This document shows positions 1 to 64,000 of a stretch of DNA of 64,000 bases, piece after piece; the first letter of the stretch is position 1; the number at the start of each line of letters is the position of its first letter. This stretch comes from Pilimelia terevasa (GTDB lineage: Bacteria; Actinomycetota; Actinomycetes; Mycobacteriales; Micromonosporaceae). The notes under the pieces are model-generated. The model saw only the letters and a list, made by a program, of their open reading frames with translations, was not told the DNA's origin and did no database searches. The position numbers were made by a program, and so were the translations under genes. The stretch covers positions 1 through 64,000 of the forward strand of contig NZ_BMQC01000006.1 of assembly GCF_014647915.1 (NCBI RefSeq), given 5' to 3'.

Positions 1-100
1 CCACATAGCCATGATCGACAACCTCGCCAGAAGAGTCACCGACGAAACCACCCCGACCTGGCGAGACCCCTACGACCCAGAAATATCACAAACTACGTGA
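1..100 (+). CDS. 3' end of an unidentified gene, cut by the window edge
   Basis: The frame is open from the first bases of the window to a TGA at 98-100, and the visible product ends ...WRDPYDPEISQTT. An internal ATG lies at 11, but nothing marks it as the true start, so I treat this as the tail of a longer gene. Composition differs from everything downstream: the codons are clearly less GC-rich (ata, tca, aga, aaa-type triplets), as is common for acquired or mobile DNA in a high-GC chromosome. Only 32 codons are visible, the family cannot be named, and no function is claimed. It runs toward the convergent helicase gene, whose stop is at 114. Confidence 0.4.
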   Translation, partial: HIAMIDNLARRVTDETTPTWRDPYDPEISQTT

Positions 101-113
101 ACCAGACGCCCTC

Positions 114-1841
114 TCAGAGGTCGGCGCAGGCGGCGATGCGCTCCTCCAACTGCTCGATGGTCGCCTGGGCGCTGGGCGGGCCGCCGCAGCGGCGCCGCAG
201 CTCCGCGTGGATCCGGCCGTGCGGGGTCTCGGTGCGGTGGTGGTGGGCCGCCACGAGCGTGTTGAGCTGCCGGCGCAGCGCCACCCGCCGCTGCGCGGCC
301 GAGGCCGGCGCCGCCGCCCGCTCGCCGGCCTGCTGGGGCGCGGTGTCCCCGACCCGCCGCTCGCGCCGCTGCGCCGCGAGCTGGTCGGCCTGCCGCTTGC
401 TCAGCAGGACCGAGACCTGGTCGGCGGTGAGCAGGCCGGGCAGCCCGAGGTACTCCTCCTCCTCGGGCGTACCGGCGCCCACCGGCGCGCCGAAGGTCGC
501 CCCGTCGAAGATCACCTGATCCAGCTCGGCGGTCGCCGACAGCGCCTCGAACCGGTTCTCCAGCTCCCCCGAGGCCCGGTCGGCCTGCTGGGCGCGCTCC
601 AGCAGCTCGTCCTCCCAGCCCTCCCGCTTCGGACCGCCCAGCACGTGGTCGCGCTGGGCCTCCAGTTCGCTGGCCAGCCCGAGCAGGTGGGGCACCGAGG
701 GCAGGAACACCGACGCCGTCTCGCCCGTCCGCCGGGCGCGGACGAACCGGCCGATCGCCTGGGCGAAGAACAGCGGCGTCGACGCGCTGGTGGCGTACAC
801 CCCGACGGCCAGCCGCGGGATGTCCACCCCCTCGGAGACCATCCGCACGGCCACCAGCCAGCGGTCCGCCGAGGACGCGAACGCGGCGATCCGCGCCGAG
901 GCGCCGACGTCGTCGGAGAGCACGACGACGGCGGCCTGGCCGGTGATGTCGCGCAGCAGCCGGGCGTACGCCCGGGCGGACTGCTGGTCGCTGGCGATGA
1001 CCAGCCCGCCCGCGTCCGACATGCCCGCGTCGCGCAGCACCTGGAGCCGGGCGTCGGCGGCGCGCAGGACCTGCGGCATCCACTGGCCCACCGGGTCCAG
1101 CGCGGTCCGCCAGGCCTGGGCGACGAGGTCCTGGGTCATCGGCTCGCCGAGCCGGCAGGCCAGCTCGTCGCCGGCGCTGGTCCGCCAGCGGGTCTCGCCC
1201 GAATACGCCAGGAAGATCACCGGTCGGACCACGCCGTCGGCGAGCGCGTCGGCGTACCCGTAGGTCGAGTCGGCGCGGGAGCGGGCCAGGCCGTCGCCGC
1301 CGGCCTCGTAGGTGACGAACGGGATCGGGTTGTCGTCGGACCGGAACGGCGTACCGGTCAGCATCAGCCGCCGCACGGCGGGCGCGAAGGCGGCGACGAC
1401 GCCCTCCCCCCAGGTGCGGGAGTCCCCCGCGTGGTGGATCTCGTCGAGGATCACCATCGTGCGCCGCGTCATGGTGCGGCGCCGGTGTACCGCGGGCGCC
1501 ATGCCGATCTGCGCGTACGTGACGACCGCGCCGTGGAAGTCGGCCGAGGAGTGCACGTCGGCGTTGCGGAACGCGGCGTCGAGCTGGATGCCGACCCGGG
1601 CGGCCGCCTCGGCCCACTGCGTCTTGAGGTGCTCGGTCGGCGCGACGACGGTGACCGCCTCGACCGTCCCGTCGATCAGGCACTCGGCGGCGATCCGCAG
1701 CGCGAATGTCGTCTTGCCGGCGCCGGGCGTCGCGACGGCGAGGAAGTCGCTGGCGCGGCGGCGCAGGTACTCGACCAGCGCGCGCCGCTGCCACGCCCGC
1801 AGCGGCGGAAACGCCTCGCGGTCAGGCAGCGCTACGGGCAC
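114..1841 (-). CDS. DEAD/DEAH-box superfamily II helicase
   Basis: 575-residue predicted ATP-dependent nucleic-acid helicase or translocase, cytosolic. It shows the two RecA-like domains of superfamily II: Walker A TPGAGKT near residues 38-44, the DEAH-type box LDEIHHAG near 130, motif III-like LTGTPFRSD, and a second domain with VRMVSEGVDIPRL and the motif VI region QAIGRFVRARR. The C-terminal 150 residues are Arg/Ala-rich without a recognisable domain. GTG start with AAGGA eight bases upstream. This stand-alone type is widespread in actinobacteria but uncharacterised as far as I know; substrate and pathway are not evident. It lies upstream of the DUF3039 and DUF3099 genes on another transcript segment, about 114 nt from DUF3039. 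Confidence 0.85.
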   Translation of the reverse strand: MPVALPDREAFPPLRAWQRRALVEYLRRRASDFLAVATPGAGKTTFALRIAAECLIDGTVEAVTVVAPTEHLKTQWAEAAARVGIQLDAAFRNADVHSSADFHGAVVTYAQIGMAPAVHRRRTMTRRTMVILDEIHHAGDSRTWGEGVVAAFAPAVRRLMLTGTPFRSDDNPIPFVTYEAGGDGLARSRADSTYGYADALADGVVRPVIFLAYSGETRWRTSAGDELACRLGEPMTQDLVAQAWRTALDPVGQWMPQVLRAADARLQVLRDAGMSDAGGLVIASDQQSARAYARLLRDITGQAAVVVLSDDVGASARIAAFASSADRWLVAVRMVSEGVDIPRLAVGVYATSASTPLFFAQAIGRFVRARRTGETASVFLPSVPHLLGLASELEAQRDHVLGGPKREGWEDELLERAQQADRASGELENRFEALSATAELDQVIFDGATFGAPVGAGTPEEEEYLGLPGLLTADQVSVLLSKRQADQLAAQRRERRVGDTAPQQAGERAAAPASAAQRRVALRRQLNTLVAAHHHRTETPHGRIHAELRRRCGGPPSAQATIEQLEERIAACADL

Positions 1842-1955
1842 GACGGATCCTTCCGCAGGGGGACGGGGGCGACACGGCCCGCTGCGGGCGCGGCGGGCGC
1901 ACCACCGGTCGGGTGGCGCACGGTGGTCATCGCCGCGGCGGCGCGGCGGGCCGGC

Positions 1956-2321
1956 TCACGTCCAGTTCGCCAGCTTCTCCTCGTCCTCGTAGATCTCCTT
2001 GCACTCCGGGCAGACCGGGAACTTGCTCGGGTCGCGGGAGGGCACCCAGACCTTGCCGCACAGGGCCTTGACCGGCGTACCCAGGACCATCGCCTCGGTG
2101 ATCTTGTCGGCTTCGGCGTAGTGCGAGAACCGCTCGTGGTCCCCCTGCTCCAGGGGCGCCTCGATCCGCTCGTCGAGCGTCGTGCCGCCGCCCTGCGGCT
2201 CCAGCGTCCCGCGGTGCGTCGCCACCATCGCCGGACCCGTCGTCACCTCGCGGGCCGTCGTCACCTTCGGGGCCGTCGCCGCGCCCGGGGCGCCCGTCAC
2301 TCGAATCGTCACGGCGGCCAT
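1956..2321 (-). CDS. DUF3039 domain protein
   Basis: About 121 residues from the ATG chosen here; a GTG six codons upstream is also possible and neither has a clear ribosome site. The C-terminal half carries the DUF3039 signature VLGTPVKALCGKVWVPSRD followed by FPVCPECKEIY. The Cys residues of LCGK and CPEC suggest a small zinc-binding site. The N-terminal 50 residues are Thr/Ala/Gly-rich and low-complexity. DUF3039 proteins are conserved across actinobacteria and have no established function. The gene is followed downstream by the helicase and preceded by the DUF3099 gene on the same strand. Confidence 0.85.
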   Translation of the reverse strand: MAAVTIRVTGAPGAATAPKVTTAREVTTGPAMVATHRGTLEPQGGGTTLDERIEAPLEQGDHERFSHYAEADKITEAMVLGTPVKALCGKVWVPSRDPSKFPVCPECKEIYEDEEKLANWT

Positions 2322-2399
2322 TCTGCCAGGCGCGGGCACCGGCGCCCAACAGCCCGTCGGCCGGTCCCGCCCGCCGCCCGGCGGGCCGGCGCGGCCGGT

Positions 2400-2738
2400 T
2401 CAGTCGTCGGCGTCGATCACCGTCGCGGCGCGGCGGCTGTCCAGGGTGCGGGCGGGAGCCCCCGGGGCCGGGGCCGGGGCGCGCAGCCGGTGCTGCGGCT
2501 TGGCGGGCCGGTCGTTGGCGATCAGCACGGCCAGCCAGGGCAGCAGCACCATCGCCACCGCGCAGATCGTCAGCCACAGCCACAGCAGCGGCACCTCGGC
2601 GCTGGCCAGCACCGCACCCAGGATCAGGCACGCCACCCGGACGGACATCATCGTCAGGTACCGGCGCTGCCGCGAGCGTAGCTGCGCGTCCGCACTCGGC
2701 TGCGCGTCGGTGATCAGTTGCGGCGCCTCTCGGGCCAC
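2400..2738 (-). CDS. DUF3099 small membrane protein
   Basis: 112 residues with GTG start and a strong GGAGGG site. The RQRRYL motif before two adjacent hydrophobic helices (about residues 32-50 and 52-72) is the DUF3099 pattern. The topology is a short cytosolic N-terminus, a two-helix hairpin, and a Pro/Ala-rich cytosolic tail. DUF3099 proteins are a conserved actinobacterial membrane family of unknown function. The gene precedes DUF3039 on the same strand with about 80 nt between them. Confidence 0.8.
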   Translation of the reverse strand: MAREAPQLITDAQPSADAQLRSRQRRYLTMMSVRVACLILGAVLASAEVPLLWLWLTICAVAMVLLPWLAVLIANDRPAKPQHRLRAPAPAPGAPARTLDSRRAATVIDADD

Positions 2739-2781
2739 GGTGCCCTCCCGCCCGCGGTCGCCGGGGGACCCGGGGCGCCCG

Positions 2782-2893
2782 CTAGGTGTCGGCCTCGGCC
2801 GCCCGCGCGGCGGCCTTCCTCTCCTGCTCGAACCCGCGGACCCGCGTCAGGCCGTGCCCGTCGAACGATGTCCGCCACTGAACGGTACGCCCC
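2782..2893 (-). pseudogene. Frameshifted remnant of a second HhH-GPD gene 3' end
   Basis: Directly after the stop of the HhH-GPD gene (2913), the same strand encodes a degraded copy of that gene's last 35 codons. One frame reads GAYRSVADIV, matching GAFRSVADIV of the intact gene; one extra T then shifts to a frame reading DGHGLTRVRGFEQERKAAAR, matching DGASLLRVREYKQQAKAAAK, and ending at a TAG (2782-2784). The two copies differ at many third positions, so the duplication is old or came from a related gene rather than being a recent slip. No product is expected. The remnant could instead be the leftover 3' end of an inactivated tandem paralogue. Confidence 0.75.
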
Positions 2894-2912
2894 CGCGCGG
2901 CCGCGCTCCGCC

Positions 2913-3497
2913 TCAGGATTCTCCGGCCTTCGCCGCCGCCTTCGCCTGCTGCTTGTACTCGCGCACCCGGAGCAGCGAAGCACCATCGACGATGTCGGCC
3001 ACGGAGCGGAACGCGCCCTCCTCGCCGTACCGGCCGCACGCCTCCCGCCAACCCTGCGGCCGCACGCCGAACTGCTTGCCGAGCAGGGCGGCGAAGATCT
3101 GCGCCTTCTGCGTGCCGAAGCCCGGCAACTCGCCGACCCGGGTGACCAGCTCCTGGCCGGTGGCGACGCCGGCCCACACCGCACCGGCGTCCCCGCCGTA
3201 CCGCTCGACCAGGATGCGGCACACGTCCCGGACCCGGACCGCCATCGCCTTCGGGAAGCGGTGCAGGGCCGGCCGCTGCGCGAAGACGGCGATCAGGGCG
3301 TCCGGGTCGTAGTCGGCCAGCTCCTGCGCCGTGGGCTCGTGGCCCAGCCGCCGGGCCAGGTCGTACGGCGAGGCGAACGCCCGTTCGAGCGGGATCTGCT
3401 GGTCGAGCACCATGCCGACGAGGAGGGCCAGCGGGCTGCGTCGCAGCAGGTCGTTGGCCTCGGGGGCGATCGGCAGCGAGAGCGTCATGAGGTACAT
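2913..3497 (-). CDS. HhH-GPD-type base-excision DNA repair protein
   Basis: 194 residues. The sequence has the helix-hairpin-helix glycosylase layout: an N-terminal DQQIPLERAF segment (compare the DQQIS/T region of the superfamily), a helical middle, and the HhH hairpin ELPGFGTQKAQIF near residues 125-138. Family members remove damaged bases; this short actinobacterial subfamily is annotated by similarity only, and the catalytic Asp is not obvious to me. ATG start, with an alternative Met at codon 4. No Shine-Dalgarno is visible; instead a 7-bp hairpin (3498-3514, GGTGCCG/CGGCACC) abuts the start codon. The 3' end is followed by a decayed duplicate of itself. Confidence 0.8.
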   Translation of the reverse strand: MYLMTLSLPIAPEANDLLRRSPLALLVGMVLDQQIPLERAFASPYDLARRLGHEPTAQELADYDPDALIAVFAQRPALHRFPKAMAVRVRDVCRILVERYGGDAGAVWAGVATGQELVTRVGELPGFGTQKAQIFAALLGKQFGVRPQGWREACGRYGEEGAFRSVADIVDGASLLRVREYKQQAKAAAKAGES

Positions 3498-3514
3498 GGT
3501 GCCGGCACGGCACC
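3498..3514 (-). repeat. Inverted repeat abutting the HhH-GPD start codon
   Basis: GGTGCCG-GCA-CGGCACC on the plus strand, perfect 7-bp arms with a 3-nt loop, ends one base before the ATG on the minus strand. It sits where a ribosome site would be expected. It could act as a translation-limiting hairpin or a small operator; chance is also possible in such GC-rich sequence. Confidence 0.4.
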
Positions 3515-3663
3515 GGCTGGATCAACGAGTCCCGTATTTGATCCGTCTACCGGTCCGAGCTTCGGGTGGACCGGTCCGGCCGGCGGGTGGCATGACGGTG
3601 GCCGCCGAGGCGGTGTGGGGAGACACCGGCCGGGCGGCCACCGGGGAGGGTGACGTTCACTCG

Positions 3664-4494
3664 CTAGTTGACGACGGCGACGCGGACCACGTCGAAGGCC
3701 GGCGTCTGGTTGGCCCGCTCCATCATCGGCAGGCGGTGCGAGCCGTCGCCGGCCCAGACCGCGCACTGGGCGGTACCGGCCGTCGGCATCCCGTCGACGC
3801 GGATCTGCACCTGGTCCGGCTGCGCGCCGCCCCGGCCGTCCTCGGTCGCCTCGAAGAAGGCGGGGTCCGGGGCCGGGTTCTGGGCGACCTGCTGGTTGCC
3901 CAGCATCCGGCAGGCGGTGTGGATGTGGCCGCGCTGCAGGCCCTGGCCGTTGAGCAGGGACGCCTCCAGGTAGTAGCCGCCGTCGGCCGCGCCGAGGAAC
4001 CGGTCGCGGACCAGGTTGCGACTGCTCACCACCAGGTTGAACGCCTGCCCGCGGCGCACCGCGCGGGGCGCGCCGGTGATCAGCAGGGACGGGTTCTGGC
4101 CCGCCGCGCTGACTTCGCCGAACTGCGTGTTGACGCAGCGCAGCCCGGCCTGGAAGCCGTCGTGGGGCTGTAGTCGGCTGCCGTTGCAACTCCGGCTGAG
4201 CACGTTGAGCCCGTTGATGACGACCTTGGTGCGGTTGTCACCTGCCCCGGCTCCCGCCCCGGCTCCTGCCCCCGCTCCTGCCCCCGTGCGGCCGCCTGCC
4301 CCGCCCCCGCCGCGGGCGCCGCCGGCAAAGGCACCGCCCACCTGCTGGGAGGACTGCCGGCGCTCGGCGGCTGAGGAGATCTGGGTGACGGCAACCGTCG
4401 CACCGAGAACCGCGAGAACCGCGCCTGCGGCGAACAGCCGCCTACCGCGCCCGGTCGGGGCGCTCGCATACCTGCGCTTCGCTGACCTGTTCAC
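3664..4494 (-). CDS. Secreted protein with Gly-Ala repeat linker, unknown function
   Basis: 276 residues, GTG start. An Arg/Lys-rich N-terminus is followed by one hydrophobic segment (about 20-40), read as a signal peptide or anchor, then a low-complexity linker ending in eight GA dipeptides, then a compact domain of about 185 residues beginning NRTKVVINGLNVLSRSCNGS. That domain holds four Cys (SRSCNG, RCVNTQ, TACRML, AQCAVW), suggesting extracytoplasmic disulfides, and a HIHTACRM segment. Similar proteins in Micromonosporaceae are, from memory, named pecanex-like without functional support. It follows the DUF4142 gene by 47 nt and probably shares its transcript. No function can be assigned. 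Confidence 0.65.
   Translation of the reverse strand: MNRSAKRRYASAPTGRGRRLFAAGAVLAVLGATVAVTQISSAAERRQSSQQVGGAFAGGARGGGGAGGRTGAGAGAGAGAGAGAGDNRTKVVINGLNVLSRSCNGSRLQPHDGFQAGLRCVNTQFGEVSAAGQNPSLLITGAPRAVRRGQAFNLVVSSRNLVRDRFLGAADGGYYLEASLLNGQGLQRGHIHTACRMLGNQQVAQNPAPDPAFFEATEDGRGGAQPDQVQIRVDGMPTAGTAQCAVWAGDGSHRLPMMERANQTPAFDVVRVAVVN
4242..4285 (-). repeat. 12-bp tandem repeat encoding (Gly-Ala)n
   Basis: About 3.7 copies of a 12-bp unit, GGGGCNGGAGCN on the coding strand, encode the GAGAGAGA linker of the secreted protein. The unit keeps the reading frame, so slippage would change linker length in steps of four residues without breaking the protein. Confidence 0.8.
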
Positions 4495-4541
4495 GTCTGG
4501 TCACCTTTCTTTGCGGACGGCGGGGCACCGCCCGGGAGGAT

Positions 4542-5315
4542 CTAGCGTCGGCGGAAAACTCGGACAGATGTGGCTAGCGCGGCGATCACCGCGACAGCCA
4601 GGACCACCCAGAGCACCGCAGGGTCGAGGGCGGGGCTGGCCGGGAGACCAGGTAGGCCGGCGGCCTGGGCCGCGGCTGCCATGGCGGCCGCCCCCGGCGG
4701 GGGCGGTGGCGCTTCGGGCAGCGCGTCGTAGTTGACGAACGTCGTGCTCTCCAGCAGACGCATGTGGGTCATGACGAACCCGTTGCCGACCTCGGCGAAC
4801 GCGCGCATCATCTCGTTGCGGGTGCCGGCGCGGACGCCCGCGATGACGGTGAAGACCTTGCCGTGCGCGTCCCGCAGGAGCTGGGCGTACGCCCGGTCGA
4901 ACGCGTCGCCGCGGAGCTGGCCCAGCGTGGCCAGGAACCCCTTCTGGTCGGCGTTCGGGTCGGCGGGCAGGCCCACCCCCAGTCGGGCCGCCGCCTGCAG
5001 CGTCTGGCGGTCGAGGTCGGCGTGCTGGTCGGCGATGATCCGCCCGACCTCCTTGACCCGGGCGCTGGCCGCCCGGTCCTGGGCCAGTTCGCCCGCCGCC
5101 ATCTCCCACAGGCCCGCCTGCCGGACCTTGATCAGAAGGTCCCGGTCGGCCGGTCCGAGGGGGCCCCACTGGGTGGAGACCCACCCGCCGGGCATGGAGC
5201 CCGGGATGTCCGGCGCCGCCGCCGCGGGCGTCGTACCGCCGAACCAGAGCACCCCCAGCGTGGTCACCGCCAGTGACGCGAGGAGCGCGGTGAACCGCTT
5301 AGGACGAGACCACAT
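4542..5315 (-). CDS. DUF4142 domain exported protein
   Basis: 257 residues from an ATG preceded by GGAGG at ideal spacing; the upstream in-frame TTG is rejected for that reason. The signal peptide (to about residue 34, TPAAAA) is followed by the DUF4142 four-helix ferritin-like domain, recognisable from DRDLLIKVRQAGLWEMAAGE, IIADQHADLDRQTLQAAARL and the TRNEMMRAF region. A Pro/Ala linker and a C-terminal transmembrane helix with RRR tail (last 28 residues) anchor it in the membrane facing outward. DUF4142 proteins have no proven biochemical role. The gene has its own SigA-type promoter at 5367-5396 and heads the transcript with the Gly-Ala repeat protein. Confidence 0.85.
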   Translation of the reverse strand: MWSRPKRFTALLASLAVTTLGVLWFGGTTPAAAAPDIPGSMPGGWVSTQWGPLGPADRDLLIKVRQAGLWEMAAGELAQDRAASARVKEVGRIIADQHADLDRQTLQAAARLGVGLPADPNADQKGFLATLGQLRGDAFDRAYAQLLRDAHGKVFTVIAGVRAGTRNEMMRAFAEVGNGFVMTHMRLLESTTFVNYDALPEAPPPPPGAAAMAAAAQAAGLPGLPASPALDPAVLWVVLAVAVIAALATSVRVFRRR

Positions 5316-5366
5316 ACGCACCTCCAACTTTACTCACCGGAATACTTCTCCACTCCACTGACAGGG

Positions 5367-5396
5367 ACCGTATGGGGTTCGTCAATAAAGCGTCAA
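5367..5396 (-). promoter_or_regulatory. SigA-type promoter of the DUF4142 gene
   Basis: On the minus strand, -35 TTGACG (5391-5396) and -10 TACGGT (5367-5372) are separated by 18 nt, giving a leader of about 45 nt to the ATG at 5315. The -35 hexamer is repeated 11 bp downstream (5380-5385). The whole block 5316-5624 is visibly less GC-rich than the genes around it, as expected for a regulatory region, and I see no gene in it. Confidence 0.6.
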
Positions 5397-5624
5397 GGAA
5401 TAGCTTTGCAATTGGTACGAGCAGCCCGCGAACGAACCGCGAGTCCATCTGTCCAGTCAACCGAACGGCCAATCCACACTCATTCTGCGCAGTGGCCGAA
5501 CAGTCGGCCGCAGAGGCCGAGCGGTCACCCGTGACACAGAATGGCCGACAAGGAATTCAAGTGTGATTCGAGTGGCGCCGAGCAATGTCGGACATCCATT
5601 TCGACGTTGTTCGATATTGTGGTC

Positions 5625-5689
5625 GACGGTGCGGCCCGGCGTCCGCCGCACGCTTCCGGGAGATCGGAGCGCCGGGCCGCAGCACCGTC
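5625..5689 (-). terminator. Long hairpin at the end of the lipoprotein gene
   Basis: GACGGTGCGGCCCGGCG (5625-5641) pairs with CGCCGGGCCGCAGCACCGTC (5670-5689) over 17 bp with a 3-nt bulge; the second arm overlaps the stop codon of the lipoprotein gene. No U-run follows, as is usual in actinobacteria. Probable intrinsic terminator separating the lipoprotein from DUF4142. Confidence 0.65.
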
Positions 5690-6491
5690 AGTTGTAGTCG
5701 CCGCCGCCACCGCTGTCGCCGTAGCCGCCGCTCTTGTCGTTCTTCTTGTTGCCGCCGTTCCCGTACTGGCCGCCGCCGCCCTTGTCGTTGTTGCCGCCCT
5801 TGTCGTTGCCCGGCGGCGGTACGGCGCTCGGCGTGCCCTCGGGCATGCAGCTCGTGTTCTTCTTGCCGTCGGGTGCGACGACGAACCACACCCCGCCGAC
5901 GCCCTGGCCCTTCCACTGGCCGGGCTCCTTGTCACCGATGTACCGGTACAGGGGCCAGCCGTTCAGGGTGATCTGCTTGGTCCCGTCCGCGCGGGTGACC
6001 GAGCCGACCTTCTCGGCGTCGATGCCCTGCAGCTTGGGATTGCCGTCGGTGTACGCCGGGGGCCACACCTTCTCGCAGTCGCCGTTGCAGTTGCTCTTGG
6101 CGGGGTCGGGGGTGTCCTTGTCGAACCGGTACATCACCCAGCCCTTCTCGTCCGTGACCACCTCGCCCATCTGCTTGACGCTCTTGGCGATGAGACGCTC
6201 GGTCAGGTCCTGGCTCTCCCCGTTCCGGTTGTCGGCGTCGCCGCCGCTGTCGCCGGCATCACCGGCGTCGCCGCTGTCGCCGGTGTCGCCACCGGCGGAG
6301 TCGCCCTCGTCCGTCGCGTCCTCGTCGGCGCCGCTGTCCGCGGCCCCTGACCCGTCGGGAGCGGCTGCCTGGTTGGCCACCGGCTGCTGGTTGACGCCGT
6401 CGCCACCCACCGGAGCGCAGGCCGACATCGACAACGCGGCGATGACGGCGAGCGCGCTGCCGGCGATCGCGTTTCGGGTCTTGACCTTCAC
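5688..6491 (-). CDS. Lipoprotein with Lipoprotein_15 (COG4315-type) repeats
   Basis: 267 residues from a GTG with AGGAGG six bases upstream. The signal peptide ends in a lipobox, MSAC, with the acylated Cys at 25, so the protein is anchored on the outer face of the membrane. An Asp/Gly/Ser-rich acidic spacer (about 48-95) leads to two copies of the secreted repeat: KGWVMYRFDKDTPDP..CNGDCEKVWPP and NGWPLYRYIGDKEPG...GVWFVVAPDGKK. The C-terminal 50 residues are Gly/Asn/Lys-rich. The repeat family is common in actinobacterial and proteobacterial lipoproteins; its role is unknown. It lies downstream of an ECF sigma/anti-sigma operon but has its own promoter (6557-6583) matching the sigma promoter, so it is a likely target of that sigma factor. 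Confidence 0.85.
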   Translation of the reverse strand: MKVKTRNAIAGSALAVIAALSMSACAPVGGDGVNQQPVANQAAAPDGSGAADSGADEDATDEGDSAGGDTGDSGDAGDAGDSGGDADNRNGESQDLTERLIAKSVKQMGEVVTDEKGWVMYRFDKDTPDPAKSNCNGDCEKVWPPAYTDGNPKLQGIDAEKVGSVTRADGTKQITLNGWPLYRYIGDKEPGQWKGQGVGGVWFVVAPDGKKNTSCMPEGTPSAVPPPGNDKGGNNDKGGGGQYGNGGNKKNDKSGGYGDSGGGGDYN

Positions 6492-6556
6492 AGATCCTCC
6501 TGGTGTTCCCGGCGGTCGATTCCGCCGTAAGGCTTCGCGGTGCCCGTTCACCTAGG

Positions 6557-6583
6557 AGTACGCGGCCCCGGGGCCTGCGGATT
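6557..6583 (-). promoter_or_regulatory. ECF-type promoter of the lipoprotein gene
   Basis: On the minus strand, AATCC (complement at 6579-6583), 16 nt, then CGTACT (6557-6562), about 65 nt upstream of the GTG. The same core, ATCC-N16-CGTA, occurs before the ECF sigma gene (8141-8168). Two occurrences with identical spacing in front of genes of one locus suggest recognition by the locus-encoded sigma factor. Confidence 0.55.
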
Positions 6584-6676
6584 AACGGATCTGGAGATTT
6601 TTCGATGAATTGAAGACCATTGTGGACCTCCGCGGGACCGAACTCCGGGAAGGTCCGGGATATCGACGAAAATCGC

Positions 6677-7429
6677 TCAGACGTCGACGGACACGAGGCG
6701 GCCCGGACGGGCTCCCTCGTTCACCGACTGCACTTCGATGCGGTCGATGTCCGCGCGCTTGAGAGCGGTGGAGGCGGCGAGCTGCAACGACTTGCCGTTG
6801 TCCGCGTTGCCGTACCCGATCTGGTCCACGGTCCAGGTGCTCAGCACCTCTCCGTAACCGTCGGAGCCGACCGCGACGAGCTGGCACTTCAGCGGACCGC
6901 GCACATTGCGCAGCTCCAGCGCCAGCGCGGTGCCCCAGGGCTTCTCCGCCAGCCGCACGCTCGCCTGCACCTTGGTGGCCGGGTCGGTGGACCGGATGGC
7001 CGGCACGGATGCCAGCACGCCGCTGTCGGTGTCGGTCAGGATGCTGGCCGACGGCTGCGCCTGGGGGGTCCGCCCCCCGGTACCGCCGATGTTGCCGGCC
7101 AGCAGGCCGGCGCCCACGGCCGCGGCCAGCGCGACCACGCCCGCGGCCAGGGAGAAGGTGCGGCGCACCTTCGTGCGGCTGCGCTCGTAGGTGACCGTGT
7201 TGATCATCTTGTCCAGCATGTCGCCCTCGGCGACGGCCGCCTCGGCGTCCAGGAACGCCTCGCCGTCGACGTCGGCGAGCAGCGAGGCCACCGGCAGGAA
7301 ACTCTCCAGCTCCGCCGCGCAGCGGTCGCACGCGACCAGGTGGTCCTCGAAGACGGCGGCGTCCGGCCCGTCCAGCAGACCCAGCGCGTAGGAAGCCACG
7401 TCGTAGTGCTGTGCCTCCGACCGGTTCAT
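6677..7429 (-). CDS. Zinc-containing anti-sigma factor (RslA/RskA-like)
   Basis: 250-residue membrane protein that should hold the adjacent ECF sigma factor inactive. Residues 1-70 form the anti-sigma domain with the ZAS motif H30-x3-C34-x2-C37 (EDHLVACDRCAAE). One transmembrane helix lies near 91-114, and a 135-residue outer domain ends ...RPGRLVSVDV. In this family the cytosolic domain binds the sigma factor and lets go on zinc loss, redox change or regulated proteolysis; which applies here is not visible. ATG overlaps the end of the sigma gene by 4 nt (7426-7429), so the two are translationally coupled. Confidence 0.88.
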   Translation of the reverse strand: MNRSEAQHYDVASYALGLLDGPDAAVFEDHLVACDRCAAELESFLPVASLLADVDGEAFLDAEAAVAEGDMLDKMINTVTYERSRTKVRRTFSLAAGVVALAAAVGAGLLAGNIGGTGGRTPQAQPSASILTDTDSGVLASVPAIRSTDPATKVQASVRLAEKPWGTALALELRNVRGPLKCQLVAVGSDGYGEVLSTWTVDQIGYGNADNGKSLQLAASTALKRADIDRIEVQSVNEGARPGRLVSVDV

Positions 7430-8103
7430 CGGGTCACCCCCCGCTCCTCCAGAGCCGTGCGCAGCGCGCGCAGAGCGTAGTAGACCCGGGACTTCGCGGT
7501 GCCCAGCGGCAGGCCCAGCGCCTGCGCCGCCTCCGGCACACTCCGTCCGCGGAAGTAGGTTTCGACCAGAATCTCCCGGTGCGCGTCCGACAGGGCGCGG
7601 AGGGCGTCCACCACCGTCATCATGCCAAGAACCCGGTCAGTCTCGTCGGTGGTCGGGAACGCTTCGAGGTCCCGGTCGTAGGTCTCGCTCACGCGCGCGC
7701 TCTCGCTGCGGAACTCGTCGATGGCGATCCGCCGGGCCACCGTCACCAGCCAGGGGCGCAGCGACGTCTCGCCGTTGATGCCCAGCTTGTGGGCGTTGCG
7801 CCAGGCACGCAGCAGGGTCTCCTGCACGATGTCCTCGGCGCGCTGCATGTCGCCCCCGGTGAGCCGGGAGACGAACATCAGCAGCGGGCCGGCGTGCTGC
7901 TCGTACAGCAGGCGGAGCAGCTCGTCCTCGTGGCGTTCGGCACCCGAGGACGGATCCCCCCGCCGGGTTCCAGGTCTGGGTGTCACCGCAACATCATTAC
8001 CTCTCGGTGACCCGGCGTCGAGCACCCGCCAACGGTCCGCGATCGGGGCGTCGCGACTGACCGCATGCGCCGCGGCGATATTCGCGTGCGCGGACGACAA
8101 CAT
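7426..8103 (-). CDS. ECF-family RNA polymerase sigma factor (SigL-like)
   Basis: 225 residues. The ATG at 8103 has a strong GGAGG site, which fixes a long N-terminal extension of about 55 residues before region 2 (DELLRLLYEQHAGPLLMFVS, then QRAEDIVQETLLRAWRN). Region 4 is ALRALSDAHREILVETYFRG...SVPEAAQALGLPLGTAKSRVY. Regions 1 and 3 are absent, as in group 4 factors. Layout and anti-sigma partner resemble mycobacterial SigL-RslA, but orthology is not shown. The gene has an ATCC-N16-CGTA promoter that recurs before the lipoprotein gene, which fits autoregulation. Likely signal: envelope or oxidative stress, by family analogy only. Confidence 0.88.
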   Translation of the reverse strand: MLSSAHANIAAAHAVSRDAPIADRWRVLDAGSPRGNDVAVTPRPGTRRGDPSSGAERHEDELLRLLYEQHAGPLLMFVSRLTGGDMQRAEDIVQETLLRAWRNAHKLGINGETSLRPWLVTVARRIAIDEFRSESARVSETYDRDLEAFPTTDETDRVLGMMTVVDALRALSDAHREILVETYFRGRSVPEAAQALGLPLGTAKSRVYYALRALRTALEERGVTR

Positions 8104-8140
8104 CGGCTACCTCCGGTGCTGACGGTGCTGGACGCATGGA

Positions 8141-8168
8141 GATACGGGGGCGTCCGCCGTACGGATCA
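8141..8168 (-). promoter_or_regulatory. ECF-type promoter of the sigma/anti-sigma operon
   Basis: Minus-strand TGATCC (8163-8168), 16 nt, CGTATC (8141-8146), about 40 nt upstream of the ATG. It matches the lipoprotein promoter in both elements and in spacing, supporting an autoregulatory loop. Confidence 0.55.
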
Positions 8169-8244
8169 AAGCGATCGGGAGAATTTTCGGCCGGCCGCCG
8201 GGGCCGCCGCCCGAGGGACCGCCGGGGCGCGGGAGGATGCCGGG

Positions 8245-9744
8245 GTGACTGGGACTACCGCACTGCTGCCCGGGGACGATCTGGCCCGCCTGCGGGCGGC
8301 GCTGTCCGCGGCCGACTTCACCGCCACCGGCGTCGCCGCCCGGATCGGGCCCGAGGCCGCGGCGGCGGTGAACCGCGGCGACCACCGGGCCGCGCTACGC
8401 GCGACCGCGGGCGGCACCCCGCTGGACACGCTCGTGCGGCTGTACGTCTGCGGGCAGGCCGTGCCGGCGGACGCCGCCGGGGCGGCGGTGCCGGTCGCCC
8501 CCCTGCTGGCCGGCGGGCTGCTCGTCGCCGACGGCGGGGCGGTGCGCGCCGGGGTCGACCTGGAGCCGTACGGCGACGGGTGCTGGGTCGTCGCGGACCT
8601 GCCGGCGGCCGCCCGGCCGCGCGGCGCCGGGACCGCGCTGCCGGCCGACCACGTCCTCGGCGTCGGCGGCGCCTCCCGGATGCTGGGCGCGGCGACCGTC
8701 CGGCACCCGGTGGCCAGCGCGCTGGACCTCGGCACCGGCTGCGGCATCCAGGCCCTCGACCTCGCCCGGCACGCCGCCCGCGTCACGGCGACCGACGTCA
8801 GCGCCCGCGCCCTGCGGTTCGCCGCGACGACCGCCGCGCTGTCCGGCCAGTCCTGGGAGCTGCTGCCCGGCGACCTCGCCCGGCCGGTGGCCGGGCGCCG
8901 GTTCGACCTCGTGGTCAGCAATCCGCCGTTCGTGGTCGGGCCGGGCGCCGGCACCCACGCCTACCGCGACTCCGGCCGCGCCGGCGACGCGGTGTGCGCC
9001 CAGCTCGCCGCCGCCGCACCCGGACTGCTCACCGAGGGCGGCACGATGCAGTTCCTGGCCAACTGGGCGCACGTGCGCGGCGAGGACTGGGCCGACCGGG
9101 TGGCCGGCTGGGTCGAGGGCGCCGGCCTGGACGCGTGGGTGGTCCAGCGGGAGGTCTCCGACCCTCTCTCCTACGCCCGGCTCTGGCTGGCCGACGCCGG
9201 CCAGGAGCACGACCCGCACCTGCTGGCGGCGTGGCTGGACTGGTACGACGCACACAGGATCGAGGCGGTGGGGTTCGGGCTGGTGAACCTGCGGCGCACC
9301 GACGCCGCGCCGGTCGTCCGGGTCGAGGACCTGCGCCAGCCCGTCGAGGGCCGGTGGGGGGACCACGTCGCGGCGTGGTGGGCCCGGCAGGACTGGCTGC
9401 GCGGGCGGGACGCCGAGGGGCTGCTGCGCACGCGGTACCGCACGGCGCCGGAGCTGCGGCTGGAGCAGTCCGCCGCCCGGGGGGCCGACGGCTGGGCCGT
9501 GGACCGCCAGCTCCTGGCCCTGCACGGGGGGCTGGGCCGGCGGGAGGAGGTCGACCCGGTGCTGGTCGCGCTCGTGGGCGGGTGCGACGGTACCGCGACG
9601 GTCGCCGACCAGCTCGCCGTCCTCGCCGCCGCCTACGACGTACCGGCGGCGGCGCTGGCCGGGGTGGCGGGGCCGGTGCTCGCCCGGCTCGTCGAGCGGG
9701 GCGTACTCGTACCGGTGGAGGGCGACGTTGTCGGCGCGGCGTGA
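8245..9744 (+). CDS. Class I SAM-dependent methyltransferase (HemK/RlmG-like core)
   Basis: 499 residues from a GTG with GGGAGG upstream. After an N-terminal domain of about 150 residues comes a Rossmann methyltransferase fold: motif I LDLGTGCGIQALDLA, an acidic ribose-binding TATDVSARALRFA, and the catalytic-type motif NPPF in VVSNPPFVVGP. NPPF/Y motifs are typical of enzymes methylating exocyclic or amide nitrogens of nucleotides or Gln (RlmG, RsmC, PrmC). A C-terminal region of about 200 residues is specific to an actinobacterial subgroup. Substrate is unknown; rRNA or protein N-methylation is inference. It is transcribed with dtd, separated by a 30-bp perfect palindrome. Confidence 0.8.
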   Translation: MTGTTALLPGDDLARLRAALSAADFTATGVAARIGPEAAAAVNRGDHRAALRATAGGTPLDTLVRLYVCGQAVPADAAGAAVPVAPLLAGGLLVADGGAVRAGVDLEPYGDGCWVVADLPAAARPRGAGTALPADHVLGVGGASRMLGAATVRHPVASALDLGTGCGIQALDLARHAARVTATDVSARALRFAATTAALSGQSWELLPGDLARPVAGRRFDLVVSNPPFVVGPGAGTHAYRDSGRAGDAVCAQLAAAAPGLLTEGGTMQFLANWAHVRGEDWADRVAGWVEGAGLDAWVVQREVSDPLSYARLWLADAGQEHDPHLLAAWLDWYDAHRIEAVGFGLVNLRRTDAAPVVRVEDLRQPVEGRWGDHVAAWWARQDWLRGRDAEGLLRTRYRTAPELRLEQSAARGADGWAVDRQLLALHGGLGRREEVDPVLVALVGGCDGTATVADQLAVLAAAYDVPAAALAGVAGPVLARLVERGVLVPVEGDVVGAA

Positions 9745-9752
9745 GGCCGCCC

Positions 9753-9782
9753 CGCCCGGACGGCCCGCGGGCCGTCCGGGCG
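9753..9782 (+). terminator. 30-bp perfect palindrome after the methyltransferase gene
   Basis: A fully self-complementary 30-bp sequence starting CGCCCGGACGGCCC lies 8 nt after the stop and 20 nt before dtd. As RNA it would form a very stable stem-loop, so it is a probable terminator or processing barrier between the two genes. Confidence 0.55.
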
Positions 9783-9801
9783 GCCGCGGTGGCGGGGCGC
9801 G

Positions 9802-10221
9802 ATGCGGGCGGTGATCCAGACGGTGACGGGGGCCCGGGTCACCGTCGAGGGCGCCGAGGTGGGCGCGGTCGGCCGCGGCCTGCTCGTCCTGCTGGGCGTG
9901 ACCCACGACGACACCGCGGCGACGGCCGCGACGATGGCCCGCAAGATCCACGAGCTGCGGCTGTGGGACGACCGGTCGGCCGCCGAGCTGGGCCTGCCGG
10001 TGCTGCTGGTCAGCCAGTTCACGCTCTACGGCGACGCGCGCCGCGGACGGCGTCCGAGCTGGGCCGCCGCCGCGCCCGCGGCGGCCGCCGCGCCGCTGGT
10101 CGAGGCGTGCGCGGCGGCCCTGCGCGCCCGCGGCGCCGAGGTGGCCACCGGCCGGTTCGGCGCCCACATGCAGGTCAGCAGCACCAACGACGGGCCGCGC
10201 ACGATCATCCTCGACGTGTGA
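9802..10221 (+). CDS. dtd: D-aminoacyl-tRNA deacylase
   Basis: 139 residues, close to the usual 145. Dtd hydrolyses D-aminoacyl-tRNAs (and Gly mischarged on tRNA-Ala), protecting translation. Diagnostic motifs are MRAVIQTVTGARVTVEG at the N-terminus, the SQFTLYGD active-site motif near 73-80, and the C-terminal NDGPRTIIL holding the Gly-cisPro element; most members have GPVT where this one has GPRT. The region between them, AAAAPAAAAAPLV, is Ala-rich. The start has only a weak ribosome site. Convergent with the Spo0M-like gene. Confidence 0.92.
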   Translation: MRAVIQTVTGARVTVEGAEVGAVGRGLLVLLGVTHDDTAATAATMARKIHELRLWDDRSAAELGLPVLLVSQFTLYGDARRGRRPSWAAAAPAAAAAPLVEACAAALRARGAEVATGRFGAHMQVSSTNDGPRTIILDV

Positions 10222-10278
10222 CCCGCCCTGCGGGGCCGGCACCGACCACGCCGCGGCCGCCCCGCGGGCCGGCCGGTG

Positions 10279-11067
10279 TCAGGAGAACAGGCCGCGCCGC
10301 TGGCAGGACTGCCGCAGCCAGCCGTCCAGGTGCGCCGACCAGTCGATCTGGTCCACCGTGGCGTAGTCGACCGTGAAGCGGCCGAACGCGTCGCTGCCCT
10401 CGGTGAACAGCCCGCCCCGCTTGTCCACCTCCAGGACGACCTGGAGCTGGTGCGGCGTGGCCACGAAGGTCAGCTCCAACTGGTTGATCATCCCCGCGTA
10501 CTGCGGGGACGGGTGGAACTCGATCTCCTGGTAGAACGGCAGCTCCTGCTGGACGCCGTACAGCCGGCCCTTCTCGTTGTCCGCCCGGCTGAACCGGAAA
10601 CCGAGCTGGACCAGCGCCTCCAGCAGCCGCTCCTGGGCCGGCAGCGGGTGTACCGCCACCTGGTCCAGGTCGCCCTTGTCGACCGCCCGGGCCACGGACA
10701 GCTCCGTGCGCACGCCCATGGTCATCCCGGTCAGCCGCTGGCCGTACACCTCCGTGATCGGCGTCTCCCACGGCACGTCCAGGCGGAACGGGATGCTCTG
10801 CTTCGCCCCCGGCGCGAGCGCGAACGACCCCGCCACGAGCAGCCGCTGGAACTCCTGGGTGGAGTGGAACTCGCTGTCCCCGGACTCGACCTCGACCTCG
10901 GTGACCAGGCCGAGGGCGACGTGCTCGATGGCGACCTCGTGGTCGCCGCCGACGATGTGGACCTGGCCCTCCAGGTGCCCGCCCGGCCGGCAGCGCGGAT
11001 CCGTCAGGACGGTGTCGACCGACGGCCCGCCCACCCCGAACGCCTGCATCATCCGCTTGAAGACCAA
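10279..11067 (-). CDS. Spo0M-like sporulation-control / arrestin-fold protein
   Basis: About 262 residues. I choose a TTG at 11067 because GGAG lies six bases upstream and the product then begins [20 protein letters not shown], the usual start of this family; an ATG four codons upstream is the alternative. The sequence matches Spo0M throughout: [26 protein letters not shown], a [20 protein letters not shown] segment, and the C-terminal domain. Spo0M of Bacillus is an arrestin-like protein affecting sporulation and cell division; in actinobacteria its role is unproven. It is divergent from sigB. Confidence 0.85.
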
Positions 11068-11196
11068 GACACGCTCCATCCGCTCACACCGGGCCGGCAC
11101 GCCGCCGGCCGCTGCCTGGGTGTCCGCCCGAAGTTACCCCGGCCGCGCCGCACCTCACCCGGATCACGCGCGCGACTCACGGACGTTTCACGGAGC

Positions 11197-11211
11197 GTCA
11201 GCAAAGCTGAC
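11197..11211. promoter_or_regulatory. Small inverted repeat upstream of sigB
   Basis: GTCAGC-AAA-GCTGAC, perfect 6-bp arms, lies in the 205-bp region between the divergent spo0M-like gene and sigB, 62 nt before the sigB start. Candidate operator. No convincing -35/-10 pair was found for either gene here. Confidence 0.35.
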
Positions 11212-11272
11212 CCCCACACCGCGCGGTGGCCCCTCACCCGCGGCGTACACCGACGGGGCGAAGGAGAGGACC

Positions 11273-12229
11273 ATGGGCCTGCACCTGATCACGAGGGACG
11301 GCGCCGGGACAGCGATCCGGCCGGAGCCCGACCTGGACGCGTGCGACGAGCGCGGCGTCTCCGCCGACCTCGTCCGGGTGTACCTGAACGGGATCGGCCG
11401 CACCGCGCTGCTGAGCGCCGCGCAGGAGGTCGAGCTGTCCCGCCGGGTCGAGGCCGGCCTGTACGCGGCGCAGAAGCTCGCCGACGGGGTCGCCGACCCG
11501 GCGCTCGCCGCCGACCTGCGGCTCGTCGCCCGCGAGGGGGGCGCCGCCAAGAACCAGCTCCTGGAGGCCAACCTGCGCCTCGTGGTGAGCATCGCTAAGC
11601 GGTACGCCGGTCGGGGCATGGCCTTCCTCGACCTGATCCAGGAGGGCAACGTCGGGCTGATCCGGGCGGTGGAGAAGTTCGACTACGCCAAGGGCTACAA
11701 GTTCTCCACGTACGCGACCTGGTGGATCCGCCAGGCGATCTCCCGGGCGATGGCCGACCAGGCGCGGACGATCCGGCTGCCCGTCCACATGGCCGAGCAG
11801 GTCAGCCGGCTGGCCCGGGTCCGCCGCGAGCTGACCCTGACCCTCGGCCGCGAGCCGCTGGTGGCCGACCTCGCCGACGCGCTCGACGTGACCGAGGTGG
11901 CCGTCCTGGAGCTGCTGTCCTACGACCGGGAACCGGTCAGCCTCGACCAGAGCGTCGGCGAGGACGGCGAGAGCGTCCTGGCCGACTTCGTGACGCCGGT
12001 GGTGCACGGGCCGCAGCACGACCCCGGACTGCGGTCCGAGGTGGAGGAGATGCTGGCCGGGCTGTCCAGCCGCGAGCAGGCGGTGATCCGGCTGCGGTAC
12101 GGGCTGGACGACGGCCGGCACCGCACGCTGGACGAGGTGGGCCGGGAGTTCGGCCTGTCGCGCGAGCGGGTGCGGCAGATCGAGCGCGGGACCCTGACCA
12201 AGCTGCGCCGGCCGATCCTGGTCGCCTGA
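11273..12229 (+). CDS. sigB: Primary-like (group 2) RNA polymerase sigma factor
   Basis: 318 residues from an ATG with AAGGAGAGG upstream. Region 1.2 ([20 protein letters not shown]), region 2 ([20 protein letters not shown] through [16 protein letters not shown]), region 3 ([20 protein letters not shown]) and region 4 ([13 protein letters not shown], then [20 protein letters not shown]) are all complete. The short N-terminus without region 1.1 and the length identify a non-essential group 2 factor of the actinobacterial SigB/HrdD type, which supports stationary-phase or stress transcription with near-SigA specificity. The exact orthologue name is inferred. Convergent with the rhodanese gene, only 14 nt apart. 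Confidence 0.88.
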
Positions 12230-12243
12230 GGAGAAGGCACCGG

Positions 12244-13083
12244 TCAGGGTGTCGGCCCTGTCGCCACCGGGCGGGCGGGGTCGGCGACCCAGTTGCTCCA
12301 CGAGCCCACGTACAGGGCGGCGTCGGGCCGGCCGGCCACGTGCAGCGCTAGGACCGCCTGCGCGGCTGCCACTCCCGAGCCGCAGTACGCCCCCACGGGC
12401 ACCCCGTCGCGCACGCCCGCCCGCGCGAACGCCGCGCGCAGCCCGGCCGGGTCCGCGAGCGCCGCGCCGGCCAGCGCCGGTACCGGCAGGTTCACCGCGC
12501 CCGGGACGTGGCCGGCGACGGGGTCGATCGGCTCGACCTCGCCGCGGTACCGCGCCGCCGCCCGCACGTCCAGCAGGACGCCCTCGGGTCCGGTGGCCAG
12601 CGCCGCCGCGGCGGCCGCGTCGAGGACCGGCAGCCCGCCCGCCGCGACCACGAAGTCGCCCGCGGGCGGCGCCGGCACGGACCCGGTGACCGGCGCGCCC
12701 GCGGCCGTCCAGGCGGCGAAGCCCCCGGCCAGCACACGCACGTCGCCGTGGCCGGCCCAGCGCAGCGTCCACCAGGCGCGGGCGGCGCCGGCGCCGTCCC
12801 CGTCGTCGTACACCACCACCGGCGTGCCCGCCCGGACCCCGGCCGCCCGCAGCGCCGCCTGCAGCGGCGCGGGCGCGGGCAGCGGGTGCCGGCCCGCCGG
12901 CCCGGGCGGCCCGGACCAGACGGCGTCCAGGTCCACGAACACCGCGCCCGGCAGGTGCCCGGCCCGGTAGTCGTCGGCGGCCGGCGGGCCGAGCAGCCGC
13001 CAGCGGGTGTCCAGGACGGCGGGCGGGGCGGGCGCCGCCAGCTCCGCCGCGAGGGTGTCGACGTCGACGAGGACCGCAGTCAT
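12244..13083 (-). CDS. Two-domain rhodanese sulfurtransferase (SseA-like)
   Basis: 279 residues from the ATG followed by TAVLVDVDTL; a GTG/CTG extension upstream is less likely. Two rhodanese domains are visible: an inactive N-terminal one (VLDTRWRL, YRAGHLPGAVFVDLD) and a catalytic C-terminal one (LLDVRAAARYRGE, GHVPGAVNLP) with the loop AYCGSGVAAAQ carrying the persulfide-forming Cys. CG[S/T]G is more typical of 3-mercaptopyruvate sulfurtransferases than thiosulfate sulfurtransferases. It transfers sulfur to cyanide or thiols in the cytosol. Divergent from the DtxR-family gene. Confidence 0.88.
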   Translation of the reverse strand: MTAVLVDVDTLAAELAAPAPPAVLDTRWRLLGPPAADDYRAGHLPGAVFVDLDAVWSGPPGPAGRHPLPAPAPLQAALRAAGVRAGTPVVVYDDGDGAGAARAWWTLRWAGHGDVRVLAGGFAAWTAAGAPVTGSVPAPPAGDFVVAAGGLPVLDAAAAAALATGPEGVLLDVRAAARYRGEVEPIDPVAGHVPGAVNLPVPALAGAALADPAGLRAAFARAGVRDGVPVGAYCGSGVAAAQAVLALHVAGRPDAALYVGSWSNWVADPARPVATGPTP

Positions 13084-13356
13084 GGTCCCAGTGAACACCA
13101 GCGGCACCGGGCCTGGCGCCCCCGGCCCGGCACCGGGCGCGGTGCCGGAGATGTCCGCAGTGCCGCCGCGCCCCGGCGGCCGTCACGGCGGGTAGCATCG
13201 ACCGCCGGAGGTCACCGGCGCCGGGACCGCCGGGTCGCCGCCCCCTGCGCGTGGGCGGCCGCACCCGGGTCCGCCGCCCGACCTCGCGGGCGGTCCGGGC
13301 GGCAGTCGCGGGCGCCACCGGAAAGCCACCAGCAACGACACCGTCGGGAGGGTGCC

Positions 13357-14040
13357 GTGAAGCACCTCGTGGACACCACCGAGATGTACCTGCGCACCGT
13401 GCTGGAGCTGGAGGAGGAGGGCGTCCCGCCGCTGCGCGCGCGGATCGCCGAGCGACTCCACCAGAGCGGCCCGACGGTGAGCCAGACCGTGGCCCGGATG
13501 GAACGCGACGGCCTGCTCACGGTGGAGGGCGACCGGCACCTGGCGCTGACCGACCTCGGCCGCGCCCACGCCGTCGCCGTCATGCGCAAGCACCGGCTCG
13601 CCGAGCTGCTGCTCGTCAACGTCATCGGGCTGCCGTACGAGGACGCCCACGAGGAGGCGTGCCGCTGGGAGCACGTGATGAGCGACGCCGTCGAGCGGCG
13701 GGTGTACGACCTGCTGCACCGGCCGACGCGCTCGCCGTACGGCAACCCGATCCCCGGGCTCGACGAGTTCGACGGCGACCGGGCGGTGTCCGACCCGACG
13801 GGCGACGGCGAGCGGAACCTCGCCTTCCCGGGACTGGCGGGCCAAGTCGTCGTCGCGCGGATCTGCGAGAGCGTGCAGACCGACGTGGACGTCCTGCACC
13901 AGCTCCACGCCGCCGGGGTCGACCCGGGCGCGGTGGTGACGGTGGCGCAGGAGCGCGACGGGGTGCTGGTCGACCGGGCGGGCTCGCAGGTCCGGCTGCC
14001 GCGCGAGGTGGCGTCCCGGGTGTTCGTCACGGTCCGCTGA
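13357..14040 (+). CDS. DtxR/IdeR-family iron-dependent repressor
   Basis: 227 residues, GTG start with GGGAGG. The winged helix (residues 1-60) contains RIAERLHQSGPTVSQTVARM as recognition region. All metal ligands of diphtheria toxin repressor fall at the same residue numbers: Met10, His79, Glu83, His98, Cys102, Glu105 and His106. A C-terminal SH3-like domain (from about 150) is present. The protein should bind Fe(II) and repress iron uptake and siderophore genes. I find no classic 19-bp iron box near its own gene. The 273-bp upstream region shared with the rhodanese gene holds only a weak -10 (TAGCAT, 13193-13198). Confidence 0.92.
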   Translation: MKHLVDTTEMYLRTVLELEEEGVPPLRARIAERLHQSGPTVSQTVARMERDGLLTVEGDRHLALTDLGRAHAVAVMRKHRLAELLLVNVIGLPYEDAHEEACRWEHVMSDAVERRVYDLLHRPTRSPYGNPIPGLDEFDGDRAVSDPTGDGERNLAFPGLAGQVVVARICESVQTDVDVLHQLHAAGVDPGAVVTVAQERDGVLVDRAGSQVRLPREVASRVFVTVR

Positions 14041-14072
14041 CCGGCCGGCCGACGGCCCGGCACGGGCGGGGC

Positions 14073-14321
14073 TCAGGTCACGTACGGGCAGTGCCGGCAG
14101 CCCCGGCCGCAGCAGGTGCCGCGGGCGGCGAGGAACCCGGCCGTCAGGACGAACAGGCCGGAGACCGGGTCCGGGTAGCCGGCCGCGCCGTCGGCCAACG
14201 CCGCCGCGTGCGCGGCCAGGACGGCGTCCCTGCCCGGCGCGTCGGGGGCCAGCCGGTCCGGGTGCGGGACGGTGAGCGGCCGCGCCGCCAGCGGTGCCGC
14301 GCGCGGCGACGGGGCGTCCAT
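14073..14321 (-). CDS. DUF5522-type small Cys-rich protein
   Basis: 82 residues. The sequence LTVPHPDRLAPDAPGRDAVL followed by YPDPVSGLFVLTAGFLAARG and the C-terminal motif CCGRGCRHCPYVT is characteristic of a small actinobacterial and proteobacterial family (DUF5522). Four Cys and one His in the last 13 residues suggest a metal site. No function is known to me. The gene is convergent with the DtxR-type gene and lies downstream of the 398-residue membrane protein. Confidence 0.8.
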   Translation of the reverse strand: MDAPSPRAAPLAARPLTVPHPDRLAPDAPGRDAVLAAHAAALADGAAGYPDPVSGLFVLTAGFLAARGTCCGRGCRHCPYVT

Positions 14322-14385
14322 CGGGCGAGCCTAGCGTCGGCCGCGCGGCGTCGGCCAGGCGCGGGTCGGCCAGGCATCGGTGGGG

Positions 14386-15582
14386 TCAGGCGCGGGTCGG
14401 GGCCGTCGGCACGATGACGGGTGTCTCCGTCGCCGCCGCCGCGTGCCGCGCGCGCCGGCCGCGGCCGATGCGGCCGCCCGGCGACTGCTTGCCCGCCGCG
14501 GCGGCCACCACCGTCGCCGCGCGCCGGTCCATCCGCCGGCTGAACAGTTGCTGGAGGATCCCGCCCAGCAGTGCGACGCCCAGGATCTCACCGGCGCTGC
14601 GGGGGGTGAACGGGACGACGCCCGCGCCGAGCACGAGCACCGCGAGCAGCGCGGTCAGCCCGCCCCACGGCAGCTTGACCAGCAGCAGCGCCGACGACAG
14701 TCCCGGTTCGGGGAGGTCGAGGCGGCCGAGCCGGGCGGTCGCCGCCGCGCACAGCGCGGCCGCCACGACGCCGAGCAGGGCCACCACGGCGATGTCGCCG
14801 CCGGTCGCCGCCCCGCCCGCCAGCGCCGCGCCCGGTCCGGTGACGGCGCGCACGCCGGTGGGGCAGGCCGCCTGGTCGAAGCCGAGCGGGAAGCACAGCG
14901 ACAGCGCGGAGGGGTGCCACACGCCGACGACCAGCAGGCTGACCAGGATGGCGGTGAGGACCGCACCGGTCGCGTACACGATCTGCCGGAGGCGCACCAC
15001 CCGCGAACGCGCGGCGCGCTGCGCCGCGTGCCCCGCGGCCACCGCGTACGCGAGCGACTCGCGCAACTGCCGGTCGAGCGGGCCGTACTGCTGGGCCAGC
15101 GCCTCCACCTGCACCCGCCGCAGGTCGTCCGGCGGCAGGAACCGCCGCAGGTGGGTGACCAGTCCGGGCAGCGCGCCGCGCAGCACGTCGGAGGGCGCGA
15201 TCCGCAGCACCTGCGCCTCGGCCGCGTGCACGTTGGCCCAGGTGCGGACGGCGTCGGTACCGGTCAGCGCGCCCCACAGGCGCCACAGCGTCGGCGCGCC
15301 GGTGCTGTCGGCGCTCTCGCGCGCGGCGGCCAGGTGTCCGCTGGCCGCCTCGTCGACGGCCTGGGCCACCGCGATCTCGGCGGGGTCGGGGTAGCCGCCC
15401 GGTACGTGCTCGCGCGCCGTGATCTCCGCTATGCAACGGCGACGTAACGCCTCGGTCTCGGCGATGCGGCACAGCGCGTCCTCGCGCCACGCCGCCGACG
15501 CCGGTCCGCCCACATGCACGGCTAGGACGTCCGCGGGGACCAGGCTGGTCCGGTGTTCGCCGCTGCGCGGAAGACTCCCCAT
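14386..15582 (-). CDS. Membrane protein with large helical N-terminal domain, unknown family
   Basis: 398 residues, ATG with AAGGA eight bases upstream. Residues 1-200 are soluble and mainly helical, rich in Ala, Arg and Glu, with an EALRRRCIAEITAREHVPGG segment. Four hydrophobic helices follow at about 202-222, 263-282, 297-322 and 329-346. The loop after the first has a Cys pair (C230, C240), placed outside the cell if the N-terminus is cytosolic. A basic tail GRIGRGRRARHAAA closes the protein. I recognise no family and no catalytic motif. It is divergent from an FKBP isomerase and upstream of the DUF5522 gene, which may be co-transcribed. Confidence 0.7.
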   Translation of the reverse strand: MGSLPRSGEHRTSLVPADVLAVHVGGPASAAWREDALCRIAETEALRRRCIAEITAREHVPGGYPDPAEIAVAQAVDEAASGHLAAARESADSTGAPTLWRLWGALTGTDAVRTWANVHAAEAQVLRIAPSDVLRGALPGLVTHLRRFLPPDDLRRVQVEALAQQYGPLDRQLRESLAYAVAAGHAAQRAARSRVVRLRQIVYATGAVLTAILVSLLVVGVWHPSALSLCFPLGFDQAACPTGVRAVTGPGAALAGGAATGGDIAVVALLGVVAAALCAAATARLGRLDLPEPGLSSALLLVKLPWGGLTALLAVLVLGAGVVPFTPRSAGEILGVALLGGILQQLFSRRMDRRAATVVAAAAGKQSPGGRIGRGRRARHAAAATETPVIVPTAPTRA

Positions 15583-15759
15583 GGCCTGATCCTTGCGCGT
15601 CTGCGGCGTTCGTGCTGGCGGATCCGGTCAATAAGGGCGCGGTACTGCGCAGTCCGACTCGCGCAGCGGTAGGGTCGCCCGCGGGTCGCGCCAGTGTCGA
15701 CCCCCGGCGTGCGGCGCCCGGTACCCGGGCCGCGCCGGCCGACTGCCCGTGGAGGACAG

Positions 15760-16128
15760 ATGAGCAAGCCCACCGTCGCGCCGATCACCGGAGACGCCCC
15801 CGCCGACCTCGTCGTGACCGACCTGACCGTCGGCGACGGCGCCGAGGTCACCGCCGGCCAGACGGCCACCGTGCACTACGTCGGCGTCGCGCACAGCACG
15901 GGCGAGCAGTTCGACGCGAGCTGGGACCGGCACGAGCCGTTCAGCTTCCCTGTCGGCGCCGGCCAGGTCATCGCGGGCTGGGACACCGGTGTCACCGGGA
16001 TGCGGGTCGGCGGCCGCCGCCGGCTGGAGATCCCGCCGCACCTGGGGTACGGCAGCCGCGGCGCGGCTGGCGCCATCAAACCGGATGAGACGCTGATCTT
16101 CGTGGTCGACCTGCTGGACGTCCGCTGA
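15760..16128 (+). CDS. FKBP-type peptidyl-prolyl cis-trans isomerase
   Basis: 122 residues from an ATG with GGAGG; upstream in-frame codons are excluded by that site. A single FKBP domain: [58 protein letters not shown] and [10 protein letters not shown] hold the usual proline-binding residues (Tyr, Phe, Asp, Phe, Val, Ile, Trp, Tyr, Phe). There is no signal peptide, so it is cytosolic. It catalyses prolyl isomerisation during folding. Convergent with nrdJ; a small hairpin follows its stop. Confidence 0.92.
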
Positions 16129-16130
16129 GT

Positions 16131-16146
16131 CTGCCCGTCGGGGCAG
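16131..16146. terminator. Short hairpin between convergent FKBP and nrdJ genes
   Basis: CTGCCC-GTCG-GGGCAG, perfect 6-bp stem with a 4-nt loop, three nucleotides after the FKBP stop and 14 nt from the nrdJ stop. Possible bidirectional terminator. Confidence 0.5.
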
Positions 16147-16159
16147 CGGCGCCCCGCCG

Positions 16160-19024
16160 TCAGGAGCAGCCGGAGGTGGCGCCGCAGCCCTCGCACACGT
16201 AGCAGGAGCCGGCCGGGCGCATCGGGATGCCGCACGTGAAGCACAGCGGTGCGTCCGCCGCCCGGTCCGGCGCGGGACGCGGGGCCGGTGCGGCCGGGTG
16301 GCCCGTCCGGCCGTCCGCGGTCGGCGCGGCGGTGTCGGGCGCAGCGGCGGTGTCGGGCGCGGTCGTGCCGACCGGCCCGGGCGGCGCGGACGCGACGGGC
16401 GCGGAGGCGGCCATGCCCGGCAGGTCCAGGTCCTCGCCGGCCTCGGCGCGCGCCTGGGCCGTGCGCTCGGCCGCGCTGAGGATGCCCAGGTCGGCGCGCG
16501 TGTCGTACGGCAGGTGGTCCAGCGCCAGCCGGCGGAAGATGTAGTCGACGACCGAGGCGGCCATCCGGACGTCCGGGTCGTCGGTGAGTCCGGCCGGCTC
16601 GAAGCGCATGTTGGTGAACTTGGCGACGAAGGTCTCCAGCGGCACGCCGTACTGCAGCCCGATGGAGATGGCCACCGAGAAGGCGTCCATGACGCCGGCC
16701 AGCGTCGAGCCCTGCTTGGACATCTTGAGGAACAGCTCGCCGAGCCCGTCGTCGGGGTACGACGACGCCGTCAGGTAGCCCTCGGCGCCACCGACGGCGA
16801 ACGAGGTGGTCTGCGAGGGCCGGCGCTTGGGCAGCCGCCGGCGGACGGGCCGGTGCGCGGGCTCGGCGGTGCCCGGCGCGGCCGCGGCGTTCGGCGCCGT
16901 CGCCGCGGCGGCCGCCCGGCCGCCCGCGGACAGCGGCTGGCCCACCTTGCAGTTGTCCCGGTAGATCGCCAGCGCCTTCAGGCCGCTCCGCCAGCCCTCG
17001 AAGTAGATCTCCCGGACGTCGGCCACCGTGGCCGACTCGGGCATGTTGACGGTCTTGCTGATCGCGCCGCTGAGCAGGGGCTGGACGGCGGCCATCATCC
17101 GCACGTGGCCCATCGGCGCGATCGCCCGCGCGCCCATCGCGCAGTCGAACACCGCCTGGTGCGCGGGCTGCAGGCCCGGGGCGTCCACCACGTCGCCGTG
17201 CGCGGCGACGTGCGCCACGACGGCCTCGACCTGGGCCGCGGAGTAGCCGAGGGTCCGCAGCGCCCGGGGCACCGTCCGGTTGACGATCTGCATCGACCCG
17301 CCGCCGACGAGCTTCTTGTGCTTGACCAGCGCCAGGTCCGGTTCGATGCCGGTGGTGTCGCAGTCGAGCATGAAGCTGATCGTTCCGGTGGGGGCCAGCA
17401 GGCTCGCCTGGGCGTTGCGCCAGCCGCTCACGGCGCCCCGCGCGTTGCCCTCGCGCCACTGCGTGGCCGCCGCGCGCAGGATCGCCGCCGCGACCGGGCC
17501 GGCCGCCTCGACCGCGTCGCTGGCCCCGGCGTGCCGGCGCAGGACCCGCTGGTGGGCATCCGCGTTGCGCGCGTACCCCTCGTACGGGCCGACCACGCCG
17601 GCCAGCTCGGCCGAGCGGCGGTACGCGACGGCCGTCATCAGCGACGTGACGGCCGCCGCCAGCGAGCGCCCGGCCGCCGAGTCGTACGGCAGGCCGCTGG
17701 CCATCAGCAGCGCGCCGAGGTTGGTGTAGCCGACGCCGAGCTGGCGGTACGCGCGGGTGACCTCGGCGATGGTCTCCGTCGGGAAGTCCGCGAAGCAGAT
17801 GGAGATGTCCATGGCCGTGGTCACCAGGGCCACCGAGTCGACGAACCGGTCGACCGCGAACGCGCCGTCGTCGTCCAGGAAGCGCATCAGGTTGAGCGAG
17901 GCGAGGTTGCAGGAGGAGTTGTCCAGGCTCAGGTACTCCGAGCAGGGGTTCGACGCCGTGATCCGGCCCGACTCCGGGTTGGTGTGCCAGGCGTTGATCG
18001 TGTCGTCGTACTGGAGCCCGGGGTCGGCGCACTCCCACGCGGCCCGGGCGATCTGGTCGAACAGGGCCCGCGCGTCGACGGTCTCCAGCACCTCGCCGTT
18101 GAGCCGCCCGCGCAGGTCGAACGTGCCGCCGTCCTCGACGGCCCGCATGAACTCGTCCGAGACCCGCACCGAGTTGTTGGCGTTCTGGTACTGCACGCTG
18201 GCGATGTCCGCCCCGCCGAGGTCCATGTCGAAGCCGGCGTCGCGCAGCGCCCGGATCTTGTGCTCCTCGCGGGCCTTCAGCGCGACGAACTCCGCGATGT
18301 CGGGGTGGTCCACGTCCAGGACGACCATCTTCGCCGCCCGGCGGGTCGCCCCGCCCGACTTGATCGTGCCGGCCGAGGCGTCGGCGCCGCGCATGAAGCT
18401 GATCGGGCCGGAGGCGGTGCCGCCGGAGGACAGCAGCTCCTTCGAGGACCGGATCCGGGAGAGGTTGACGCCGGCGCCCGAGCCGCCCTTGAAGATCAGG
18501 CCCTCCTCGCGGTACCAGTCCAGGATCGAGTCCATCGAGTCGTCGACGCTGAGGATGAAGCAGGCCGAGACGAACTGCGGCGACGCGGTGCCGACGTTGA
18601 ACCAGACCGGCGAGTTGAAGCTGAACACCTGGTGCAGCAGCATCCAGGTCAGCTCGTGGGCGAAGATCTCGGCGTCCTGCGGGCCGGCGAAGTAGCCCTC
18701 CCGCTCCCCCGTCGCCCGGTACGCGCCGACGACCCGGTCGATGAGCTGGCGCAGCGACGACTCGCGCCGCGGGGTGCCGACGGCTCCGCGGAAGTACTTG
18801 GTGGTGACGATGTTGCCGGCGTTGACCGACCAGTCGGCGGGGAACTCGACGCCGGACTGCGCGAAGTTGACGGTGCCGTCGCGCCAGTTGGTCACCACGA
18901 CGTCGCGGCGCTCCCACTCCACCTCGTCGTAGGGGTGCACGCCCGCGGTGGTCCACACCCGGTCGACGCGCAGGCCCCGGGTCGGGGCCGCGGTGTCGTC
19001 GGTCGCCTTGCTGCGGGTGCTCAC
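16160..19024 (-). CDS. nrdJ: Vitamin B12-dependent (class II) ribonucleotide reductase
   Basis: 954 residues, GTG with AGGAGG. The enzyme reduces ribonucleotides to deoxyribonucleotides with adenosylcobalamin as radical source. The barrel has [14 protein letters not shown] with the first active-site Cys, the finger-loop [20 protein letters not shown] with catalytic Asn, Cys and Glu, and [21 protein letters not shown] linker of about 60 residues rich in Ala/Thr/Pro precedes a C-terminal zinc-ribbon-like [10 protein letters not shown]...[14 protein letters not shown], which in this class supplies the thiols that re-reduce the active site. It follows nrdR by 45 nt and is presumably repressed by NrdR from the boxes at 19589-19630. 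I see no cobalamin riboswitch. Confidence 0.95.
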
Positions 19025-19069
19025 GACGTCGTCCTCCTCGGACGCGGCGGGCGCGGTCGCGCCGGCCGC

Positions 19070-19561
19070 TCAGGTGGTGGCCGCCGCCTCGGACGCCCCG
19101 GGCCTGGCCCGGGCGGCGGCGTCCTCGCGGAGGGCGGAGATCTCGGCCTCGAAGTCGGTCAGCGACTCGAAGGAGCGGTACACGCTGGCGAAGCGCAGAT
19201 AGGCGACCTCGTCCAGCTCGCGCAGCGGCCCGAGGATCGCCAGGCCGACCTCGTGGCTCGGAATCTCGGCGGCGCCCCGGGCGCGGACGGTCTCCTCGAC
19301 CTTCTGGGCGAGCAGGGCCAGGGCGTCGGCGTCGACGGGCCGGCCCTGGCACGCCTTGCGCACCCCACCGATGATCTTGGGGCGGCTGAACGGCTCGGTG
19401 ACGCCGCTGCGCTTCACCACCGCGAGCACGGCCTCCTCGACCGTGGTGAACCGCTTGCCGCACTCCGGGCAGGAGCGGCGGCGGCGGATGAGCTGGCCGT
19501 CGTCCGCCTCGCGGGAGTCGACCACCCGGGAGTCGGCGAACCGGCAGTACGGACAGCGCAC
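19070..19561 (-). CDS. nrdR: Transcriptional repressor NrdR
   Basis: 163 residues from the GTG that gives the canonical start [18 protein letters not shown]. The zinc ribbon is CPYC...[10 protein letters not shown], followed by the ATP-cone ([20 protein letters not shown] to about residue 140) that senses ATP/dATP and switches the oligomer between repressing and inactive states. NrdR represses ribonucleotide reductase genes; here it heads the nrdR-nrdJ operon. Two box-like sites separated by 32 bp lie just upstream, next to a promoter at 19637-19666, consistent with autorepression. Confidence 0.95.
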
Positions 19562-19588
19562 CGTGAACCCTCTCTGACCGTGAAACCC

Positions 19589-19630
19589 CAACTTGTTGGC
19601 AAGCTACACCGCTGTAACTACTACATGTGG
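19589..19630 (-). promoter_or_regulatory. Pair of NrdR-box-like sites
   Basis: CAACTTGTTG (19589-19598) and CTACATGTGG (19621-19630) each match about 7 of 10 core positions of the NrdR box (C-w-A-t-A-T-a-T-w-G) and start 32 bp apart, about three helical turns, the spacing known for tandem NrdR boxes. They cover the predicted transcription start and leader of nrdR. Confidence 0.55.
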
Positions 19631-19636
19631 GGTACG

Positions 19637-19666
19637 ACGTTATTCGCACAGCCTACGTCGCCGCAA
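19637..19666 (-). promoter_or_regulatory. Promoter of nrdR-nrdJ
   Basis: Minus strand: -35 TTGCGG (19661-19666), 18-nt spacer, -10 TAACGT (19637-19642). The first NrdR-like box begins 6 nt downstream of the -10. Confidence 0.5.
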
Positions 19667-19718
19667 GCGGGCGCCACCGACGAGGGCCGGGTGGCACCCG
19701 GCGGCCGGAGGCGGCCGG

Positions 19719-19734
19719 TCGTACAGATGTTTGA
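19719..19734 (+). promoter_or_regulatory. LexA-binding SOS box of lexA
   Basis: TCGTACAGATGTTTGA matches the actinobacterial SOS box TCGAACRNRYGTTYGA at 15 of 16 positions. It overlaps the -35 hexamer of the lexA promoter, so LexA bound here would repress its own gene. Confidence 0.8.
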
Positions 19735-19759
19735 AAAACGCGGGCCGGGCCACTACGGT
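19731..19759 (+). promoter_or_regulatory. SigA-type promoter of lexA
   Basis: -35 TTGAAA (19731-19736), 17-nt spacer, -10 TACGGT (19754-19759). The leader to the GTG at 19907 is about 140 nt and includes a small hairpin, CCGACA-GGTT-TGTCGG, just after the start site. Confidence 0.6.
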
Positions 19760-19906
19760 CGGACCGACAGGTTTGTCGGATCCGATGGTCAATACCCGTT
19801 GCTGGGCCGTTCGTACCCGCGTGCCGCGCGGGCCGCCGGCCGGCACCCGGAACCATCCGACCCGGCGGAGCAACGGACACGCGTCACGACACGGGATGAG
19901 GGTGCA

Positions 19907-20668
19907 GTGGGGAGCACGGGACGGACGGGGCGCGTCGGACCGGTCGAGGTCGGACCGGTCGAGTCGGCGCCGGCCGGCGCCGCCCCCACCCGGGGCCGCC
20001 CGCGCACCGCGCGGGCGCTGCGCGCGGTACCGCCCGACCCGGCCGCCGACGCCGCGGGGCTGACCGACCGGCAGCGCCGCATCCTAACCGTCATCCGCGA
20101 CTGGGTGGCGGCCCACGGGTACCCGCCGAGCGTCCGCGAGATCGGCGAGGCCGTCGGCCTGGTGTCCCCTTCGAGCGTGGCCTACCAACTGAAGGAGTTG
20201 GAGCGCAAGGGCCTGCTCCGGCGCGACCCGCACCGGCCGCGCGCCGTGGACGTCCGCGCCCCGGCCGCCGGGGACGCCGTCGGCGGCCGACCCACGCCCG
20301 CCTACGTCCCGCTGCTCGGGCAGATCGCGGCCGGCGCCCCGATCCTGGCCGAGCAGTCCGTGGAGGAGGTGTTCCCGCTGCCGCGGGAGTTCGTCGGCGA
20401 AGGGGAGCACTTCGTGCTCCAGGTCCGCGGCGACTCCATGGTGGAGGCGGCGATCTGCGACGGCGACTGGGTGGTGGTCCGGCGGCAGCAGACCGCCGAC
20501 CCGGGCCAGATCGTCGCCGCGATGATCGACAACGAGGCGACCGTCAAAACGTACCGGCAGCGCGACGGCCGGCCCTGGCTGCTGCCGGCCAACCCGGCCT
20601 ACGACCCGATCGCCGCCGACCACGCGTCGATCCTCGGCCGGGTCGTGGCCGTCCTGCGCCGGGTCTGA
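19907..20668 (+). CDS. lexA: LexA repressor / self-cleaving SOS regulator
   Basis: 253 residues from a GTG with GAGGG upstream. The winged helix-turn-helix is [20 protein letters not shown]...[20 protein letters not shown] (52-92). The cleavage site is Ala142-Gly143 in QIAAGAPI, and the serine-lysine dyad is Ser177 (RGDSMVE) and Lys214 (ATVKTY). An Arg/Gly/Pro-rich extension of about 50 residues precedes the DNA-binding domain; if a later start is used it would be shorter. LexA represses SOS genes until RecA filaments stimulate its self-cleavage, so the broken recA in this window bears directly on its function. Divergent from nrdR-nrdJ. Confidence 0.95.
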
Positions 20669-20690
20669 GGGCGGCGGCGCCCCGCTGCGG

Positions 20691-22193
20691 TCAGCGGCGG
20701 CTCTGGTCGTCGGGCTGCGGGGTGCGCCGCCCGCCGTAGATCGCGCCGGACGTGGTGCCCGGCGGCGGCTGCGGGATCGGCCCGGGGTAGCCGACGGGCG
20801 CGGCCACCGGGCTCGGCGGGCGGCTCTGCGGGCGCGCCGGCCCGGGCTCCCGCGCCTGGCGGTCCCGCGCCGGCGCTGCCGGCGCGCGGCCGTCACCACG
20901 GCCCGGCGCGCCCTCCGCGGCCCCGTCGCGGCCCGCGGCCACCGCGGCCGCGGCGCGGCCCGTCGGCGCCGCCGCGGCGACCGGCACGCTGGCCTTGCCC
21001 GCCGCGGCGGGCACCGGCGCGGCGACCGGCACCGGCTGTCCGGGCGTCTCCTGCGCGGGGCGGGCGCCCTCGTCGTCCCCGGCCTCGGCGGCGCGGGCAC
21101 GACGGAACCGGGTGATGCCGATGATTCCGGCCACGACCAGCAGCAGGCCGAGGACGCCGACCCCCGCGACCAGCTTCGTGATGTCGGCCAGGCTGAGGGT
21201 GTCGAGGAAGGACGACTTCCTCCCGGTGTCGGCGGCCGCCGCCGGGGCCGCGGCCGCCACCGTCGCCCGCTCGTAGCTGAGGATCGTCGGCTTGAGGTCC
21301 GGGTTCTGGGCCGTCTCGGACACCGTGAGGAACCGGGTGCCGTCCGCCGTGTACGCCAGCGACTCGCCCCACGGCTCGTCCGGCAGCGCGGTCGCCCGGG
21401 GCCGCCCGGAGGTGATCGCCTTCACCAGGTCGCCGTCGGGGGCGTCCCACTCGAAGGCGTCGGCGTACGTGCGCAGCGCCACCCTGGTGGCGCCGGGGGC
21501 GGTCGCCCCGCCGGTCACGTACAGCCGGCCGAGCGCGCCCAGCGGCGTACTCGTGGTGGTCCGCGGGATCGTCACCTCGCCGACGCGCTGGAGGGTGCCC
21601 TGCCCACCCTTGCGCAGTGGCGCCGCCGGCACGTACACCAGCGCCTTCGCGCCCTTGGTGACCACCACCGGCACGCCGTCGCGGCCGACGAGCAGCGCCT
21701 CGGCGTCCTTGGGGCCGTCGGGGTAGGTCAACCGGAACAGCTCGGGCGCCCGGGCGCCGTCGACGGGCATCCGCCAGAGGGCGATCGTGTCCCGCCGCCC
21801 GTCGACGTCGCCGGTGTCGGCCACCCACAGCGTCCGGCCGTCGGGGCTCAGCGCCAGGTCCTCCGGGTCGCGCGGGCTGCTCGGGAACGCGAGCGCCTTC
21901 GTCACCTTGCACCTGGCGTCCAGATAGAAGACGCGCTTGCGCGCCTCCTGGTCGCTGCTGTCGTTGACCACCACGTAGCCTTTGCCGGCGGCGACCAGAC
22001 CGGACAACTCGACGAGGCGGTCGTCGCCGGCAGTGCACACCCGGGTGCCGACGGCCGCCGCGGCCGGGGCCGCGCCGAGCGCCGACGCGAGGACGACGAG
22101 CACGGCGGCGCCCAGGGCACCGGCCCGTACCGACGCGGCGGCCGGCACCCCGAAGGGTGCGGCCGCGTGCGCCCGGAGGCTCCACAACCACAT
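20691..22193 (-). CDS. Membrane-anchored beta-propeller-like exported protein
   Basis: 500 residues; an ATG at 22193 without a good ribosome site is the best start. The signal peptide (about 25-47, ALGAAPAAAAV) leads into about 300 residues with repeated propeller-like strands such as PEDLALSPDGRTLWVADTGD and SLAYTADGTRFLTVSE. One transmembrane helix (KLVAGVGVLGLLLVVAGIIG) follows, then a disordered cytosolic tail of about 130 residues rich in Ala, Pro, Gly and Arg, ending in QPDDQSRR. The outer propeller suggests ligand or polymer binding; no catalytic motif is seen. Convergent with lexA. Confidence 0.7.
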   Translation of the reverse strand: MWLWSLRAHAAAPFGVPAAASVRAGALGAAVLVVLASALGAAPAAAAVGTRVCTAGDDRLVELSGLVAAGKGYVVVNDSSDQEARKRVFYLDARCKVTKALAFPSSPRDPEDLALSPDGRTLWVADTGDVDGRRDTIALWRMPVDGARAPELFRLTYPDGPKDAEALLVGRDGVPVVVTKGAKALVYVPAAPLRKGGQGTLQRVGEVTIPRTTTSTPLGALGRLYVTGGATAPGATRVALRTYADAFEWDAPDGDLVKAITSGRPRATALPDEPWGESLAYTADGTRFLTVSETAQNPDLKPTILSYERATVAAAAPAAAADTGRKSSFLDTLSLADITKLVAGVGVLGLLLVVAGIIGITRFRRARAAEAGDDEGARPAQETPGQPVPVAAPVPAAAGKASVPVAAAAPTGRAAAAVAAGRDGAAEGAPGRGDGRAPAAPARDRQAREPGPARPQSRPPSPVAAPVGYPGPIPQPPPGTTSGAIYGGRRTPQPDDQSRR

Positions 22194-22345
22194 GTGACTA
22201 GTGTCGCACGCCGGGTCCGGCCGGCCGGACGGCCGCGCGGCCTGTCGTGGGCCGGCCGCGCGGGCGGGCCGGGCGACCGCCGGGGGGCGGCGCCGCGGCC
22301 CGGCGGGTGGTCGGCCGGTCCGGTGCCGGCGTGCCGCGTGTCCGG

Positions 22346-23758
22346 TCAGGTCCCGGCGCGCAGCGTGGCGGCTAGCGCCTCGTCGACCCGGACCCGCAGC
22401 CAGGTGCCGTCCTCGGTGTGCCGGCTCTCCAGCACCTCGCCGTGCGTGCGGATCTGGTGGACCAGCCCGCCCGACTCGTACGGCACCGTCAGCTCCAGCT
22501 CCACCGGCGGCCGCGGCAGCCGGGCCTCCACGGCCGACCGGACCTCCGCGATCCCGGTCCCGCTGCGGGCCGAGGCGAACACCGCGTCCGGCCACAGCCC
22601 CTTGAGTCGCAGCACCGTCTCGGCGTCGGCGGCGTCGGACTTGTTGACCACCAGCAGCTCGGGCAGCGCGTCGGCGCCGACCTCCGCCAGCACCTCGCGC
22701 ACCGCGCGGACCTGCTCCTGCGGATCCGGGTGGGCGCCGTCGACCACGTGGACCACCAGGTCCGCGGCGGCGACCTCCTCCAGCGTCGAGCGGAACGCCT
22801 CGACGATCTGGTGCGGCAGGTGCCGGACGAAGCCGACCGTGTCCGAGAGCACGTACTGCCGGCCGTCGGGGGTCTGCGCCCGCCGGGTGGTCGGGTCCAG
22901 CGTGGCGAACAGCGCGTTCTCCACCAGGACCCCGGCGCCGGTCAGCCGGTTGAGCAGGCTGGACTTGCCGGCGTTGGTGTAGCCGGCGATCGCCACGTGC
23001 GGCACGGCGCCGCGGGCGCGGTTGGCCCGCTTCGTGTCCCGCGCGGTCTTCATGTGCTTGATCTCCCGGCGCAGCCGGGCGATCCGCGAGTTGATCCGCC
23101 GCCGGTCGGTCTCCAGCTTGGTCTCGCCGGGGCCGCGCAGGCCGACGCCGCCCCCGGAACCGCCGCCCGCCCCGCCGCTCTGCCGCGACAGCGCCTCGCC
23201 CCAGCCGCGCAGGCGTGGCAGGAGGTACTCAAGCTGGGCCAGCTCGACCTGCGCCTTGCCCTCGCGGCTCTTGGCGTGCTGGGCGAAGATGTCGAGGATC
23301 AGCGCGGTCCGGTCGATCACCTTGATCTTGATCTGCTGCTCCAGGTTGCGCAGCTGCGAGGGCGACAGTTCGCCGTCGCAGATGACGGTGTCGGCGCCGA
23401 CGGAGGAGACGATCCCGCGCAGCTCCTCGACCTTGCCGCGGCCGACGAAGGTCGCCGGGTCCGGCCGGCTGCGCCGCTGGATCACGCCGTCGAGGACCTG
23501 GGACCCGGCGGTCTCGGCGAGCTGCGCCAGCTCGGCGAGCGAGTTGTCGGCGTCGGTGGCGCCGCCTTCGGTCCAGACGCCCACGAGGACCACCCGCTCC
23601 AGCCGGAGCTGCCGGTACTCGACTTCGGTGACGTCGGTGAGTTCGGTGGACAGACCGGCCACCCGGCGCAGGGCGTGCCGCTCGGCCAGTTCGAGGTCGC
23701 CGCCGGTCAGCTCGGGGTGCTGGTCGAACTCCGGTGCGACGTCAGTGTGGCTGCGCAA
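22346..23758 (-). CDS. hflX: GTPase HflX
   Basis: 470 residues from a TTG with AGGAG at good spacing. The N-terminal HflX domain (LVGVWTEGG, ADTVICDGELSPSQLRNLEQ), the Gly-rich loop followed by GETKLETDRRRINSRIARL, and the G domain with G1 GYTNAGKSS, G3 DTVGF and G4 NKSD are all present. HflX binds 50S and 70S ribosomes and splits stalled or hibernating ribosomes under stress. It lies downstream of dapF-miaA in the usual actinobacterial order, but here a malic enzyme gene is inserted divergently between dapF and hflX. Confidence 0.95.
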   Translation of the reverse strand: MRSHTDVAPEFDQHPELTGGDLELAERHALRRVAGLSTELTDVTEVEYRQLRLERVVLVGVWTEGGATDADNSLAELAQLAETAGSQVLDGVIQRRSRPDPATFVGRGKVEELRGIVSSVGADTVICDGELSPSQLRNLEQQIKIKVIDRTALILDIFAQHAKSREGKAQVELAQLEYLLPRLRGWGEALSRQSGGAGGGSGGGVGLRGPGETKLETDRRRINSRIARLRREIKHMKTARDTKRANRARGAVPHVAIAGYTNAGKSSLLNRLTGAGVLVENALFATLDPTTRRAQTPDGRQYVLSDTVGFVRHLPHQIVEAFRSTLEEVAAADLVVHVVDGAHPDPQEQVRAVREVLAEVGADALPELLVVNKSDAADAETVLRLKGLWPDAVFASARSGTGIAEVRSAVEARLPRPPVELELTVPYESGGLVHQIRTHGEVLESRHTEDGTWLRVRVDEALAATLRAGT

Positions 23759-23947
23759 GAATGCACTCCTGGGGTAGTCCGCCGCGACGGGGCTCCGCCG
23801 CTGCTCAATGGTGGCACGCCGGTGGGCGCGCCGACACCTCGTTTATCGGGGGTCCATCGCCGGTGGTCGATCGGGTCCACCCGGTGGGGGCGCCGGTGGC
23901 GGCCCGGTGCCCGGTCCGCCGGTGGTGGGCGGGTACAAATGAGGGCT

Positions 23948-25336
<1,389 letters not shown>

Positions 25337-25359
25337 GCGGCGCCGCCGGGCGGGAGTCG

Positions 25360-26247
25360 TCAGGCGGGCAGGGGCGCGGCCGGCAGGGGGACGGTGCCGG
25401 TGGCGACGATGACGGCGGGGCCCGACATCCAGCAGCTCCCGTCCGCCAGCGTCATCGTCAGCCGGCCGCCCGGCAGGTCGACCGCGACGACGCCGTCGGT
25501 CCGGCCGGCGCCGGCCAGGGCCACCGACGCGACCGCGCAGGCGCCGGAGCCGCAGGACAGGGTCTCGCCGACACCGCGCTCGTACACCCGCATCCGCACC
25601 GCCACGTCGGCGCCGGGGACGGGGGCGGCGGGTGCCAGGAACTCGACGTTGGCCCCGCGCGGGAACACCGCCGGGTCGTAGCCGGGCAGCGGCCGCAGGT
25701 CGAGGTCCGCCAGCGGCACCTCGGGCGGCAGCGGGCAGACCAGGTGCGGGTTGCCGACATCGACGACGGTACCGGCCAGCGTGTGGCCCGGGACCGTGGC
25801 GACGGCCGGGCCGAGGTGGCGCGGGCGGCCCATGTCCACGGCGATGTCCGGGCCGTCGGCGCGGACGGCCACGACACCCGCGCGGGTGGCGACCGGGAGC
25901 GGGCCGTCGGCCGGCCAGCCGGCCAGGCCGGAGTCCAGCAGGTAGCGGACGAAGGTGCGTACCCCGTTGCCGCAGGTCTCGCCGTGCGAGCCGTCGGCGT
26001 TCCAGTAGTCCATGAACCACGGTGCCGCCGCGGCGTGCCCGGCGGCGTCCGGGTGCGCCGCGCTGCGGACCACGCGCAGCAGCCCGTCCCCGCCGATGCC
26101 GAACCGCCGGTCGCACAGCGCGGCGACGGCGGCGGGCGTCAGGGGCAGCGCGCCGTCGGGGTCGGGCAGGATGACGAAGTCGTTGCCGGTCCCGTGGCCC
26201 TTGGCGAAGGGCACCGGCGGAACCGCGGGAGCGTGCGCGCGCGTCAT
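25360..26247 (-). CDS. dapF: Diaminopimelate epimerase
   Basis: 295 residues from the ATG at 26247. It interconverts LL- and meso-diaminopimelate for lysine and peptidoglycan synthesis. The two catalytic cysteines are in ETCGNGVR and LSCGSGAC, and KGHGTGNDFVIL is the N-terminal signature. It starts 7 nt after the miaA stop and belongs to the LigB-like / miaA / dapF operon. Together with dapA at 58 kb this gives two steps of the same pathway in the window. Confidence 0.95.
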   Translation of the reverse strand: MTRAHAPAVPPVPFAKGHGTGNDFVILPDPDGALPLTPAAVAALCDRRFGIGGDGLLRVVRSAAHPDAAGHAAAAPWFMDYWNADGSHGETCGNGVRTFVRYLLDSGLAGWPADGPLPVATRAGVVAVRADGPDIAVDMGRPRHLGPAVATVPGHTLAGTVVDVGNPHLVCPLPPEVPLADLDLRPLPGYDPAVFPRGANVEFLAPAAPVPGADVAVRMRVYERGVGETLSCGSGACAVASVALAGAGRTDGVVAVDLPGGRLTMTLADGSCWMSGPAVIVATGTVPLPAAPLPA

Positions 26248-26254
26248 CGGGCAA

Positions 26255-27217
26255 TCATGACGCACCGCCGCCGGGCGCCGCCCGGGATGCCGCCGCGACG
26301 GCCGCCACGGCCGCTTCGCCCAGGTCGGCGCGCGCCCCGTCGAGCCAGACGACCGCGGGGTCCCGACGGAACCAGGTGCGCTGCCGGCGGACGAACCGGC
26401 GCGTCGCCTGGACCGTCCCCGCCCGGGCCGCCGCGGCGTCGCAGGCACCGTCGAGCTGCGCGAGCGCCTGCTGGTACCCCAGCGCCCGGCCGGCCGTCCG
26501 GCCCTCGCGCAGGCCCCGGTCGGCCAGCGCGGCCACCTCCTCCAGCAGGCCGTCCGCCCACATCCGGGTCACCCGGACCGCGATCCGGTCGTCCAGCTCC
26601 TCGACCGCCCGGTCCACGCCGAGGCTGACGTGCGGGTAGTGGGGCCGCCGGGTGGGCAGCGCCGCGGTGAACGGCTGCCCCGTCAGCCCGATCACCTCCA
26701 GCGCGCGGACGATCCGGCGGCCGTTGCCCGGCAGGATGGCCAGCGCGGCGGCGGGGTCCAGGGCGGCGAGCCGGGCGTGCAGGACGGCCGGCCCCACCTC
26801 GGCCAGCTCGGCCTCCAGGTCCGCGCGGGCCGCCGGGTCGGTCCCCGGGAACGCGAACTCCTCCAGCGCCGCCCGCACGTACAGCCCGGACCCGCCGACC
26901 AGCAGGGCCGTCCGCCCGCGGGCGTGGATGTCGTCGATCGCGGCGCGGGCCAGTCGCTGGTACTCGGCCACGCTGGCCGGCGCCGCCACGTCCCAGACGT
27001 CGAGCACGTGGTGCGGCACGCCGCGGCGGGCCCCGACCGGCACCTTCGCGGTCCCGATGTCCATCCCGCGGTAGAGCTGCATCGAGTCGGCGTTGACCAC
27101 CTCGGCGTCCAGCGCCTCGGCCAGGTCGAGGCTGAGGGCGGTCTTGCCCGCGGCGGTCGGGCCGACGACGGCCACGACGGTCCCCGGCGGAGGGCCGGGG
27201 CGGGGTGCCGGGTTCAC
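26255..27217 (-). CDS. miaA: tRNA dimethylallyltransferase
   Basis: 320 residues from a GTG overlapping the upstream stop as GTGA. P-loop GPTAAGKT near 19-26, the substrate motif ADSMQLYRGMDIGTAK, and a DxxG-like segment. It adds the isopentenyl group to A37 of tRNAs reading UNN codons; MiaB (29419-31011) then methylthiolates the same base. Coupled by a 4-nt overlap with the LigB-like gene and followed at 7 nt by dapF. Confidence 0.95.
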   Translation of the reverse strand: MNPAPRPGPPPGTVVAVVGPTAAGKTALSLDLAEALDAEVVNADSMQLYRGMDIGTAKVPVGARRGVPHHVLDVWDVAAPASVAEYQRLARAAIDDIHARGRTALLVGGSGLYVRAALEEFAFPGTDPAARADLEAELAEVGPAVLHARLAALDPAAALAILPGNGRRIVRALEVIGLTGQPFTAALPTRRPHYPHVSLGVDRAVEELDDRIAVRVTRMWADGLLEEVAALADRGLREGRTAGRALGYQQALAQLDGACDAAAARAGTVQATRRFVRRQRTWFRRDPAVVWLDGARADLGEAAVAAVAAASRAAPGGGAS

Positions 27218-27939
27218 GCGGGCCGCCAGGACGCGACGAGGTACGCGACGCCGTACGGGGCCGCGTGGTGGTGCAGGGTGCCCTGCCACGGCCCGGGTGC
27301 CGCCGCGGCGAGTGCCTGCCACGGCGCGTGCCCGGCGACCAGGAGCGCCGCCGCCAGTTCCGGGTCCAGGGCGGCGATGCCGGCGGTGTCGGCACCGCCC
27401 AGCAGCGCGGCCAGGTGGGCGTCGTACGCCTCGGCCCGCGGGTCGGCGTACCCGGGCGCCTTCTCCCCCCGGCACGCCGATCCGTCGCCGAGCACCAGCA
27501 GCCCCACGGCGCCCGCGAGCGCGCCGATCGCGCGGCCGGCGCCCGCGCCGCCGCCGGGCGCGACTCCCGCGGCGTGGCACCGGGCGGCCGGGTCGGACCG
27601 GCCCAGCAGCCAGGCGCCGACGGTCAGGCTCAGCGGCAGCGTGCCGTCGTCGACCAGCGGCAGCGTGTCGTCGTCGACCGGCGCCGGCGGCGCGAGGACC
27701 CGCGCGGACGGCAGCGGCGACTCCCACCCGTACGGCGCCAGGGTGGGCCGGGCCGCGGCGGGCCACCAGCCCGTCCGGGGGGCGCCGCCGACGAGGACGA
27801 CGCGGTCGCAGCCGCGCAGCACGCCGACGGCCTCCGCGCAGGCGTCGCGCAGCGCGGTCAGCTCCCCCGCCGCCGCCCCGGCCACCCCGGGGACGAGCAG
27901 CGGCGGGTGCGGGCACACCGCGACCGAGACGACAGGCAT
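27214..27939 (-). CDS. Class III extradiol dioxygenase (LigB)-like protein
   Basis: 241 residues from the ATG giving MPVVSVAVCPHPPLLVPGV. The N-terminal CPHPPLLVPGV and LVLGDGSACRGEKAPGY segments match the LigB-like domain proteins that sit between miaB and miaA in many actinobacteria. The HPP motif and later GHAPWQAL may be remnants of a metal site, but a full set of catalytic His/Glu ligands is not evident, so enzymatic activity is uncertain. It is first in the miaA-dapF operon. A -10 TACGGT seven bases before the ATG implies a leaderless transcript. Confidence 0.75.
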   Translation of the reverse strand: MPVVSVAVCPHPPLLVPGVAGAAAGELTALRDACAEAVGVLRGCDRVVLVGGAPRTGWWPAAARPTLAPYGWESPLPSARVLAPPAPVDDDTLPLVDDGTLPLSLTVGAWLLGRSDPAARCHAAGVAPGGGAGAGRAIGALAGAVGLLVLGDGSACRGEKAPGYADPRAEAYDAHLAALLGGADTAGIAALDPELAAALLVAGHAPWQALAAAAPGPWQGTLHHHAAPYGVAYLVASWRPA

Positions 27940-27946
27940 GCCCACC

Positions 27947-27972
27947 ACCGTATCGACCTGGTGTGCACCAGG
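27947..27972 (-). promoter_or_regulatory. Leaderless promoter and palindromic operator before the LigB-like gene
   Basis: Minus-strand -10 TACGGT (27947-27952) ends 7 nt before the ATG. Four bases upstream lies the near-perfect 16-bp palindrome CCTGGTGTGCACCAGG (27957-27972; 7-bp arms), placed where a repressor would block the spacer. No good -35 is visible. Confidence 0.5.
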
Positions 27973-27989
27973 GCACGTCAGGTGGGAAC

Positions 27990-28069
27990 GCCCCGTTTCG
28001 GGGCAAGACACTTATTGGTCACGGTAGCCGGTGGGGGCTTTCGGAAGCCCCGGGGGGACCTGTGACAAT
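27990..28069 (+). ncRNA. Candidate structured leader RNA upstream of the DUF349 gene
   Basis: Two successive elements in the plus-strand orientation. First, GCCCCG-TTT-CGGGGC (27990-28004). Second, ATTGGTCACGGT (28014-28025) pairs with ACCTGTGACAAT (28058-28069) over 11 bp with two single-base bulges, enclosing the hairpin GGGGCTT-TCGG-AAGCCCC (28034-28051). The structure ends 106 nt before the DUF349 start. It matches no riboswitch class I know. It could be a cis-regulatory leader or a terminator-like barrier; transcription through it is assumed, not shown. Confidence 0.4.
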
Positions 28070-28175
28070 GCGTACGACAGCCGTGCATTGGCGGCGGCCG
28101 TCGCGCCGCGCACCGTGGGCCACCTTCGCGGATGTCCACCCGGCCGCGACCCGCCGGAGAGACGAGGACAGGCAG

Positions 28176-29384
28176 ATGAACGACTGGACGAGCTTCGGCC
28201 GCATCGACGCTGACGGCACCGTCTACGTCAAGGCCGGCGACGGCGAACGCGCTGTCGGTTCCTGGCAGGCCGGTACCCCCGAGGAGGGCCTCGCCCACTA
28301 CGCGCGCCGGTTCGCCGACCTCGTCACCGAGGTGGACCTCGTCGCCGCCCGGCTGGGCGCCGGGGCGGCCGACGCCCAGCAGTCCCTGGCCACCGTGAAG
28401 CGGCTACGCGCCTCCCTCGCCGACGCCGCTGTCGTCGGCGACATCGACGGCCTCGCCGCGCGCCTGGACAAGCTGGCCGCCGACGCCGAGACCAAGGCCG
28501 GCGAGGCGAAGGCCGCCCGGGAGGCGGCCCGCGCCGAGGCCGTGGCCCGCAAGACCGCCCTGGTCGAGGAGGCCGAGAAGCTGGCCGCCGAGTCCACGGG
28601 GTGGAAGGCCGCCGGTGACCGGCTCAAGACCATTCTGGACGAGTGGAAGTCCATCCGCGGCATCGACAAGCGCACCGACGGCGAGCTGTGGAAGCGGTTC
28701 GCCGCCGCGCGCGACGGCTTCACCCGGCGCCGCGGCGCCCACTTCGCCAGCCTCGACTCCCAGCGCAAGGAGGCCCAGGGCGCCAAGGACGTCCTCGTCG
28801 CCGAGGCCGAGACGCTGTCCGCGAGCGAGGACTGGGGTCCCACCGCCGCGCGGCTCAAGGAGCTGATGACGGAGTGGAAGGCCGCGCCGCGGGCGTCGAA
28901 GGAGGCCGAGCAGAAGCTCTGGGAGCGGTTCCGGGCGGCCCAGGACGCGTTCTTCAGCCGCCGCAGCGAGGTGTTCTCGGCCCGCGACAGCGAGCAGAAG
29001 GCCAACCTGACGGCGAAGCAGGAGCTGCTGACCCGCGCCGAGGCGCTGGACGTGGACGCCGACCCGGCGCTGGCCCAGAAGCAGCTCCGGGAGATCCAGG
29101 GCCAGTGGCACGAGGTCGGCCGGGTGCCGCGGGAGGCGATGACGGGCCTGGACCGCCGGCTGCGCGCGGTCGACGAGCGGATCCGGCAGGCGATGGACTC
29201 CGCGTGGCGCCGGGTCGACCCGTCGGACAACCCGCTGCTGCGCCAGATGCGCGAACAGGTCACGGAGGCCGAGCAGCGGCTGGAGCGGGCGCGCGCGGCC
29301 GGCGACGCCAGGCGCGTCAAGGAGGCCGAGAAGGCCCTGGCGGGCAAGCGCCAGTTCCTCGCCCTCGCCGAGAAGGCCGACTGA
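28176..29384 (+). CDS. DUF349 coiled-coil protein
   Basis: 402 residues from the ATG preceded by GAGGA; an in-frame ATG 36 codons upstream gives an Arg-rich extension unlike the family and is rejected. Three to four DUF349 repeats are visible, each with a W-x-x-A...L-K-x-W-K core: AESTGWKAAGDRLKTILDEW, SEDWGPTAARLKELMTEWKA and ALAQKQLREIQGQWHEVG, each followed by LWxRFxxAxDxFxxRR. The rest is charged alpha-helix. DUF349 proteins are conserved in actinobacteria and function is not established. Convergent with miaB through a shared hairpin. Confidence 0.88.
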   Translation: MNDWTSFGRIDADGTVYVKAGDGERAVGSWQAGTPEEGLAHYARRFADLVTEVDLVAARLGAGAADAQQSLATVKRLRASLADAAVVGDIDGLAARLDKLAADAETKAGEAKAAREAARAEAVARKTALVEEAEKLAAESTGWKAAGDRLKTILDEWKSIRGIDKRTDGELWKRFAAARDGFTRRRGAHFASLDSQRKEAQGAKDVLVAEAETLSASEDWGPTAARLKELMTEWKAAPRASKEAEQKLWERFRAAQDAFFSRRSEVFSARDSEQKANLTAKQELLTRAEALDVDADPALAQKQLREIQGQWHEVGRVPREAMTGLDRRLRAVDERIRQAMDSAWRRVDPSDNPLLRQMREQVTEAEQRLERARAAGDARRVKEAEKALAGKRQFLALAEKAD

Positions 29385-29402
29385 CCGCGGACCTGGGCCA
29401 CC

Positions 29403-29437
29403 GGCCCCGTCCGCCGGCTCAGCCGGCGGACGGGGCC
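29403..29437. terminator. Perfect 16-bp hairpin with the miaB stop codon as its loop
   Basis: GGCCCCGTCCGCCGGC (29403-29418) and GCCGGCGGACGGGGCC (29422-29437) are perfectly complementary. The 3-nt loop (29419-29421) is exactly the miaB TGA, so the second arm encodes the last miaB codons while the first lies 18 nt after the DUF349 stop. It should terminate DUF349 and, read from the other side, miaB. Confidence 0.75.
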
Positions 29438-31011
29438 GAGCACCCGGCGGCGGGTGGGGGTGTCGGGGGGCGGCCGATCGTCGGCATCCCCAGCGCGACA
29501 CCGGGCAGCTTCGGGGCGCGGCCCGCGGCGTAGGCGTCGCCGGCCCGGGTGCGCCGGTGGGCCACCGGCTCGCCGTCGCAGTTGAGGTGGTGCGGCGCCG
29601 CGTACGTCACCGTCGTGTCCACGATGTCCCCCGGCCGGACCGCCCCGGCCAGCGCTCCGGCCTGGAAGTGCACGAGCCGGCCGTCGCGCGCCCGGCCCGA
29701 CAGCCGGCCGGTCGCCCCGTCCTTGCGGCCCTCGCCCACCGCGACCAGGACCTCCACGGTCCGGCCGACGAGCTGGCGGTTCTCCGCCCAGGTGATCTCC
29801 TCCAGCGTGTCCACGAGGCGCCGGTACCGCTCGCCGACGACGTCCGGTGGCACCTGGTGGGGCATCGTGGCCGCGGGCGTCCCGGGGCGCGGGGAGTACT
29901 GGAAGGTGAAGGCCGTGCTGAACCGGGCCGCGCGCACCACGTCGAGCGTCGCCTCGAAGTCGGCGTCGGTCTCGCCCGGGAACCCGACGATGATGTCGGT
30001 GGTGATCGCGGCGTCCGGCATCGCCGCCCGGACCTTGTCGATGATGCCCAGGTACCGGTCGCTGCGGTAGCTGCGGCGCATCGCCTTCAGGACCGCGTCC
30101 GAGCCCGACTGCAGCGGCATGTGGAGCTGGTGGCACACGTTGGGCGTCTCGGCCATCGCCGCGATGACGTCGTCGGTGAAGTCCCTGGGGTGCGGGCTGG
30201 TGAACCGCACCCGCTCCAGTCCCTCGACGCCGCCGCAGGCCCGCAGGAGCTTGCCGAACGCGTACCGGTCGCCGAACTCCGCCCCGTACGAGTTGACGTT
30301 CTGGCCCAGCAGGGTGACCTCCAGCACCCCCTCGGCGACCAGCGCGCGCACCTCGGCCAGCACGTCGCCCGGCCGCCGGTCGCGCTCCTTGCCGCGCAGG
30401 CTGGGCACGATGCAGAAGGTGCAGGTGTTGTTGCAGCCGACCGAGACCGAGACCCAGCCGGCGTACGTCGACTCGCGGCGGGTGGGCAGCGCGGAGGGGA
30501 ACGTCTCCAGCGCCTCCAGGATCTCCACCTCGGCCTCGGCGTTGTGCCGCGCGCGCTCCAGCAGCGCCGGCAGGGAGCCGATGTTGTGGGTGCCGAACAC
30601 CACGTCCACCCACGGCGCCCGGCGGACGATGTCGCCGCGGTCCTTCTGCGCCAGGCAGCCGCCGACGGCGATCTGCATGTCCGGGCGCCGGGTCTTGGCC
30701 GGGCGCAGGTGCCCGAGATTGCCGTACAGCCGGTTGTCGGCGTTCTCCCGCACCGCGCACGTGTTGAACACCACCACGTCGGGGTCGGCACCGGCGGCGC
30801 GCGCGTACCCGGCGCCCTCCAGCAGCCCGGCGATGCGCTCGGTGTCGTGCATGTTCATCTGGCAGCCGTAGGTGCGGACCTCGTAGGTGCGCGGCGCGGC
30901 GTCGGCGGCGTGGCCGGCGGCACCGGCGTCGGTGATCGCGTCGGCGGCGTCGTCGGCAGCGGCGGCGGCGGCGGAAAGGCTGGCGCTGGGGGAAGCAGGC
31001 AGGGTAGTCAT
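29419..31011 (-). CDS. miaB: tRNA-2-methylthio-N6-dimethylallyladenosine synthase
   Basis: 530 residues from an ATG. An Ala-rich extension of about 40 residues precedes the MTTase domain, whose cluster ligands are in [23 protein letters not shown] and VGGCLAQ. The radical-SAM motif is [18 protein letters not shown] (CxxxCxxC), and a TRAM domain lies near residues 415-480. It methylthiolates i6A37 made by MiaA. No Shine-Dalgarno is seen; a TATCGT -10-like element 11 nt upstream hints at a very short leader. Divergent from DUF2277 by 48 bp. Confidence 0.95.
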
Positions 31012-31059
31012 GACAGCAGACCACGATATCCGGGCGGGATCACGAACAGGGAGGCGCCC

Positions 31060-31287
31060 ATGTGCCGATCGATCAAGACGCTGCGGGAGCCGTTCACGCC
31101 CGCCGTCACCGAAGCGGACATGCGGGCCGCGGCCCTCCAGTACGTGCGGAAGATCTCCGGTTTCCGGGCGCCCGCGCCGCACAACCAGGCGGCGTTCGAC
31201 GCCGCGGTCGCGGCCGTGACCGCGGCGACGCACCAGCTACTGGACTCCCTGGTCGTCCGGGGGCGGACCGCCGACCCCGCCGCGTAG
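31060..31287 (+). CDS. DUF2277 small protein
   Basis: 75 residues from an ATG with a GAGG site. The sequence [20 protein letters not shown]...[14 protein letters not shown]...NQAAFDAAV is characteristic of DUF2277, a family of short conserved proteins of unknown function found in actinobacteria and some proteobacteria. The start is fixed by the conserved MCR-IKTL. Divergent from miaB and upstream of gluA. Confidence 0.85.
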
Positions 31288-31300
31288 CCGGGTTTCCGCC

Positions 31301-31373
31301 GCCACGGAGGGTCACCACTGGGGACAGGCTGGGCGTTACCGGCCCGTGACCCGCCAGGCGGCGCTTCCGTGGC
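31301..31373. repeat. Nested inverted repeats between DUF2277 and gluA
   Basis: GCCACGGA (31301-31308) pairs with TCCGTGGC (31366-31373), and the directly adjoining GGGTCAC (31309-31315) pairs with GTGACCC (31346-31352). Both stems are perfect, and the 5' arms are contiguous, giving a 15-bp helix with a 13-nt bulge on the 3' side and a 30-nt loop. It starts 14 nt after the DUF2277 stop and ends 70 nt before gluA. It is either a DUF2277 terminator or a structured glu leader. Confidence 0.45.
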
Positions 31374-31442
31374 CAGCCCCGCCTAAAGTGACCTCCAAGT
31401 ACCGCACGGACCGCACGGGCCGGGCGACCAGGGAGGCAGGGC

Positions 31443-32192
31443 ATGGCTACGGACACGGCGCCGTTGATCGTTCTCGACGGCGTGAACAAGTGGTTCGGCG
31501 AGCTGCACGTCCTCCGCGACGTCCACCTCTCCATCGCCCGCGGCGAGGTCATCGTCGTCATCGGCCCGTCGGGCTCCGGCAAGTCGACGCTCTGCCGGGC
31601 GATCAACCGGCTGGAGACGATCAACGGCGGCGAGATCCGGTTCGACGGCGTGCCGCTGCCGGCCGAGGGCAAGGCCCTGGCCCGGCTGCGCAGCGAGGTC
31701 GGCATGGTCTTCCAGTCGTTCAACCTCTTCGCGCACAGGACCATCCTGGACAACGTGACCCTGGGCCCGCTGCGGGTCCGCCGGGAGTCGCCGGACAAGG
31801 CCCGCACGCACGCGCTGGAGCTGCTGGAGCGGGTGGGCATCGCCAACCAGGCCGACAAGTACCCCGCGCAGCTCTCCGGCGGCCAGCAGCAGCGCGCCGC
31901 CATCGCCCGCGCGCTGGCGATGAACCCCAAGGCCATGCTGTTCGACGAGCCGACCAGCGCGCTGGACCCGGAGATGGTCGGCGAGGTGCTCGACGTCATG
32001 ACCGCGCTCGCCCGCGACGGCATGACCATGGTCGTCGTCACCCATGAGATGGGCTTCGCCCGGCACGCCGCGCACCGGGTCGTGTTCATGGCCGACGGGC
32101 AGCTCGTCGAGGAGGCCGCGCCGAGCGAGTTCTTCGCCAACCCGCGCAGCGACCGCGCCAAAGACTTCCTGTCCAAGATTCTCACGCACTGA
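31443..32192 (+). CDS. gluA: Glutamate ABC transporter, ATP-binding protein
   Basis: 249 residues, ATG with GGGAGGCAGGG. It powers high-affinity glutamate/aspartate uptake at the inner face of the membrane. Walker [11 protein letters not shown]-loop MVFQSFNLF, signature [15 protein letters not shown], Walker [13 protein letters not shown] and H-loop VVTHEMGF are all intact. It is first in gluABCD, as in Corynebacterium and Streptomyces. The specificity call rests on the order and on GluB. Confidence 0.92.
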
Positions 32193-32257
32193 GGCATCAC
32201 CACCCTGGGGAGCGGTGACCCGCGCCGACAGCGGGCAACCACCACGAAGGAGAAACC

Positions 32258-33112
32258 ATGCGTATCACCCGGATCGTCGCGCTCGCCGCGGCGGCCACGC
32301 TGACTCTCGGCGGCCTCGCCGCGTGCGGCGAGAGCAACGACGGGGGCGCTGCCGCCGCCGGCATCGTGAACAAGGCCAGCAAGGACAAGAAGCTCGTCAT
32401 CGGCGTCAAGGCCGACCAGCCCGGCCTCGGCCTCCAGACCGGCGCGACGTACGAGGGCTTCGACATCGAGATCGCGAAGATCATCGCCAAGGGCCTGGGC
32501 GTCGAGCCCGGCGGCATCGAGTGGAAGACCACCGTCAGCCTCAACCGGGAGCCGTTCATCCAGCAGGGCCAGGTCGACCTCGTCGTCGCCACGTACACCA
32601 TCAACGACGAGCGCAAGCAGAAGGTCAACTTCGCCGGGCCCTACTACGTGGCCGGCCAGGACCTGCTGGTGGCCGCCGCGTCGACCGTCACCGGGCCGGA
32701 GGCACTGAGCGGCAAGCGGGTGTGCTCGGCGACGAACTCCACGCCCGCCAAGCGGATCAAGACCGACTACAAGCAGATTCAGTTGGTCGAGTTCGACAGC
32801 TACTCCAAGTGCATCAACGCGCTGACCGGCAAGACGGTCGAGGCTGTCACCACCGACGACATCATCCTCGCCGGCTACGCGGCGCAGGAGCAGTACGCCG
32901 GCAAGTTCAAGGTCGTCGGCAAGACCTTCAGCAGCGAGCCCTACGGCATCGGCCTGAAGAAGGACGACAAGGCCGGCTGCGAGAAGATCAACGAGATTCT
33001 GAAGACCGCCGCCACCGACGGCAGCTACAAGGCCGCCTGGGACACCAGCCTCGGCAAGAGCGGCAAGGCCGCCCCGACCCTGGACACGAGCAAGCTGACC
33101 AACTGCGGCTGA
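32258..33112 (+). CDS. gluB: Glutamate ABC transporter, substrate-binding lipoprotein
   Basis: 284 residues, ATG with AAGGAG. Lipobox LAAC (acylated Cys near 23), then a type II periplasmic-binding fold: KLVIGVKADQPGLGLQTGAT, YEGFDIEIAKIIAKGLG, NREPFIQQGQVDLVVATYTI. It captures amino acid outside the cell and delivers it to GluC/GluD. The hairpin after its stop probably keeps its expression above that of the permeases. Confidence 0.92.
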   Translation: MRITRIVALAAAATLTLGGLAACGESNDGGAAAAGIVNKASKDKKLVIGVKADQPGLGLQTGATYEGFDIEIAKIIAKGLGVEPGGIEWKTTVSLNREPFIQQGQVDLVVATYTINDERKQKVNFAGPYYVAGQDLLVAAASTVTGPEALSGKRVCSATNSTPAKRIKTDYKQIQLVEFDSYSKCINALTGKTVEAVTTDDIILAGYAAQEQYAGKFKVVGKTFSSEPYGIGLKKDDKAGCEKINEILKTAATDGSYKAAWDTSLGKSGKAAPTLDTSKLTNCG

Positions 33113-33122
33113 CCGACCAGAC

Positions 33123-33151
33123 GGTGGGCCGGCCGGCGCGGCCGGCCCACC
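33123..33151 (+). terminator. Intra-operon hairpin between gluB and gluC
   Basis: GGTGGGCCGGCC (33123-33134) and GGCCGGCCCACC (33140-33151) form a perfect 12-bp stem with a 5-nt loop. Its position just after the binding-protein gene is typical of hairpins that stabilise the upstream mRNA and attenuate the permease genes. Confidence 0.6.
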
Positions 33152-33176
33152 TCCGCAAGACCCGCGAGGAGCATGG

Positions 33177-33851
33177 ATGGACATCTTCAGCCAACCGGAT
33201 GTGCAGCAGGCCGTCCTCACGGGCTTCGCCTGGATCCTCAAGCTGACCGGCGCGTCCGGCGTACTCGCGCTGGTGCTGGGCGTGCTCCTCGCGGGTATGC
33301 GGGTGTCGCCCGTACCGGTCCTGCGCGGAATCGGCACCACGTGGGTCAACACCTTCCGCAACACGCCGCTCACGCTGGTCGTCTTCTTCTGCTACTTCGG
33401 CCTCTACACCACGCTCAGCGTCGAGCTGTCCTCCGACCTGGACCTCAACGTCTTCTGGCTGGGCGTCCTCGGCCTGTCGGCGTACACGGCGGCGTTCGTC
33501 TGCGAGGCGATCCGGTCCGGCATCAACACCGTGCCCCCCGGCCAGGCCGAGGCCGCCCGCGCCATCGGGCTCACGTTCGGCCAGACGCTGCGGCTGGTCA
33601 TCCTGCCGCAGGCGGGCCGCGCCGTCGTCGCGCCGCTGGGCAGCATCCTCATCGCCCTCACCAAGAACGCCACCATCGTCGGCACGATCGGCCTCGCCGA
33701 GTCCGCCAACGCGATGAAGCAGCTCATCAACGACAACGGCAACGTCGTGATCCCGATCTTCCTGGTCTTCGCCGGCATCTTCGTGGCCCTGCTCGTGCCC
33801 ACCGGCTACCTGTTCAACTGGCTCGGCAACCGCCTGGCGGTGCGCCGATGA
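33177..33851 (+). CDS. gluC: Glutamate ABC transporter, permease
   Basis: 224 residues, ATG with GAGGAG. Five to six membrane helices and the EAA loop EAARAIGLTFGQTLRLVILPQA that contacts the ATPase. TWVNTFRNTPLTLVVFF is the conserved HisM/GlnP-family signature. It pairs with GluD to form the channel. The gene follows gluB after the hairpin. Confidence 0.9.
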   Translation: MDIFSQPDVQQAVLTGFAWILKLTGASGVLALVLGVLLAGMRVSPVPVLRGIGTTWVNTFRNTPLTLVVFFCYFGLYTTLSVELSSDLDLNVFWLGVLGLSAYTAAFVCEAIRSGINTVPPGQAEAARAIGLTFGQTLRLVILPQAGRAVVAPLGSILIALTKNATIVGTIGLAESANAMKQLINDNGNVVIPIFLVFAGIFVALLVPTGYLFNWLGNRLAVRR

Positions 33852-33891
33852 CCCGATCCCCCGCCACCAGCGCAGACCGGGAGTCGACGCG

Positions 33892-34758
33892 ATGAGCGCC
33901 ACCAGCACCATGCTCTACGACCACCCCGGCCCGCGCGCCCGGATCCGCAACCGGCTGCTGACGGTCGGTTTCAGCCTCCTGACCGCGGCCCTGCTCTGGT
34001 ACGTCTACGTGCAGTTCGACGAGAAGGGCCAGTGGGCGCCGGCCCTGTGGAAGCCGTTCCTCAAGAGCGCCACCTGGATCGACTTCATCCTGCCCGGACT
34101 GTGGGGCACGATCAGCGCGGCGGCCGTGGCGATGGTGCTGGCGCTCGCCTTCGGCGTGATCTTCTCCGTCGGGCGGCTGTCCGCCCATGCCGCCGTCAGC
34201 GTGCCGGCCGGCGTCGTGGTCGAGTTCTGCCGCGCCGTCCCGCTCCTCCTGATGATCTTCTTCCTCTCGTACGGCGTGCCGTTCATCACCGGAGCCCCGT
34301 TCCCCGCCTTCTGGGCAGTCGTCATCGGCCTGACCCTCTACAACGGATCGGTGCTCGCCGAGGCCTTCCGGGCCGGGATCCGGGCGGTACCGGCGGGCCA
34401 GTCCGAGGCCGGGTACGCCCTGGGGCTGCGCAAGTCCCAGGTGATGACGCACATCCTGGTGCCGCAGGCGGCCCGGTCGATGCTGCCGGTGATCGTCAGC
34501 CAGCTCGTCGTCCTACTCAAGGACACCGCGCTCGGCTACATCATCGCCTACCCCGAACTGCTCCAGCAGGGCGTCAACGTCCTGTCGGCCAACTACGGCA
34601 ACGTGATGCAGGCGGCGATCGTCGTGGCGGCCATCTACATCGCCATCAACAGCGTGCTGACGTGGTTCGCGGGCTGGCTGGACCGGCGCACGACCCGCAC
34701 GGGCAGGACGACCGTCCGGATCGCCCCGGTCCAGGACCTGGGCACCGCCGCCGCCTGA
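33892..34758 (+). CDS. gluD: Glutamate ABC transporter, permease
   Basis: 288 residues, ATG with GGGAG. About six membrane helices; FCRAVPLLLMIFFLSYG is the family signature and SEAGYALGLRKSQVMTHILV the EAA loop. The longer N-terminus (ARIRNRLLTVGFSLLTAALL) and Thr/Arg-rich tail distinguish GluD from GluC. Last gene of the operon, convergent with rny. The 104 bp between them hold no strong terminator. Confidence 0.9.
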   Translation: MSATSTMLYDHPGPRARIRNRLLTVGFSLLTAALLWYVYVQFDEKGQWAPALWKPFLKSATWIDFILPGLWGTISAAAVAMVLALAFGVIFSVGRLSAHAAVSVPAGVVVEFCRAVPLLLMIFFLSYGVPFITGAPFPAFWAVVIGLTLYNGSVLAEAFRAGIRAVPAGQSEAGYALGLRKSQVMTHILVPQAARSMLPVIVSQLVVLLKDTALGYIIAYPELLQQGVNVLSANYGNVMQAAIVVAAIYIAINSVLTWFAGWLDRRTTRTGRTTVRIAPVQDLGTAAA

Positions 34759-34862
34759 CTCCCCGACGCCACTGACCCGCGCAGCAGCCGACGCCCGGCC
34801 AGAACCGGGTGGACAGGTTCGAGTAGTCCTTCGGGTGCGGTCCAGCCCTGAGTGGCAGGCGG

Positions 34863-36392
34863 TCAGCGGGCGATCTCGGTGACCCGGGACTCGCGGATGA
34901 CCGTGACCCGGATCTGGCCCGGGTAGGTCAGCTCCTCCTCGATCTGCCGGGCCACGTCGCGCGCGAGCAGGTGGGCGCTGGCGTCGTCGACATCCTCCGG
35001 CCGCACCATCACCCGCACCTCGCGGCCGGCCTGCATGGCGAACACCTTGTCCACGCCCGCCCTGGCCCCGGCGATCTCCTCGATCCGGGCGAGCCGCTGC
35101 ACGTACGCCTCCAGGCTCTCCCGGCGCGCGCCGGGCCGCCCGCCGGAGCAGGCGTCGCTGGCCTGCGTCAGGACCGCCTCCACGGTCCGCGGCAGGACCT
35201 CGTCGTGGTGCGCCTCGATCGCGTGGACCACCTCCGGCGCCTCCCCGAACCGGCGCGCGACCTCGGCCCCGACGATCGCGTGGCTGCCCTCCACCTCGTG
35301 GGTCAGCGCCTTGCCGATGTCGTGCAGGAACGCGCACCGCTTGACCAACGCCGGTGCCAGCCCCAGCTCGGCGGCCATGACGCCGGCGATGTGCGCGGAC
35401 TCCACGAGATGCTTGAGGACGTTCTGCCCGTAGCTGGTCCGGTACCGCAGCCGACCCAGCAGGGTCACCAGCTCCGGGTGCAGGTCGGTGATGCCGACCG
35501 CGACGAGCGCGTCCTCGGCGGCCTGCACGCACCGGCGGTCCACCTCGTGGCGGGCCTGGGCACACACCTCCTCGATCCGGTGCGGGTGGATCCGGCCGTC
35601 GGCGACCAGCTTCTCCAGCGTGACCCGGCCGACCTCGCGGCGGACCGGGTCGAAGCAGGACAGCAGCACGGCCTCCGGGGTGTCGTCGATGATCAGATTC
35701 ACGCCCGTGACCGTCTCGAACGCCCGGATGTTGCGGCCCTCCCGCCCGATGATCCGGCCCTTCATCTCGTCGCCGGGCAGGTGCAGCACGCTGACGACGC
35801 TCTCCGCCGTCTGCTCGCTGGCCACCCGCTGGATGGCCTCCACGACGACCTGCCGCGCCCGCGTCTCGGCGGACGCCCGCGCCTCCTCCTCGATCTGCCG
35901 GGCCAGTACCGCGCCGTCGCGGCGGGCCTGCCGGGTGATCGTCCCCATCAGCTCGGCGCGCGCGGCGACGGCCGTGAGCCCGGCCACGCGCTCCAACTCG
36001 CGGCGCAGCCGGCCTTCCGCGTCGCCGAGGGCGGCGTCGCGGACCGTCACCTGCGCCCGCCGCTCGGCCAGTGACTCCTCCACCCCGACAAGTCGCTGCT
36101 CGCGGGCGGCGAGTCGCTGGGCCGCCTGGCTGTGCAGGTGCTCCTGGCGTTCGAGCCGCTCGGCCCGGCGGGCCAGTTCGCCGGTCTGGTCCCGGACGGC
36201 CTTGGCCTCGACGCGGGCGGCGTCGAGGATGCGGTGCGCGTCCACCCGGGCGGCCATCAGCTCGCCCTCGGCCGCCGACGTCGCGCGCACGGTCAGGCCG
36301 CGGATGAGCCGCAGTGCCACCACCAGGCCGCTCAGCCCCAGGATCACCACGAGGACCAACGCGCCGACGAGGGCCCATTCGCGGTCCGGCAT
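34863..36392 (-). CDS. rny: Ribonuclease Y
   Basis: 509 residues from the ATG with GGAGGGGGAG upstream; longer in-frame readings are rejected. Domains in order: N-terminal membrane anchor (ALVGALVLVVILGLSGLVVA), a charged coiled coil to about residue 190, the KH domain with GRIIGREGRNIRAFE, and the HD domain with FLHDIGKALTHEVEGSHAI. RNase Y is a membrane-bound endonuclease that starts mRNA decay. It coexists with RNase J (56115-57803) here. Transcribed from the promoter at 36602-36630 with a leader of about 200 nt. Confidence 0.93.
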   Translation of the reverse strand: MPDREWALVGALVLVVILGLSGLVVALRLIRGLTVRATSAAEGELMAARVDAHRILDAARVEAKAVRDQTGELARRAERLERQEHLHSQAAQRLAAREQRLVGVEESLAERRAQVTVRDAALGDAEGRLRRELERVAGLTAVAARAELMGTITRQARRDGAVLARQIEEEARASAETRARQVVVEAIQRVASEQTAESVVSVLHLPGDEMKGRIIGREGRNIRAFETVTGVNLIIDDTPEAVLLSCFDPVRREVGRVTLEKLVADGRIHPHRIEEVCAQARHEVDRRCVQAAEDALVAVGITDLHPELVTLLGRLRYRTSYGQNVLKHLVESAHIAGVMAAELGLAPALVKRCAFLHDIGKALTHEVEGSHAIVGAEVARRFGEAPEVVHAIEAHHDEVLPRTVEAVLTQASDACSGGRPGARRESLEAYVQRLARIEEIAGARAGVDKVFAMQAGREVRVMVRPEDVDDASAHLLARDVARQIEEELTYPGQIRVTVIRESRVTEIAR

Positions 36393-36601
36393 CCGCTCCC
36401 CCTCCGGCAGGTGTCTGCGGCCCGGGGCGGGCGCAGCTTCGGTGGCGGCAGCCCACGGCCGAGCGCGGCGCGGGCCGCCGGTGGCGGCCGGGTCCGGGCG
36501 CGTGCACGGAGGACTGTCCACGCTGGCGGCCGCGCGGATCCTGGCGGCGGTGGCGGGCCTGGGGGTGACGCGGATCGGTCGGGGTACAGCGTGGTAACGC
36601 G

Positions 36602-36630
36602 AGACTAGGACCCGAACGGGAGCCGGTCAA
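36602..36630 (-). promoter_or_regulatory. SigA-type promoter of rny
   Basis: Minus strand: -35 TTGACC (36625-36630), 17-nt spacer, -10 TAGTCT (36602-36607). It is among the best canonical promoters in the window. Confidence 0.65.
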
Positions 36631-36687
36631 GAAGGCGTGATTTCGGCGGCGGCGCGGACGCGGGTGGGCGCGACGGCTGGTCGCCAT

Positions 36688-36723
36688 CACCGGAACCGCA
36701 TGGCGGCGGGTCTGGTTCCGGTG
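36688..36723. terminator. 10-bp inverted repeat downstream of recX
   Basis: CACCGGAACC (36688-36697) and GGTTCCGGTG (36714-36723), perfect arms with 16 nt between. Located 97 nt after the recX stop and just upstream of the rny promoter. Probable terminator of the recA-recX transcript; an operator is the alternative. Confidence 0.5.
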
Positions 36724-36819
36724 AGGCAGTGGCGCTGCCCCGGCGGTGGCGCCGGTCCGTCGTCCACACGGCCGGTGGTCGCCGTGCCGCCGCGGGCGAG
36801 CTCGCGTCGCCGTCGCGCG

Positions 36820-37533
36820 CTACCCCGCCGCCGGGTCCCAGGCGTCGTCGTCGGGTGCCTCGACGCCGTCCCACGCCCCGGCCTCGTCGGCGACGGCAGC
36901 CAGCTCCTCCCGGACCACCGCCACGGCGATGCCGGCCGGATACCCCTTGCGGGCCAGCATGGAGACCAGGCGCCGGAACGCGGCCTGGTACTCCAGCCGG
37001 GCCACGGCGCGCAGGCGCCGCCGGACCAGCGCGCGGGCGGTGGTGGTCTCGGTCTCGGTGTCCAGCCCGGACAGTGCCTCGGCGGCGTCGTCGGTGGAGA
37101 CGCCCCGCTGCCGCAGCTCCTGCACCAGCGCCCGCCGCGCCAGCCCCCGACCCTGGTGGCGGCTGGTCACCCACGCCTGGGCGAACGCCGCGTCGTCGAT
37201 CATGCCGACCTCGGCGTACCGCTCCAGGATCGGCTCCGCGACGTCGTCGGGCACGCCCTTGCCCCGCAGCGCCCGCGCCAGTTCGGCGCGGGTCCGCGGC
37301 CGTGCCGCGAGCTGGCGCAGACAGATGTCGCGGGCGAACTCCGCCGGATCCCGCTCCAGCGAGGGACGGTCGCCGCCCCCGCCCGCGCGGTCGCTCCCGC
37401 CCGCGCGGCCGGCGGCGCGCCCCCGGGCGCGGTCCTGCCCGGGGGCCGGGTCGGACGGCGGGGCAGCGGCCGCCGACGGCGGGGCGGCGTCCCAGCCGCG
37501 CCCTCGGCGGGCGCCGCGTGCCCGCCCGGTCAC
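36820..37533 (-). CDS. recX: RecX, RecA regulatory protein
   Basis: 237 residues, GTG start. An Arg/Gly/Ala/Pro-rich extension of about 60 residues is followed by the RecX three-helix repeats: ARDICLRQLAARPRTRAELA, VAEPILERYAEVGMIDDAAFAQAWV, GLARRALVQELRQRGVS and RRLVSMLARKGYPAGIAVAVV. RecX binds RecA filaments and limits their growth and ATPase. The gene lies 134 nt downstream of recA and appears intact although recA is not. Confidence 0.9.
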   Translation of the reverse strand: MTGRARGARRGRGWDAAPPSAAAAPPSDPAPGQDRARGRAAGRAGGSDRAGGGGDRPSLERDPAEFARDICLRQLAARPRTRAELARALRGKGVPDDVAEPILERYAEVGMIDDAAFAQAWVTSRHQGRGLARRALVQELRQRGVSTDDAAEALSGLDTETETTTARALVRRRLRAVARLEYQAAFRRLVSMLARKGYPAGIAVAVVREELAAVADEAGAWDGVEAPDDDAWDPAAG

Positions 37534-37667
37534 GTCACCGCCCGGTCGGGTAGCTGTCGGACCACGTCACCGTCCGACCACGTCACTGCCTGGTCGCGCG
37601 TTGCTGCCCGGTTGCGCGTTGCTGCCGGATTGTGGGCCTGCCGGGTCATGTGGTCCTCGGCGGAGTT

Positions 37668-38682
<1,015 letters not shown>

Positions 38683-38811
38683 GCCTGCCACCCCTGAGGT
38701 CGCCGATTTCGCCGGTCGTTTCGTCACGCGGGCCACGCTAGGCGGTGGGTCCGACGAAATGACGGGCGGCCGGCGGGTACCTGTGGACACACGTCCTGGT
38801 GTGGACAGTAA

Positions 38812-38856
38812 CCGAACATGTGTTCGATCGTAAGCGAAACCCGCGGGAGTCCACAA
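38812..38856 (-). promoter_or_regulatory. SOS box and promoter of recA
   Basis: CCGAACATGTGTTCGA (38812-38827) matches the actinobacterial SOS box at 15 of 16 positions. On the minus strand -35 TTGTGG (38851-38856), 18 nt, -10 TACGAT (38827-38832) places LexA immediately downstream of the -10. The leader to the recA ATG is about 140 nt. Confidence 0.75.
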
Positions 38857-38865
38857 AAGCGCAGG

Positions 38866-39066
38866 TCAACGCAGCTTCGGCGGCACCCGGTCGGGGTAGG
38901 CGGCGCACACGGCCCGCCACACGGTGACCGTCGGCACCCCCTCGTCGAGGGCCTGGACGACGGTCCGGCCGCCGAGCTGCAGCAGGACCTGGTCCGCCGC
39001 GACGCTGGCGGCGTACCCCGGCCCGAACACCTCGTCCAGCCGCTGCCAGAAGTCCGTGAGCCGCAC
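38866..39066 (-). CDS. DUF3046 small protein
   Basis: 66 residues from a GTG with GGAGG. MRLTDFWQRLDEVFGPGYA...SVAADQVLLQLGGRTVVQALDEG...TVWRAVCAAY is the DUF3046 pattern. The family is found almost only in actinobacteria, next to recA, and its function is unknown. Position directly upstream of recA is conserved. It follows the MFS gene's transcript direction in reverse order, starting 26 nt after that gene's stop. Confidence 0.88.
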   Translation of the reverse strand: MRLTDFWQRLDEVFGPGYAASVAADQVLLQLGGRTVVQALDEGVPTVTVWRAVCAAYPDRVPPKLR

Positions 39067-39092
39067 CCGTGCCTCCTCCTCGCCGTCGACGG

Positions 39093-40487
39093 TCAGGTCC
39101 GCACCCGGCCCGGGCGCAGCGTCCACAGCGCCAGCGGCACCGTGGCCAGCGCCGCGGCCAGGGCCAGCGCCCGGTAGTCCCAGCCCGCGACGACGAAGCC
39201 GCTGACCGCGCCGGCGCCGGCGCCGGCCAGACCCATGATCAGGTCGGACAGGCCCTGCGCGGCCGGCCGCACGGCGAGCGGCACGTGTTCGGTCAGCATC
39301 GTCGAGCCGGCCACCATCGTGCCCGACCAGCCGAACCCCAGCAGGGTGAGGGCCACGGCGAGCCGGGTGGTGTCGTGGCCGGCGGTGGCCGCGGCGAGGC
39401 AGGCGGCGGCGAGGACCACGGCGCCGAGGCCGACGACGGGGCAGCGGCCGATCCGGTCGGCGAGCAGGCCGACCAGCGGGGACAGCGCGTACATGCCGGC
39501 GATGTGCAGCGACAGCACGACGCCGACGACCGCGAGGACGTCGTCGGGGTGGTGGTGGGCGCCGAGGTGGACCGGGGTCATGGCCATGACCCCGACCATC
39601 ACGAGGTGGCCGAGCGCGACGGCACCGATCCCGAGGCGGGCGTACGGCTCGGCCACCACGACCGCGAACGCCGCCCGCATACCGATCCGGGGCGCCGCCG
39701 CGGTCTCCGCTGGCGCCCCGGACTCCGCGGCCGTGCCGCACCCCGCGGGCGCGACGGCCCGCCCGGCCGGCGGGGAAGCGACCGAAACGGCGGGCCCCCC
39801 GGACACGGCGGCCACCGTGGGCGTGCCAGCCACCGCAGGCGTGCCGGTCGGCGCGGTCGGCGCGGCCGCCTCCGTTGCGGCCGCGGCGCGCGCGGCCAGG
39901 AGCGGGTCGGGGCGCAGCAGGACGAACAGGGTCGACCCGCCGACGACGAAGGCGACCGCGCTGACCACGAAGGGGCCGCTGAGGGGAGCCAGGCTCAGCC
40001 CGCCGACCAGCCGGTCGGCCAGCGGCGCCAGCAGCGGCGCGGCGACCGCGCCGAGCGTGGTCGCCCACACGATCAGCGAGAGGTGCCGCCCGCGGCGGTC
40101 GGCGGGGGCGAGGTCCACGGCGGCGTACCGGGCCTGGAGGTTGGCGGTCGTGCCGCCGCCGAACAGGACCAGGCCGCCGAACAGCAGCGGTACCGACACG
40201 AGGGTGGCGCCGGCCACCGTGAGCAGCGCCCCCACCGCGCCCACCGCGTAGGCCAGGACCAGGCCCGGCCGGCGGCCGCGGGCGGCGGTCACGCGGGTGA
40301 CCGGGATCGCGAGCAGGGCGCCGCCGACGACGGCGCCGCTCTGCGCGAGGCCGGACAGCCGGGTCCCGGCGATCTGCGAGGTGAGCAGCGCGCCGACGGA
40401 GATGCCGATGGCGACGCCCACGGCACCGAGGATCTGGGTGCAGAAAAGCAGGCGCATGGTGCGCCGGTGGAGTGCGTCCGTGGTCAT
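39093..40487 (-). CDS. MFS transporter
   Basis: 464 residues, ATG with GAGAGG. Twelve predicted membrane helices in two halves of six; the A-type motif is weak (VTRVTAARGRRPGL). The cytosolic loop between the halves is unusually long, about 75 residues of Ala, Thr, Pro, Val and Gly (TEAAAPTAPTGTPAVAGTPT...). The substrate cannot be predicted; drug or metabolite efflux is most common for this type. The gene sits between the mocR-type regulator and DUF3046 on the same strand. Confidence 0.85.
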   Translation of the reverse strand: MTTDALHRRTMRLLFCTQILGAVGVAIGISVGALLTSQIAGTRLSGLAQSGAVVGGALLAIPVTRVTAARGRRPGLVLAYAVGAVGALLTVAGATLVSVPLLFGGLVLFGGGTTANLQARYAAVDLAPADRRGRHLSLIVWATTLGAVAAPLLAPLADRLVGGLSLAPLSGPFVVSAVAFVVGGSTLFVLLRPDPLLAARAAAATEAAAPTAPTGTPAVAGTPTVAAVSGGPAVSVASPPAGRAVAPAGCGTAAESGAPAETAAAPRIGMRAAFAVVVAEPYARLGIGAVALGHLVMVGVMAMTPVHLGAHHHPDDVLAVVGVVLSLHIAGMYALSPLVGLLADRIGRCPVVGLGAVVLAAACLAAATAGHDTTRLAVALTLLGFGWSGTMVAGSTMLTEHVPLAVRPAAQGLSDLIMGLAGAGAGAVSGFVVAGWDYRALALAAALATVPLALWTLRPGRVRT

Positions 40488-40540
40488 GCGGGGCCTCTCG
40501 CTGTGGTCCGGCGCGCGATCGTATCCGGGCGGGGGCGGGG

Positions 40541-41866
40541 TCACACGCCGGAGGCCCGCGGGCGGGCCGCCGCGGCGGCCACGGCGGCGGCGAGCGCGGG
40601 CGCGTCGGCCGCCGTGAGGGTGCTGATCGTGACCCGGATCCCGGGCGGGGCGCCGAGCCGGTACCGGGAGCCCGCCGAGACCTGGTACCCGCGGTCGCGC
40701 AGGACGGTGACGGCGTGCGCCTCGTCGGCGACGGGGATCCACAGGTTCAGGCCGGTGCGGCCGTGGGCGGCCACGCCGTGGACGGCGAGGGCGTCGTGCA
40801 GGAGCCGACGGCGGTCGGCGTACGCGGCGCGGGCGCGGTCCACCGCGGCGGCGGCCGCGGGGTCCTGCCACAGGTGCAGGACGATCCGCTGCAGCAGCGT
40901 CGACACCCACCCCGAGCCCAGGTTCATCCGGCCGGCCACGCGGGCGACGGTGGCGGCGTCGCCGGCCACGACCGCCAGCCGCAGGTCGGGGCCGTACGGC
41001 TTGGCGGTGGACCGGACGTACGCCCACGCGCCGTCCCCGCCCCCGAGCAGGCACAGGGGTGTGGTGGCCAGCTCGGCCGAGTGGTCGTCGTCGATGGTGA
41101 GGATGTGCGGGTGCGGGCGCAGCAGCGCCTGGAGGGCGGCGGCGCGGGCGGCGGTGAGGGCGGCCCCGGTGGGGTTGTGGGCGCGGCTGGTCACCAGGAC
41201 GCAGGACGGCCGCTCGGCGAGGGCGCGGCGCAGGCCCGCGACGGTGGGGCCGTCGTCGTCCACGGGCAGCGGCACGGCGACGAGGCCGAGGGCCGCGATG
41301 AGGTCGTGGAACCGGCCCCAGCCCGGGTCCTCGACGGCGACCCGGTCGCCGGGCCGCAGGTGGGCGGAGAGCAGCCGGTCGATCGCGTCCAGCGCCCCGG
41401 CGGTGACGGCGAGGTGGTCGGCGGGTACGCCGTCGGCGGCGAGCCGCGCGCGGGCGGCGGCGCACAGTGCGGGCAGCGGGCCGCCCTGCGCGTAGTTGGC
41501 GGGGGCGGGGGCGGCGGCCAGGGCGCGCAGCGCGGGGCCGAGGTCGGGCAGCAGCGCGGGGTCGGGCTCCCCGGCGGCGTGGTCGCGCAGGCCCGCGGGG
41601 GTCGGCGTGGCGACGGGGGCGGCGGCGATCGGCGGCCGGGGGCGGATCCGGGTCCCGTGCCGGCCGGCGGTCTCGACGATGCCGCGCTGCCGCAGGTCGG
41701 CATACGCCCTGGCGACCGTGCCGGCGGCGAGGCCGAGCTGTCCGGCCAGCGCCCGGACCGGGGGCAGCGCGGTGCCGGGCGGCAGGTCGCCGCGGCGCAC
41801 GCCGGCCTCGATGCCGGCCGCGACGGTGGATGCGCTGTCACCGGTGAACTGATATTGTTCTGCCAC
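40541..41866 (-). CDS. MocR-family regulator (GntR HTH fused to aminotransferase fold)
   Basis: 441 residues. The N-terminal winged helix (IEAGVRRGDLPPGTALPPVR, then LAAGTVARAYADLRQRGIVE) is joined to a fold-type I PLP domain with VEDPGWGRFHDLI, TSRAHNPTGAAL, TIDDDHSAEL and the Schiff-base Lys in STAKPYGPDLRLAVV. MocR proteins sense PLP or amino compounds and regulate B6, GABA or related genes. The GTG is nine bases after a perfect TACAAT -10 with no ribosome site, so the mRNA is probably leaderless. It is divergent from a PNPOx-fold gene, its most likely target. Confidence 0.88.
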   Translation of the reverse strand: MAEQYQFTGDSASTVAAGIEAGVRRGDLPPGTALPPVRALAGQLGLAAGTVARAYADLRQRGIVETAGRHGTRIRPRPPIAAAPVATPTPAGLRDHAAGEPDPALLPDLGPALRALAAAPAPANYAQGGPLPALCAAARARLAADGVPADHLAVTAGALDAIDRLLSAHLRPGDRVAVEDPGWGRFHDLIAALGLVAVPLPVDDDGPTVAGLRRALAERPSCVLVTSRAHNPTGAALTAARAAALQALLRPHPHILTIDDDHSAELATTPLCLLGGGDGAWAYVRSTAKPYGPDLRLAVVAGDAATVARVAGRMNLGSGWVSTLLQRIVLHLWQDPAAAAAVDRARAAYADRRRLLHDALAVHGVAAHGRTGLNLWIPVADEAHAVTVLRDRGYQVSAGSRYRLGAPPGIRVTISTLTAADAPALAAAVAAAAARPRASGV

Positions 41867-41901
41867 AGTTGCCAGATTGTACCAGAACAAAATTGCTGGC
41901 A
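41855..41901. promoter_or_regulatory. Operator-like inverted repeats between mocR-type gene and PNPOx gene
   Basis: TTGTTCTG (41855-41862) and CAGAACAA (41883-41890) are perfect inverted arms 28 bp apart centre to centre. A second pair, TGCCAG (41870-41875) and CTGGCA (41896-41901), is interleaved. The minus-strand -10 TACAAT (41876-41881) lies between the arms. The block is strikingly AT-rich for this genome. Confidence 0.65.
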
Positions 41902-41956
41902 GCACCGCTTGCTCCTCGACGGATGCGGCCGGCCTGTCTCCGCGGAAGGGACCGTC

Positions 41957-42595
41957 ATGACCTACCCCGTCACCGCCGCCACGACCCCGCACCGGCTCCG
42001 GGACCGGGTCGGCTACGACCGCGCGGCCGTCCACGCGGTCCTGGACGAGGCGTGGTACTGCCACCTCGCCTTCGTCGCCGACGGCGCGCCGGCCCAGTTG
42101 CCGACCATGCACGTACGCCTGGGCGAGACCGTCTACCTGCACGGCTCCACCGGCAGCGGGCCGATGCTCGCCGCCCGCGCCGCGGGCGGCCTGCGGGTGT
42201 GCCTGGCGGTGACGCTGCTGGACGGGCTGGTGTACGCGCGCTCGCAGTTCCACCACAGCGCCAACTTCCGCTGCGTGGTCGCGCACGGCACCGCCGCGCC
42301 GGTGACCGAGGCGGCCGAGCGGGACCGGGCGTTCGCCGCGCTGGTCGACAAGCTCGGCCCGGGACGGGCGGCGGACTCCCGCGGCGTCAGCCCCCGGGAG
42401 CACGCCCAGACCGCGCTGCTGCGGCTGGAGCTCACCGAGGTCTCGCTCAAGTCCCGCGCGGGCGCCCCCGCCGACGACCCGGAGGACCTCGACCTGCCGC
42501 ACTGGGCCGGCGTGGTGCCGCTGCGCCTGACCCCGGGCACCCCGGTCCCGGACGCCGGGACCGCCGCGCCGGCACCCGCCTACCTGCCGAGCTGA
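41957..42595 (+). CDS. Pyridoxamine 5'-phosphate oxidase-fold flavoprotein
   Basis: 212 residues, ATG start. The split-barrel flavin-binding fold is recognisable from CHLAFVADGAPAQLPTMHVRLG, VYLHGSTGSGPMLAARAAGG and YARSQFHHSANFRCVVAHG. This subgroup (Nim/FMN-binding-like) is not PdxH itself; activity on a vitamin B6 form, flavin or F420 is open. The C-terminal EVSLKSRAGAPADDPEDLDL...HWAGVVPLRL is conserved in the group. Divergent from and probably controlled by the MocR-type regulator. Confidence 0.85.
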   Translation: MTYPVTAATTPHRLRDRVGYDRAAVHAVLDEAWYCHLAFVADGAPAQLPTMHVRLGETVYLHGSTGSGPMLAARAAGGLRVCLAVTLLDGLVYARSQFHHSANFRCVVAHGTAAPVTEAAERDRAFAALVDKLGPGRAADSRGVSPREHAQTALLRLELTEVSLKSRAGAPADDPEDLDLPHWAGVVPLRLTPGTPVPDAGTAAPAPAYLPS

Positions 42596-42692
42596 TCCCC
42601 CGCCGCGCCGCCCGGAATCCGGCCTGCTTCCCGGGCGTCGTGCCCCGCGGTCGCGCGCCAGGCGCGGGCGGGTGTCGGGGGTACCGGGCAGG

Positions 42693-45600
42693 ATGGGTCG
42701 GGTGACGGGAGTGCGGGGACGGTCGGGCGCCGAGGGGCGCGACGCGGGGGATGCCGGGTCCGGGGGCGCCGCGGGCGCCGCTGTCGGGGGATTCGACGGC
42801 GGGCGGTTCGGGGCCGCCACGCGGGCGTGGTTCGACGGCGCCTTCGCCGCGCCCACCCCCGCGCAGACCGGGGCGTGGGCGGCGATCGCCGCCGGCCGGC
42901 ACGCGCTGGTCGTCGCGCCCACCGGCTCCGGCAAGACCCTGGCGGCGTTCCTGTGGTCGCTGGACCGGCTGGCGCACACGCCCGTGCCGGCCGCGCCGAC
43001 CGCGCGCTGCCGGGTGCTGTACGTCAGCCCGCTCAAGGCGCTGGCGGTCGATGTCGAGCGCAACCTGCGCGGGCCGCTGGCCGGCATCCGCCAGGCGGCC
43101 GCCCGCCTCGGCACCGCGCCGCCGGACATCACCGTCGGGATGCGCACCGGCGACACCCCGGCCGAGGAGCGGCGGGGGTTCGCCAAGGCGCCGCCGGACA
43201 TCCTCATCACCACTCCCGAGTCGCTGTTCCTGCTGCTGACCTCCTCCGCCCGGGAGGCGCTGGCCGGCGTCGAGACGGTCATCGTCGACGAGGTCCACGC
43301 CGTGGCTGCCACCAAGCGCGGCGCCCACCTGGCGGTGACGCTGGAGCGGCTGGACGCGCTGCTGCCGCGGCCGGCCCAGCGGATCGGGCTGTCGGCGACG
43401 GTACGGCCGATCGAGGAGGTAGCGCGCTTCCTCGGCGGCGCCGCGCCGGTGACCGTCGTGCAGCCGCCCGCGGCCAAGACGTTCGACCTGTCCGTACAGG
43501 TGCCGGTCGAGGACCTGACCGCCCTCGACGCCGCCGACGACGACACCGGACCCCGCCGCGCGTCCATCTGGCCGGCCATCGAGGAACGGGTGCTGGACCT
43601 GATCCAGGCGCACCGGTCGACCATCGTGTTCGCCAACTCGCGCCGCGGCGCCGAGCGCCTGTGCGCCCGGCTCAACGAGATCGCCGCCGAGCGGGCGGCC
43701 CCGCCCGAGGGGCCGCCGGCCCCGCCCGAAGGGCAGCCGGCCCCGGCCGACGGGCGGGCGGCCCCGCCGCCAGAGGAGGCCGCGGCCGGCCGGTCGGGTG
43801 GGATGCCCGCGGAGATCCTCGCGCAGTCCGGGGTGGCGGCCGGCGCGCCGGCCGCCGTCGCCCGCGCCCACCACGGCAGCGTCTCGCGCGAGGAGCGCAA
43901 GCAGATCGAGGAGTCCCTCAAGGCCGGCCTCCTGCCGGCGGTCGTCGCCACGTCCAGCCTGGAGCTGGGCATCGACATGGGCGCGGTCGACCTGGTGGTC
44001 CAGATCGAGGCGCCGCCGAGCGTCGCCGCCGGCCTGCAGCGGGTCGGCCGCGCCGGCCACCAGGTGGGCGCGGTCTCGCGCGGCGTGGTCTTCCCCAAGC
44101 ACCGGGGCGACCTGGTCTCGTGCGCGGTGGTCGCCGACCGGATGGTCGCCGGCCGGATCGAGGAGCTGCGGTACCCCCGCAACCCGCTGGACGTCCTCGC
44201 CCAGCAGATCGTGGCGATGGTCGCGCTGGACGAGTGGTCCGTCGACGACCTGGCCGCGCTGGTCCGCCGGGCCGCCCCGTACGCCGCCCTGCCCGACTCG
44301 GCGCTGCACGCCGTCCTGGACATGCTCGCCGGCCGGTACCCCTCGACGGCCTTCGCCGAGCTGCGGCCGCGCCTGGTCTGGGACCGCGCCACCGACCGGG
44401 TGACCGGCCGGCCGGGGGCGCAGCGGCTGGCCGTCACCTCCGGCGGCACGATCCCCGACCGGGGACTGTTCGGCGTGTTCCTGGCCGGCGCCGAGCGGGC
44501 CGCCCGGGTCGGCGAGCTGGACGAGGAGATGGTCTACGAGTCCCGCGTCGGGGACGTCTTCCTGCTCGGCTCCTCCTCGTGGCGGATCGAGGACATCACG
44601 CCCGACCGGGTCCTGGTCTCGCCCGCGCCCGGCCAGGCCGCGCGGATGCCCTTCTGGAAGGGCGACAGCCCGGGCCGGCCCGTCGAGCTGGGCACGGCGA
44701 TCGGCGCCCGGATCCGGGCCCTGTCCCGCGCGTCGGACACCGAGGCGGCGGACTCCCTGCGCGCCGCGGGTCTCGACGCCTGGGCCGCCGACAACCTCCT
44801 GGCCTACCTGCGGGACCAGCGCGCGGCCGTCCGGCACCTGCCCGACGACCGGACGGTCGTGGTCGAGCGGTTCCGGGACGAGCTGGGCGACTGGCGGCTG
44901 GCCGTCCACTGCGTCCTCGGCGCCAAGGTCAACGCGCCCTGGGCGCTGGCGGTCGGCGCGCGCCTGCGGGAGCGGTACGGGGTGGACGCGCAGGTGCTGC
45001 CCGCCGACGACGGCATCGTGGTCCGCCTGCCCGACACCACCGACGAGCCCCCGGGCGCCGACCTGGTCGTGTTCGACCCCGACGAGATCGAGGCCGTCGT
45101 CCACGAGGCGGTGGGCGCTTCGGCGATGTTCGCGGCCCGGTTCCGGGAGTGCGCCGCCCGCGCCCTGCTGCTGCCCCGCCGCGACCCGCGCCGCCGCCAG
45201 CCGCTGTGGCAACTGCGCCAGCGCGCCGCCCAACTGCTGGAGGTCGCCCGGGAGTACCCCGAGTTCCCCGTCACCCTGGAGGCGGCCCGCGAGTGCCTCC
45301 AGGACTCGTTCGACCTGCCGGAGCTGGTCGGCCTCATGCGCCGGCTCGGCGGGCGCGGGACGCGGCTGGTCGAGGTGGAGACGCCGAAGCCGTCGCCGTT
45401 CGCCCGGTCGCTGCTGTTCGGGTACCTCGGCGCCTTCGTCTACGAGGGCGACGCGCCCCTGGCCGAGCGGCGCGCCGCCGCCCTGGCCCTGGACTCCACC
45501 CTGCTCGGCGAGCTGCTCGGTCGGGTGGAGCTGCGCGAGCTGCTCGACCCGGCGGTGGTCGCCGCGGCGGGTGCCGAGGTCGCCTGGCTGCACGAGAGCC

Positions 45601-47372
45601 GCCGCCCCCGCGGCCCGGAGGACGTCGCCGAGCTGCTGCGGGTCCTCGGCGACCTCACCGACGCCGAACTGGCGGCCCGGGGCGCGCCGCCGGAGTGGGT
45701 CGCGGCGCTGCACGCGGCCCGCCGCGCGCTGCGGGTGCGGATCGCGGGCGAGGACCGCTGGCTGGCCGTCGAGGACGCCGCCCGGGTCCGCGACGCGCTC
45801 GGCGCGGCGCTGCCGGTCGGGGTGCCGCAGGCCTACCTGGAGCCGGTGGCCGACCCCCTGGGCGACCTGCTGGCGCGGTACGCGCGCACCCACGGGCCGT
45901 TCGCGGCCGCCGCGGCGGCCGCGCGCTTCGGCCTCGGCGTCTCGGTCGTCGAGCACGGGCTGCGCCTGCTGGCCGCCCGCGGGCGGGTGGTGGCCGGCGA
46001 GTTCAGCGACGCGGGCGGCGCCGAGTGGTGCGACGCCGAAGTGCTGCGGATGCTGCGCCGCCGCAGCCTGGCCGCGCTGCGCAAGGAGATCGAGCCGGTA
46101 CCGCCGCGCGCGCTGGCGACGTTCCTGCCCGCGTGGCAGCAGCTCGGCCGGGGGCGCGGCGTCGAGGCGGTGGCGGCCGCCGTCGAGCAGCTCCAGGGCC
46201 TGGCGGTACCGGCGTCGGCGCTGGAGCGGCTGGTCCTGCCCGCCCGCGTGCCCGACTACTCCCCCGGCCACCTCGACACCCTCACCGCGGGCGGCGAGGT
46301 GCTCTGGGTCGGCGCGGGGGCGCTGGCCGGGGGCGACGGCCGGATCGCCCTGGCCTACGCCGACACCGCCGCCACGCTGCTGCCGCCGCCGGACGACACC
46401 CTGGCGCGCACGCCGCTGCACGACGCGGTCCTGGACGCCCTCGACGGCGCCCTGTTCTTCCGCGACCTCGCCGACCGGGTGGCGCGGGCCGGGCTGGCCG
46501 CCGACGACGCGGCGCTGGCCGCGGCCGTCTGGGACCTGGTCTGGGCCGGCCACCTCACCAACGACACCCTGGCCCCGCTGCGCGCCGCCCTCGGTGCCGG
46601 CGGCGCCCACCGCGCCCGTCCCGCGCCGGGCCGGAGCCGGTACCGGCGGCCCGGCCGGGTGGCGCTGCCCAGCCGGGCCGGGCCGCCCTCGATGTCCGGG
46701 CGCTGGTCCCGCACCCCGCCGCGCGAGACCGACCCGACCCGGCGCGCGGCCGCCTACGCCGACGCGCTGCTGGAGCGGTACGGCGTCGTCACCCGGGGCG
46801 CCGTGGTGGCCGAGGGCGGGCCGGGCGGGTTCGGCGCGGTGTACCCGGTGCTGGCGGCGCTGGAGGAGCGCGGCGCGGCGCGGCGGGGGTACTTCGTGGA
46901 GGGTCTGGGGGCGGCGCAGTTCGCGCTGCCGGGGGCGGTCGACCGGCTGCGCGCCGACCGGCCCGCCCGGGGCGCCGCGCGGGTGCTGGCCGCGACGGAC
47001 CCGGCCAACCCGTACGGCGCGGCGCTGCCCTGGCCCGAGCGCGCCGTCGAGTCCGCCGACGGTACCGACGGCGGGGGTGGGCGATCGGGTCACCGGGCCG
47101 GCCGCAAGGCCGGGGCGCTCGTGGTCTGCGTGGACGGTGTGCTGGCGCTGTACGTCGAGCGCGGCGGGCGCACGCTGCTGTCCTTCTCCGCCGAGCCGGA
47201 CCTGCTCGCCGCGGCCGCCGCCGCCCTCGCCGACGCCGTGCGCTCCGGCGCGCTGGGCGCCCTGTCGGTGGAGCGGGCCGACGGCGCCACCATCCACAGC
47301 ACCGCCCTGGCCACGGCGCTGACCGCGGCCGGCTTCCGGGTCACCCCCCGCGGCCTGCGCCTGCGCGCCTGA
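42693..47372 (+). CDS. lhr: Lhr-type large ATP-dependent helicase
   Basis: 1559 residues from the ATG; a GTG three codons on is also possible. The 3'-5' SF2 helicase core has Walker A APTGSGKT, DEVH in VIVDEVHAVAATKRG, LSATV, and motif VI QRVGRAGH. A Pro/Glu/Gly-rich insertion (about 340-375) separates core motifs in domain 2. Then follow the winged helix, beta-barrel and long C-terminal Lhr extension with KEIEPVPPRALATFLPAWQQ, a DNA-glycosylase-like WH array. Lhr translocates on ssDNA and unwinds RNA-DNA hybrids and is linked to mitomycin C repair in mycobacteria. The next gene is nei2, a conserved pairing in actinobacteria. Confidence 0.93.
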   Translation: MGRVTGVRGRSGAEGRDAGDAGSGGAAGAAVGGFDGGRFGAATRAWFDGAFAAPTPAQTGAWAAIAAGRHALVVAPTGSGKTLAAFLWSLDRLAHTPVPAAPTARCRVLYVSPLKALAVDVERNLRGPLAGIRQAAARLGTAPPDITVGMRTGDTPAEERRGFAKAPPDILITTPESLFLLLTSSAREALAGVETVIVDEVHAVAATKRGAHLAVTLERLDALLPRPAQRIGLSATVRPIEEVARFLGGAAPVTVVQPPAAKTFDLSVQVPVEDLTALDAADDDTGPRRASIWPAIEERVLDLIQAHRSTIVFANSRRGAERLCARLNEIAAERAAPPEGPPAPPEGQPAPADGRAAPPPEEAAAGRSGGMPAEILAQSGVAAGAPAAVARAHHGSVSREERKQIEESLKAGLLPAVVATSSLELGIDMGAVDLVVQIEAPPSVAAGLQRVGRAGHQVGAVSRGVVFPKHRGDLVSCAVVADRMVAGRIEELRYPRNPLDVLAQQIVAMVALDEWSVDDLAALVRRAAPYAALPDSALHAVLDMLAGRYPSTAFAELRPRLVWDRATDRVTGRPGAQRLAVTSGGTIPDRGLFGVFLAGAERAARVGELDEEMVYESRVGDVFLLGSSSWRIEDITPDRVLVSPAPGQAARMPFWKGDSPGRPVELGTAIGARIRALSRASDTEAADSLRAAGLDAWAADNLLAYLRDQRAAVRHLPDDRTVVVERFRDELGDWRLAVHCVLGAKVNAPWALAVGARLRERYGVDAQVLPADDGIVVRLPDTTDEPPGADLVVFDPDEIEAVVHEAVGASAMFAARFRECAARALLLPRRDPRRRQPLWQLRQRAAQLLEVAREYPEFPVTLEAARECLQDSFDLPELVGLMRRLGGRGTRLVEVETPKPSPFARSLLFGYLGAFVYEGDAPLAERRAAALALDSTLLGELLGRVELRELLDPAVVAAAGAEVAWLHESRRPRGPEDVAELLRVLGDLTDAELAARGAPPEWVAALHAARRALRVRIAGEDRWLAVEDAARVRDALGAALPVGVPQAYLEPVADPLGDLLARYARTHGPFAAAAAAARFGLGVSVVEHGLRLLAARGRVVAGEFSDAGGAEWCDAEVLRMLRRRSLAALRKEIEPVPPRALATFLPAWQQLGRGRGVEAVAAAVEQLQGLAVPASALERLVLPARVPDYSPGHLDTLTAGGEVLWVGAGALAGGDGRIALAYADTAATLLPPPDDTLARTPLHDAVLDALDGALFFRDLADRVARAGLAADDAALAAAVWDLVWAGHLTNDTLAPLRAALGAGGAHRARPAPGRSRYRRPGRVALPSRAGPPSMSGRWSRTPPRETDPTRRAAAYADALLERYGVVTRGAVVAEGGPGGFGAVYPVLAALEERGAARRGYFVEGLGAAQFALPGAVDRLRADRPARGAARVLAATDPANPYGAALPWPERAVESADGTDGGGGRSGHRAGRKAGALVVCVDGVLALYVERGGRTLLSFSAEPDLLAAAAAALADAVRSGALGALSVERADGATIHSTALATALTAAGFRVTPRGLRLRA

Positions 47373-47504
47373 GACCCGGCCGGCCTCTGACATCCCCGCG
47401 GTCCCGCCGGACGCACCGGTACTGACCGCCGGCACGGGGGCCGCGGCGCGGCCGGGCCGCGGCGACGCCGGGCGGGTCCGGGGCCGGTGGGGCACACTGG
47501 CGGG

Positions 47505-48332
47505 ATGCCCGAAGGCGACACCGTGTGGCAGACCGCCCGGCGCCTGGACGAGGCGCTGGCCGGGCGGCCGCTGGCGCGCGCGGACTTCCGGGTGCCGCAG
47601 CTCGCCACCGACCGCCTCGCCGGCTGGCGGGTCGCCGGGGCGGTCAGCCGCGGCAAGCACCTGCTGCTGCGCCTGCACCCACCGGCGGCCGAGAGCGCGG
47701 AGGGCACGGGAGCCGAGGGCACCGAGGGTGGCTACAGCCTCCACTCCCACCTGCGGATGGACGGCGCCTGGCGGCTCTACCGGCCCGGCCAGCGGTGGAC
47801 CGGCGGACCGGCGCACCAGATCCGCGTCGTGCTGCACGGGGCGTCCGCGGTCGCGGTCGGGTACCACCTGCACGACGTGGCGCTGGTGCCGACGGCGCGG
47901 GAGGACACCCTCGTCGGCCACCTCGGCCCCGACCTGCTGGCCGTCGACTTCGACGCGGCCGAGGCGCTGCGCCGGCTGCGGGCGGCGCCGGGGGCGCTGG
48001 CCGTGGACGCGCTGCGGGACCAGCGCAACCTGGCCGGGATCGGCAACGTGTACGCGGCGGAGCTGCTGTTCCTGCACGGGGTGCCGCCGGACGCGCCACT
48101 GACCGCGGTACCCGACCTGCCCGCCCTCGTCGCGGACGCCCGCCGGCTGCTGCTGGCGAACCGGGACCGGCGGCGCAGCACCACGGGGTCGCGCCGCCCG
48201 GACGAGCTGACCTTCGTGTACGGCCGCCGCGGCCGGCCCTGCCACCGCTGCGGTACGCCGGTCCGGCAGGGCGCACACGGCGACCGGGTCAGTTACTGGT
48301 GTCCCCGCTGCCAGCCGCCGGCGGGGAGCTGA
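47505..48332 (+). CDS. nei2: Fpg/Nei-family DNA glycosylase (Nei2-like)
   Basis: 275 residues. MPEGDTV gives catalytic Pro2 and Glu3 after Met removal. The H2TH region DQRNLAGIGNVYAAELLFLHG and the zinc finger CHRCGTPVRQ...YWCPRCQ are complete. The start MPEGDTV, not MPELPEV, marks the endonuclease VIII branch, which removes oxidised pyrimidines and nicks the strand. An acidic/Gly insertion (ESAEGTGAEGTEGG) lies in the N-terminal domain. Downstream of lhr; its TGA abuts the clgR stop as TGATCA. Confidence 0.92.
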   Translation: MPEGDTVWQTARRLDEALAGRPLARADFRVPQLATDRLAGWRVAGAVSRGKHLLLRLHPPAAESAEGTGAEGTEGGYSLHSHLRMDGAWRLYRPGQRWTGGPAHQIRVVLHGASAVAVGYHLHDVALVPTAREDTLVGHLGPDLLAVDFDAAEALRRLRAAPGALAVDALRDQRNLAGIGNVYAAELLFLHGVPPDAPLTAVPDLPALVADARRLLLANRDRRRSTTGSRRPDELTFVYGRRGRPCHRCGTPVRQGAHGDRVSYWCPRCQPPAGS

Positions 48333-48755
48333 TCAGGCGGCGCGGACGACCTCGCGGCCGGGCCGGGTCGACCGCACGTTGCGGGTGGTGCGCAGGGTCG
48401 CCTTCAGCGGCGTCTCCTGGCGGACCGCGACCGACACCTGGCCGTCGGTGACTCTGGTCCGGCGGGCGGGCCGGGCGGCCGGCGCATCGGCGCCCACGGG
48501 CACGAGCACCCCCTGCATCCGCTCGGCGAGCGCCACCGTGTCGGACACCTCGCGCAGGACCTCGGAGAGCTGGGCGCCGAGGGCGTCGCAGATGGACGCC
48601 AGCAGCTCGCTGGACGCCTCCTTCTGGCCACGCTCGATCTCGGACAGGTAGCCGAGGCTGACGTTCGCCGCGGTGGACACCTCGCGCAGGGTGCGCTGCT
48701 GCTCCTGGCGGCGGGAGCGCAGGGCGTCCCCGATCACGCGTCGCAGCAGGACCAT
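48333..48755 (-). CDS. clgR: ClgR-type Cro/CI-family transcriptional activator
   Basis: 140 residues, ATG with GGGAGG. The HTH is RSRRQEQQRTLREVSTAANVSLGYLSEIERGQKEAS, the ClgR signature. A linker leads to a C-terminus NVRSTRPGREVVRAA ending in Ala-Ala, the type of degron by which ClgR is turned over by ClpP in related genera. ClgR activates clp protease and other protein-quality genes after envelope or proteotoxic stress. Position beside cinA-pgsA-rimO is conserved. Convergent with nei2 without any spacer. Confidence 0.88.
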   Translation of the reverse strand: MVLLRRVIGDALRSRRQEQQRTLREVSTAANVSLGYLSEIERGQKEASSELLASICDALGAQLSEVLREVSDTVALAERMQGVLVPVGADAPAARPARRTRVTDGQVSVAVRQETPLKATLRTTRNVRSTRPGREVVRAA

Positions 48756-48864
48756 GCGCACCTCCCGGGTGAAGCGCAGGCCCGGTCCGCCGACCGGGCA
48801 GGGGTCAACCGTACCGCCTGGGGTGCGCATCGACACCCTTCCTGGCGCGTGGCGGGGCGGGGTG

Positions 48865-49344
48865 TCACGCGGCGGGCGCGGAGAGCCGGGACAGAAAAAG
48901 CACTAAAGCGGCATCAACCGCGGCGTTTCGGATTGCGTCCCGGTCGCCCTCGAACCGGCACGTCCGATGGGTCGCGCCGTCGGGTCCCGCGACGGCGATG
49001 TGGACCAGCCCGACGGGCCGGTCGCCCTGTGCGAGCGGTCCCGCCACGCCCGTCGTGGCCACCGCCCAGTCGGCGGCGCAGCGCGCCCGGGCGCCCGCGG
49101 CCATCGCCCGGGCGACGTCCGGGTCCACCGGCCCCCGGTCGGCGAGCAGGCCCGCGGGTACGTCGAGCAGGCCGGTCTTGAGGTCCGTGGCGTAGGCCAC
49201 CAGCCCGCCGCGGAAGACGGCGCTGGCCCCCGGCACCGAGACGAACGCGTCGGCGAGCCGGCCGCCCGTCAGCGACTCCGCGACCGCCACGGTCGCGCCC
49301 GCCGCGCGCAGCGCCGCCACGGCGGCGGCACCGGCGGGGCTCAC
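48865..49344 (-). CDS. cinA: CinA C-terminal-domain nicotinamide-nucleotide amidase
   Basis: 159 residues from a GTG that overlaps the pgsA stop by 4 nt (GTGA). The protein is the CinA C-terminal domain only (PncC type): VAVAESLTGGRLADAFVSVP, FRGGLVAYATDLKTGLLDVP, WAVATTGVAGPLAQGDRPVG. It deamidates NMN to nicotinic acid mononucleotide in NAD recycling. Despite the name, a role in competence is not implied. Third gene of rimO-pgsA-cinA. Confidence 0.9.
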   Translation of the reverse strand: MSPAGAAAVAALRAAGATVAVAESLTGGRLADAFVSVPGASAVFRGGLVAYATDLKTGLLDVPAGLLADRGPVDPDVARAMAAGARARCAADWAVATTGVAGPLAQGDRPVGLVHIAVAGPDGATHRTCRFEGDRDAIRNAAVDAALVLFLSRLSAPAA

Positions 49345-49922
49345 CGGCCCGTCCGCAGCCGCACGACGCGCACCACGTAGTCCAGGCCCGTCGCCACCGT
49401 CGCCACGACGGCCGCGCCCATCAGCCACGGCCCCACCCAGGCCGCGGCGTCCGGCACCGGCCACAGGTACCAGGTGATCGCCACGATCTGGAGCGCGGTC
49501 TTGACCTTGCCGCCGCGGCTGGCGGGGATGACGCCGAGCCGGATCACCCAGAACCGCAGCAGGGTCACCCCCCACTCGCGGACGAGGATCAGGACGGTCG
49601 CCCACCACGGCAGCGCCCCGTACGCCGACAGCAGCACCAGCGCCGCGCCGGTCAGCGCCTTGTCCGCGATCGGGTCGGCCACCTTCCCGAACGAGGTGAC
49701 CAGCCCGTACCGGCGGGCGATCCAGCCGTCGGCCACGTCGGTGAACGAGGCCGCGGCGAACGTGGCGCAGGCGGCCATCCGCCAACCGGGGGCGGTGAAG
49801 TCGGAGGCGACGACCAGCGCGACGAACACCGGGACGAGCCCGAGCCGCAGGACCGTCAACGCGTTCGCGGGGTTGCGCAGCGGCACCTGGTCCGCGGAGC
49901 CGACCGAGGTGCCGGCGCTCAC
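49341..49922 (-). CDS. pgsA: CDP-diacylglycerol-glycerol-3-phosphate phosphatidyltransferase
   Basis: 193-residue membrane enzyme making phosphatidylglycerophosphate. The CDP-alcohol phosphotransferase motif D-x2-DG-x2-AR-x8-G-x3-D-x3-D is exact: [20 protein letters not shown] followed by ADPIADK. Four to five membrane helices. GTG start overlaps the rimO stop as GTGA, and its own stop overlaps cinA the same way. In Mycobacterium the paralogue PgsA2 is distinguished by other motifs, and I cannot rule out a different alcohol acceptor. Confidence 0.9.
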
Positions 49923-51400
49923 GGCCGCACCGCCGCGGACACCATCTCCGCGGGGACGGCCACCAGGTCCACGCCGTAGCTGCCGGTCACGGTCGCGCGG
50001 ACCAGGTCGCCCGGGCGCAGGGCCGCGAGGTCGACCCCGCCGTCCCCGGCGACCAGCGTGGTCGAGCCGTCGACCTCCGGCGCCTGGTGCGCCGCCCGCC
50101 CCTCGACCTCGCCGCCGACGGTGTCCACCAGGACCTCGACCGTGCCGCCGACCCGCTCCTCGGCCCGCTGCGCGCACAGCTCCTCGGCCAGGCCCAGCAG
50201 CCTGCCGTACCGCCGCCGCACCGTCGCCGCGCTCAGCTTGCCGTCCAGGCCGGCGGCCTCGGTGCCGTCCTCGTCGCTGTAGTCGAAGACGCCGATTGCG
50301 TCGAGCCGCGCGTGGGTGAGGAAGCGGGTCAGCTCGGCCACATCGGCCCGGGTCTCGCCGGGGAAGCCGACGATGAAGTTGCTCCGCGCCCCCGCCTCCG
50401 GCGCCAGCTCGCGGACGCCGGCCAGCAGCTCCAGGAAGCGGTCCGTCGAGCCGAAGCGGCGCATCCGCCGCAGCACCGGCTCGGCCGAGTGCTGGAACGA
50501 CAGGTCGAAGTACGCGGCGACGCCCGGCGTGGTGGCGATCGCCTCGACCAGGCCGGGGCGGGTCTCGGCGGGCTGGAGGTACGAGGCGCGCACCCGGACG
50601 ATGCCCTCGATTGCCGCGAGCTGCGGCAGCAGCTTCTCCAGGGCCCGGGGGTCGCCGAGGTCCTTGCCGTAGGAGGTCGAATTCTCGCTGACCAGGACCA
50701 GCTCGCGGACCCCGGTGCCGGCCAGCCAGTGCGCCTCGGCCAGCAGTTCGTCGGGCGTCCGGGAGACGAAGGCGCCGCGGAACGACGGGATCGCGCAGAA
50801 CGCGCACCGCCGGTCGCAGCCGGAGGCCAGCTTCAGCGACGCCACCGGCCCGCCGTCGAGCCGGTGGCGCAGGATCGGCCGCAGGTGGGCGGGGGTCGCG
50901 GCGTCGACCGTCGGCCGGTCGCCGTGGCCGGGCAGCGCGACGGCGTGGTCGCGGCGGTCCACGGGGGTCAGCGGCAGCAGCGCGCGCCGGTCCCGGGGTA
51001 CGTGCGCGGCGTGGGTCTCGCCGGCCAGCACCCCGCGCAGCCGGTCGGCGATGTCGGGGTAGTCGTCGAAGCTGAGGACCGCGGCGGCCTCGGGGAGGCT
51101 CTGGGCGAGTTCGCGGCCGTACCGCTCGGCCATGCAGCCGGCGGCGACGACCCGGGCGCCGCCCTCGGCCGCGGCGAGCAGGGTCTCGATCGAGTCCTGC
51201 TTGGCCTTCTCGACGAAGCCGCAGGTGTTGACGACGACGACGTCCGCGCCGTCGGCGCCCTCGCTGAGCTGCCACCCGTCGGCGTGCAGGCGCGCCGCCA
51301 ACTCCTCGGAATCCACCTCATTACGGGCACAGCCGAGAGTGAGCAGCGCGACCCGTCGGTGCGCTCCCGCGGGGTGGTCTGGGGAAGTCGGTACGTGCAC
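49919..51400 (-). CDS. rimO: Ribosomal protein S12 methylthiotransferase
   Basis: 493 residues from a GTG. MTTase domain [35 protein letters not shown] and [10 protein letters not shown]; radical-SAM motif [17 protein letters not shown]-terminal TRAM domain. It methylthiolates Asp near 88 of ribosomal protein S12. The GGAG is too close to the GTG to act as ribosome site, and a TACCCT element six bases upstream suggests a leaderless mRNA. It is first of the coupled rimO-pgsA-cinA set; the usual RodZ-like HTH gene seen near here in some genera is absent. Confidence 0.93.
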
Positions 51401-51591
51401 CCTCCGAGGGTACCGGTAGCCCCGCCCGTCTCCGGCACGCCGTGTGCGCGCAGGACTTCCGACCGGTCCGCTGAGTCCGGGGCGCCCGCGCGGAGGGGCT
51501 CCGGCGCCCGGCAGAGGAGCCACCCCGACAGACGAAACCGCGCCGGCCGCCGGAAACCCGGCGACCGACGCGGCCCGTGTACGCGCGGGAC

Positions 51592-52704
51592 TCAGCCGAT
51601 CCGGCCGCCGGTCAGCAGTCGCAGGCGCCCGGCCTGCAGGATCTCGCCGATGGGCTGGAAGTAGGTGGTCCCGCCGGAGCGGCAGTTGCCGGAGCCGCCG
51701 GAGGTCACGCCCTGGGCCTGGGAGCCGGCGATCAGCGAGCCGCCGGAGTCGCCGGGCTCGGCGCACACGTCGGTCTTGATGAGGCCGGTGACCGAACCCT
51801 CCTTGTAGCTCACGGTCGCGTTGAACGAGTGGATCCGGCCGCAGTGCCAGCCGGTGGTCGACCCGGACCGGCACACCGTCGCGCCGGTCGAGGCCGGGCT
51901 CGCCCCGGCGACGGGCACGGTGCCGCCCTTGTAGTTGTTGACCGCGCCCACCGGCCGGTCGCCTCCGGTGACGGTGACCCAGGCGTAGTCGTTGCCCGGG
52001 AAGCTGGAGCCGTCGAAGCGGCCGGTCGGGCCGGTGGTGGAGGTGCCGCGGGTGCCGCAGTGGCCGGCCGTCGCGAAGCCCCGGTCGACCGGGAAGCCGA
52101 CGGAGCAGCGGCCGCCGCTGCCCATGTGGTAGGCGTTGCCGCCGACCACGGAGGCCAGGGTCCGCGGCATCTCGGTGGTCAGCTCGACCCGCACCGCCGC
52201 GGGGTCCACGCCCGCCGCCGAGGCGGCGAAGGCGCGGCCGGCGGCCTCGTCGGTGGTGGTCACGACGAGCTGGTTGGTCGGCAGGTCGACGTGCCAGCCG
52301 GTCACGGCGGCCGGGGGCGCCGCGCCGTTCAGGCGGCTCATCATGCGGTCCAGCGCGGCCGCGCTGCGCGCGACGACGTGCGACTCGGCGCCCGCGGACC
52401 GCGCCGTGCCCAGGGCACGCGGGTCGGTGACGGCGACGCGGAGCACGTCGCCGTCGATCCAGGCGCCGCCGAAGCGCTCGCCGAGCCGGGCGCCGATGGT
52501 CCGGCCCAGTTCACTGGCCCGCTCCTGCGCGGCCCAGCGGGCGGACGCCCCCGCCGCGTCCAGGCCCAGGTCGCGGGTCAGCGCGGCGTCGTACCCGGAC
52601 AGGACGGTGCCGGGCGCCGCCGGCTGCGCGGACGCGGGGGCGATGGTGAATGCCGAGGCAACAGCGGCGAGGGTGGCGGCGCTGGCCAGGAGTCGACGGG
52701 ACAA
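51592..52704 (-). CDS. Secreted S1-family serine protease, streptogrisin / alpha-lytic type
   Basis: 370 residues from a TTG preceded by AAAGGAAG. Signal peptide (to about 30, IAPASAQ), a pro-region with an alpha-lytic prodomain segment ([19 protein letters not shown]), and a chymotrypsin-like catalytic domain starting near GGRCSVGF. The triad is His in FATAGHCG, Asp in GNDYAWV and Ser in EPGDSGGSL; several Cys pair as in streptogrisins. It should be exported, self-cleave its propeptide and degrade extracellular protein. Its place between ftsK and rimO is not part of the usual core order, which suggests insertion. Confidence 0.92.
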
Positions 52705-52911
52705 GTCGTCACTTCCTTTGACTGAAGGGAGCCGGCAGCCATAAGGGACTATGGGGGTGGAGCCGACTCCGGTGCAGGGGTGGGACGGCATGGCGGTGCT
52801 GCGGCAGACCGAAGACGACCGGCGGGGACCGGCCAGGACTGCGCAACCGTCAATATAGATCCTAATGAATCCACTGCGATCCCACCAGAGCGGACCCCGA
52901 GTTGGCGCCAG

Positions 52912-55377
52912 TCAGGAATTCGCCACTTGTACCTCGGCGAGCGCTGATTCCAACTCGTCCGGTTTGACGAGGACGTCGCGCGCCTTCGAGCCCTCCGAGG
53001 GTCCGACGATCCCCCGGGACTCCATCAGGTCCATCAGCCGCCCCGCCTTGGCGAAGCCGACCCGCAGCTTGCGCTGGAGCATCGACGTCGAGCCGAACTG
53101 CGACGTCACCACCAGCTCGATCGCCTGTACCAGCAGCTCCAGGTCGTCGCCGATCTCCTCGTCGACCTTCTTCCGGCCGCCGTCGGCCGCCGCGAACACC
53201 TTCGCCTCGAACTGCGCCTCGCGCTGCCGCTTGCAGTGCCCGACGACGGCGTCGATCTCCTTCTCCGAGACCCACGCACCCTGGATGCGCTGCGGCTTGG
53301 AGGCGCCCATCGGCAGGAACAGGCCGTCGCCGCGGCCGATCAGCTTCTCGGCGCCCGGCTGGTCGAGGATGACCCGGGAGTCGGCCAGCGACGAGGTCGC
53401 GAAGGCCAGCCGGGACGGTACGTTCGCCTTGATCAGGCCGGTCACCACGTCCACCGAGGGGCGCTGGGTGGCCAGGACGAGGTGGATGCCCGCGGCGCGG
53501 GCGAGCTGGGTGATGCGGACGACGGCGTCCTCCACGTCGCGCGGGGCCACCATCATCAGGTCGGCGAGCTCGTCCACGATCACCAACAGGTACGGGTACG
53601 GGCGGATCTCCCGCTCGCTGCCCGGCGGGGGCACCACCTCGCCCGCCAGCACCTTGCGGTTGTAGTCGTCGACGTGCCGGACGCCGGCCGCCGCGAGGTC
53701 GTCGTACCGCATGTCCATCTCGCGGACGACCCAGTCGAGGGCGTCGGCCGCCTTCTTGGGGTTGGTGACGATCGGCGTGACCAGGTGCGGGATGCCCTCG
53801 TACGCGGTCATCTCGACCCGCTTGGGGTCGATCAGCAGCAGCCGCACCTGGTCCGGCGTGGCCCGGGACAGGACCGAGACGAGCAGCGAGTTCAGGCAGG
53901 AGGACTTGCCGGCGCCGGTCGCCCCGGCGATGAGGATGTGCGGCATCTTCGCGAGGTTCGCGGCGATGTAGCCGCCCTCGATGTCCTTGCCGAGGCCGAC
54001 CACCATCGGGTGCGGGTCGCCGGTCGCCTGGGCCCGCAGGACGTCGCCGAGCGACACGTCCTCCCGGTCGGTGTTGGGGATCTCCACGCCGACGGCGCTC
54101 TTGCCGGGGATCGGCGACAGGATCCGCACGTCCGGCGACTTCACCGCATAGGCGATGTTGCGGGAGAGCTGGGTGATCCGCTCCACCTTGACCCCGTGGC
54201 CGACCTCCACCTCGTACCGGGTGACGGTCGGGCCGCGGGTGAAGCCGGTCACGTCGGCGTCCACGTCGAACTGGTCGAACACCCCGCGCAGGGCGGCGAT
54301 CACCTCGTCGTTGGCCTTGCTCCGGGACTTGGCCGGCGCGCCCCTGCCCAGCAGGTGCGGCGGCGGCAGCCGGTAGTCGCCCGCCGCGGTCGAGATGGTG
54401 AGCTGCTCCATCTGGGTGGGCGCGGGCGAGTGGGCCGGCGGCGGGGCGGCCGGGCGGCTCGCCGGCACGGGGCGGGCCTGCCGCTTGCCGCGGGGCACGG
54501 CGACCGTGTCGTGCACGATCGGCTCCTCGACGTCGTCCCCGACCGGCGCCGCGGGCGGCAGCGTCGCGCGCGGGGGCCGGCGGCGGGCCGGACGGCGGTC
54601 GGGCTCCTCCCCGACCTCCGCCTCGTCGTCGATGGCGTAGGCGCCGTCGCGGCCCAGCGCCCAGTCGCGCAGGCCGCCGAGCCGGGCCGGCACCTTGTTC
54701 ACCGGCGTCGCCGTCACCACCAGCAGCCCGAACAGGAACAGCAGGACCAGCAGCGGCACGGCGGCCCAGGCGGTGACCGCGGCGCGCAGGGCGTCGCCGA
54801 CCCCCCAGCCGAGCAGGCCGCCCGCGGCGTCCAGCTCGGGCGGGGTACGGGCGTCCCGGCCCAGGTGCAGCAGGGCCGCCGTGGCGGCGATCAGCGAGAA
54901 CCAGCCGACCGCGCCCCGGCCGCGCGGCTCGGTCTCGGCGGGCTCGCGCAGGACCCGCACGGCGCCGTACGCGAACAGCAGCGGCAGCGCCGCGGCGATG
55001 ACGCCGAGGAACAGGCGCACCGCGTCGTTGATCGTGCGGCCGACCGGCCCGGCGGCGTCGAACCACACCGCCAGTCCGGTGAGGATGGCCAGGCCCAGCA
55101 GCAGCAGGCCGGCGCCGTCGCGGCGGTGCTCGGGCGCCAGGCCGCGCCCGTCGTCGCGGGCGCCGCCGCGGATGAGCTGGCCGACCCCGCGGGCGGCACC
55201 CGACCAGAGCCCGCCGACGGCCCGGCCCATGCCGCCGGAGCCCTGCCGCCGGGCGGCCGTCGCGCGCGCCGGGGCCGGGCGGGCGCGCTGCCGGACCGGC
55301 TTGGCGGCGCGCGCCTTGGTGCCGCGCGTCGATGCCGTGCTCCGACCGCGGCCAGTCGAGGTGGTACGACCCGCCAT
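52912..55377 (-). CDS. ftsK: DNA translocase FtsK/SpoIIIE
   Basis: 821 residues, ATG start. A basic N-terminus, four membrane helices (about 85-260) that place it at the septum, a Pro/Ala/Arg-rich linker, the RecA-like motor with Walker [10 protein letters not shown] and Walker [14 protein letters not shown], and the C-terminal winged-helix gamma domain ([20 protein letters not shown]) that reads KOPS-like sites. It pumps chromosomes through closing septa in division and sporulation. The linker is shorter than in E. coli. A TACCGT element six bases before the ATG may give a leaderless transcript. Confidence 0.95.
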
Positions 55378-55588
55378 GCCCACACGGTAACCCGTGGCCG
55401 GCAACCCCGCGTCGGACGCCGCGCCGGTGCGCGGCCGCGCGACACGCCGCGACCCGTGCGACTTCGGGCATTCGCGACGACCGTCGAGGATAGATGTTTG
55501 ACGATATGCTGCCCGCCCGGGATCGATCGCTGGCCGGGGGCGGGCGCCCCCGGCGGCGCCCCCCACCCTGGACCGAGGAGAGATCCAC

Positions 55589-56008
55589 ATGGCGCACTCC
55601 CGCCTGACCGACGTCATCCACTCGCTGTTCCGCGTCGTCATCGGCCTGCTGTTCGCGTTCCACGGCGCGGCGAAGCTGTTCGGCCTGTTCGGCAGCAAGA
55701 CCGCGCAGCTCGGGCACTGGCCGGGCTGGTGGGCCGGACTGATCGAGCTGGTCACCGGCCTGCTGGTGCTGGTCGGCCTGTTCACCCGGCCCGCGGCGAT
55801 CCTCGCCTCCGGCACGATGGCGTACGCCTACTTCGTCGTCCACCAGCCGGCGGCGCTGCTGCCCATGCAGAACCGCGGGGAGACGGCGGCCCTGTACTGC
55901 TGGATCTTCCTGCTGATCGCCGCCATCGGGCCGGGCGCGTACGCCCTCGACCGGTACCTGCCCGACCTGCGGGCGACGGCGACGCGCCACCGCCAGGCCC
56001 GGACCTGA
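55589..56008 (+). CDS. DoxX-family membrane protein
   Basis: 139 residues, ATG with GAGGAGAG. Four membrane helices with the DoxX signature: [52 protein letters not shown] and the final [17 protein letters not shown]. DoxX proteins are linked to thiol/redox membrane complexes in mycobacteria, but the family's general role is unclear. Divergent from ftsK and convergent with rnj. Confidence 0.88.
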
Positions 56009-56060
56009 GGCGCCGCCGGACCCGGATCTGGAGCACCGCCAGGCCCGGATCCGGGACGAG

Positions 56061-56102
56061 GACGGGCCGCCCGGCCGGCGCGTGCCGGCCGGGCGGCCCG
56101 TC
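56061..56102. terminator. Perfect 19-bp hairpin between convergent doxX and rnj
   Basis: GACGGGCCGCCCGGCCGGC (56061-56079) and its exact reverse complement (56084-56102) flank a GCGT loop. It lies 53 nt after the doxX stop and 12 nt after the rnj stop; bidirectional terminator. Confidence 0.8.
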
Positions 56103-56114
56103 CCGCCGGGCGGC

Positions 56115-57803
56115 TCAGACCTCCAGGACCGTCGGGACGATCATCGGCCGGCGGCGGTACTTCTCGTTCACCCACCGGCCCACCAGGCGGCGGACCACCT
56201 GCTGCAACTGGTGCGGGTCGGTCACGCCGTCGGCGGCGGCCCGGTCCAGCGCCTCGGTGATCAGCGGCAGCACCGGGTCGAAGGCCGCCGGGTCCTCGGA
56301 GAAGCCCTTCGCGGAGATCGTCGGGCCGCCGACGACCTTGCCGTTCACCGAGTCGATCACGACGGTCGTGGCGATGAACCCGCCGTCGCCGAGGATCTTG
56401 CGCTCGGTCAGCAGCGACTCGCTGACGTCGCCGACGGCCAGGCCGTCGACGTAGACGTACCGGCTGCGCACGTGCCCGACCTGGCGGGCGTGCCCGTCGA
56501 CCAGGTCCACCACGTCGCCGTCCTCGCACAGCACCACGCTGTCCGGGTCGATCCCGGTCTCCACCCCCAGGCGCCCGTGCGCCCGCAGGTGCCGCCACTC
56601 GCCGTGCACCGGCATGAGGTTGCTCGGCCGGACGATGTTGAGCAGGTACCGCAGTTCGCCGGCCGGCGCGTGGCCCGACACGTGCACCCGCGCGACGTCC
56701 TTGTGGATGACCGTCGCGCCGCCGCGGGAGAGCAGGTTGATCACCCGGTACACGGCGGTCTCGTTGCCGGGAACCAGCGAGCTGGCCAGCACCACCGTGT
56801 CGTGCGGCTCCAGCGTCACGTGCCGGTGGTCGCCGTTGGCCATCCGGCCCAGGGCGCTCATCGGCTCGCCCTGCGAACCGGTGGACATGAGCACGACCCG
56901 CTCCGGCGGCAGGTTCTTCACCTCGTCGATCCCGACCACCAGGCCCGGCGGGATGGTCAGCCGGCCCAGGTCGCGGGCGATGCCCATGTTGCGGACCATC
57001 GACCGGCCGATCAGCGCGACCTTGCGGCCGTGCGCCGCGGCGGCGTCGAACACCTGCTGGACCCGGTGCACGTGCGAGGCGAACGAGGCCACGATGATCC
57101 GGCCGGTGGCCTTGGCGAAGATCGAGTCCAGGACGGGGCCGATCTCGCGCTCGGGCGTGACGAACCCCGGCACCTCGGCGTTGGTGGAGTCCGACAGCAG
57201 CAGGTCGACGCCCTCGGCGCCCAGGCGGGCGAAGCCGGCGAGGTCGGTCAGCCGGCCGTCCAGCGGCACCTGGTCCATCTTGAAGTCGCCCGTGTGCAGC
57301 ACGAGGCCGGCCGGGGTGCGGATGGCGACGGCCATCGCGTCGGGGATGGAGTGGTTGACGGCGAAGAACTCGCAGCCGAACGGCCCGAGCTGCTCCCGCT
57401 GGCCCTCGGTGACCGTCAGGGTGTACGGCTGCATCCGCCGCTCCGCCAGCTTGGCCTCCACCAGCGCCAGCGTGAACTGCGAGCCGACCAGCGGGATGTC
57501 CGGCTTGTGCGCGAGCAGGTAGGGCACCGCGCCGATGTGATCCTCGTGGCCGTGCGTGAGGACGATCGCCTGCACGTCGTCGAGCCGGTCCAGGATCGGG
57601 GCGAAGTCCGGCAGGATCAGGTCGACGCCGGGCTGGTCCACGTCGGGGAACAGCACGCCGCAGTCGACCACCAGCAGCCGGCCGTCGTACTCGAAGACGG
57701 TCATGTTGCGCCCGATCGCGCCCAGGCCGCCGAGCGGGATGATCCGCAGGCCGCCCTCGGGCAGCGGCGGCGGGGCGGCGAGGTCGCGGTGCGGCTCCGT
57801 CAC
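56115..57803 (-). CDS. rnj: Ribonuclease J
   Basis: 562 residues from a GTG overlapping the dapA stop by 4 nt. The metallo-beta-lactamase/beta-CASP fold has LTHGHEDHIGAVPY (metal ligands), HTGDFKMDQVP, the beta-CASP segments FASHVHRVQQ and LMSTGSQGEPMSAL, and PVHGEWRHLRAH. It has both 5'-3' exonuclease and endonuclease activity in mRNA decay and rRNA maturation. The coupling with dapA is conserved in actinobacteria. Confidence 0.95.
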   Translation of the reverse strand: MTEPHRDLAAPPPLPEGGLRIIPLGGLGAIGRNMTVFEYDGRLLVVDCGVLFPDVDQPGVDLILPDFAPILDRLDDVQAIVLTHGHEDHIGAVPYLLAHKPDIPLVGSQFTLALVEAKLAERRMQPYTLTVTEGQREQLGPFGCEFFAVNHSIPDAMAVAIRTPAGLVLHTGDFKMDQVPLDGRLTDLAGFARLGAEGVDLLLSDSTNAEVPGFVTPEREIGPVLDSIFAKATGRIIVASFASHVHRVQQVFDAAAAHGRKVALIGRSMVRNMGIARDLGRLTIPPGLVVGIDEVKNLPPERVVLMSTGSQGEPMSALGRMANGDHRHVTLEPHDTVVLASSLVPGNETAVYRVINLLSRGGATVIHKDVARVHVSGHAPAGELRYLLNIVRPSNLMPVHGEWRHLRAHGRLGVETGIDPDSVVLCEDGDVVDLVDGHARQVGHVRSRYVYVDGLAVGDVSESLLTERKILGDGGFIATTVVIDSVNGKVVGGPTISAKGFSEDPAAFDPVLPLITEALDRAAADGVTDPHQLQQVVRRLVGRWVNEKYRRRPMIVPTVLEV

Positions 57804-58750
57804 GCGGCCTCCTCGGGCAGCTTCACGCCCGCCGCGACGCAGTCGGCGACGAGCGTGGCGTACTGCTCCGCCGTGGCCTCGACCAGCGGCGGCCGGACCG
57901 GCCCGGCGGGCAGGCCGAGCCCGCGCAGGCCCGCCTTGACCAGGATCGGCCCCTGGGTGCGGAAGATGCCGGTGTGCAGCGGCAGGAGCTGGTGGTGCAG
58001 GCGCGCGGCCAGGCCGGCGTCGCCGGCGACGTACGCCGCGATCAGCTCCCTGGTCTGGGGGCCGCACAGGTGCGTCGAGGTGCCGACCACCCCGACGGCG
58101 CCGATGCTCAGCAGCGGCAGGGTCAGCGCGTCCTCGCCGGAGTAGTAGGCCAGGTCGGTGCGCCGCATCACCCAGGCGCTGGCGAGCAGGTCGCCCTTGG
58201 CGTCCTTGACCGCGACGATCCGCTCGTGGGCGGCGATCCGCACCAGGCTCTCGGTCTCCAGCGGCACGCCGCTGCGGTGCGGGATGTCGTACACCATGAT
58301 CGGCAGCTCGGTGGCGTCGGCGACGGCCGCGAAGTGCGCCACCAGGCCGGCCTGCGGCGGCTTGTTGTAGTAGGGGGTGACCACGAGCAGGCCGTGGGCG
58401 CCGGCCGCGGCGGCCTCGCGGGCCAGCGCGACGGTGTGGGCGGTGCTCGGGGTGCCCACCCCGGCCAGGATCCGCGCCCGGTCGCCGACGGCCTCGGCCA
58501 CCGCCCGGATGATCGCGGACTTCTCCGCGTCGGTCGTGGTCGGCGACTCGCCGGTCGTGCCGTTGACCACCAGCGCGTCGTGGCCCTGCTCGTCGACCAG
58601 GTAGCCGGCCAGGCGGGACACGCCGTCGAGGTCGACCTCTCGATCGTCGGTCATCGGCGTGACCATCGCGGTGATCAGGCGACCGAACGGCGTCGGTCGG
58701 GCGGATGGCTCCGAGCGGCCACCGCCGGGGCCCTGCTGCGCATGCGTCAT
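57800..58750 (-). CDS. dapA: 4-hydroxy-tetrahydrodipicolinate synthase
   Basis: 316 residues from an ATG. It condenses pyruvate with aspartate semialdehyde in the lysine/diaminopimelate pathway. Schiff-base Lys in IVAVKDAKGDL, catalytic Tyr in MVYDIPHRSG, and the pyruvate-binding GTTGESPT. No ribosome site is visible; a TAAGTT -10 seven bases upstream implies a leaderless mRNA. Followed by rnj through a GTGA overlap; thyX lies upstream. Confidence 0.95.
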   Translation of the reverse strand: MTHAQQGPGGGRSEPSARPTPFGRLITAMVTPMTDDREVDLDGVSRLAGYLVDEQGHDALVVNGTTGESPTTTDAEKSAIIRAVAEAVGDRARILAGVGTPSTAHTVALAREAAAAGAHGLLVVTPYYNKPPQAGLVAHFAAVADATELPIMVYDIPHRSGVPLETESLVRIAAHERIVAVKDAKGDLLASAWVMRRTDLAYYSGEDALTLPLLSIGAVGVVGTSTHLCGPQTRELIAAYVAGDAGLAARLHHQLLPLHTGIFRTQGPILVKAGLRGLGLPAGPVRPPLVEATAEQYATLVADCVAAGVKLPEEAA

Positions 58751-58757
58751 GGTGGCT

Positions 58758-58763
58758 AACTTA
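58758..58763 (-). promoter_or_regulatory. -10 element for leaderless dapA transcript
   Basis: TAAGTT on the minus strand, seven bases before the ATG; the -35 region is poorly conserved. Confidence 0.45.
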
Positions 58764-58812
58764 TCGCCCCGCCAGCGACGGGGGAAACACGCCGTCCGTC
58801 GCGGGCGCCGTG

Positions 58813-58868
58813 GGCCGGCCGGCCAGGGCGGGAACGCCGCGCAGCGGTCGTTTCCGCCCGGCCGGCCG
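58813..58868 (-). terminator. Hairpin between thyX and dapA
   Basis: An arm near 58813-58833 (GGCCGGCCGGCCAGGGCGGGA) pairs imperfectly with TTTCCGCCCGGCCGGCCG (58851-58868). It starts 21 nt after the thyX stop. Probable terminator that separates thyX from dapA-rnj. Confidence 0.5.
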
Positions 58869-58888
58869 ATCGACGGGCGCGAGAGCGG

Positions 58889-59659
58889 TCAGGACTCCCA
58901 GGCGTACGGGCTGGCGGCGATCTCCGACCCGTCGGCCAGCGTCGAGATGGCGAAGTCGCCGAAGACCGCCGGGGCGACCTTCTGGAGCTGCCGCAGGCAC
59001 TCCACGGCCAGCTCGCGGATCTCCACGTCGGCGTGCTCCGTAGCCCGCATGGCGACGAAGTGCCGCCACGCGCGGTAGTTGCCGGTCACCACGATGCGGG
59101 TCTCGGTGGCGTTGGGCAGGATCGCGCGGGCGGCCTGCCGGGCCTGCTTGCGGCGCAGCGTCGGGTTGGCCACGTCGGCGAACTTCGCCTCCAGGCCGGC
59201 CAGCAGCGCGTTGTACGCGGCCACGCTCGCCTCGGCGGCGGCCAGGAACGCGGCGTGCAGTTCCGGGTCCTCGGCGATGGCGGCGGGCTCGACCATCGCC
59301 GCGTCCCGCTCGGGCACGTACCGCTGGGAGAGCTGGGAGTACGAGAAGTGCCGGTGCCGGATCAGCTCGTGGGTGAACGAGCGGGAGACGCCGGTGAAGT
59401 AGAAGCTCACCGTGCCGTGCTCCAGCACCGACAGGTGCCCGACCTCCAGGATGTGCCGGAGGTAGCCGGCGTTGGTGGCCGTGGCCGGGTTCGGCTTCGT
59501 CCAGGACTGGTAGCAGGCGCGGCCGGCGAACTCGGCCAGCGCCTGGCCGCCGTCGGCGTCCGTGGACCAGGGCACCTCCGCGGGGGCCTCGAACTGGGTC
59601 CACGCGATCAGCCGCACCTGCGGGGGGACGACCTTCGGCGAGGGGGGATCTTCGGGCAC
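58889..59659 (-). CDS. thyX: FAD-dependent thymidylate synthase
   Basis: 256 residues, GTG with GGAAGGAG. The ThyX signature RHRxxSxxxxSxR is present as [13 protein letters not shown]. It makes dTMP from dUMP with FAD and methylene-tetrahydrofolate, independent of ThyA. The C-terminal [20 protein letters not shown] and [20 protein letters not shown] segments are complete. Upstream of dapA-rnj, the usual actinobacterial order. Confidence 0.95.
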
Positions 59660-59752
59660 GCGCCGCTCCTTCCGTCGCCCGCGACCCTAGCGTGCGGGGC
59701 GGGCAGCCGCCGGGGCGGGCGGCCGCGCCAACGGGTGACGAACCCCGAAAGA

Positions 59753-60448
59753 TCAGACGTACAGCCAGGTGAACGGCGCCCACGGCAGATTCCGGGCCAC
59801 CGAGAACACCAGGGCGACGCCGAGCAGCACGCTGACCCCCCACGGGGCGAACCGGACCCGCGGCAACTGCCGCCCGGTGGTCAGGCGCAGCGCCCAGGCG
59901 GCGTACACGTAGACCAGCAGCGGCGCCGCCAGCACGAACAGCAGGTGGTGCCGGGCCGCCGGGCCGAGCTGGCCGTGCAGGAGGTAGAAGAACGCCCGGG
60001 TGCCGCCGCAGCCGGGGCAGTCGAGGCCGGTCGTGTACTTGAGCAGGCAGCTCGGCACGGCGTCGGCGCGGCCGTCGGTCGGGTCGGCGGCGAGCACGTA
60101 GCCGGCGGCGGCGGCGAGGCAGGACAGGACGGCCAGCGGCGCCGTCCACCGCGGGATCCGCGCCCGCCACCGGTCCAGCCAGCGGTCGAACCGGCCGCCG
60201 ACGGGCGCGGGGTGGGCGTAGTGGCCGGCGGCCACGTCGGTCAGGTGCGCCGGCTGCCCCGCGGGCGCGGCGTACGGGCCGGGGTACGACACGGGGCCCA
60301 CCGCCGGCCGGGGATCCCTCATCGTGGGGGACCTCAACGCCGGGTGGGACTCCATCGCCGGACCGGACTCCATCGCGGGGCGGCACTCCATCGCTGGGCG
60401 GCAGGGAAAGCCGGGCGGCGGCCCCGGGCGGGCGACCTGCTCAGGCAT
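59753..60448 (-). CDS. DUF2752 membrane protein with N-terminal 6-residue repeats
   Basis: 231 residues from an ATG that overlaps the upstream ycaQ-type gene by 8 nt. The N-terminus has tandem units [24 protein letters not shown], encoded by the 18-bp repeat at 60349-60402, then a Pro/Gly/Ala-rich stretch. Three membrane helices follow, and the DUF2752 signature [20 protein letters not shown] lies between the first two. The CxxC may bind metal. Function is unknown; the family is frequent in actinobacteria. Confidence 0.82.
60349..60402 (-). repeat. Three 18-bp tandem repeats in the DUF2752 gene
   Basis: Units 60349-60366, 60367-60384 and 60385-60402, each ACTCCATCGC plus 8 variable bases; a more diverged fourth copy precedes them (60331-60348). 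Unit length is a multiple of three, so expansion keeps the frame. Confidence 0.8.
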
Positions 60449-61676
60449 CGCCACCACGGTACACCCGCAGCGCGGCGGCCAGCGGCGCCGCGAGGTCCCC
60501 GCCCTCCGGGGCCAGCACCGTGCCCAGCCCCAGCCACTCCGCCAGCCGGTACAGGTGCGCGGCCAGTGCCTCCGCCGTCGGCCCCGGCGCCGCGTCGGGC
60601 TCCCGCCAGGCCGCCGGCACCCGCAGCACGGCGGCCCGCCGGTCCGCCTTCAGGTCCACCCGGGCGACCAGGCGCTCGCGGTGCAGGAACGGCAGCACGT
60701 AGTACCCGTGCACCCGCTTGGCCGCCGGCACGTAGATCTCGATGCGGTACCGGAAGTCGAACAGCCGGGCCGCCCGGTCCCGCTCCCAGACCAGCGGGTC
60801 GAACGGGCTCAGCAGCGCCCCGGCCCGCACCGACCGCGGCAGCCGCGCGTCGCGGTGCAGGTAGGCCGGCTGCCGCCAGCCCTGCACCGCCACCGGCGTC
60901 AGGACGCCCTCCTCGACCAGCGCGGCGATCGCCGCCCGAGCGGGCAGCGGCGGCTGGCGGAAGTAGTCGCGCAGCTCCCGCGCCGCCGCGACGCCCAGCG
61001 CCCGGGCGGCGACCTCGACCAGCGTGCGGTGGGCCGCCGCGGGCTCCGGCGTCGGCGCCGCCAGGACCGCCGCCGGCAGCACCCGGTGCGGCGCGGCGTA
61101 CCGGCGGGCGAAGCCCGGGGTCCGGTCGGCGGCGCAGACCTCCCCGGACCAGAAAAGCCACTCCAGCGCCCGCTTCACCGCCGACCAGTTCCACCCCCAG
61201 TTGCCGCTGGCCCGCGGGACGTCGTGCTCGATCTCGGCGGCGGTCAGCGGGCCCCGGTCGTAGACCTCCTGGCGGACCCAGTCGACCAGCTCCGGCGAGT
61301 CCCGGGCCACCTGGCGCATCCCGCCCCACGCGTGGGTGTGGGCGGCGGCCATCCGCCAGCGCAGCGCCGGCTGGAGGCCGACCGGGACGAGGGACGCCTC
61401 GTGGCCCCAGTACTCGAACAGCTCCGCCGGGCGCCGGTAGGCCGCCCGGTCCAGCAGGGCGGTCGGGTAGGCGCCGAGGCGGCTGAACATCGGCAGGTAG
61501 TGGGCGCGCTGCAGGACGTTGACCGAGTCGATCTGGAGCAGGGCGACGCGCCCGAGGACGCGGCGCAGGTGCCGGATGTCGGGCTCGCCGGCGGGTGGCC
61601 GGTCGGCGAACCCCTGGGCGGCGAGCGCGACCCGCCGCGCCTGGGCGAGCGAGAGGCTGTCCCGGACGGTGGTCAT
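60441..61676 (-). CDS. YcaQ/AlkX-type DNA glycosylase (winged-helix, HTH_42)
   Basis: 411 residues, ATG start. The family of winged-helix glycosylases that unhook DNA crosslinks and alkylated bases has a catalytic QxD motif, here [20 protein letters not shown]. Other conserved segments are [36 protein letters not shown] and [14 protein letters not shown]. The exact lesion is not predictable. It overlaps the DUF2752 start and begins 9 nt after the GT87 stop, so these genes form one transcript. Confidence 0.85.
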
Positions 61677-61685
61677 GGCCGCAGG

Positions 61686-62939
61686 CTAGCGGGCCGGTAC
61701 GACGTCCCCCACCGGCCGCGCGGCCGCCGGTGCCGCGGGCGCCGTGGGCGACCGCCACACCGTGCGCGACGGCACGCAGACCAGCAGCGCGAGGCTGACC
61801 CAGACGTACGCGTTGCCGCCGAGGAACCCGTCGACCCCGCCGAAGTCCCGCTCCCAGGCCCACACCAGCCGGCTGCACAGGACGGCGTACGCCAGACCCA
61901 CCCCGACCAGCCAGCGGCGGCGCCGGGGGTCCCCGGTGGGCAGCGCCAGCGCGTGCCCGGCGCACAGCACCAGCGCCGGCAGCAGCCAGACCAGGTGGTG
62001 GACCCAGGTGACGGGGCTGATGAGGCAGCCGACGACGCCGGTCAGCGCGAGGCCGGCGGCCGCGTCGCAGCCCGGCCGGGTGATCCGCCAGAGCCAGATG
62101 CCGACCACGGCCAGCACCAGCAGCGCCCACAGCGCGCCGCTGGGGTGCGCCGGGTTCAGCCGGGCGACCACGCCCTCCAGGCTCTGGTTCGAGGCGTAGC
62201 TGAGGGTGCCGACGCGGTCGGTGTTCCAGATCGCGTCGGTCCAGAAGCCGCGGGCGGTGTCCGGGGTCAGCACCCCCGGGACCAGCGTGGCCAGGCCCGC
62301 CGCGAAGACGGCCGTCCCGGCCGCCCGCCACCGCCGGGTGGCGAGCAGGTAGATCAGGAACACCCCCGGGGTCAGCTTCACCGCGGTGGCCAGGCCGATC
62401 CCCAGGCCCGCCCAGCGGCTGTCCCGGCCCACGAGCAGGAGCAGGTCGGCGGCGACGACGGCGAGCAGCAGCAGGTTGACCTGGCCGAACGTGATCGTCT
62501 CGCGGACGGGCTCCAGGGCCAGGGCCAGCAGCGCCACGACGGTGAGCACCCACCACAGCGGACGGCCGGCGCGGGCGGCCAGGGTGCCGGTCAGCCAGTA
62601 CAGGACGGCGACCAGCGCGCCGAGGGACGCCAGCACCGAGACCACGACGACGACCGGGAACGGCAGGAACGCCATCGGCGCCATGACGTAGGCGCCGAAG
62701 GGCGGGTACGTGAAGCCGTACTTGCTGCGCGGCGTCAGGAAGTCGTACAGCTCGCCGTCCTCGACCAGCCAGTAGCGCATGGCGCCGCGGTACACGGTGA
62801 GGTCGAACCAGTCGTGCCACCACAGGGTCAGCGCGAGGAATACGGCGAGGACCGCCGCCAGGGTGACGACGGAGGCGACGGGGCGCCGCGAGAGGCGGGT
62901 CAGTGCGCCGGTCCAGCGGCCGGCCTGCGTACTGCTCAT
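61686..62939 (-). CDS. GT87-family (DUF2029) membrane mannosyltransferase
   Basis: 417 residues with about ten membrane helices. The DLTVYRGAMRYWLVEDGELY segment with an early Asp, the YPPFGAYVMAPMAFLPFPV motif, and FGQVNLLLLAVVAADLLL are GT87 markers; in mycobacteria such polyprenyl-phosphomannose-dependent alpha-1,2-mannosyltransferases (PimE) build phosphatidylinositol mannosides and lipomannan. Acceptor here is unknown. It starts by a 4-nt overlap (ATGA-type) at the end of the DUF2079 gene. Confidence 0.85.
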   Translation of the reverse strand: MSSTQAGRWTGALTRLSRRPVASVVTLAAVLAVFLALTLWWHDWFDLTVYRGAMRYWLVEDGELYDFLTPRSKYGFTYPPFGAYVMAPMAFLPFPVVVVVSVLASLGALVAVLYWLTGTLAARAGRPLWWVLTVVALLALALEPVRETITFGQVNLLLLAVVAADLLLLVGRDSRWAGLGIGLATAVKLTPGVFLIYLLATRRWRAAGTAVFAAGLATLVPGVLTPDTARGFWTDAIWNTDRVGTLSYASNQSLEGVVARLNPAHPSGALWALLVLAVVGIWLWRITRPGCDAAAGLALTGVVGCLISPVTWVHHLVWLLPALVLCAGHALALPTGDPRRRRWLVGVGLAYAVLCSRLVWAWERDFGGVDGFLGGNAYVWVSLALLVCVPSRTVWRSPTAPAAPAAARPVGDVVPAR

Positions 62940-64000
62940 CGGGCACCGAGGCTACTGTCGGCGCCGGCCGGCGGGGCGCCGGGGGTGCCGCGGGCCACGA
63001 ACAGCCGCACGCCGCCGCCCTGGGCGACCTGCGCGTACCCCTCGGCGGGCAGGGCGGCGACGAGCCGCCGGTACTCCTCGGGGGTGCCGTTCCACCGGCC
63101 GGGGGCGTCACGGGTGGCCACCCACGGCGTGCGCAGCCCGCGGTCGACCTGCGCCTGCGGGAAGGCGAACACCCGGCAGCGCGCCACGAGCTGCGGCGAC
63201 AGGTTGTTGTCGGCGGCCACCACGGCGCCGTCGGGCACCTGGGCCAGCACCGCCCGGGCGGCCGCGACCTCGGGCGGGACGCGCCACGCCCGGGCGTGCA
63301 GCAGCGCGGCGGCGGGCTGCCCGACGCCCACCAGCAGGGCGACCGCCACCAGCAGCGCGGCCACCGCGGTGCCGCCCGGCACGCGGAGGTCCCGGCCGGG
63401 CAGCCGGAGCGGGGGCAGGCGGTCGCGCAGCGCACGGCACCACCGGTCGGCGCGCAGCCGGTCGGCGCCGTCGACGGCCGCGGCGAACAGGATCGGCATC
63501 AGTACCGCGTTGTAGTGGAAGCCCCGCTCCCAGTACGTCCACCGGTCCGCCCAGAACCGGGCGGCCAGCGGCAGCACCACCAGCAGCGTCAGCGGCGAGC
63601 GCAGCGCCAGCAGCCCGGTGACGGCCAGCAGCAGCCCGACGAGCTTCCACTTGGCCACCGGCGCGAGCAGCCGCGTCACCGGGTCGCCGGACGCGGCGGC
63701 CGAGCCGAGGTAGTCGTACCCGCCCGCGGCGTTGAAGGCCGGGATGACCAGCAGCACGATCACGGCGCCGGCCAGCACCGCCGCCGCCATCACGGCCGCG
63801 CCGAGCCGGCGGCTGCCCTTCCAGCAGATGTACGCGCCGATCCCCAGCACGATCAGGGCCTGGTCCTCCTTTACCAGCAGCAGCGGCAGCGCCCACCACG
63901 CCGCCGCCCGCCACCGCCGCCGGGCCAGCGCCGTCACGCTCGCCGCGATCAGCGGCACCGCGAACGCGATCTCGTGGAAGTCGAACCGGACCGCCTGCTG
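62936..64000 (-). CDS. DUF2079 membrane protein, 5' end outside window
   Basis: At least 354 residues; the frame runs off the end of the window, and the first visible residues QQAVRFDFHEIAFAVPLIAA contain the DUF2079 motif DFHEIAFAVP. Several membrane helices follow, then a C-terminal domain with VPDGAVVAADNNLSPQLVAR and a short tail. DUF2079 proteins are multi-spanning and often placed beside glycosyltransferases; a role in lipid-linked sugar transfer is inference. Translationally coupled to the GT87 gene. Confidence 0.85.
   Translation of the reverse strand, partial: QQAVRFDFHEIAFAVPLIAASVTALARRRWRAAAWWALPLLLVKEDQALIVLGIGAYICWKGSRRLGAAVMAAAVLAGAVIVLLVIPAFNAAGGYDYLGSAAASGDPVTRLLAPVAKWKLVGLLLAVTGLLALRSPLTLLVVLPLAARFWADRWTYWERGFHYNAVLMPILFAAAVDGADRLRADRWCRALRDRLPPLRLPGRDLRVPGGTAVAALLVAVALLVGVGQPAAALLHARAWRVPPEVAAARAVLAQVPDGAVVAADNNLSPQLVARCRVFAFPQAQVDRGLRTPWVATRDAPGRWNGTPEEYRRLVAALPAEGYAQVAQGGGVRLFVARGTPGAPPAGADSSLGAR

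Follow-up and report, generated by a model that had tools for sequence, protein, structure and literature searches.

The sigma factor SigL of Mycobacterium tuberculosis, a member of the ECF19 group, recognizes promoters of the form TGAACC-N16/17-CGT. Its partner RslA is described as a zinc-binding anti-sigma factor in which oxidation yields a CXXC disulfide, with redox-dependent release of the sigma factor (PMC2877774). ECF factors are described as commonly autoregulated and co-transcribed with their anti-sigma factors in a positive feedback, and their classical promoters as being of the AAC/CGT type (PMC8103513). SigK of M. tuberculosis is reported to be autoregulated and to drive MPT70/MPT83 (PMC7509140). 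The SigU regulon of Streptomyces is described as including SCO0930 among its secreted proteins (PMC6295645).

Analysis of the window (the whole stretch of 64,000 nucleotides of Pilimelia terevasa DNA under study) revealed a locus that belongs to the known SigL-type kind. It comprises the following features.

5688-6491, minus strand: lipoprotein gene with two Lipoprotein_15 repeats (Pfam), GTG start with Shine-Dalgarno sequence
6559-6585, minus strand: promoter-like site of the lipoprotein gene, TTAATCC (6579-6585), N16, CGTA (6559-6562)
6586-6676: gap that corresponds to the place of a predicted divergent TTGAACC promoter in many relatives
6677-7429, minus strand: gene for a membrane anti-sigma factor of the zinc type (HLVACDRC); 4-base overlap with the sigma gene
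7426-8103, minus strand: gene for a SigL-type ECF sigma factor of 225 aa with regions 2 and 4
8143-8169, minus strand: promoter-like site of the sigma operon, TTGATCC (8163-8169), N16, CGTA (8143-8146)

Judged from sequence comparison, the locus would form a self-reinforcing switch, in which the SigL-type sigma factor activates its own operon, the lipoprotein gene and a few further targets through TTNAWCC-N16/17-CGTA promoters (probability about 0.85). For comparison, 80 related Micromonosporaceae loci, the best 80 of 156 when ranked by similarity to the sigma protein, were combined with the window to give 81 loci.

Regions 2 and 4 were the sole domains found in the sigma protein, as in ECF factors. 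The protein scored 215.2 bits against NCBIfam model PRK09645 (curated cut-off, 202), which assigns it to the SigL type, and its best solved relative was M. tuberculosis SigL (6dv9_F, E 4.4e-35). The sigma and anti-sigma genes overlap and are preceded by a conserved motif; a positively autoregulated operon shared with a membrane anti-sigma factor, as described for ECF factors, is predicted. The combination of an actinobacterial ECF factor and a membrane anti-sigma factor is also that of SigK/RskA; in contrast to that system, the P. terevasa sigma factor scored only 80.1 bits against the SigK model (cut-off, 226), and the target family differs. A second sigma gene, of the principal-like type by reading, lies in the open reading frame 10577-12229 (plus strand), at a distance of about 3 kb from that of the ECF factor.

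The HxxxCxxC signature of zinc-type anti-sigma factors (ZAS motif) was present in the anti-sigma protein of all 81 loci. Profile scores remained below the curated cut-offs (zf-HC2, 21.3 versus 22.2 bits; NF052375, 40.8 versus 100). A sequence comparison with RslA (3hug) gave an E value of 0.0025, and by fold the N-terminal domain superimposed on 3hug_P with an rmsd of 1.4 over 52 columns, but at an E value of 0.14. A transmembrane stretch was predicted by reading the sequence. The structure model had a pLDDT of 77 overall and above 90 in the outer (C-terminal) domain, which was modelled as strands; a PDB fold search with this domain returned no match at E 0.001 or better. The locus thus resembles SigL/RslA in its closest solved sigma factor, its PRK09645 score and its zinc-type membrane anti-sigma factor with HxxxCxxC, and differs from it in the lack of a PDB match for this outer domain, in having a Lipoprotein_15 protein as a conserved neighbour and in the autoregulatory -35 sequence TTGATCC.

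The Lipoprotein_15 repeats named in the preliminary description of this locus were borne out, as Pfam (PF03640) matched the lipoprotein in two stretches with 100.8 bits (gathering score, 24.4). The gene probably starts at GTG 6491, which has a 6/6 Shine-Dalgarno match and lies 67 nt after CGTA; the alternative GTG 6551, the upstream start of the longest frame, would be placed inside the transcription start region. A putative lipobox, LSMSAC, was read from the sequence, and cysteines C135, C139 and C215 were invariant in 28 aligned sequences. The sole NCBIfam match of the lipoprotein was SCO0930_lipo, a likeness to the Streptomyces protein; the score of 174.9 bits is below the equivalog cut-off of 275, so the two are not the same equivalog. 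A PDB sequence search gave an unrelated protein as the best hit (E 0.04), and a fold search with the low-confidence model (pLDDT 65) found no match. The genes at 3664-4494 (minus strand; no Pfam match) and 4542-5327 (minus strand; DUF4142) of the window likewise lie downstream of the lipoprotein gene in Actinoplanes-type loci.

The pattern ATCC-N16-CGTA, which had been noted with equal spacing before the sigma and lipoprotein genes, is present at both places with N16, within two bases of the edges first given. These were its only matches in the window (6559-6582 and 8143-8166, minus strand), and the sigma start lies 39 nt 3' of the operon site. Shuffled windows contained a mean of 0.36 matches, with at least two in 6 of 100 shuffles, and the genome contained 60 (7 for the reversed control). 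Because of these shuffles and genome matches, the bare 8-base pattern is weak evidence by itself, and a test of conservation was therefore needed. The pattern was also rejected as a regulon marker, being too loose, and the family motif was used instead. TTNAWCC-N16-CGTA matched the window only at 6559-6585 and 8143-8169 (shuffle mean, 0.01; at least two matches in 0 of 100 shuffles). With N16/17, it matched the 4.54-Mb genome 11 times and its reversed control 0 times. The spacer of the lipoprotein promoter (6563-6578) contains the palindrome GGCCCCGGGGCC.

The sigma, anti-sigma and lipoprotein genes adjoin in 80 of the 80 related loci. The motif was scored upstream of the genes as TTNAWCC, 15 to 18 bases and CGTA. 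Among the 81 loci, which are related and hence not independent cases, it was found upstream of the sigma gene in 79 and upstream of the lipoprotein gene in 73. When these regions were resampled with a first-order Markov model, the mean was 0.02 on the sigma side and 0.05 in the 300 bp after the anti-sigma stop, in which 71 of 81 loci had the motif. All spacers found were of 16 or 17 bases, though 15 to 18 were allowed. The spacers vary widely among the related loci, but the boxes do not. Both loci lacking a strict sigma site (L099 and L058) carry one-base variants. The lipoprotein genes lacking one belong to L031, the nearest relative found among the best 80 of 156, and to L041, L073, L074, L083, L094, L110 and L103; in L103 a match exists just beyond the counted region, which leaves seven loci. 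Over the 972 kb that these loci span, strict matches were confined to the sigma, lipoprotein and divergent slots, and the reversed motif did not occur. The conservation of both sites supports the earlier proposal of an autoregulated sigma factor that would drive a surface lipoprotein.

The two slots differ in their -35 sequences. The sigma site reads TTGATCC in 78 of 79 cases and TTAATCC in one; the lipoprotein site reads TTCAACC in 67 of 73, TTCATCC in five and TTAATCC in one, the window. These fixed differences suggest graded promoter strength or partly different readers. In Micromonospora loci among L088-L109, TTGACA abuts the -35 box of the lipoprotein promoter (TTCAACCTTGACA), which looks like an overlapping -35 of the housekeeping type. 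In three genomes of one genus from another family (L166-L168), a sigL-like gene lies beside lipoprotein and DUF4142 homologues, and TTGAACC-N16-CGTA precedes the lipoprotein homologue.

Inspection of the interval that separates the anti-sigma stop from the lipoprotein promoter revealed the exact sequence TTGAACC on the opposite strand in 63 of the 81 loci (window plus best 80 of 156); TTGAACC occurs 84 times on both strands of the 972 kb. In 62 of these 63 cases CGTR follows after 16 to 17 bases (CGTA in 34, CGTG in 28), as in L048 (TTGAACC-N16-CGTA, about 7452-7478, minus strand of that locus). In 62 of 81 loci the prediction is thus a divergent promoter that stands back to back with that of the lipoprotein gene and is directed at the anti-sigma gene. 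The 300-bp test found the pattern in 60 of 81 loci (resampling mean, 0.045). Among 74 loci that have a lipoprotein promoter and were not selected for the divergent motif, 59 matched 7/7 of the -35 bases plus CGTR, three matched six plus CGTR, and 12, mostly Paractinoplanes plus the window, were without the site. In the window gap 6586-6676, no divergent match was found on the plus strand with spacer 16 and up to two mismatches; the best -35 match was 5/7 and lacked CGTR. The combined pattern GGTTGAA-N31-33-TTGAACC-N16/17-CGTR, searched anywhere in the genome, matched 167 of the 354 family genomes, all within 2 of the 44 genera, with no match for the reversed control and none in P. terevasa. 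Among the open-licence literature matches listed, none described this locus or an ECF/anti-sigma locus with a divergent promoter.

The distance from CGTR to the anti-sigma stop was mostly 70 to 127 nt, with exceptions that include 18 nt in L031. When nine of these stretches were folded, eight formed a long GC-rich hairpin and the one from L031 did not. The position of the site and the hairpins lead to the prediction of a short hairpin-ended RNA, or of antisense transcription into the anti-sigma gene. Micromonospora and Actinoplanes-type loci may accordingly have three promoters (TTGATCC for the operon itself, TTCAACC for the lipoprotein, TTGAACC divergent), of which the divergent one might yield a short hairpin-ended RNA against the 3' end of the anti-sigma transcript, lowering the inhibitor in a second positive loop; the window lineage would lack this RNA-assisted ECF switch. 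We consider this extension possible but doubtful. It is about an even call that the divergent site is instead a by-product of the symmetry of its promoter region, or just aids the lipoprotein promoter, with an RNA of no role. In each of 59 pairs, 31 to 33 bp separate the -35 boxes of the two promoters around an AT-rich middle (45% GC versus 72%), as expected of a shared upstream element, and the site is placed 250 nt (L032) and 656 nt (L046) from the anti-sigma stop in two loci and is absent from the 12 of 74 mentioned above. A start codon lay within 16 nt in only 8 of 62 loci, with no common frame for a small protein, and an Rfam search of the RNA region in five loci gave no family match. However, both boxes are kept, and the 62 of 63 TTGAACC sequences with correctly spaced CGTR exceed what an unused by-product needs. 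If the divergent promoter found in the related genera is active, it would provide a conserved example of ECF-driven transcription that runs towards the factor's own inhibitor.

In the Micromonospora loci among L088-L109, a GTG-N8-CAC-like element around GAAATTGACCAC is conserved in the AT-rich middle between the -35 boxes and may serve as an upstream element or as the site of a regulator. Second-kind divergent pairs, with another middle that begins with GGTTGAACGATCGAC, apparently mark another locus (G292:C24:189432-189497, G343:C4:5178570-5178635, G327:C290:189-254, G363:C359:4252-4317 and G261:C1:5073585-5073649). A few genomes carry such a pair additionally; G261 showed the second kind only.

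In the self-reinforcing switch proposed for P. terevasa, the zinc-type membrane anti-sigma factor would hold the SigL-type sigma factor made from the same operon. A signal would free the sigma factor, which with RNA polymerase would read TTNAWCC-N16/17-CGTA promoters; the most likely candidates are oxidation of the zinc site, a stimulus reaching the outer domain, or both. One of these would renew the sigma/anti-sigma operon, one would produce the surface lipoprotein, and a few others would serve further exported or envelope proteins. The reading of the motif sites by this sigma factor, the release signal and the role of the lipoprotein are parts of the model that we infer. The signal is probably redox-linked, as proposed by analogy with RslA, but an envelope signal acting through the outer domain is also conceivable. 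Micromonosporaceae, which include many antibiotic producers, would thereby gain a SigL-type system with a searchable and testable promoter motif.

The same promoters could be real and yet depend chiefly on a SigL-like paralogue for their reading, which would place the operon and the lipoprotein gene in a cross-wired network. The genome encodes two further homologues of the sigma factor (49% and 41% identical), [CG]TGAACC-N16-CGTA precedes 6 of the 14 paralogues that were examined, including one from the window genome (L190), and the -35 spelling differs among the three slots. Such a reader is unlikely, since the sigma site, at TTGATCC in 78 of 79 loci, is one base from the paralogue type and tied to the sigma gene, and gene order joins the lipoprotein to the sigma factor of the locus. 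That the sharing of the motif is due to chance and neither window site is a promoter, as the shuffles and genome matches of the bare pattern might allow, has a negligible probability, given that 79 sigma and 73 lipoprotein genes of the 81 loci have the motif and the shuffle means stay below 0.1.

The motif matches of the genome were then used to assess the predicted wider envelope regulon. Ten of the 11 matches lie 35 to 120 nt before a gene, and the eleventh (L123) is inside a predicted frame. Across 61 family genomes the motif occurred 566 times and its reversed control 182 times; as the excess is only about threefold, a single match is no proof. The targets were compared with the matches outside the locus in two genomes of another genus (g30), G029 (20 of 21) and G055 (19 of 19); a simple gene caller placed no gene behind 10 of the 20 and 9 of the 19 sites, respectively. 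Four of the nine P. terevasa targets outside the locus have homologues with the motif in one or both genomes, namely, an alpha-lytic-type protease and a membrane protein without Pfam match (G029 and G055) and a secreted DUF4142 protein and a response regulator (G055). Among 30 homologues each, the motif preceded 8 protease genes and, as CGTA or CGTG, 6 DUF4142 genes, with the P. terevasa genes counted; of the six closest DUF4142 homologues, four have the motif and two have it with one mismatch. The system would connect the function-unknown Lipoprotein_15 and DUF4142 proteins with a response that is of the zinc type and perhaps redox-linked.

These recurring targets give the proposed envelope regulon partial support. 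Homologues of 6-phosphogluconate dehydrogenase had the motif in 1 of 30 cases, that of P. terevasa itself, and a pentose-phosphate theme was dropped on this count. Single genomes have motif sites at zwf-like and transketolase-like genes, named by reading. The window scan found no family-motif match before the DUF4142 gene or the 3664-4494 gene near the lipoprotein gene. A relative of the 3664-4494 protein in G029 lies behind a motif (L201, 65% over 181 aa).
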